A stretch of DNA of 24,567 bases from a virus: IMG/VR virus record IMGVR_UViG_3300017760_001430, positions 1 to 24,567 of that record; one strand, written 5' to 3'. Position numbers and translations under genes: made by a program. Below are positions 1 to 24,567 of this stretch, piece after piece. The notes below the pieces were generated by a model. It was not told the DNA's origin, ran no database searches, and worked only from the letters and a program-made list of their open reading frames with translations. Position 1 is the first letter of the stretch. Each line of letters begins with the position of its first letter.

Positions 1-574
1 GATGCGTAATGCTAATCTCCTTGCCGTTGCTCCTAACGCTAGTAGTAGTATTATATGTGCTGGTACGTCTCCCTCAGTAGAACCTTATCGAGCAAACGTC
101 TTTACTCATAAAACTTTATCAGGTTCTTATCAAGTAAAAAATAAATACTTAGAAAAAGTTTTAAGAAGTAAAGGATTGAAAGGAGAAGAACTTGACAACG
201 TTTGGAAAGACATTGCCGGTAAAAACGGTTCAATACAACATTTGTCTATGTTAGACGACACTGAAAAAGAATTATTTAAAACTGCAAATGAGATAAATCA
301 AATATGGATTATTGAACATGCCCATAAAAGACAAGAGTTTCTTTGTCAGAGTCAGTCAATAAATTTATTTTTTGTGTTACCGAAAGCCACTGAAGAACAA
401 GATGCTCACGATACATATATGCAATATGTAAATGATGTTCACTGGTACGGTATGCATAATTTAAAATCACTTTATTATTTTAGGTCTGATGCAGCTAGAG
501 CAGCAGAGAATGTTAATATAAAAGTTCCACGAATAAAACTAGATGATGTGGAATGTATAGCTTGTGAGGGATAA
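1..574 (+). CDS. nrdA: Ribonucleoside-diphosphate reductase, alpha (large) subunit, class I; C-terminal part only
   Basis: The reading frame is open from the window edge, so the true start and the first two thirds lie outside; the first Met is internal. About 190 residues are visible. They include the P-N-A-S-S-S loop of the active-site barrel near the start, the paired tyrosines of the radical-transfer path (S-L-Y-Y-F-R, about 35 residues before the end) and a C-terminal C-I-A-C-E-G tail. In this family the CxxC tail is the swinging disulfide that thioredoxin or glutaredoxin reduces after each turnover. The enzyme makes deoxynucleotides from ribonucleotides in the cytoplasm with NrdB, encoded 1 kb downstream on the same strand. 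The catalytic thiyl-radical cysteine is not in the window. Identification is firm; the truncation is a window-edge effect. Confidence 0.95.
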   Translation, partial: MRNANLLAVAPNASSSIICAGTSPSVEPYRANVFTHKTLSGSYQVKNKYLEKVLRSKGLKGEELDNVWKDIAGKNGSIQHLSMLDDTEKELFKTANEINQIWIIEHAHKRQEFLCQSQSINLFFVLPKATEEQDAHDTYMQYVNDVHWYGMHNLKSLYYFRSDAARAAENVNIKVPRIKLDDVECIACEG

Positions 575-575
575 T

Positions 576-1007
576 ATGAAACACAGTATAGCAATGTTAA
601 TAGTTAGTATACTAGGTATTGGTGGAATACTCTATACAACTATCATAAATGCAGAAGTGTCTGGGTACGGAGACGTACATGGTTGTGGAGGTGAATGTTA
701 CAAAGAATATACTGTAAAGTATGGTACATTTACAGAACAACTAGAAGCAAAAAGAGTTGCAATGCAAACAGAAACACCTGCTGATAAAGGTGCTAAGATA
801 TATGTTAACTGTAATATGTGTCACGGCATGAAAGGAGAAGGAGGTATTGGACCAAAACTATCTGGCAGTACGTCTATTGTAAAAATGTTAATGCAATATA
901 AAAACGGAGAAACTAGAGGTGCACAGTCTGCTCTTATGTGGGGTCAAGCTGCTAACTTATCTTCTGAAGATATGAAAAATTTACAAGCTTACATTAATAC
1001 TTTATGA
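576..1007 (+). CDS. Exported class I cytochrome c, single heme (c4/c553-like)
   Basis: A 143-aa protein starting at ATG 576, one base after the nrdA stop, with GAGGGA just upstream; an in-frame GTG at 564 lies inside nrdA and is less likely. Residues 1-26 form a hydrophobic signal peptide or anchor ending in I-N-A. The mature part carries one heme c motif, C79-N-M-C82-H83, then G-x-G-G-I-G-P-x-L-x-G as in small class I cytochromes. The end, M121-W-G-Q-A-A-N-L-S-S-E-D-M...A-Y-I, has the classic sixth-ligand methionine and C-terminal helix. An extra pair, C37-G-G-E-C41, lies near the mature N-terminus. Heme would be attached in the periplasm by host Ccm machinery. It should be an electron carrier; partner unknown. 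The stop overlaps the next start (ATGA), implying translational coupling. Confidence 0.88.
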   Translation: MKHSIAMLIVSILGIGGILYTTIINAEVSGYGDVHGCGGECYKEYTVKYGTFTEQLEAKRVAMQTETPADKGAKIYVNCNMCHGMKGEGGIGPKLSGSTSIVKMLMQYKNGETRGAQSALMWGQAANLSSEDMKNLQAYINTL

Positions 1008-1228
1008 AACCAAAACATGTTAAAAGATTTGAAGACTCTTTATCTTATCCAGAGTATACTGAAGAGGATAAAAAGAAAGGTATGAATAATAAAGACTTAG
1101 ACTTCATGGCAGAAAAACCTTTACTCTGGGCAGTAATAATACCTTCTATTTTTGTAATTGGTATAGGATTGTTACCTTTCATTACAATGCTAATCTTTTT
1201 TGACAAACCAGAATTTCTTAAACCATAA
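1004..1228 (+). CDS. Small one-helix membrane protein coupled to the cytochrome c gene
   Basis: 74 aa. The ATG overlaps the cytochrome stop by 4 bp, so translation is probably coupled. The first 40 residues are hydrophilic and charged (many K, E, D). Residues about 41-67 form one long transmembrane segment rich in I, L, F and P, followed by a short polar tail. I do not recognise a family. Small single-pass proteins of this shape occur as accessory subunits in respiratory cytochrome complexes, and the tight coupling suggests that it works with the cytochrome, for example as a docking or anchor subunit. That link is inference from position only. Confidence 0.7.
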   Translation: MKPKHVKRFEDSLSYPEYTEEDKKKGMNNKDLDFMAEKPLLWAVIIPSIFVIGIGLLPFITMLIFFDKPEFLKP

Positions 1229-1241
1229 GGAGGTAATTATT

Positions 1242-1400
1242 ATGAAATGTTGGCACTGTAATACAGAATTAATTTGGGGTGGAGACCACGATATTGAAGA
1301 AGAAAACGAAGAGTTTACAATGGAAACAAATTTAAGCTGTCCTAATTGTAGAGCTTTTGTTGTAGTTTATTTACCTAGAGGAGAAAATTATTATGACTAA
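1242..1400 (+). CDS. Small zinc-ribbon protein
   Basis: 52 aa. The start is ATG 1242, set by a strong TAAGGAGG Shine-Dalgarno sequence (1226-1233) that includes the previous gene's stop codon; a longer in-frame start at 1200 would lie inside the upstream gene and is rejected. Two knuckles are visible: C-W-H-C at residues 3-6 and C-P-N-C at about 33-36, with an acidic stretch (D-I-E-E-E-N-E-E) between them. This is a four-cysteine zinc ribbon. Similar tiny zinc-ribbon proteins are familiar from marine T4-like phages, from memory rather than a search. Function unknown; it could bind nucleic acid or a protein partner. Its last 8 bp overlap the next gene. Confidence 0.75.
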   Translation: MKCWHCNTELIWGGDHDIEEENEEFTMETNLSCPNCRAFVVVYLPRGENYYD

Positions 1401-1602
1401 ATATTCAGGAGCACTATTGTATAAAGCTCTAGAAACAAAATACAAAGCAGAAAAAGCAGAAGCTAAAGCTAACCTTGAAGTATTTTTTGAACACAAAGTA
1501 GCCGTAGCAGACCACCCTAATGTTGTCGAGTCTATGGATAAACTTATAAAAAAATATTCGAGTGCTTCAGAAAAATTAGAAATATTACAGGAGGATTTTT
1601 AA
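1393..1602 (+). CDS. Conserved phage hypothetical protein, helical
   Basis: 69 aa, starting inside the end of the zinc-ribbon gene (8-bp overlap) and ending in TAATG, which shares one base with the nrdB start. The product is lysine- and glutamate-rich (K-A-E-K-A-E-A-K-A) and predicted mostly alpha-helical, with no membrane segment, signal peptide or cysteine. The layout Y-K-A-L-E-x-K-Y...N-L-E-V...H-P-N-V-V-E...L-I-K-K resembles small proteins I recall from marine myoviruses, but no function is known to me. Its AGGAGG-like sequence near the 3' end (about 1589-1595) supplies the nrdB ribosome binding site. Confidence 0.7.
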   Translation: MTKYSGALLYKALETKYKAEKAEAKANLEVFFEHKVAVADHPNVVESMDKLIKKYSSASEKLEILQEDF

Positions 1603-2600
1603 TGAGCTTATTAGGAACAAGAGATTACTACAAACCATTTGATAACCCATGGATGTTTGATTACTATGTATTACAAAATCAAATGCATTGGATGCCAGAG
1701 TCTGTACCTTTACATACAGATGTTAAAGATTGGCAAGAGTTATCTAATACTGAAAAGAACTTATTAACACAAATATTCAGGTTGTTTACACAGTCCGATG
1801 TAGATGTTGGTTCTGGTTATATAGATAGATACATGAGAATATTTAAAAAACCAGAAGCAAGAATGATGATGGGGTCATTTGCTAACATGGAGTCTATACA
1901 CCAACATGCTTATAGTTTATTGTTAGATACTGTCGGTATGCCTGAGATAGAGTACAAAGCTTTTTCCGAATACGAAGAGATGTCTAACAAACACGAGTAC
2001 ATTAGTAATTTGAAAACAACTAAAAGAGATAAAGAAAGTATTGCAAAAACTTTAGCAGTGTACTCAGCTTTTACTGAAGGACTACAACTTTTCAGTAGCT
2101 TTGCAATCTTGTTAAACTTTCCAAGGTTCGGTAGAATGAAAGGTATGGGTCAGATAGTTACCTATTCTATTAGAGATGAGTCAATGCATGTTGAAGCCAT
2201 GACAAAACTTTTTAGAGAGTTTATTCAAGAGAACATAGAAATATGGACTGACAAGTTTAAAAAAGAATTATACGATATATGTAGACACATGGTAGAACTT
2301 GAAGATAAATTCTTAGACTTAGTGTTTGATATGGGAGACATACAAGGATTAACTAAGAAAGATATGTATGCCTATAATAGATATATAGCAGATAGAAGAC
2401 TGCTACAACTAGGACTCAAAACAAACTTTGACCAGAGGGAGAATCCGTTAGGTTGGTTAGATGAAGTTATGGGAGTTGAACATCAAAACTTTTTTGAGGG
2501 TCGTGCTACTTCATACATGAAGGCAGGATTAAGAGGAAGACAAGACCAGATAACTTTCGCATCCATGGAGGAGAATAATGGCGAAGAAGAAAGAAGCTAA
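1602..2600 (+). CDS. nrdB: Ribonucleoside-diphosphate reductase, beta (small) subunit, class I
   Basis: 332 aa, complete, start overlapping the previous stop (TAATG). It houses the diiron-tyrosyl radical cofactor that activates NrdA. Visible ligands, matched by spacing to E. coli NrdB, are D66 (D84), E97 and H100 (E115, H118; motif E-S-I-H), radical tyrosine Y104 (Y122), E159 (E204; F-T-E-G-L), and E193 and H196 (E238, H241; R-D-E-S-M-H). The complete set argues for an active class Ia-type enzyme with a tyrosyl radical, not a Mn/Fe Phe/Leu variant. The length is slightly short for the family. The last 15 residues are acidic and polar, unlike the usual hydrophobic tail that docks into NrdA; this stretch overlaps the downstream gene by 23 bp. 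Confidence 0.96.
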   Translation: MSLLGTRDYYKPFDNPWMFDYYVLQNQMHWMPESVPLHTDVKDWQELSNTEKNLLTQIFRLFTQSDVDVGSGYIDRYMRIFKKPEARMMMGSFANMESIHQHAYSLLLDTVGMPEIEYKAFSEYEEMSNKHEYISNLKTTKRDKESIAKTLAVYSAFTEGLQLFSSFAILLNFPRFGRMKGMGQIVTYSIRDESMHVEAMTKLFREFIQENIEIWTDKFKKELYDICRHMVELEDKFLDLVFDMGDIQGLTKKDMYAYNRYIADRRLLQLGLKTNFDQRENPLGWLDEVMGVEHQNFFEGRATSYMKAGLRGRQDQITFASMEENNGEEERS

Positions 2601-2799
2601 TATAATAAGTTTTAAAGTAGTGCTTACTGCTAACAACGATATTGTTACGGAGTTAAGTATGCTACCGGTAGAAGAAGTGGATAAGGTATTTAAAACTAGA
2701 GACGAGAATGAGATAGTTAAGACTATCCTACAGGCAGGGAAAAAGAAATTTTCCACCTTACATAATTATTTTCAGAGTGAACTAGATTTTATAAAGTAG
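2578..2799 (+). CDS. Hypothetical protein, last gene of the nrd operon
   Basis: 73 aa, starting within the nrdB 3' end (23-bp overlap) behind a GGAGGAGA ribosome binding site at about 2565-2573. It begins with a basic stretch (M-A-K-K-K), followed by an alternating hydrophobic strand (I-I-S-F-K-V-V-L-T) and helices rich in charged residues. No cysteine, membrane helix or known motif is seen. I do not recognise it. It stops about 3 bp from the converging minus-strand unit, so it probably ends the plus-strand transcription unit. Confidence 0.65.
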   Translation: MAKKKEANIISFKVVLTANNDIVTELSMLPVEEVDKVFKTRDENEIVKTILQAGKKKFSTLHNYFQSELDFIK

Positions 2800-2802
2800 T
2801 TC

Positions 2803-2895
2803 TTATAGTGCTGTAATTGAAGCATACATTACTGTCATTGTTATCCAGAACAGGATACAGAGGACACAGAAATCCTCGCCATTGCCATTTTTCAC
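2803..2895 (-). CDS. Possible 30-aa single-helix membrane peptide, GTG start
   Basis: A short frame starts at GTG 2895, with an in-frame stop a few codons upstream and a GGAGG sequence about 12 nt before it (spacing longer than ideal). It would encode a polar start (K-N-G-N-G-E-D) and then about 22 hydrophobic residues containing two cysteines, ending in S-I-T-A-L. That is a single transmembrane segment. It is the last gene of the lysis end of the late operon, directly after the holin-like gene, and could modulate lysis. A competing 42-aa frame from ATG in the same stretch reads as non-membrane protein and lacks its own ribosome binding site. Moderate to low confidence that it is expressed. 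Confidence 0.4.
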   Translation of the reverse strand: MKNGNGEDFCVLCILFWITMTVMYASITAL

Positions 2896-2929
2896 TAGCT
2901 TTTTTTACCTCCATAAGCATTGGTTAAAA

Positions 2930-3292
2930 TTATTTTGAATCTGTTTGTTTTAGTTTGTCATAACTTCTCATTCCTGCAATTCCTAACATGCCGGTTAGAA
3001 GTGGCATCATTACACTAGCATCAGCTTGTGGTATATCTATACCAAAACCTTTTGCTATTGGTGAGATTAAAAAGTTAATAGCTAATCCGGCAACACAAAC
3101 ATAACCTGTTAGTGGTCGCCATGAAGATTGAAACCAATTACCTTTAGCTTCAAGTTTATTTATTTCTACCTGTGCTAGATTAGCCTGATGAAATAGTGTT
3201 TTTAGTTCGTGGTCAAGTTGGGCTTGTAAGTCTTTATCTTTTACTAGCTTACCAACTAAATTACTCACTGGTTTTATTAATGTTTCAAACAT
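2930..3292 (-). CDS. Holin, GTA-type (3TM holin family-like)
   Basis: 120 aa from ATG 3292, chosen because GGAGG sits 6 nt upstream; a longer frame to 3349 lacks such a site. The first half is an amphipathic, charged helix region (about 1-60). Then W-R-P-L-T-G-Y at about 76-82 leads into a hydrophobic segment (C-V-A-G-L-A-I-N-F-L-I), a short polar loop and a second hydrophobic stretch ending G-M-R-S-Y-D-K. The W-R-P-x-x-G-Y entry and the terminal G-M-R-x-x-x-K recall the GTA/3TM holin family. Holins permeabilise the inner membrane to time endolysin action. The endolysin gene is nearby in the same operon. The gene overlaps the upstream MscS-like gene by 8 bp. Other small membrane protein roles are possible. 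Confidence 0.7.
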   Translation of the reverse strand: MFETLIKPVSNLVGKLVKDKDLQAQLDHELKTLFHQANLAQVEINKLEAKGNWFQSSWRPLTGYVCVAGLAINFLISPIAKGFGIDIPQADASVMMPLLTGMLGIAGMRSYDKLKQTDSK

Positions 3293-3644
3293 CTTTTGCC
3301 TCCAATATTTTTCTAAGTTTTTCTGCTTTCTCCATAGCTGAGTCAGCATGTAAATCTTGGTCTACAACTTTTTCAAGTTTTATAGAATCTATTTTTTGAT
3401 TGGGAATATACCTCCATGTATATCCATCATCTGAGTATACCCCGAATACAGTCTGGGTAAACCCTATTTTAATTATCATTGCCACTTGTCCATCGAGAAT
3501 AACTTTGTCTCCTTCTTTAAAAGAGTTGCTAAGTCTAAAGGAAGCACCTTTTACAAAAGACATAGACCAGTCTTTCACAGCTAGACCAGTTAGCAAAGTT
3601 ATTATAAAGCCGATAGCCTCGACATAGTATTGTTCTAAGTCCAT
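3285..3644 (-). CDS. MscS-like beta-domain protein with one membrane helix
   Basis: 119 aa. Residues about 10-23 (I-G-F-I-I-T-L-L-T-G-L-A-V) form one membrane helix. They are followed by F-K-E-G-D-K-V-I-L-D-G, I-I-K-I-G-F-T-Q-T and W-R-Y-I-P-N-Q-K-I. This order (F-x-x-G-D-x-V, then a beta strand, then IPN-x-x-I) is the signature of the SH3-like beta domain of small-conductance mechanosensitive channels, where the pore helix leads straight into it. The channel family normally has three or more helices and about 280 residues; here only a pore-like helix plus the beta domain and a charged C-terminal helix remain. It sits between endolysin and holin, so a role in membrane permeability at lysis is plausible but unproven. 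Confidence 0.65.
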   Translation of the reverse strand: MDLEQYYVEAIGFIITLLTGLAVKDWSMSFVKGASFRLSNSFKEGDKVILDGQVAMIIKIGFTQTVFGVYSDDGYTWRYIPNQKIDSIKLEKVVDQDLHADSAMEKAEKLRKILEAKDV

Positions 3645-3645
3645 A

Positions 3646-3900
3646 TTATTTTATTTCAGGGTCAAAGTCTATAGTTCTTTCTAGAGCTTTATTAACTTGC
3701 TCAATAACATATTCAGCAACGTCTTGTTCTTTTCTCTCTAGTTTTTTTTCTACAGAATTTGTAAAGTATGTATCTAGTAAAGCTTCATAGATGTTTCTAA
3801 AGTCTTCTCGCCTTATCCAAGGCTCGTCACCTTTGGTTCTAGCTTTACAATCTATTCTATATGCTTCGTCTAAATCTCTTTCTCTGTATAATATCAACAT
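3646..3900 (-). CDS. Hypothetical protein in the lysis cluster
   Basis: 84 aa from ATG 3900, which overlaps the endolysin stop by one base (TAATG) and has GGAG 6 nt upstream; the in-frame Met four codons earlier lies inside the endolysin gene. The product is highly charged and mostly helical (E-R-D-L-D-E-A-Y, K-K-L-E-R-K-E-Q-D-V), with no signal peptide, membrane helix or cysteine motif beyond one Cys. I do not recognise it. In T7-like phages a small terminase gene lies near holin and lysozyme genes and has similar size and charge, so a terminase small subunit or lysis accessory role are both conceivable. No sequence evidence favours either. Confidence 0.65.
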   Translation of the reverse strand: MLILYRERDLDEAYRIDCKARTKGDEPWIRREDFRNIYEALLDTYFTNSVEKKLERKEQDVAEYVIEQVNKALERTIDFDPEIK

Positions 3901-4265
3901 TAGTAGCTCCAAATACGAGGAGTGGCTCGTGAGTTATCCATATCTATATGAATAAATCTTGAAGCATGGTCTCCTTTTTGTGCAACTCCTATCCTACTAA
4001 TACCCTCTTCCAGAGCTATTTTAACGAGTGTCATGGCTTGTTCTCCGTTGACTAGTATATCCATAGCCTTACCAGAAGAATGAGCTCCGGGAGAGCTCTT
4101 TTTAGCTTCTATGGGGTGTTCTGGAGAACGATAAGCACTGCTTACTTTGAAAGGGAAACCACAACGTTCTCTAATCCTTTCAACTGTCTGCATAAATGCC
4201 CAGTCCATATCACATAGACCAGTGTGTTTGCATTTAAGTTCATCTTCTGTAAAGTATTTATACAT
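3900..4265 (-). CDS. Endolysin, M15 family peptidase (D-Ala-D-Ala carboxypeptidase-like)
   Basis: 121 aa. It has the M15 metallopeptidase layout: S-A-Y-R-S-P-E-H at 43-50, then H62-S-S-G-K-A-M-D69 (the S-x-H-x-x-G-x-A-x-D zinc motif) and F-I-H106-I-D at 104-108 supplying the last zinc histidine. H62, D69 and H106 would bind zinc. Phage enzymes of this type cut peptide crosslinks in peptidoglycan at lysis; a single-domain 120-130-aa form is normal for the family. There is no signal peptide, so release must depend on a holin, consistent with the downstream holin-like gene. The start overlaps the end of the giant virion gene by 8 bp. No clear Shine-Dalgarno sequence is visible, suggesting coupled translation. 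Confidence 0.88.
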   Translation of the reverse strand: MYKYFTEDELKCKHTGLCDMDWAFMQTVERIRERCGFPFKVSSAYRSPEHPIEAKKSSPGAHSSGKAMDILVNGEQAMTLVKIALEEGISRIGVAQKGDHASRFIHIDMDNSRATPRIWSY

Positions 4266-7200
4266 TATTATTAGTTACTTTTTTTAATTGTGCTTTTTCT
4301 AATTCTTTTAACTGTCTTCTTTTAAGTAGTTTATCAGTCAGACTACCTCTGGCAGCACGTCTTACTGGTAGCTTATCAAATACTGCGATAACATCATCAC
4401 TTATATCAATGCCATCAAAGCCCTCTCTTTTTAAAACTTTTCTTTGTACAGGCGATACTTTACTTATATAGCCAGAGCCGTATGGTTTTACTAAGTTTTC
4501 TAAATCTACTAATTCTTTTCTAAACTTTCCAAGGTTCTTTCGAGTGTTAGTTCGCTTTGCGAAGTCAATAAGATTTTTTCTAGTGGTTATCTCTTTATTA
4601 ATATTTTTTAAAACATCATCTGATATATTTCTAGGATTGTATAAGTTTTTTACAACCTCGTTAAATACTTTTTCATCTATAATATTTACAAAACCTCCAC
4701 CTCTTGCATAATAGTTAGAGATGTCTAAACCTTTTTCAGTTGGCTTACCTAAATAACTAGCTGCTTGAAACATGTTTTGAAGTTTAGGGTCAACTCTATC
4801 TGCCATAGGTGTTACTTCTTTTAATTTTAAAGTACTACCGTGATAATATCTAAGAGGTTTTGGAACTCTTTTAGAATTTTTAAGTAAATTATCTACTAAC
4901 TTGTATCCATCTTTACCGATACCTGCAATTATTTTAGCAGTATTACCGCCTACTAATAACTCAATAACTGGTGCATTAGATTGTAATGACCCGCTTCTAA
5001 CACCTCCCATTCTTTCCACTTCAGCATCTAATCTATCTTTTTCTTCGTCAGTTAAACCACCTTCATTCATTGGCATTCTATTTAATAATGGAAAGTCTTC
5101 AACTACTAAACCAGAATAAGGTTCGCCAGTGTAAGGATTTACTCTATCGGCTGGATTTTCTTTAGTGTAAGGTACATCTTCTGTTCCTGTTATCAATCCT
5201 CCAGTAGATTTAGAAACTCTTTCTTTACCTTCTTGAGTATTATCGTAATCAAATAGAGGCATTTCATAATAACTACGTTTTAAACTTTTAACTTCAGCTC
5301 GTATATTAGGATAAAATCTAGAAATGTCTTTATTAGTTTTTACTATTTCTTCAAAAGTATCCGTATCAAAATCTAAAGGGAAAAAATTTGAAGAGTACTC
5401 TGCTGGTCCACCACCTAAACTTTTACGTATTAATTCTGGTACATTTTGGTCATCCATTTTAGATTTAAAATTTATATCTAAACGTTTTGAAGCTTGTACC
5501 AATCTATAATACTTAGTTACAGCTTTATGATAGTCAGTATGTACTGCTTTAATGTTTTCTATCAATTCATCTGGAGTATCTGCTTCAGTTGCAAATCTTC
5601 TAATCTGTCTTTCTAAATATCTTTTCCTTCCTAAAAACTCATTAGTTTTGTATTCAAAAACAGATTCTAAATATTCGTCTTCCATAGAAGTTGCACCAAT
5701 ACCTGATACAAGTTTTAAGAACTCTAAACCCTCAAAAACTTCTTGATTAAATTTAGTTTCATCTTTTCCATAATTTTCAAGATACCTTGCTGCTGAAACA
5801 AAAGCTCCGGGAGATAAAGTTACTGCTAATTTTTCTACTAATATCATTAAGTTGTCTTTATGTATTGTGCCTTTTTCTGGGTCAAATTCTTGACCGGGAT
5901 TCAAAAATCTACTTTTTAAAAGTCTACCATTATTATCTCTACCTCCTTGTAGCCAATAATCAGTCATTACATCCGTAAACATTGCTTCACCAAAGAAAGG
6001 AAGTAATGAATCTTCAACGGCTCTAAAAGCAAACTCATTTGCATCACCTTCAGGTAAATTTATTTCGTCTATATACTTAGGCACAAAAGTAATTAGTTTA
6101 TTAGGATAATCATAAAAATCATATCTACTGGTATTTATCATTAAAAGTTTACCAGTTTCAGGATGCCTAGTAAATACTAAATTATCATTTTGTAAAAAAT
6201 CTGCTGCAAATAATTTTAAATCTCTTTCTTGCTGCTCATCTATACCAGTAACATATCTATTAAATGCTTGGTATCCTAATACACCTACACCTACTGGAGC
6301 TCCATATTTAACAGCAGTATTACCTACCATCTTAACTAATTCTCCGGGAGCTCCTATCGCTGTCTGTGCAGCTATTCTTTTAATACCTCTGTTTCGCATT
6401 AGTTTACCTGCATCTGTCAAGCCATCTTTTATTAATTTATTTCCTAAAGTAATTTCATCCATGGCATGAATAGGACCTTGAACAGCTATACGAGTAGACT
6501 CTGCTAAAAATGAAAAGAAATTACCGATAGGTGCTCTTCGTAAACTTAAAAAATTAGGAGGAATAATATCATAATTAGGTAAACTTTTAAGAACTTTATT
6601 TGCTGCTTCTTTTTCTATAGCTTCAGTATTTTTAAATTTAAAGAAACCATCGTAATCATCAGGCAATGCATCATTAAATTTTTTAAGATTTTTTAATTCA
6701 ACTTCATACATTAAAATTTTAAAAAAATCATCTTCGGCAATATATATGTCTGTTAAATCATCAGAAAACTTAGTAGCTTTTTCTTTTATATTAGATAATA
6801 AAGTGTTCCTTGTTTTTAATTTTCCACCGCTAAAATCAAGAGGATTTTTTATATCTTCATAGTCTCTCATTAATCCTTTAATTTCTCTAGCGACAGGACC
6901 TTTATTTATAATATTTAAGCCTGTTAATTTTTCAACATAAGCTTGTTGTTCTTTATCAGTTTTTTTTAAAAAATCACTACGGACAGCACCCCAAGCTTTT
7001 GTAAACTCTTTATTAGTCGGGAAAACTCCTTGTGCCATTGTAGCATGTGCACCACCTGCCACGTTTTGTAAATGAGTTCCTTGATTCCAAACAGTTTTCA
7101 TTCTTTGTGAAAAACCTTTAAAATACATCCAGTTTTTATATAAGTATTGTGCAGTGTTTGCAAATATATTATCTGCAGTTTCTTCAAATCCATAAGGAGT

Positions 7201-9300
7201 ATTATATTTTGCTCTCTCTGTAAAAAATCTTGCTAAATTAGGAGTTGTATATTTTCCAGATAAATCTCCAAAAGGTTCTATAATACTTGCATCTTCTTTA
7301 GCTTTTTTACTTTTAAACTTATTATCTCCTGAAGAAGGTATTTTTACTAACTGTCCTTTTCTTGTAGGTCTATTAGCTTTATCAAAAAAATAAATACCAT
7401 CACCATTTTTAAATAATGTATCGTAAAAATCTAAATCTGTTATAAATCTAGAAAGTTTATTCATAGAAATAGTTAAACGTTCAACAGGATTAGTTACTTC
7501 CCCATAAAATTCTCTAATTTCTTTTGGTACTTTACGTTGCTTTTCTAAAATATTTTTGTTAAGATTTGCTAACTTACCTTCTTGTTTTATTAAATTTACA
7601 TACTCTCCTTCTTTTTTTGTAATTAAATCTATTGCACTTTTAACTTGCTCTTCAATAGTTTTATCATCAGCTTTAGGATTTTTAGAAATAATTTTTTCTC
7701 TTAAAAAAGTCCTAACTGCTTCTAATTGTTTTGCAGTAGGTTTATAGTTTGGGTCTTCAAATGCTTTATAGCTTCGCCTTGCATAAAAACCTAACTGGTC
7801 TGTAATTTTCTTTTTATCAGTTTTACTAATGTATGGAGAGTCAAGTAAAAGTTTACTTAAATCATCTTGTAATTTTCTGGCATTTAAAATAGGTTCTCTA
7901 ACTTCTTCCGGAAATTGATTAAGCTTTCTTAAAAACTCTGCTCGTTGTGTTATAGGAGCTTTAGTTCCTCTACTCGTAATAATACCCGGAACTCTATAAT
8001 CACTAAATAGTAATAAATTAAGGTCATCAAAAAGTTTTTCATCTGTTAAATCTGTGCTTTTAAAAACTTTTTGCAATGCTGAATCTAAGTTGAGCATAGT
8101 GTTTTCTATAGTCTTATCAAATTTAGCTTGAACACCAGTATATTTTAATTTAGTCTGAAACATTTTTTTAGTCATACTTCCTCTTGATGTAAAAGTATTA
8201 GCTAAAAAATTTGAAAATCCTCTAATTGCAGGGTTAAAAGAAAACTTATTAAGACCTAAAAATGTTTCATTAAATCCTCCTAGGTCTCCTAAGTCTTCAT
8301 CTTTTTGTCCTCCTTTACCCTCTTCAGCTCTTTTATTAGCAGAGGTAATTTTTCTTTTTTTAAAACTTTCTTCTCGTGCAAATTTTAAAGAGTCATAATC
8401 ATCTGAATAATTTTTTAATTTATTCATAAATGATTCTATAGTATCAGAACCTTTTTCTTTAACACTTTTTAAAACAGGAAGTAACCAGTTTTTACCTGCA
8501 TAACCTAAAGATGCAAAACCAAGTCCTAATGCTCCAGATGTAATTAAACCTTCTCCTAATAAAGAAATTCTGTTTTTTAATTCACTTTTATCCTTGTCTG
8601 CTTTAAGAGGGTCAAGAAGATACTCTTCAATAAGTCTAAAAAAACCCTCGTTATCGTCTGATATAAATCCTCCTAATACATCCGCAAGTCTTTCTTCATA
8701 AGGATTTAAAGCAACTTGAAGTGCTGCCTCTGTTTGTAAAGTTGCTGCTCCAAATGTTTTTAATCCTTTTTTACCAAACGTAATAGTATCGACTGCTTTT
8801 TTACCTTTGTCCACAACAGTGGCAGGTGCTAAAAATTTTCCAGCAGCTCCAATAGGTGCAGTAAATTTTCTTGCTCCTACAATAGCAGCACCTAGTTCTC
8901 CCATTTGTCTGACAAATTGACCACCAAATGTCGAAGGTTGTTTAACTTTTGTAATAAATCTACCTCCCTCATCTTTAACTATGTCAGTATCGTCTTTATC
9001 TAAAATTGTTGCAGTGTAAAAATCTTGTAAAATTTTAGCAGTTTTAAGCTGCTCTTCTTCAGTTGGCTCATCAAAAAAACGATATAAGTCTACTACACCT
9101 TGAACTAATTCAGGTCCTATAGCTGTGATAGTTCTTCGATATTCTTCATCATACTCTTCATTAAGTTCTTTTGACCTACCGGGAAGGTTATACATTTTCC
9201 TAATAGGATTATATCTTTTTGAATATTCTTCAGCTATATCTTTAGAAAAACCAAAAATTTTATTTAAGGTAGAATTATCGTTATCTTTTTTATCTGCCAT
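4258..9300 (-). CDS. Giant internal virion (ejection) protein with ADP-ribosyltransferase-like C-terminus
   Basis: 1680 aa, the largest gene here. Position between smaller virion genes and the endolysin matches the large internal core protein of T7-like phages (gp16), which is ejected into the host ahead of DNA. No lytic transglycosylase domain is visible. The body is charged and helical, with hydrophobic stretches near residues 132-160, 243-270 and about 990-1015. A flexible G-G-L/proline segment near 1365-1400 (T-K-E-N-P-A-D-R-V-N-P) marks a domain boundary. From about 1484 the sequence has R-Y-Y-H-G-S, later G-F-D-G-I at 1627-1631 and D-V-I-A-V-F-D, the order seen in ADP-ribosyltransferase-like domains of phage polyvalent proteins. 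The usual glutamate before V-F appears as Asp. The start lacks a good ribosome binding site. Confidence 0.8.
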   Translation of the reverse strand: MADKKDNDNSTLNKIFGFSKDIAEEYSKRYNPIRKMYNLPGRSKELNEEYDEEYRRTITAIGPELVQGVVDLYRFFDEPTEEEQLKTAKILQDFYTATILDKDDTDIVKDEGGRFITKVKQPSTFGGQFVRQMGELGAAIVGARKFTAPIGAAGKFLAPATVVDKGKKAVDTITFGKKGLKTFGAATLQTEAALQVALNPYEERLADVLGGFISDDNEGFFRLIEEYLLDPLKADKDKSELKNRISLLGEGLITSGALGLGFASLGYAGKNWLLPVLKSVKEKGSDTIESFMNKLKNYSDDYDSLKFAREESFKKRKITSANKRAEEGKGGQKDEDLGDLGGFNETFLGLNKFSFNPAIRGFSNFLANTFTSRGSMTKKMFQTKLKYTGVQAKFDKTIENTMLNLDSALQKVFKSTDLTDEKLFDDLNLLLFSDYRVPGIITSRGTKAPITQRAEFLRKLNQFPEEVREPILNARKLQDDLSKLLLDSPYISKTDKKKITDQLGFYARRSYKAFEDPNYKPTAKQLEAVRTFLREKIISKNPKADDKTIEEQVKSAIDLITKKEGEYVNLIKQEGKLANLNKNILEKQRKVPKEIREFYGEVTNPVERLTISMNKLSRFITDLDFYDTLFKNGDGIYFFDKANRPTRKGQLVKIPSSGDNKFKSKKAKEDASIIEPFGDLSGKYTTPNLARFFTERAKYNTPYGFEETADNIFANTAQYLYKNWMYFKGFSQRMKTVWNQGTHLQNVAGGAHATMAQGVFPTNKEFTKAWGAVRSDFLKKTDKEQQAYVEKLTGLNIINKGPVAREIKGLMRDYEDIKNPLDFSGGKLKTRNTLLSNIKEKATKFSDDLTDIYIAEDDFFKILMYEVELKNLKKFNDALPDDYDGFFKFKNTEAIEKEAANKVLKSLPNYDIIPPNFLSLRRAPIGNFFSFLAESTRIAVQGPIHAMDEITLGNKLIKDGLTDAGKLMRNRGIKRIAAQTAIGAPGELVKMVGNTAVKYGAPVGVGVLGYQAFNRYVTGIDEQQERDLKLFAADFLQNDNLVFTRHPETGKLLMINTSRYDFYDYPNKLITFVPKYIDEINLPEGDANEFAFRAVEDSLLPFFGEAMFTDVMTDYWLQGGRDNNGRLLKSRFLNPGQEFDPEKGTIHKDNLMILVEKLAVTLSPGAFVSAARYLENYGKDETKFNQEVFEGLEFLKLVSGIGATSMEDEYLESVFEYKTNEFLGRKRYLERQIRRFATEADTPDELIENIKAVHTDYHKAVTKYYRLVQASKRLDINFKSKMDDQNVPELIRKSLGGGPAEYSSNFFPLDFDTDTFEEIVKTNKDISRFYPNIRAEVKSLKRSYYEMPLFDYDNTQEGKERVSKSTGGLITGTEDVPYTKENPADRVNPYTGEPYSGLVVEDFPLLNRMPMNEGGLTDEEKDRLDAEVERMGGVRSGSLQSNAPVIELLVGGNTAKIIAGIGKDGYKLVDNLLKNSKRVPKPLRYYHGSTLKLKEVTPMADRVDPKLQNMFQAASYLGKPTEKGLDISNYYARGGGFVNIIDEKVFNEVVKNLYNPRNISDDVLKNINKEITTRKNLIDFAKRTNTRKNLGKFRKELVDLENLVKPYGSGYISKVSPVQRKVLKREGFDGIDISDDVIAVFDKLPVRRAARGSLTDKLLKRRQLKELEKAQLKKVTNNNV

Positions 9301-9324
9301 TATTTTGTTAAGTTAAGAATTAAC

Positions 9325-10728
9325 TTATTTTAGATTTAAACCACCTAGTAAAGTTTTACCTTCTTGAATTAAATACTGTAAGTATGTAGGTTTGTTTGTA
9401 TAATTAGGATTTCTTTTATCATTTATAGCATTAGCTTCTTCATTATCTATATCTTGTTTTATTAATTCTGCATTATCTACGTCTATAAAATAATTTATTT
9501 GGTCTACAATTAATGCTTCCTCAACAGATGACATACCTAATTGATTTAATTGTATTTGAGCAATTTCTCGAATGTCTTCATTTATACTTGCATCACTTAT
9601 AACACGCATAAGTTTTTTAGCTTTTTTAATTGTATCAGGGTCTGTATTATATACAGTTTCATTAACATAATCATTTCGACCTTCAATAAAAGCATTATAT
9701 TCTGGAGTTCCTACTGTAGGTAATGTGTTTATTTTATTATCAGATAAATATTTTCCTTCATAAAATAATTTAGCATCTTTAATTTCTTTTGCTAATTTAC
9801 TTTCATTATTAGGATTTAGTATCCTAGTTGATACAACCATACTTACAAGTTCATCTTCAGTAATAGATTGATTTTCTGGTTTGTCATTAATTCGTGCATT
9901 TAAAACACGGTATTCATCCATAGATAAAATATCTTTATATCTATTAGTAACTTCTACTATAGCTTGTTTTTTATCAAATTTTGGTTGAGCAGCTAAATAA
10001 TCTGCAGCAGCTAGACTTCCAAACTTTTCATTTTCTTCTTGAGTATCTATTGCTGTATTACCCTCTTCAACAGCTAATTGTAAATCAGCTTTTCTATCAT
10101 CAAACCAAGAAGGAAATATTTTATTTGCAACAGATTTTAACAAACTCGATTGAGTTGGGTCATCTTTAAATCGTCTTTTTTCAGCTTTATAAGTATCATA
10201 ATAAGCTTTATCATACTCTTGAAAAGTTCTTGAAGTTATTAAAGGATTTGTACCCATTTGTTCTAAATCTCTTTCAGCTTTTCCTAGCGTATTTTGCCAT
10301 AATTCATCTACTAATCTTTGAGTATCGCCTTTGTAAAAAGCTTTATTAGCAAACTGCACTCCTGCTTGAGAAATAGCTTCGTCATTATTGTAAAGAAATT
10401 TAGCATAGTCTCGTATACCTGTACTTGGGTTTGCTTTATATTTATCATAAAAATTTCTGTTTTCATTTTCTTTATTATAAATAGTTCTTCTAGATTCTTG
10501 CTCACTTTGAAAAGTTTCATCTAAGTTGGCAAGGTTATCTAATAATTTCTGTTGTAGTTTTCTTTGCTTACCTTGAAAAATAGCAGTCAAACCTGTTAAA
10601 AATAATGCTTTGTTTCTGTCTCTTACATTCTGACCTCTACCTCTTGCTAACAAACTATTAAATACATCAAAGTCTTGTTGCATACCTTGACCACCAATAA
10701 ATAATTTTTTTCTTGAATCTTCTGACAT
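9325..10728 (-). CDS. Probable internal virion protein
   Basis: 467 aa, soluble, highly charged and predicted to be almost entirely helical, with long Q/E/K/N-rich stretches and no membrane helix or cysteine motif. The N-terminus contains F-I-G-G-Q-G-M, then L-A-R-G-R-G-Q-N-V-R-D-R. It lies 1 bp after the preceding gene and 24 bp before the giant internal protein gene, with GAGG about 9 nt before the start. Size, composition and position fit a T7 gp15-like component of the ejected core, but I see no specific motif. Structural role is inferred from context. Confidence 0.6.
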   Translation of the reverse strand: MSEDSRKKLFIGGQGMQQDFDVFNSLLARGRGQNVRDRNKALFLTGLTAIFQGKQRKLQQKLLDNLANLDETFQSEQESRRTIYNKENENRNFYDKYKANPSTGIRDYAKFLYNNDEAISQAGVQFANKAFYKGDTQRLVDELWQNTLGKAERDLEQMGTNPLITSRTFQEYDKAYYDTYKAEKRRFKDDPTQSSLLKSVANKIFPSWFDDRKADLQLAVEEGNTAIDTQEENEKFGSLAAADYLAAQPKFDKKQAIVEVTNRYKDILSMDEYRVLNARINDKPENQSITEDELVSMVVSTRILNPNNESKLAKEIKDAKLFYEGKYLSDNKINTLPTVGTPEYNAFIEGRNDYVNETVYNTDPDTIKKAKKLMRVISDASINEDIREIAQIQLNQLGMSSVEEALIVDQINYFIDVDNAELIKQDIDNEEANAINDKRNPNYTNKPTYLQYLIQEGKTLLGGLNLK

Positions 10729-10729
10729 T

Positions 10730-11479
10730 TTATACTACCTCTTCTTGTTTAGTTAGTAAGCTTCTCATCTCTGGACCTTTATCTTTTATTTTATCTAGTA
10801 AATTTTTTCCTACTACTTCTTCTGCTCTAGCAACTGCTGTATCTTTATTATCTTCAGTAATTTGTTTTTTACTTCTAATATCTTCAGCAGCTTTTCTAAA
10901 CTGTGCTACTCGTTCATTTACTTCAACTTCATCAGATTCACCAATATCATTAGGTTCAATATTATATTCTATACCGGCTTCAGAACCTATTGACATTACC
11001 GTATACATAATAGGTTCTGCTAATAACAACATAGTGTCAGGATTTATTTCGCCATTAACAAACTTTGTATATAAGATTGTATTAGTAATATCAGTTACTG
11101 CAACTCCATCTGCTAAAGATTTTATAATACCTTTCATTGATTCAGGGCTTAAAATATCTGCAGTGATAGAAGTTAGAGCATCTCTAGGGTTAGCAAACTT
11201 TGCAGGTTTTTCCCAAGGATAAGGGTTTTTAGGGTCATTAACTAATGATTGTCCGGGAATTGCTACACCTTTTACAGTATCATTTGCTAATTGATTTAAA
11301 GCTGGTTCAGATGTTTGACCATCAGCTATTAGTTTAGTAGGTTCATTATCTATTGCATCTACTAATTCTGATATATCAATATCTGCTTCAGCAACATCTG
11401 ATACACTTTGTACTATTGCATCTGATAAATTTCTTTTTACAAATTTTCTATTTAAAGGATTAATTTTTTGTTCTGCCAT
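10730..11479 (-). CDS. Conserved marine-phage virion-associated protein
   Basis: 249 aa. At about residues 75-99 it has P-G-Q-S-L-V-N-D-P-K-N-P-Y-P-W-E-K-P followed by F-A-N-P-R-D-A-L, a stretch I associate from memory with conserved structural proteins of marine phages. It is followed by a helical middle with a hydrophobic helix (D-T-M-L-L-L-A-E-P-I-M-Y) and a charged C-terminus rich in E and K. The start shares one base with the upstream stop (TAATG) and the stop is 1 bp from the next gene, so it is part of the virion operon. Exact role unknown; an internal or scaffold-like component is most likely. Confidence 0.6.
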   Translation of the reverse strand: MAEQKINPLNRKFVKRNLSDAIVQSVSDVAEADIDISELVDAIDNEPTKLIADGQTSEPALNQLANDTVKGVAIPGQSLVNDPKNPYPWEKPAKFANPRDALTSITADILSPESMKGIIKSLADGVAVTDITNTILYTKFVNGEINPDTMLLLAEPIMYTVMSIGSEAGIEYNIEPNDIGESDEVEVNERVAQFRKAAEDIRSKKQITEDNKDTAVARAEEVVGKNLLDKIKDKGPEMRSLLTKQEEVV

Positions 11480-12897
11480 TATCCCACCTGTATTGGTAAT
11501 ATTTGTTGTCTAAATAATTCTCCACCGGCTGCATTTATATCTCCTGAACCATAAGTTAAATTTTCATAAGCAGCAAGTGGGTTTATATCTGCTGCTACTA
11601 AAGCAGCTTGGAAAGGTTGATAAGCCATTCCAGCACCAACACCTGATAGAGTCTGTGACGGCACTCCGGACTGTAAAGGTGCATCTCCTTGAATTGCACC
11701 CATTGCTACTGAACCTGCAATGCTAGTACCAAAATCCATTACACCATCAACTACTTTTTCAGCACTGAAAGAGTCTTTAATACCTTTAGCAAGTTTTTCT
11801 CCATAAGACATAGGTTTAGTTATTGCTACATTTCTAAGACCTACATCAGGATTTGAAAAATCTACAGCTAACTGGTCTCTAAGTATAGATGTATCAGGTT
11901 TAAAACCCGGAGAAACATTTGCTAAGTTTTGTTGTAAACCTGCAGTTGGGTCTCCTAAAGAAAGAGGGTCAGGCATTCCTAATCCTTCTGGTCTAAATGA
12001 AGCAAGAGTAGAATCTAAACTGCTTTGACTAACTCCAGTAGCTAAATCAAACTTAGGTTGTAGATTACCTATATCTGCTGTAAAGTCAGTAATACCAGAA
12101 GTGTTTATATTTAATTCAGGTAAAATATAATTATTTAAACTCGATATAGGTTTTAATCCATCAGCAGTTTTAGCAAATGCAGCACCTACCTCATCTACAA
12201 ATATAGTATCTGGTGTGGTAACAGGACTCATATCTGTTAAATTTCCTACAGGTTTTGCTGGTAATCCAGAATCTGCTATAGCTGCAGAAACATCTGCTGG
12301 TGAAGTTACGTCTGTACTTATTTGACCTGTTCCTGTTATTTTTCTCATTTCTTGGTAGTCAGCTAAGTTTTCAGCAAAATTATCACCATAAGCTGAAGCA
12401 TCTAAAGTACCATCTGCTCCCATAGCATCTAATTTACCTTGAGTCAAATCAAGACTTTCTCCTCCAACTTTTGCAGCTTGAGCTTGTTTAATTTTTGAAC
12501 CGATTCCAGCAAAGGCAGCTCCAGTTGCAGCACCGAATGCTCCAGCTTTTAAAGCATCTTTAAAGCTACCACCAGCCATAACAACTCCACCTGCTCCCAT
12601 TACTGCACCACTGATTGCACCAGTAGCCACGGCAGCAGCAGTTACTCCTAATCCTGATAAAGCAGGTAAAGCAGCAATAGCTCCGGGTAACATGACGGCT
12701 GCTGTTATCATTAAACCTAGCCGTACATACTTGTTTCTAGTTAGCTCTTTAACTCCTTTAAAAGTTTTCTTTTGAATTTTTTTAACTACATTAACAGCTT
12801 TTTTAACTCCTTTGGCAACTTTACTAATCTGTTTTTTAACAGCACCAACTACTTTTTTACCAATTTTTATTGGATTTATTTTATCTAGTAATCCCAT
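11479..12897 (-). CDS. Probable ejected virion protein with basic N-terminus and glycine-zipper membrane region
   Basis: 472 aa. Residues 1-55 are strongly basic and amphipathic (repeated K-K, for example K-K-V-V-G-A-V-K-K). Residues about 58-135 are hydrophobic and Gly/Ala-rich, with G-A-x-x-G-A-x-M-G-A-G-G spacing typical of glycine-zipper membrane insertion. The rest is polar, of low complexity and D/S/P/T-rich. A membrane-active, positively charged protein among core genes suggests a T7 gp14-like role: forming or lining the outer-membrane or periplasmic channel during DNA ejection. This is inferred; no catalytic motif is visible. GGAGAATATT precedes the ATG. Confidence 0.6.
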   Translation of the reverse strand: MGLLDKINPIKIGKKVVGAVKKQISKVAKGVKKAVNVVKKIQKKTFKGVKELTRNKYVRLGLMITAAVMLPGAIAALPALSGLGVTAAAVATGAISGAVMGAGGVVMAGGSFKDALKAGAFGAATGAAFAGIGSKIKQAQAAKVGGESLDLTQGKLDAMGADGTLDASAYGDNFAENLADYQEMRKITGTGQISTDVTSPADVSAAIADSGLPAKPVGNLTDMSPVTTPDTIFVDEVGAAFAKTADGLKPISSLNNYILPELNINTSGITDFTADIGNLQPKFDLATGVSQSSLDSTLASFRPEGLGMPDPLSLGDPTAGLQQNLANVSPGFKPDTSILRDQLAVDFSNPDVGLRNVAITKPMSYGEKLAKGIKDSFSAEKVVDGVMDFGTSIAGSVAMGAIQGDAPLQSGVPSQTLSGVGAGMAYQPFQAALVAADINPLAAYENLTYGSGDINAAGGELFRQQILPIQVG

Positions 12898-12906
12898 AAT
12901 ATTCTC

Positions 12907-14961
12907 CTATGATACATCATCTGCTAATGCTCTTACTAAAGTTTCCAAACCTGTAGTATCTTTATAACTAGCAGGGTCAGCAGCTAATGCTGTATTTAGT
13001 AAAGCACCTATTCTTGCTTTTTCGTTTTCTGCAAATCTAAAATCAAAGTCAGCTTGGTCTCTAAGCTCTTGCCAAAGAAAAGCCTGTGCCTGACTACTAA
13101 GATTAAAAGCATTTTGTGCATTCTGTAAATTAACTGCATTCTGTGCTGCAGTATTTGCAGTATTAGTTTGTCTTCGCCACTGAATGTTACTAGCCTCAAC
13201 AGCAGCAGCATTCTGTGCATTCCATTGATTTCTAGCAAAATCTTGATTAGCATTAAACTGGTCAATTTGGGTAGCTAGTTGTGCGTTTAATCTATTTACT
13301 TCTGCAGTCCTACCAGCATCTCTAGCTGCAGCAGCATTAGCTTGAGTAGCATTAAATTCAGAAGTAGCATTTTGTTGAGCTGCATTAAATTGATTCATTT
13401 GTGCAGATAAGTTAGCCATAAATTGCTCTGTTTGATTTGTACTGGTAGCATTAAACTGTGCAGCAGCATTTTGTGCAGCTTGATTAGTTAACATTCTTTG
13501 TTGGTCTTGTTGAGCTCTTAATATATTTACTTGTTGCTCTGCATTTAAATTAGCTAAATCTACTGATAAAAAAGATTTTGCATTTTGTATAGCTAACTTT
13601 GTATTTGCATCAGCCTCTACAATATTTGCTTGAGACATTAATACAGCGTTTTGAATAATTCCTTGTTGCTCTGCTGTAGCATCTTGTAATGAAACAGTTT
13701 GTAAAAATTTACTATTAGCTAAAGCAGTTTGTTGGTCAGCAGTAAATTGTGCTAAGTCTAATTTAAAAACATTATTAGCATTTTGTAATGCTGTTTGTTG
13801 TTGAAACTGAGCATTAGCTAAAGCTTCTTGACTTATTAAAGTTTTTTCTTGTGCTACTGATTGTTGGATAGCTTGAGCATTAGCTTGGGCAATCGGAACT
13901 GAAGATTGTATTATAGCATTTATTAAATTATCTCTACCTACTGTAGAAGCTTCTAACCCTCTTTGTGCTAACATTTGTTCTACAGCAGCTACGGCAGGTT
14001 GTGCCCATGTAGGTATTTGACCATTTTCAATACCTTTTAATAAAGTATCTAATTGATTACTTACTAAGGCTTCTTGTGGTAAACCCTCAATAACACCTCT
14101 TTGTGCTTCAGTAAAATCAGTTAATCTATCTTCTAGTGCTTCAGGATTATCTCCTAATGCAGTAATTGTTGCTTCATCTAATCCAGCAGTTCTTAATTGT
14201 TTTTTAGCTCTAGTAACTCTTGCTAATGTTGTACCACTTGCTTGAGCTGCAGTTGCAATCGACTGTGGACTTATTTGACCAACTACTCTTTCAGCAACTG
14301 CTCCTTCTCTTACTTTTACTTCAGCAGCATCAATCGGCTGTATTCTTTGTACTCCTGCAATTTTAGCAAGTTCTTCATCAGCTAGTGTTGTTTGTGCAGC
14401 AGTAACAGTAGGAGCTTCAGTTATTTGTGCAGGTTGTACTGTAGCTACAGGTGCAACTGTAGGAGTAGCTACGGTTTGTGGAGGTTGTATAGTTGTAACT
14501 TGTTCTGTAGGAGTTGCAGCGACCTGAGTTTGTCCTACAGTAGTAGCTGTAGGCATTATAGTTCCTTGTTGTTGAATATTAGCATCTACTTGTTGAACAG
14601 CAGGTATTTGACCAGCAACAGGAACTTGTCCTGCTGCAGCCTGTTCTAATTTAGCTCTGTTAGCTGCTTTTTGTTGTTCTGTCATTGCCATATTTTCTCC
14701 TGTTGTCTCTTTCGGTGGTGGCGGTGGCGGTGGTGGTGGCGGTGGTGGTGGACCGATTGGATTACTAGCTATATATTCTTGTACTTTATCTTCAGCTACA
14801 GCTTGACTAAAACCTGCTTCCCAATTAGACAGACCTATATCACCATCGCCTATTCCTCCGGGATAAAACTTTTTTCTTTGACCGTCTTTAGAAACTTGAC
14901 CACCTTTACGATAGTCTTGACGTTCAGAAGTAGTACCTGCTCTTTTGTACTTTTTCTTCAT
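12907..14961 (-). CDS. Virion protein with polyproline run and long hendecad-repeat helix
   Basis: 684 aa in clear segments. Residues 1-70 are basic, with G-G motifs (R-K-G-G-Q, Y-P-G-G). Residues 71-83 are 13 consecutive prolines. Residues about 110-190 are a P/T/V/Q-rich linker. Residues 190-370 are helical. Residues 379-620 are 22 exact-length 11-residue repeats rich in A, N and Q with a recurring F-N-A. The C-terminal 60 residues are normal in composition and end in D-D-V-S. The 11-residue period predicts a long, slightly right-handed coiled coil or rod. The protein sits between tail genes and ejected proteins, so it may be a fibrous tail or core component. Residue M91 is preceded by AGGAGA and could be a second start. 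I do not recognise a family. Confidence 0.65.
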   Translation of the reverse strand: MKKKYKRAGTTSERQDYRKGGQVSKDGQRKKFYPGGIGDGDIGLSNWEAGFSQAVAEDKVQEYIASNPIGPPPPPPPPPPPPPKETTGENMAMTEQQKAANRAKLEQAAAGQVPVAGQIPAVQQVDANIQQQGTIMPTATTVGQTQVAATPTEQVTTIQPPQTVATPTVAPVATVQPAQITEAPTVTAAQTTLADEELAKIAGVQRIQPIDAAEVKVREGAVAERVVGQISPQSIATAAQASGTTLARVTRAKKQLRTAGLDEATITALGDNPEALEDRLTDFTEAQRGVIEGLPQEALVSNQLDTLLKGIENGQIPTWAQPAVAAVEQMLAQRGLEASTVGRDNLINAIIQSSVPIAQANAQAIQQSVAQEKTLISQEALANAQFQQQTALQNANNVFKLDLAQFTADQQTALANSKFLQTVSLQDATAEQQGIIQNAVLMSQANIVEADANTKLAIQNAKSFLSVDLANLNAEQQVNILRAQQDQQRMLTNQAAQNAAAQFNATSTNQTEQFMANLSAQMNQFNAAQQNATSEFNATQANAAAARDAGRTAEVNRLNAQLATQIDQFNANQDFARNQWNAQNAAAVEASNIQWRRQTNTANTAAQNAVNLQNAQNAFNLSSQAQAFLWQELRDQADFDFRFAENEKARIGALLNTALAADPASYKDTTGLETLVRALADDVS
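13102..13827 (-). repeat. 22 tandem hendecad (11-codon) repeats in the 684-aa virion gene
   Basis: Residues 379-620 divide into 22 units of exactly 11 residues without gaps. Early units pair as 22-mers (E-A-L-A-N-A-Q-F-Q-Q-Q / T-A-L-Q-N-A-N-N-V-F-K; L-D-L-A-Q-F-T-A-D-Q-Q / T-A-L-A-N-S-K-F-L-Q-T). Later ones share x-x-x-F-N-A (M-N-Q-F-N-A-A-Q-Q-N-A; T-S-E-F-N-A-T-Q-A-N-A; I-D-Q-F-N-A-N-Q-D-F-A). The DNA units have diverged, so this is a protein-level repeat. Confidence 0.75.
14689..14701 (-). promoter_or_regulatory. Possible internal ribosome binding site and start (M91) of the 684-aa gene
   Basis: Just after the proline run the minus strand reads AGGAGA, 4 nt, then ATG-GCA-ATG (M91 and M93). 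This is a better ribosome binding site than the one at the annotated start, where only GGTAAAATAGTAT is seen. It could produce a 594-aa form without the basic N-terminus and proline run. Coincidence cannot be excluded. Confidence 0.35.
14713..14751 (-). repeat. Tract of 13 consecutive proline codons
   Basis: Residues 71-83 of the 684-aa virion protein are uninterrupted proline, encoded by a mix of CCA, CCG and CCC codons in a locally GC-rich island within an AT-rich genome. Long proline runs stall ribosomes and need elongation factor P. Confidence 0.9.
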
Positions 14962-14969
14962 ATACTATT

Positions 14970-15212
14970 TTACCTTAATTCAAACAGTTTGTCAAGCTTT
15001 TCGTCTAATTTATCTAACCTATCTACTAAGTCTCTCATAACTGCTCTGGACTCATTTTTCGTAACATAGTCTCTAGCTATTTCTTCTCTAGTTTTATTTA
15101 ACAAAATATCAACACGTTTATTTTCTTGAGAGTTTTGTCGAATGTTATAGAGTATTGGAGCTAGAACTAATGTTATAAAAGCATTCCATATCAGGTATGA
15201 AGATATTTCCAT
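14970..15212 (-). CDS. Small membrane-anchored coiled-coil protein
   Basis: 80 aa. Residues about 6-24 form one N-terminal transmembrane helix (L-I-W-N-A-F-I-T-L-V-L-A-P-I-L-Y). A charged linker follows, then a C-terminal coiled coil with heptad hydrophobics (L-V-D-R-L-D-K-L-D-E-K-L-D-K-L-F). Small phage proteins of this form accompany tail genes and sometimes lysis genes; an inner-membrane spanin is one alternative, although no outer-membrane partner gene is seen. Spacing is 9 bp to the next gene and 1 bp from the previous. Function unknown. Confidence 0.65.
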   Translation of the reverse strand: MEISSYLIWNAFITLVLAPILYNIRQNSQENKRVDILLNKTREEIARDYVTKNESRAVMRDLVDRLDKLDEKLDKLFELR

Positions 15213-15213
15213 A

Positions 15214-15567
15214 TTAGCCCACCTGTTTAGTTTGAACTGTTGGTGTAACTAACTCAGCTATATTTGCATCAAGACCAGCTTTCATTTCTGTAATCTTATC
15301 TGCACCCATAGCTTCTTCAACCCAACCTTGTACATCACTTACAGTTAAATCTGCAAAAGCTGTAAAGCTTGATAAGTCTGAAGTGTCTAGTGATTGCGTA
15401 CCATATACTGACGTAGAAATAGGTACATCATTACCTAAAAAATCTTTAACAGTATGAGCATCATCTTCTGCATTTAATCGCCAGTGGACATTAAAAACAG
15501 TATCAGCGTTGCTGTCTATTTCTTTAACATCTACAGTGCTTACATTCCATGTGTAGTTAATTGCCAT
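15214..15567 (-). CDS. Conserved small tail-region protein
   Basis: 117 aa, starting M-A-I-N-Y-T-W-N-V-S-T-V-D-V after AAAGGAGAAT. It has a beta-rich first half with V-F-N-V-H-W-R-L-N-A, a middle T-Q-S-L-D-T-S-D-L-S-S-F-T and a helical C-terminus (V-Q-G-W-V-E-E-A-M-G) ending L-V-T-P-T-V. This pattern is widespread among marine phages next to fibre genes, as I recall; no molecular function is established to my knowledge. The gene follows the large fibre gene, so a tail-assembly or fibre-associated role is likely. Confidence 0.7.
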   Translation of the reverse strand: MAINYTWNVSTVDVKEIDSNADTVFNVHWRLNAEDDAHTVKDFLGNDVPISTSVYGTQSLDTSDLSSFTAFADLTVSDVQGWVEEAMGADKITEMKAGLDANIAELVTPTVQTKQVG

Positions 15568-15599
15568 TTTTATTCTCCTTTGAGTGTGTTAATTAATTA

Positions 15600-18500
15600 T
15601 TATACTGCCTGCCAACTTGACCAAGAGCTGCCAGTATCAGAACTGTACCTTGTGTGCATATTACCTGTAATACTTGTTGCTACCTGAGTTATGTAAGAAC
15701 TCCCTCCTGTAGCTACTGTTCTTGATATTACATGCCACCAATTTGAACCTCCCGGATTATTGGAAGGTTGGAATCCACTTGTGCCTTCAAATATACCTCT
15801 ATTATTAGATACATACGCTTCATCAAAATCTGTAAAAGGCACACCTTCTCTATTAACACCACCATTTACTACAACAACAGCATCATCTGCATTTGAACCA
15901 CCAGACATGTGAGATGTTTGACCAATAAATACATCGCCATCAGCAGCAATTCGCATCGCTTCTGTATCATCTGTAAGAAATAACATATCTTTGGTACTGT
16001 TATAGCCAATGTAACCCGCATCGCCACCTACTTGATTATTTGTATTAAGTTCTATAAAAACTGAACCTGCACTATTTTCAAATTTTGCTACTGTACCACC
16101 TGAGTCTGACCTTTTTATATGAAATAATCTGTCAGGACTTGTAGTATTTATTCCAACATTTCCAGAAGAATCAATACGCATACTTTCTCTAAGAGCATCG
16201 GTGCTAGTACCAGTAGAATGAGTCCAAAAAGCTAAACCAGTTTCATTTGCGTCAGTGCCTGTTTGTACTATTGAAATAGCACAGTGTTTATTGTCTTGAT
16301 TTACTGTGTCTGAATCACAACTTCCAAAAACTAAAGCAGGTCCATAATTACCATTACCTGCTGTTCCGTTTCCTCTAATAAAAAGACCAACACCATCATA
16401 ATTATTGTAAGCAGAGCTAAAGTTTCCTGATTCAGGGTCAGTTGTTAATACTGCGTTAGGACTTGAAGTACCAATACCAACTCGGTCATTACCACCATCA
16501 ACAAAGAACATACTAGCATTGCCATTAGATTCAATTCTAAAGTCTCTGTCATTACTACCATCATTGATAACAATACCTGAAGCATCCATTACCATTTCTT
16601 CAGTACCTGCTATATCAAAACGTATTTTATCTTCGTCAGTACTTTCTTCTACTTGAATCTTAGTATCGTTGTCAGCATCTTGGAAAGTTGCAACACTTAC
16701 ATTGTTAAAAGTAATAGCTTCTACTTTAGTACCAGTAGGAGGAGCAGCACTAAATGTTAGTGTGCTACCTGAAACTGCATAAGTATCTTTATGTTGTACA
16801 ACACCATCAATAGTTACAAAGGTTTGATTTTCTGAATCAGGACTTGTACCTAAAGCTAAAGTAGTATCAGAGCCATCACCAGTCATAGTAGCAATTACTG
16901 GAGCAACTCCAACAATACCACCTTCTAATTGAAAGACTTCAATAACTCTACTATTAACAGGAGCTGTAGCAAATGTTAAAGTAGTTCCAGATACTGAATA
17001 AACATTATCAGCTTGATAAACACCATCAATAAATACAATCAAACCATCTTCGCTAGACATACTTTTAGCAAGAGTAAATGCTGTTGTAGAGCCATCTCCA
17101 GCAAAAGTGCTTTTAGCAAATACAGAAGAACTTCCTCCACTACCGCTACCAGCAATAGCACCCCATTCATCTGTATAACCTTCAAACTGTGAAGTAGTTG
17201 TGTTATATCTAAATTGACCTGCTTCTGCACTTGGTCTTTGTGCTGTTGTACCTTTTGGTATTAAGATAGCATCAGTGTTTGTACCTAAGTCTACAGAAAC
17301 TGTTGGGGTTGTTTCATTAATACCAATTCTATTTGTACTTACATCTGCAAATAAAACACCACTATCAACATTTAAGTCTCCAGAGAATGTACCAGTAGTC
17401 GCTGTTATTCCTGCAGTAATTAAATCAGCAGCAGCATAGCCAGTAGCAGTTGTATCTACAGTAGCAGCAGGTTCTGTTTGGGTATCTGCAAATAATCTAA
17501 AAGTATTATCTGTAGAAGCATCATAATATAAACCTGCATATTTAGTTGTACTTGATTCTACATATTTACCAAAGAATCCAAAGTCACTTGAATTAGCTGA
17601 GTTGTTATTTAAAAGCCCTGTAAAGTTATCATCAGATACGATTGGACCAGTTTGCGTAGTAGTACCAGATACAGTTAAGTTTCCTGTTACTGTTAAATTA
17701 TTACCAATAGTTACATTACTTGGTAAGCCAACTGTAACTGTACCAGAACTTTCTGCAACTTCTACTTCATTGGAAGTTCCTGCAAAAGTTATAGTACCGC
17801 CTAATGCAGTAGCTGTTGAATTAGAACCATCACTTACAGTAATTGAAGAGTTGGCAAGTTTAGCATTAGCTATAGAACCTGCTAACATTGCATTCGTAAT
17901 AACTCCAGAACCAATAACTAAATCAATAGTGCCATCGCCATCTTCATAAGTAGCAGCAATACCTGTTTCAGTATTAGAACTAAACATAGCTCCTACTGTA
18001 TCTTGTACAACTTCAGATAAATCTATATTTGCAGTACCGTCAAAAGATACACCATGAATAGTTCTAGCAGTTGCTAAAGCTGTAGCAGTAGCTGCATTAC
18101 CTGTAATATCACTTGAAGTTAATGCAAGTGTACCTGCTGTAGCAGGAAGAGTTATAGTAGGATTACCACTAAAACTTCCATGAGCTGGTGCTTGTAATCT
18201 TGCGTAGTGAGCATTTGAAGACTCACAATAAAAATCTATGTATGATTGTGTACCACCATTTTTAATAGAGATAGCACCTTGAGAAATCTGTACTCCGTTA
18301 GTAGAACCACCACCGATTCCTAATGAAGTTGTAATCTGAGCAGCAGCCGGAATACCTATAGTTACAGCATTACCTGTAGCAGACGTTTCTATTTCATTTG
18401 ATGTACCACCAATAGTTAAAGTTTCACTATCTAAGTCAATCGCAATAGTTCCGCTATCAGTTGTTACATCTAAATCTTCTGCAGTTAGTTGTGTATCTAC

Positions 18501-19655
18501 ATAAGCTTTAACAGATTGTTGAGTTGGTACAAGCGTTGCAGAGTTTGAAGACATGTCATCTTCATCTACAAAAGCTGTAATAGTTATTGTACCATCTGAT
18601 AAAGAACCATAAGTAACTGTACCTGTTGTAGTAATAGCAGACGAGCCGTTATCTATTGCACCAAAGCCACTTGTAATGCTACCTGCGTTTAGTGCTCCAA
18701 CAGTTGTGACATTAGAAAGTGTATCAAGAGCAGACTCAAAATAAGTTTCAAAGTCTGTTAATGCAACTTGTACCATAGTACCGTTGTCATTTACTACTAC
18801 TCTATCAGCATCTGCAAGTGTAGTAGATGTAGCAGAGGTATCACCATCTACAATATTTAATTCTGAAACTGTAGAAGTAATACCATCAAGTGCGTTTATT
18901 TCTGCTGCAGTTGCAGTTACACCGTCTAAAATATTTAATTCTGCAACTGTTGAAGTAATACCATCAAGAGCATTTATTTCTGCTGCAGTTGCTGTAACTC
19001 CATCAAGGATATTAAGTTCAGCAGCAGTTGAAGTTACTGTAGTACCATTAAGAGCAAGAGTATCAATTTCAGCAGTACCATCAATAAATAAGTTTCGCCA
19101 TTCTTGTGAAGAACTACCTAAGTCATAAGAGTCATCATCATCTGGAATAATGTTTGAGTCTACATCAGCACCAAATACTACATTATCAGTAGCAGCATCA
19201 CCCATGGTAATTGTACCACCATTAAAAGTTGTAGTACCTGTGACTGTTAAATTACCGCCTACTGCAACATTACCTGTAGTTGTAATTGAATCTATATAAG
19301 CATCTTTAAAATATAATGAACTTGTTCCTAAATCAACATCACTATCAGTAACTGGAAGTAAAGCACCGTCTTGTAATCTTAGCTGTTCAACTGCAGAAGA
19401 AGAAACTTCTACATAAAATCCCCATCTATTATTTGTACTGTCTACAACTATTTTATTTAAAAAATCTAAATCACCAATAGTATGAATATTACCACCTTGT
19501 CCAGCAGTACCATCGTGTCTGTGTCCAGTAGAACTTGCACTACTTGAAGAGTAAGCGAAAGCATTTACTAACTGATTATATTCATCATTAAACAAAGCAG
19601 CAGTAATAGTATCTCCATCTGCAAATGTACTTTGTCTTGTGTATGTTTGTGCCAT
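15600..19655 (-). CDS. Large tail fibre with 13-residue repeats and pyocin-knob-like tip
   Basis: 1351 aa. The N-terminus (residues 1-65, with G-H-R-H-D-G-T-A-G) is the anchor type seen in marine phage fibres. Residues 211-275 hold five 13-residue repeats of the form A-E-L-N-I-L-D-G-V-T. A long T/S/G-rich beta shaft follows, with two copies of a beta module (G-D-G-S-T-T-A-F-T-L...I-D-G-V-Y-Q...V-S-G-T-T-L-T-F) at about 840-985 and R-V-G-I-G-T-S-S-P motifs near 1030-1180. Residues about 1269-1351, with W-W-H-V-I-S...Y-I-T-Q-V-A-T-S and a W-S-S-W end, fit a pyocin-knob domain, which may bind receptors or bridge fibre parts. There is no S74 chaperone here. Ribosome binding site AGGAGA overlaps the upstream gene end. 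Confidence 0.85.
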   Translation of the reverse strand: MAQTYTRQSTFADGDTITAALFNDEYNQLVNAFAYSSSSASSTGHRHDGTAGQGGNIHTIGDLDFLNKIVVDSTNNRWGFYVEVSSSAVEQLRLQDGALLPVTDSDVDLGTSSLYFKDAYIDSITTTGNVAVGGNLTVTGTTTFNGGTITMGDAATDNVVFGADVDSNIIPDDDDSYDLGSSSQEWRNLFIDGTAEIDTLALNGTTVTSTAAELNILDGVTATAAEINALDGITSTVAELNILDGVTATAAEINALDGITSTVSELNIVDGDTSATSTTLADADRVVVNDNGTMVQVALTDFETYFESALDTLSNVTTVGALNAGSITSGFGAIDNGSSAITTTGTVTYGSLSDGTITITAFVDEDDMSSNSATLVPTQQSVKAYVDTQLTAEDLDVTTDSGTIAIDLDSETLTIGGTSNEIETSATGNAVTIGIPAAAQITTSLGIGGGSTNGVQISQGAISIKNGGTQSYIDFYCESSNAHYARLQAPAHGSFSGNPTITLPATAGTLALTSSDITGNAATATALATARTIHGVSFDGTANIDLSEVVQDTVGAMFSSNTETGIAATYEDGDGTIDLVIGSGVITNAMLAGSIANAKLANSSITVSDGSNSTATALGGTITFAGTSNEVEVAESSGTVTVGLPSNVTIGNNLTVTGNLTVSGTTTQTGPIVSDDNFTGLLNNNSANSSDFGFFGKYVESSTTKYAGLYYDASTDNTFRLFADTQTEPAATVDTTATGYAAADLITAGITATTGTFSGDLNVDSGVLFADVSTNRIGINETTPTVSVDLGTNTDAILIPKGTTAQRPSAEAGQFRYNTTTSQFEGYTDEWGAIAGSGSGGSSSVFAKSTFAGDGSTTAFTLAKSMSSEDGLIVFIDGVYQADNVYSVSGTTLTFATAPVNSRVIEVFQLEGGIVGVAPVIATMTGDGSDTTLALGTSPDSENQTFVTIDGVVQHKDTYAVSGSTLTFSAAPPTGTKVEAITFNNVSVATFQDADNDTKIQVEESTDEDKIRFDIAGTEEMVMDASGIVINDGSNDRDFRIESNGNASMFFVDGGNDRVGIGTSSPNAVLTTDPESGNFSSAYNNYDGVGLFIRGNGTAGNGNYGPALVFGSCDSDTVNQDNKHCAISIVQTGTDANETGLAFWTHSTGTSTDALRESMRIDSSGNVGINTTSPDRLFHIKRSDSGGTVAKFENSAGSVFIELNTNNQVGGDAGYIGYNSTKDMLFLTDDTEAMRIAADGDVFIGQTSHMSGGSNADDAVVVVNGGVNREGVPFTDFDEAYVSNNRGIFEGTSGFQPSNNPGGSNWWHVISRTVATGGSSYITQVATSITGNMHTRYSSDTGSSWSSWQAV
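18831..19025 (-). repeat. Five 39-bp (13-codon) repeats in the large tail fibre gene
   Basis: Five consecutive 13-residue units, A-E-L/I-N-x-L/V-D-G-x-T, begin at residue 211. Units alternate between N-I-L-D-G and N-A-L-D-G forms, so every second copy (78 bp) is most similar at the DNA level. This repeat family is common in the shafts of marine phage fibres and is prone to copy-number change. Confidence 0.85.
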
Positions 19656-19657
19656 AA

Positions 19658-21268
19658 TTATCTCCTGCCTGAAGGTATAAAGTCTACATAAAGTCCGTTA
19701 ACTGTGTAGCTAGGTTTAGTATCGTTACTAATAACTGTAAAATTATTACTTGTACCACTGCCCTGCAAAGGTACTCTTATCATTGGATTATTTTGTCCAG
19801 CAAATTTATTGGTATTAAATACTGCATCGCCAAATAATGAAGGTGGATTTACTATTCCTAAATCAAATAAATCTGTAGGCTGTTGTACATCTGAACTATT
19901 ATAATCAAATTTAATTTGTACATCAGGTTCTACAATTCCTTCTGTTGCCATAGAAACTCTAAGATAGTGTAAAGTTTTTAAAGTTCCTAAATCACCATAA
20001 TCATAATTTGGTGTAGTATATCTTGCTAAGATAGCAGTGCCATTAAAGTCATCACCAGTATCATGTTTGTAAATATTACCATTAGTATCGCCATGATAAT
20101 ATTGTTCAATACCAGTACTATCAAAACCAGAACCTATAGCTGTAACTTCTAAACCTCTAGTCTCGGACCATTCAAATCCGTTAGGTCTTAGTGTTCCAAT
20201 AATACCTCTTTGAGTACTATCAGCAGCTCCAGTATTTGTGTAGAATAATCTATATTGTGATTTTTCTCTAAGTACTACACTGCTTATTGTATAAAGATTT
20301 ATAGTTTCAGCTAAGTCACTTACAATATTTTGTATCCTACTACTAACAGTTCCTAACTCCACATCTCCAATTCTTGCTGTACCAGCTACAGTTCTTAAAC
20401 CATCTGGTGCTAAAAATATTAAGTCACCAGCAATCTCTTGAATACTATGACCACTTAAACAACCTACGTTTTTAGTAACTGGTATTACAGCAACTGTACT
20501 AGAATTGTTTATATTTTGTAGTTTAAATATTGAGTTTTCACAAAATATAAATAATTCATTACGGAAACTTTTAATACCTTTTATCTGGTCTTCTAATGCA
20601 ATCGAGCCAGAACCAGAACCTGAAAAAGATAATGGGTCTAAAGTTGAACTATAAAATATAGTATTTAAATTATCTTCAACTCCAGCAGCTATTAAATGTT
20701 TATCATGTACTGTTACATACTCAACAGATTTTGTACCTGTTACTGTTATTTCACCAGCAAAAAAAGTTCTAGTGTTTACATTAGCACCTGTACCTTCCAT
20801 TCTAAAAAAGAAAGGTTCGTTAGCTCCATCAGAAATAATTAATGTACCATAATCTGAAGTAGCACTTTCAAATAAAGCAAATTGACATTGCCCTTGTCCA
20901 GTTCTAGCAGCTACACTACGACCTGTAAAAGCTGTGTGGTCATCACCACTACCAGCTACACTAGCTCTATTTATTTCTAACCAACTTGTACCAGTTTGAC
21001 TAAAATAAATACTTGTACCTGCACAAACAATTACACCATCTGCATAAGGTATCGCACCTAAGATAGTTGCTGTACCTCCAGTAGGCTGTACTGCACTACC
21101 TGCACCAAATTTTGTAAAGCCATTAATACGTCTATAGCCACCCTTGGTAGAAACTTCAAAGTTTTTTAACTCAGTTGCTACACCGGGAGTTTTAAGTAAG
21201 TCAATAGCATTTGATGAGGTAACTAGACCTCCTGCACATGCTACGGTATATGGTTGACTTCTAGCCAT
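19658..21268 (-). CDS. Tail nozzle / tail tubular protein B-like beta protein
   Basis: 536 aa, beta-rich. It begins with a segment C-A-G-G-L-V-T-S-S-N-A-I-D-L-L and then E-L-K-N-F-E-V-S...G-G-Y-R-R-I-N-G-F, the opening seen in podovirus nozzle proteins, where a short N-terminal strand is followed by a self-folded beta-propeller. Repeated blade-like stretches follow (G-V-I-V-C-A-G-T-S-I-Y-F-S, E-L-F-I-F-C-E-N-S-I-F-K-L). No cysteine motif or membrane helix is seen. In T7-like virions this protein (gp12 type) forms the distal tube through which DNA leaves. The start lies 8 bp inside the upstream fibre gene. Assignment rests on the opening motif and fold-like repeats, so it is fairly but not fully secure. 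Confidence 0.65.
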   Translation of the reverse strand: MARSQPYTVACAGGLVTSSNAIDLLKTPGVATELKNFEVSTKGGYRRINGFTKFGAGSAVQPTGGTATILGAIPYADGVIVCAGTSIYFSQTGTSWLEINRASVAGSGDDHTAFTGRSVAARTGQGQCQFALFESATSDYGTLIISDGANEPFFFRMEGTGANVNTRTFFAGEITVTGTKSVEYVTVHDKHLIAAGVEDNLNTIFYSSTLDPLSFSGSGSGSIALEDQIKGIKSFRNELFIFCENSIFKLQNINNSSTVAVIPVTKNVGCLSGHSIQEIAGDLIFLAPDGLRTVAGTARIGDVELGTVSSRIQNIVSDLAETINLYTISSVVLREKSQYRLFYTNTGAADSTQRGIIGTLRPNGFEWSETRGLEVTAIGSGFDSTGIEQYYHGDTNGNIYKHDTGDDFNGTAILARYTTPNYDYGDLGTLKTLHYLRVSMATEGIVEPDVQIKFDYNSSDVQQPTDLFDLGIVNPPSLFGDAVFNTNKFAGQNNPMIRVPLQGSGTSNNFTVISNDTKPSYTVNGLYVDFIPSGRR

Positions 21269-22205
21269 CTATTTTACTTTCTAGTTCCTCTACTTTTGCT
21301 GATAGTTCTTGTATTGCTTTGGTTAATAAAGAAACCATATTGCCATAATGCAAAGCATCAGGTTCGTCATCATCATTGTACTCAACAAATTCTGTAAGAC
21401 CTAAAGCATGTACTTCTTCTGCAATCAAACCACCATACGTTTTATCATCAGCAAACTCTCCAGTAGTATTACTTTTAAAAGTAACTGGTCTAAGTTGTTT
21501 TACTTCGGTTAACCCCCAAGTTGCATCAGCTATATCTTTTTTATATCTTAGTGAAGAAGTTGAACGTGTTAAATATCCGTTGCTTAATAAAACTGCATTA
21601 GCACCAGTGCCTGTTGTATTGTTATAAGGCGAAGCACTATCCATACCAAGACTAATTGCACCATCACTTCTTATTAAAAGCTGTGTTGCACCATCAGCAG
21701 AACCCATTTCACAAGTATATTGAGAAGAACTACTACCAGAACTTACAACCCTTAATCTTGAATTTGCTACAGCAGAAGTAGTACCCACTAACAAATGTCC
21801 AGAAGCATCAATTCGCATTGCTTCTGAAGCACTTGTGCCTGTATAAAAACTTAAAAATGGACTCTGCAATCTTAATTCAGAAGCTGCATCTGCAATATAT
21901 TCATTTTTAATTAATCCTACAGTTTGTCCTTGGTCTGTGTAATCAAGCAATAATCCTGTTGTTCCTGCACCATTACCTAACCTAATTGAGCCTGATGCTG
22001 CTCTTGCATTATTTGCTGCTGAAGCATGAGAATAACCACTAAATTGAGCCTGTAATGCCGCAGAATCTACTGCATTTAATTTTTTAGCAGGGCTTGTAGT
22101 GCCTATTCCAACTTCTTCATCACTTGTTATAGTTATAGCCGTTGCATCAGAGCTATCAGAAACTCCTGTGCTTAATAAACCTCTTGAAATTTTTGTTAGT
22201 GCCAT
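21261..22205 (-). CDS. Tail fibre with C-terminal S74 intramolecular chaperone
   Basis: 314 aa. The N-terminal 25 residues contain D-S-S-D-A-T-A-I-T-I, shared with the 263-aa fibre upstream. E-V-G-I-G-T-T-S-P follows, then a T/S/A-rich beta shaft. From about residue 216 the domain S218-L-R-Y-K-K-D-I begins, with L-R-P-V-T-F, Y-G-G-L-I-A-E-E-V and a C-terminal coiled coil (I-Q-E-L-S-A-K-V-E-E-L-E-S). This is peptidase family S74, the endosialidase chaperone: it trimerises the fibre and then cuts itself off just before the serine (S218, with K223 at the expected spacing for the catalytic lysine). The mature fibre would be about 217 residues. One base separates it from the upstream stop; GGAG lies in the leader. 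Confidence 0.9.
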   Translation of the reverse strand: MALTKISRGLLSTGVSDSSDATAITITSDEEVGIGTTSPAKKLNAVDSAALQAQFSGYSHASAANNARAASGSIRLGNGAGTTGLLLDYTDQGQTVGLIKNEYIADAASELRLQSPFLSFYTGTSASEAMRIDASGHLLVGTTSAVANSRLRVVSSGSSSSQYTCEMGSADGATQLLIRSDGAISLGMDSASPYNNTTGTGANAVLLSNGYLTRSTSSLRYKKDIADATWGLTEVKQLRPVTFKSNTTGEFADDKTYGGLIAEEVHALGLTEFVEYNDDDEPDALHYGNMVSLLTKAIQELSAKVEELESKIDG

Positions 22206-22206
22206 A

Positions 22207-22491
22207 CTAGTCTCCTAAAGTATTTTGAGCATCCATCATTTCTTGATAAGCTGTTTTGACTTCATCAGTCCAGACAGCATTACAAATAGCTTGAACCTTT
22301 GCATCTTCACCAGATATGTCAGTGTCTTCCCAAGTGTCACCATTTTTAACGCTTGGTACTAAGACATGTCTATGAAAAGAACGATTAAGTTCATTATTAT
22401 CTTCTACTATTTTAGTAGCAGTTCTAACTTGTATTGAACCTATTTCTAGCACTTCAATTTTATCTACTACTGTTTCTTTTGTTATTGCCAT
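22207..22491 (-). CDS. Conserved small protein of the tail-fibre cluster
   Basis: 94 aa. It starts M-A-I-T-K-E-T-V-V-D-K-I-E-V-L-E, a beta-hairpin-like N-terminus, continues Q-V-R-T-A-T-K-I-V-E-D, S-F-H-R-H-V-L-V-P, D-I-S-G-E-D-A-K-V-Q-A-I-C-N-A-V-W-T, and ends helical. I associate this layout with small proteins that lie next to fibre genes in marine cyanophages and pelagiphages, but no function is known to me. The single cysteine and paired His in H-R-H do not form an obvious metal site. AGGTAAAAATT precedes the ATG. A fibre-attachment or assembly role is inferred from position alone. Confidence 0.65.
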   Translation of the reverse strand: MAITKETVVDKIEVLEIGSIQVRTATKIVEDNNELNRSFHRHVLVPSVKNGDTWEDTDISGEDAKVQAICNAVWTDEVKTAYQEMMDAQNTLGD

Positions 22492-22517
22492 AATTTTTAC
22501 CTTTTTATTGTTTAAAA

Positions 22518-23309
22518 TTAACTCGCTGTCCTGTATATAAACTGTGCTAAAAATAATAAGTTGTTGTTTTCTCTAGCCCAAATAATATTATTAGTTACAT
22601 TACTACCAGATTGACTTCCATCTATGTAATGAAAATATGCATAATTTGTATTAGGAGCAATTATAGGGTTTGCAAAATCTGATAAATCTCTTGCTCCAAC
22701 ATATCCAATACTCCCGCCACCGTAATTATTTTGATTAGATGCGGTGTACGGTAAACCACCTAATTGAAATTGATTAGTGTTGTTTTGTGTATTACCAGCT
22801 AGATAGCACTCAGCTATAACTTGCCTACCAATTTTTATATAAGTTGCTCCATAAGTTTGTGTGGTTGCAACACCTGCAAATGTAGGAGTCCAAGTACCTT
22901 CTTCATAATCATCAAGTACCTCACTTTCTACAGTAACTGTACCTCCTCCGGGCTGTCCTGTAGCACTAAAATCTATACCTTTTCCAGAAGTACCAATAAC
23001 TAAATTACCTCCCACGACACTTACATTTCCAGAAGAATCTATTGTTAAACGATTAGCAGAAGCATCTACATCACGAATACTCATTCCTGAATTACCTACT
23101 CCTGAAATACCACTCTGTATTCTAAAGTTATCTGCATTAGCATTTGAATGTGATAAATTTATTGTTGGTACTCCATTAGCTCCTGTATCTATTGTAAAAC
23201 TTCCTACAATAGTAATATTTTCACTACTATCAATAGTAATAGCCGTTGCATTACTACTGTCAGTTATTCCGGGGGTGCTTGATAATTCTGCAGGTATTTT
23301 AGTTGTCAT
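22518..23309 (-). CDS. Small tail fibre with beta-sandwich-like C-terminus
   Basis: 263 aa. Its N-terminus carries D-S-S-N-A-T-A-I-T-I, matching the S74 fibre 1 kb downstream. A short beta shaft (S-S-G-N-V-S-V-V-G-G-N-L) follows. Near residue 135 comes L-D-D-Y-E-E-G-T-W-T-P-T-F-A-G, a common lead-in to the C-terminal globular head of marine phage fibres, then G-R-Q-V-I-A-E-C-Y-L-A-G and a T/N/Q-rich sandwich to the end. There is no self-cleaving chaperone domain. GGAGATATAA precedes the ATG. The likely role is a receptor-binding or decoration fibre; the target is unknown. Confidence 0.8.
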   Translation of the reverse strand: MTTKIPAELSSTPGITDSSNATAITIDSSENITIVGSFTIDTGANGVPTINLSHSNANADNFRIQSGISGVGNSGMSIRDVDASANRLTIDSSGNVSVVGGNLVIGTSGKGIDFSATGQPGGGTVTVESEVLDDYEEGTWTPTFAGVATTQTYGATYIKIGRQVIAECYLAGNTQNNTNQFQLGGLPYTASNQNNYGGGSIGYVGARDLSDFANPIIAPNTNYAYFHYIDGSQSGSNVTNNIIWARENNNLLFLAQFIYRTAS

Positions 23310-23318
23310 TTATATCTC

Positions 23319-24086
23319 CTAGTAATAAAGTCTGTCATCTACCATTTCTCTAGGGGTAGGATTAATTAAACTTGACTTCATGTGTTTTAATGATTTTTTG
23401 TAATCTTCTAAGGCAAATGCAGCTTGTTGTGGACTTTCTTTAAATTGCCACACATAGTATCTAACTCTAGCTGTAATTACATTACTGTATTGTTCGGGAA
23501 AAACTATTTCATCACCAAAAGCACTTAATGCTGTTGGTCTATTAAAAGCATAAAAATGTATGTTATAAACTTTGTCTGGTATTGGACTTAACCCAAACTT
23601 TCTACTGTCTGGGGATTTAAATACATATTTAGGTTCACCATAAGCTTGAGTATTTGCATCATCAGCATTTTCAGAATCTCTTAAAAATCTTCGCCACTCT
23701 TCAAGGTTAATATGTTTCAACCCATTAGAAACAAACGGAGCTGTTTCACCTGATACATTTATTGTCGTAATGTAAAAGTCATCCCAATCAATAGATGCAA
23801 AGTCTGTAGTTAAACTAGAACTGCCATCTTTTAAAGTATACCATCTTTGTCCAGCTACTGAAGCTACAGTTGTATTTCCATAGAAAGGGTCTGTTGCTCC
23901 ACTTAGTCCTGCTGAAAAGAATGGTAGTTGTGGTTCTTCGTTTGCAATATCAAATATAGATTTATTTATAGAATCTTTAACAAATTGTTGTAAGCCTACA
24001 GCACTTGCGAAGTTTGTAGATGTTAAAGGAACTTCGTTTAGTTCTCTTAATATTTCGTTAGTTAAATCTAAATAAGTTGTTGCCAC
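23319..24086 (-). CDS. Tail adaptor (tail tubular protein A / gp4-like), GTG start
   Basis: 255 aa. The start is GTG 24086, overlapping the upstream TAG by one base (TAGTG). The N-terminal helix pair (Y-L-D-L-T-N-E-I-L-R-E-L-N-E-V-P) and F-V-K-D-S-I-N-K-S-I-F-D-I are characteristic of adaptor proteins that dock under the portal. A beta insert follows (Q-R-W-Y-T-L, D-W-D-D-F-Y-I-T) and then a helical C-terminus (V-R-Y-Y-V-W-Q-F-K-E-S) with D-Y-K-K-S-L-K-H-M. Equivalent proteins join the portal to the nozzle, matching its place between capsid and nozzle genes. The end P-T-P-R-E-M-V-D-D-R-L-Y-Y fits as well. Family call is by pattern memory. Confidence 0.75.
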   Translation of the reverse strand: MATTYLDLTNEILRELNEVPLTSTNFASAVGLQQFVKDSINKSIFDIANEEPQLPFFSAGLSGATDPFYGNTTVASVAGQRWYTLKDGSSSLTTDFASIDWDDFYITTINVSGETAPFVSNGLKHINLEEWRRFLRDSENADDANTQAYGEPKYVFKSPDSRKFGLSPIPDKVYNIHFYAFNRPTALSAFGDEIVFPEQYSNVITARVRYYVWQFKESPQQAAFALEDYKKSLKHMKSSLINPTPREMVDDRLYY

Positions 24087-24265
24087 TACTTTTTACCTTT
24101 ACCTTTAGCTTTTAATTTAGCTTTTTTACTTAAATCTTTAAAATGAAAAAGTTTTACACTTGTTTTAGTGTGAGATTTATTTGTATGTAAATCTCCATTA
24201 GGCATTTTATGAGTATTGCCTTTATATTCTGTTCCATCTCTTTTATAATGTTTTACGCCTTTCAT
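24086..24265 (-). CDS. Small lysine-rich protein
   Basis: 59 aa from ATG 24265. It is very basic: the C-terminal third is K-K-A-K-L-K-A-K-G-K-G-K-K and the N-terminal part has M-K-G-V-K-H-Y-K-R-D-G-T-E-Y-K-G. There are many His and no Cys. The stop shares one base with the GTG start of the adaptor gene and its start lies 2 bp from the previous stop, which supports a real gene despite its size. Lys-rich virion-region peptides often bind DNA or acidic head proteins, but function here is unknown. Confidence 0.6.
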   Translation of the reverse strand: MKGVKHYKRDGTEYKGNTHKMPNGDLHTNKSHTKTSVKLFHFKDLSKKAKLKAKGKGKK

Positions 24266-24267
24266 GA

Positions 24268-24426
24268 TTAATTAGGCATACATTTATGCATTTCGCCACT
24301 TTTATATTCTGGCTGAGTTGATTTTGCTGAACCGCCTGTGTTGTAATTAGCTCTACCGCCATACATCATTTTCTTTTTAGCCATTCCGCCATCCATCATT
24401 TTTTTCTTTTTTTCTTTTCCGTACAT
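24268..24426 (-). CDS. Small basic protein with repeated K-K-M-M-x-G-G motif
   Basis: 52 aa from ATG 24426, selected because AAGGAG lies 7-8 nt upstream; a longer frame to 24495 would run through the terminator and the capsid gene end. The product contains K-K-K-K-M-M-D-G-G-M and K-K-K-M-M-Y-G-G-R, an internal duplication, and then a polar tail ending H-K-C-M-P-N. The K/M/G-rich pattern also appears in milder form (R-K-G-G-Q, Y-P-G-G) at the start of the 684-aa virion protein. It is the first gene after the capsid terminator. Function unknown; perhaps a head or tail decoration peptide. Confidence 0.6.
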   Translation of the reverse strand: MYGKEKKKKMMDGGMAKKKMMYGGRANYNTGGSAKSTQPEYKSGEMHKCMPN

Positions 24427-24444
24427 TTTTTTACTCCTTATTAT

Positions 24445-24471
24445 AAAAAGGAGAGGTCCGAAGACCTCCCC
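24445..24471 (-). terminator. Intrinsic terminator just after the capsid gene
   Basis: On the minus strand: a 9-bp stem (GGGGAGGTC with GACCTCTCC, one G-T wobble), a TTCG tetraloop and then TTTTT. It lies 10 bp after the probable capsid stop and before the ribosome binding site of the 52-aa gene. It should reduce transcription into the tail genes, keeping capsid mRNA most abundant; partial read-through is expected because no promoter was recognised downstream. Confidence 0.9.
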
Positions 24472-24481
24472 AAATTTAGTA

Positions 24482-24567
24482 TTAGTCAATACCATAGAAT
24501 GCAGAAACTAAAGCTTCGTCTCTTAAGACGTTAGCTCCGTATACATGCAATCCACGAACTATGTCAC
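24482..24567 (-). CDS. Probable major capsid protein, C-terminal end only
   Basis: 27 codons before a TAA stop at 24482-24484, reading D-I-V-R-G-L-H-V-Y-G-A-N-V-L-R-D-E-A-L-V...F-Y-G-I-D. The V-Y-G-A-x-V-L-R-x-E-A-L-V ending is the terminal strand of HK97-fold capsid proteins in many marine phages, as I recall. A strong terminator follows directly, as is usual for capsid genes, and adaptor and nozzle genes come next. The rest of the gene is outside the window, so the assignment is provisional. Confidence 0.6.
   Translation of the reverse strand, partial: DIVRGLHVYGANVLRDEALVSAFYGID

Follow-up and report, generated by a model that had tools for sequence, protein, structure and literature searches.

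A virus-encoded class I cytochrome c between ribonucleotide reductase genes: a viral family with a possible role in host respiration

Introduction

Why would a phage carry the gene for a c-type cytochrome between the two genes of its ribonucleotide reductase (RNR)? This question is raised by a reading frame of IMG/VR virus record IMGVR_UViG_3300017760_001430. The window analyzed here is that entire virus record, 24,567 bases in length, which is a genome fragment whose nrdA gene is cut by its end. The original prediction, made from the DNA letters, was that the frame between nrdA and nrdB encodes a class I cytochrome c with an export signal and all key residues intact, that such a gene is uncommon in phages, and that its product could sustain or divert host electron flow during infection. 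Viral control of cyanobacterial photosynthesis is well known, and cyanophages supply their photosynthetic hosts with plastocyanin (petE) and PTOX. To our knowledge, no equally common viral influence on respiration is well known for the most abundant heterotroph of the ocean.

The Cytochrome Gene and Its Product

The reading frame runs exactly from 576 to 1007 on the plus strand, with an ATG at 576 and a TGA at 1005-1007, and encodes a protein of 143 amino acids. This protein scores 33.6 bits against the Pfam family Cytochrom_C (PF00034, E = 1e-7), where the curated cut-off is 21.3 bits. The haem-binding motif CNMCH occupies residues 79-83 (810-824), and the sixth haem ligand, Met121 (936-938), lies within QSALMWGQA and corresponds in alignments to the Met ligand in bacterial domains of the c553/c4 type. 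A total of 89 distinct proteins of the family were extracted, and 67 of these were aligned to assess conservation. Both Cys and the His of the haem motif (C79, C82, and H83), along with P93, M121, and W122, are invariant in all 67, which rules out a loss of ligands among close homologs and confirms that the gene product is a class I c-type cytochrome with intact ligands. The alignment also reveals a second pair of cysteines that forms the CxGEC motif (C37-x-G-x-C41, 684-698; CGGEC at residues 37-41 of the window protein), a hallmark of the viral family. C37 and C41 are both conserved in 66 of the 67 members. The exception, L079 (5749-6222), is a lipoprotein-like cytochrome c variant without CxGEC that is found on a 340-kb viral contig with a PsiE-family gene; in the tree described below, this variant clusters with the viral cytochromes.

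The predicted export signal is present as a hydrophobic N-terminal helix (residues 2-25, 579-650; hydropathy 2.19 over 19 amino acids), which could serve as a signal peptide or as an anchor. The anchor is preferred because residues 2-25 form a helix in the AlphaFold model (pLDDT approximately 70-88) and because some relatives have no obvious cleavage site. Consequently, the helix may be retained, and the protein is probably membrane-anchored rather than freely soluble.

With 22 sequences, AlphaFold gave a model of low quality (pLDDT 67.5), while the model built with 67 family sequences has a mean pLDDT of 86 and reaches approximately 93 in the haem domain. The closest solved structures are those of Vibrio c554, Pseudomonas c552, and Desulfovibrio c553, with E values down to 1.3e-4, and superposition on c554 (2zzs) gives a TM-score of 0.85 (on target) and an rmsd of 1.4 Å, indicating a class I fold. 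A search of BFVD with the model returned no fold match. The viral proteins resemble the class I short-chain cytochromes c (c552/c553/c554 and single domains of c4; best structures 2zzs, 1cno, 8yts, and 1c53) in the fold of the haem domain, in the CxxCH motif near its start, and in the Met ligand before the last helix. In contrast to these cytochromes, they carry an additional membrane helix at the N terminus and the CxGEC linker, and they occupy a separate position in the tree.

Origin of the Haem Domain

In a haem-domain tree of 82 columns, in which the bacteria sampled were Pseudomonadota only, the viral proteins cluster as a single group (90/97) that is separate from the sampled bacterial proteins and far from the c2-type cytochrome of SAR11, with a long branch between them. 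Bacterial relatives recovered by homology search match mainly the haem domain, and their matches nearly always begin after the CxGEC motif; the membrane helix and CxGEC linker are therefore the mark of the viral family. A profile of the viral family (A1) found no match at E ≤ 0.01 in ten SAR11 genomes. Recent capture from a SAR11 cytochrome was rejected on the basis of this result and of the separation in the tree. Furthermore, a non-exhaustive pattern scan with two short peptides, which covered one genome from each of 84,980 species of bacteria and archaea, found no relative.

The nrdA-nrdB Operon and Its Small Genes

The cytochrome gene is preceded by the 3' part of nrdA (2-574, plus strand), which encodes the last 190 amino acids of the class I RNR large subunit (PF02867, E = 2.5e-30; phrog_84), with the 5' portion lying beyond the start of the contig. 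A Shine-Dalgarno-like GAGGG, read from the sequence, is found within the final nrdA codons (566-570, plus strand), the cytochrome ATG begins one base past the nrdA stop, and the cytochrome stop overlaps the start of the following gene as ATGA. The genes thus form one tightly packed operon. The order of genes is nrdA, cytochrome, TM74, a zinc-ribbon-like gene, orf69, and nrdB, all on the plus strand, so that the predicted placement of the cytochrome between nrdA and nrdB stands, with three small genes also present in the gap.

TM74 (1004-1228) is predicted to have a soluble N-terminal part followed by one C-terminal membrane helix, and it has no match in Pfam or NCBIfam. Of 30 viral loci with TM74, 22 have a cytochrome adjacent to it and 8 have no cytochrome; a role for TM74 as an obligate partner of the cytochrome was rejected. 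The 52-amino-acid zinc-ribbon-like protein (1242-1400), for which zinc-ribbon matches are weak only, is encoded in the gap of most related loci and is a frequent occupant of the nrdA-nrdB gap in the clade of the window phage. The third protein, orf69 (1393-1602), has 69 amino acids and matches phrog_1811 (E = 1.1e-12). It is followed by nrdB (1602-2600), which encodes the class I RNR small subunit (PF00268, E = 4.2e-73). A 73-amino-acid protein encoded after nrdB (2578-2799) matches phrog_27180, with a sub-threshold match to SBDS_N (E = 2.5e-4). Comparison of the closest nrdA-nrdB pairs indicates that the gap is a variable cargo slot, as a cytochrome is found there in only 4 of 79 pairs and other small genes are usually present. 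The cytochrome is therefore not essential.

The Phage and Its Presumed Host

The window carries lysis, tail, and virion genes, which are located on the minus strand. The best isolate match to its NrdB is that of HTVC115P, with 71% identity, and the first matches to its tail protein (44-47% identity) are from HTVC104P, HTVC103P, and HTVC115P, which we take to be HMO-2011-type phages; HMO-2011 itself is among the matches. The GC content (0.339 vs 0.322) was also counted for an affinity to SAR11 phages. Judged by these sequence comparisons, the window comes from a podovirus that is most closely related, among isolates, to HMO-2011-type pelagiphages (HTVC115P and HTVC103P/104P). The window does not extend to the replication genes, which in HMO-2011-type podoviruses include a DNA polymerase with a partial DnaJ domain. 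A SAR11 host is presumed from the isolates of related phages, whose hosts are SAR11 strains. In HTVC115P, the nrdA and nrdB genes abut with an overlap, and there is no cytochrome. As indicated by the structural and lysis genes and by the dN/dS values given below, the cytochrome gene sits intact and under selection on a bona fide phage genome, which makes it a candidate auxiliary metabolic gene.

Recurrence and Conservation of the Viral Family

A scan of viral sequences with the window protein identified 36 loci, and a scan with its alignment gave 118 matches. The nrdA-cytochrome-nrdB order recurs, and nrdA is directly 5' of the cytochrome in 35 IMG/VR loci from approximately 31 metagenomes. 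A chimera or misassembly was rejected on the strength of this shared junction. A second clade, approximately 40% identical, contributes at least 533 matches among those listed. The window cytochrome is placed by its sequence in a large family of two clades that is virus-only in the data searched. For the family (computed without the misaligned row L015), dN/dS has a median of 0.108 overall, which falls to 0.064 for the haem domain, indicating purifying selection. Both chance and a chimera are excluded by the 35 loci that share the junction, together with the purifying selection.

These results modify the view that such genes are uncommon in phages. The family is not rare in viruses, yet it is absent from the annotated phage records searched: tblastn with three different family members found no match in 50,697 phage records, and the window cytochrome has no match in PHROGs.

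Gene Neighborhood Across the Family

Among the commonest neighboring families, counted up to six genes away in both directions from the 89 distinct cytochromes, NrdA is found in 41 loci, NrdB in 39, glutaredoxin in 24, and peroxiredoxin in 22. Glutaredoxin is directly downstream of the cytochrome in 17 of its 24 loci, and peroxiredoxin is directly upstream in one group of loci. An RNase H-like gene, a name that does not come from the annotation tool, is near the cytochrome in 23 loci. Short membrane-protein genes are enriched beside the cytochrome and make up 51 of the 333 neighbors within two genes of it, versus 9 of the 294 neighbors that lie between four and six genes away (p = 9e-8 by Fisher test, relatedness ignored). 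In several T4-like contigs, an alternative oxidase (AOX) gene (PF01786, E down to 1e-69) is near or against the cytochrome. Conversely, of 55 viral AOX loci flanked by 2 kb or more on both sides, 23 contain a family cytochrome. The two genes share a strand in every case and abut in several; both gene orders occur and the spacing varies. Clustering of these neighbors may partly reflect the shared ancestry of T4-like genome regions, while the podovirus arrangement is separate. The recurrent neighbors point to respiration and redox chemistry as the probable setting of the cytochrome.

Several other features were observed in these contigs. AOX genes (PF01786) are frequent in marine T4-like viral contigs, where a single scan gave 114 matches, and they share 55-59% identity with SAR11 AOX; examples are L030 (8050-8622), L019 (4724-5326), and L045 (5279-5848). 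The only named phage record with an AOX gene is that of Phage C48C1 (OQ984149, 26279-26830), where it is annotated as hypothetical. Upstream of the AOX and cytochrome genes, L019 carries tctA of a tripartite tricarboxylate transporter (1314-2753; PF01970, E = 4e-93) directly followed by a gene that is TctC-like by eye (2753-3907), and tctA is present also in L042 and L043. A different phage type shows an RNR-linked arrangement of nrdB, a small membrane protein, a second-clade cytochrome, and glutaredoxin (L066, 937-2850). In eight loci, the gene immediately 5' of the cytochrome encodes a 133-amino-acid membrane protein of no known family (L411, 3600-3998). Finally, L001 contains a sigma-70-like site (5131-5159; TTGACA-17-TATAAT, 12/12) inside nrdA, approximately 840 bases upstream of the cytochrome; overall, promoter-like sites are not more frequent than in shuffled sequences.

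Proposed Role in Host Respiration

There is judged to be a little better than an even chance that the viral cytochrome functions as an auxiliary electron carrier of the host respiratory chain, and its assignment to the specific bc1-to-oxidase step is less certain. In the mechanism proposed here, we infer the SAR11 host, the topology, the haem loading, the redox partners, the timing, and the benefit of the cytochrome. The protein would be exported and anchored by its first helix with the haem domain facing the periplasm, and the host Ccm system would load it with haem. It would be made along with the RNR genes as DNA synthesis begins and the demand for dNTPs and ATP rises. Electrons would then pass, most likely, from the bc1 complex to the viral monohaem cytochrome and on to a terminal oxidase, and respiration and the proton-motive force would thereby be kept in step with the replication of the phage. 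Related T4-like phages pair the cytochrome with AOX, which would give quinol electrons a second outlet. Direct electron donation to RNR was also considered and was rejected on the predicted topology, as NrdAB is cytoplasmic. Infection by pelagiphage HTVC027P has been reported to raise host oxidative-phosphorylation transcripts, with no link to the present gene reported (PMC12753301).

Ten SAR11 genomes were sampled, some of them incomplete; cytochrome c1 was found in 8, oxidase subunit II (CuA) in 9, and CcmF in 9, while all ten carry an anchored monohaem cytochrome with a layout comparable to that of the viral protein. This c2-type, CycM-like protein (L206-L215) resembles the viral cytochrome in its N-terminal anchor, linker, single haem domain, and expected periplasmic orientation. 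The two differ in haem-domain subfamily, as the viral domain is not c2-type, and in net charge, which is near neutral in the viral haem domains (-4 to +3) and basic in the SAR11 protein (+4 to +10). A basic character is usual for carriers that bind at cytochrome c1 and CuA. Docking of the viral haem domain to the host bc1 and CuA sites is doubtful because of this difference in charge. Consequently, direct replacement of the host carrier appears less likely, and a partner other than bc1/CuA, or a diverting role, is possible.

In such a diverting role, the viral cytochrome would withhold or re-route electrons of bc1 or another periplasmic donor from the host oxidase, leaving a viral or host AOX to respire, with rapid quinol turnover free of control by the proton-motive force as the aim. 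The charge of the haem domain, the frequent pairing with AOX, and the occurrence of AOX in 59 of 147 SAR11-order genomes are consistent with this explanation, which is nevertheless unlikely, since the window podovirus shows no AOX within its 24.6 kb and the host oxidase is the sole acceptor identified.

Another explanation centers on redox stress, wherein the CxGEC pair would be a redox-active disulfide coupled to the haem that links thiol or peroxide chemistry in the envelope with the respiratory chain. The near-complete conservation of C37 and C41 and the glutaredoxin and peroxiredoxin genes that directly adjoin some cytochromes would fit this function. However, both of those proteins are cytoplasmic and the haem domain is expected outside the cytoplasm, while the CxGEC cysteines may form merely a structural disulfide, making this explanation quite improbable. 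Very unlikely is a function without electron transport, as a haem or iron sink or as an assembly or structural factor built on the cytochrome fold. Although the viral cytochrome has no known partner and the adjoining small membrane proteins are of unknown function, the His/Met ligation is invariant, the haem domain is under strong purifying selection, and the cytochrome has no virion-gene context in the window. That the cytochrome is a passenger of no benefit to the phage, as the variable cargo site between nrdA and nrdB might suggest, is highly improbable given a haem-domain dN/dS of approximately 0.06 and a family that spans unrelated phage types and gene orders.

Sustaining or diverting host electron flow, as originally suggested, thus stays the best functional guess, and it is strengthened by the neighboring viral AOX in related phages. 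The frequent place of the family beside nucleotide or respiration genes suggests that viruses adjust host respiration, and the cytochrome family looks like part of a viral module for this adjustment. In its broadest form, this reading states that phages of SAR11-like hosts carry a dedicated respiratory module, made up of the virus-only anchored cytochrome c, AOX, and small membrane proteins, that would re-engineer aerobic electron transport; it is put forward tentatively, at somewhat less than an even chance.

Relation to Known Viral Systems and Biological Significance

The arrangement in the T4-like contigs resembles that of petE and PTOX in cyanophages, in that a small viral electron carrier is combined with an AOX/PTOX-type quinol oxidase for use in the host chain. 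It differs in its carrier, which is a c-type cytochrome, and in its setting of heterotrophic respiration.

Other proteins of respiration or haem-based electron transfer have been reported from viruses, including a viral SoxD-type cytochrome c (PMC8190135, in which two phage soxD genes are without cytochrome motifs, in part or whole), CydAB (PMC12043954), cbb3 subunit I in viromes (PMC3474794), and cytochrome b5 in giant viruses (PMC11814380). These are different proteins that belong to different pathways. A search of the open-access literature, with subscription papers and preprints outside its scope, found no report of the viral cytochrome family. Although the fold is a known one, that literature appears to contain no description of the family, of its confinement to viruses in the data searched, of the CxGEC architecture, or of the link to AOX and RNR.

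A large family that is absent from the annotated phage collection searched would offer a direct genetic handle on viral control of respiration, and the conserved CxGEC motif and small membrane partners pose a testable biochemical question. If the proposed role is correct, phage infection of SAR11 would influence how the cells use oxygen and turn over carbon. If the module reading also holds, respiration would be re-engineered during infection, much as cyanophages adjust photosynthesis.
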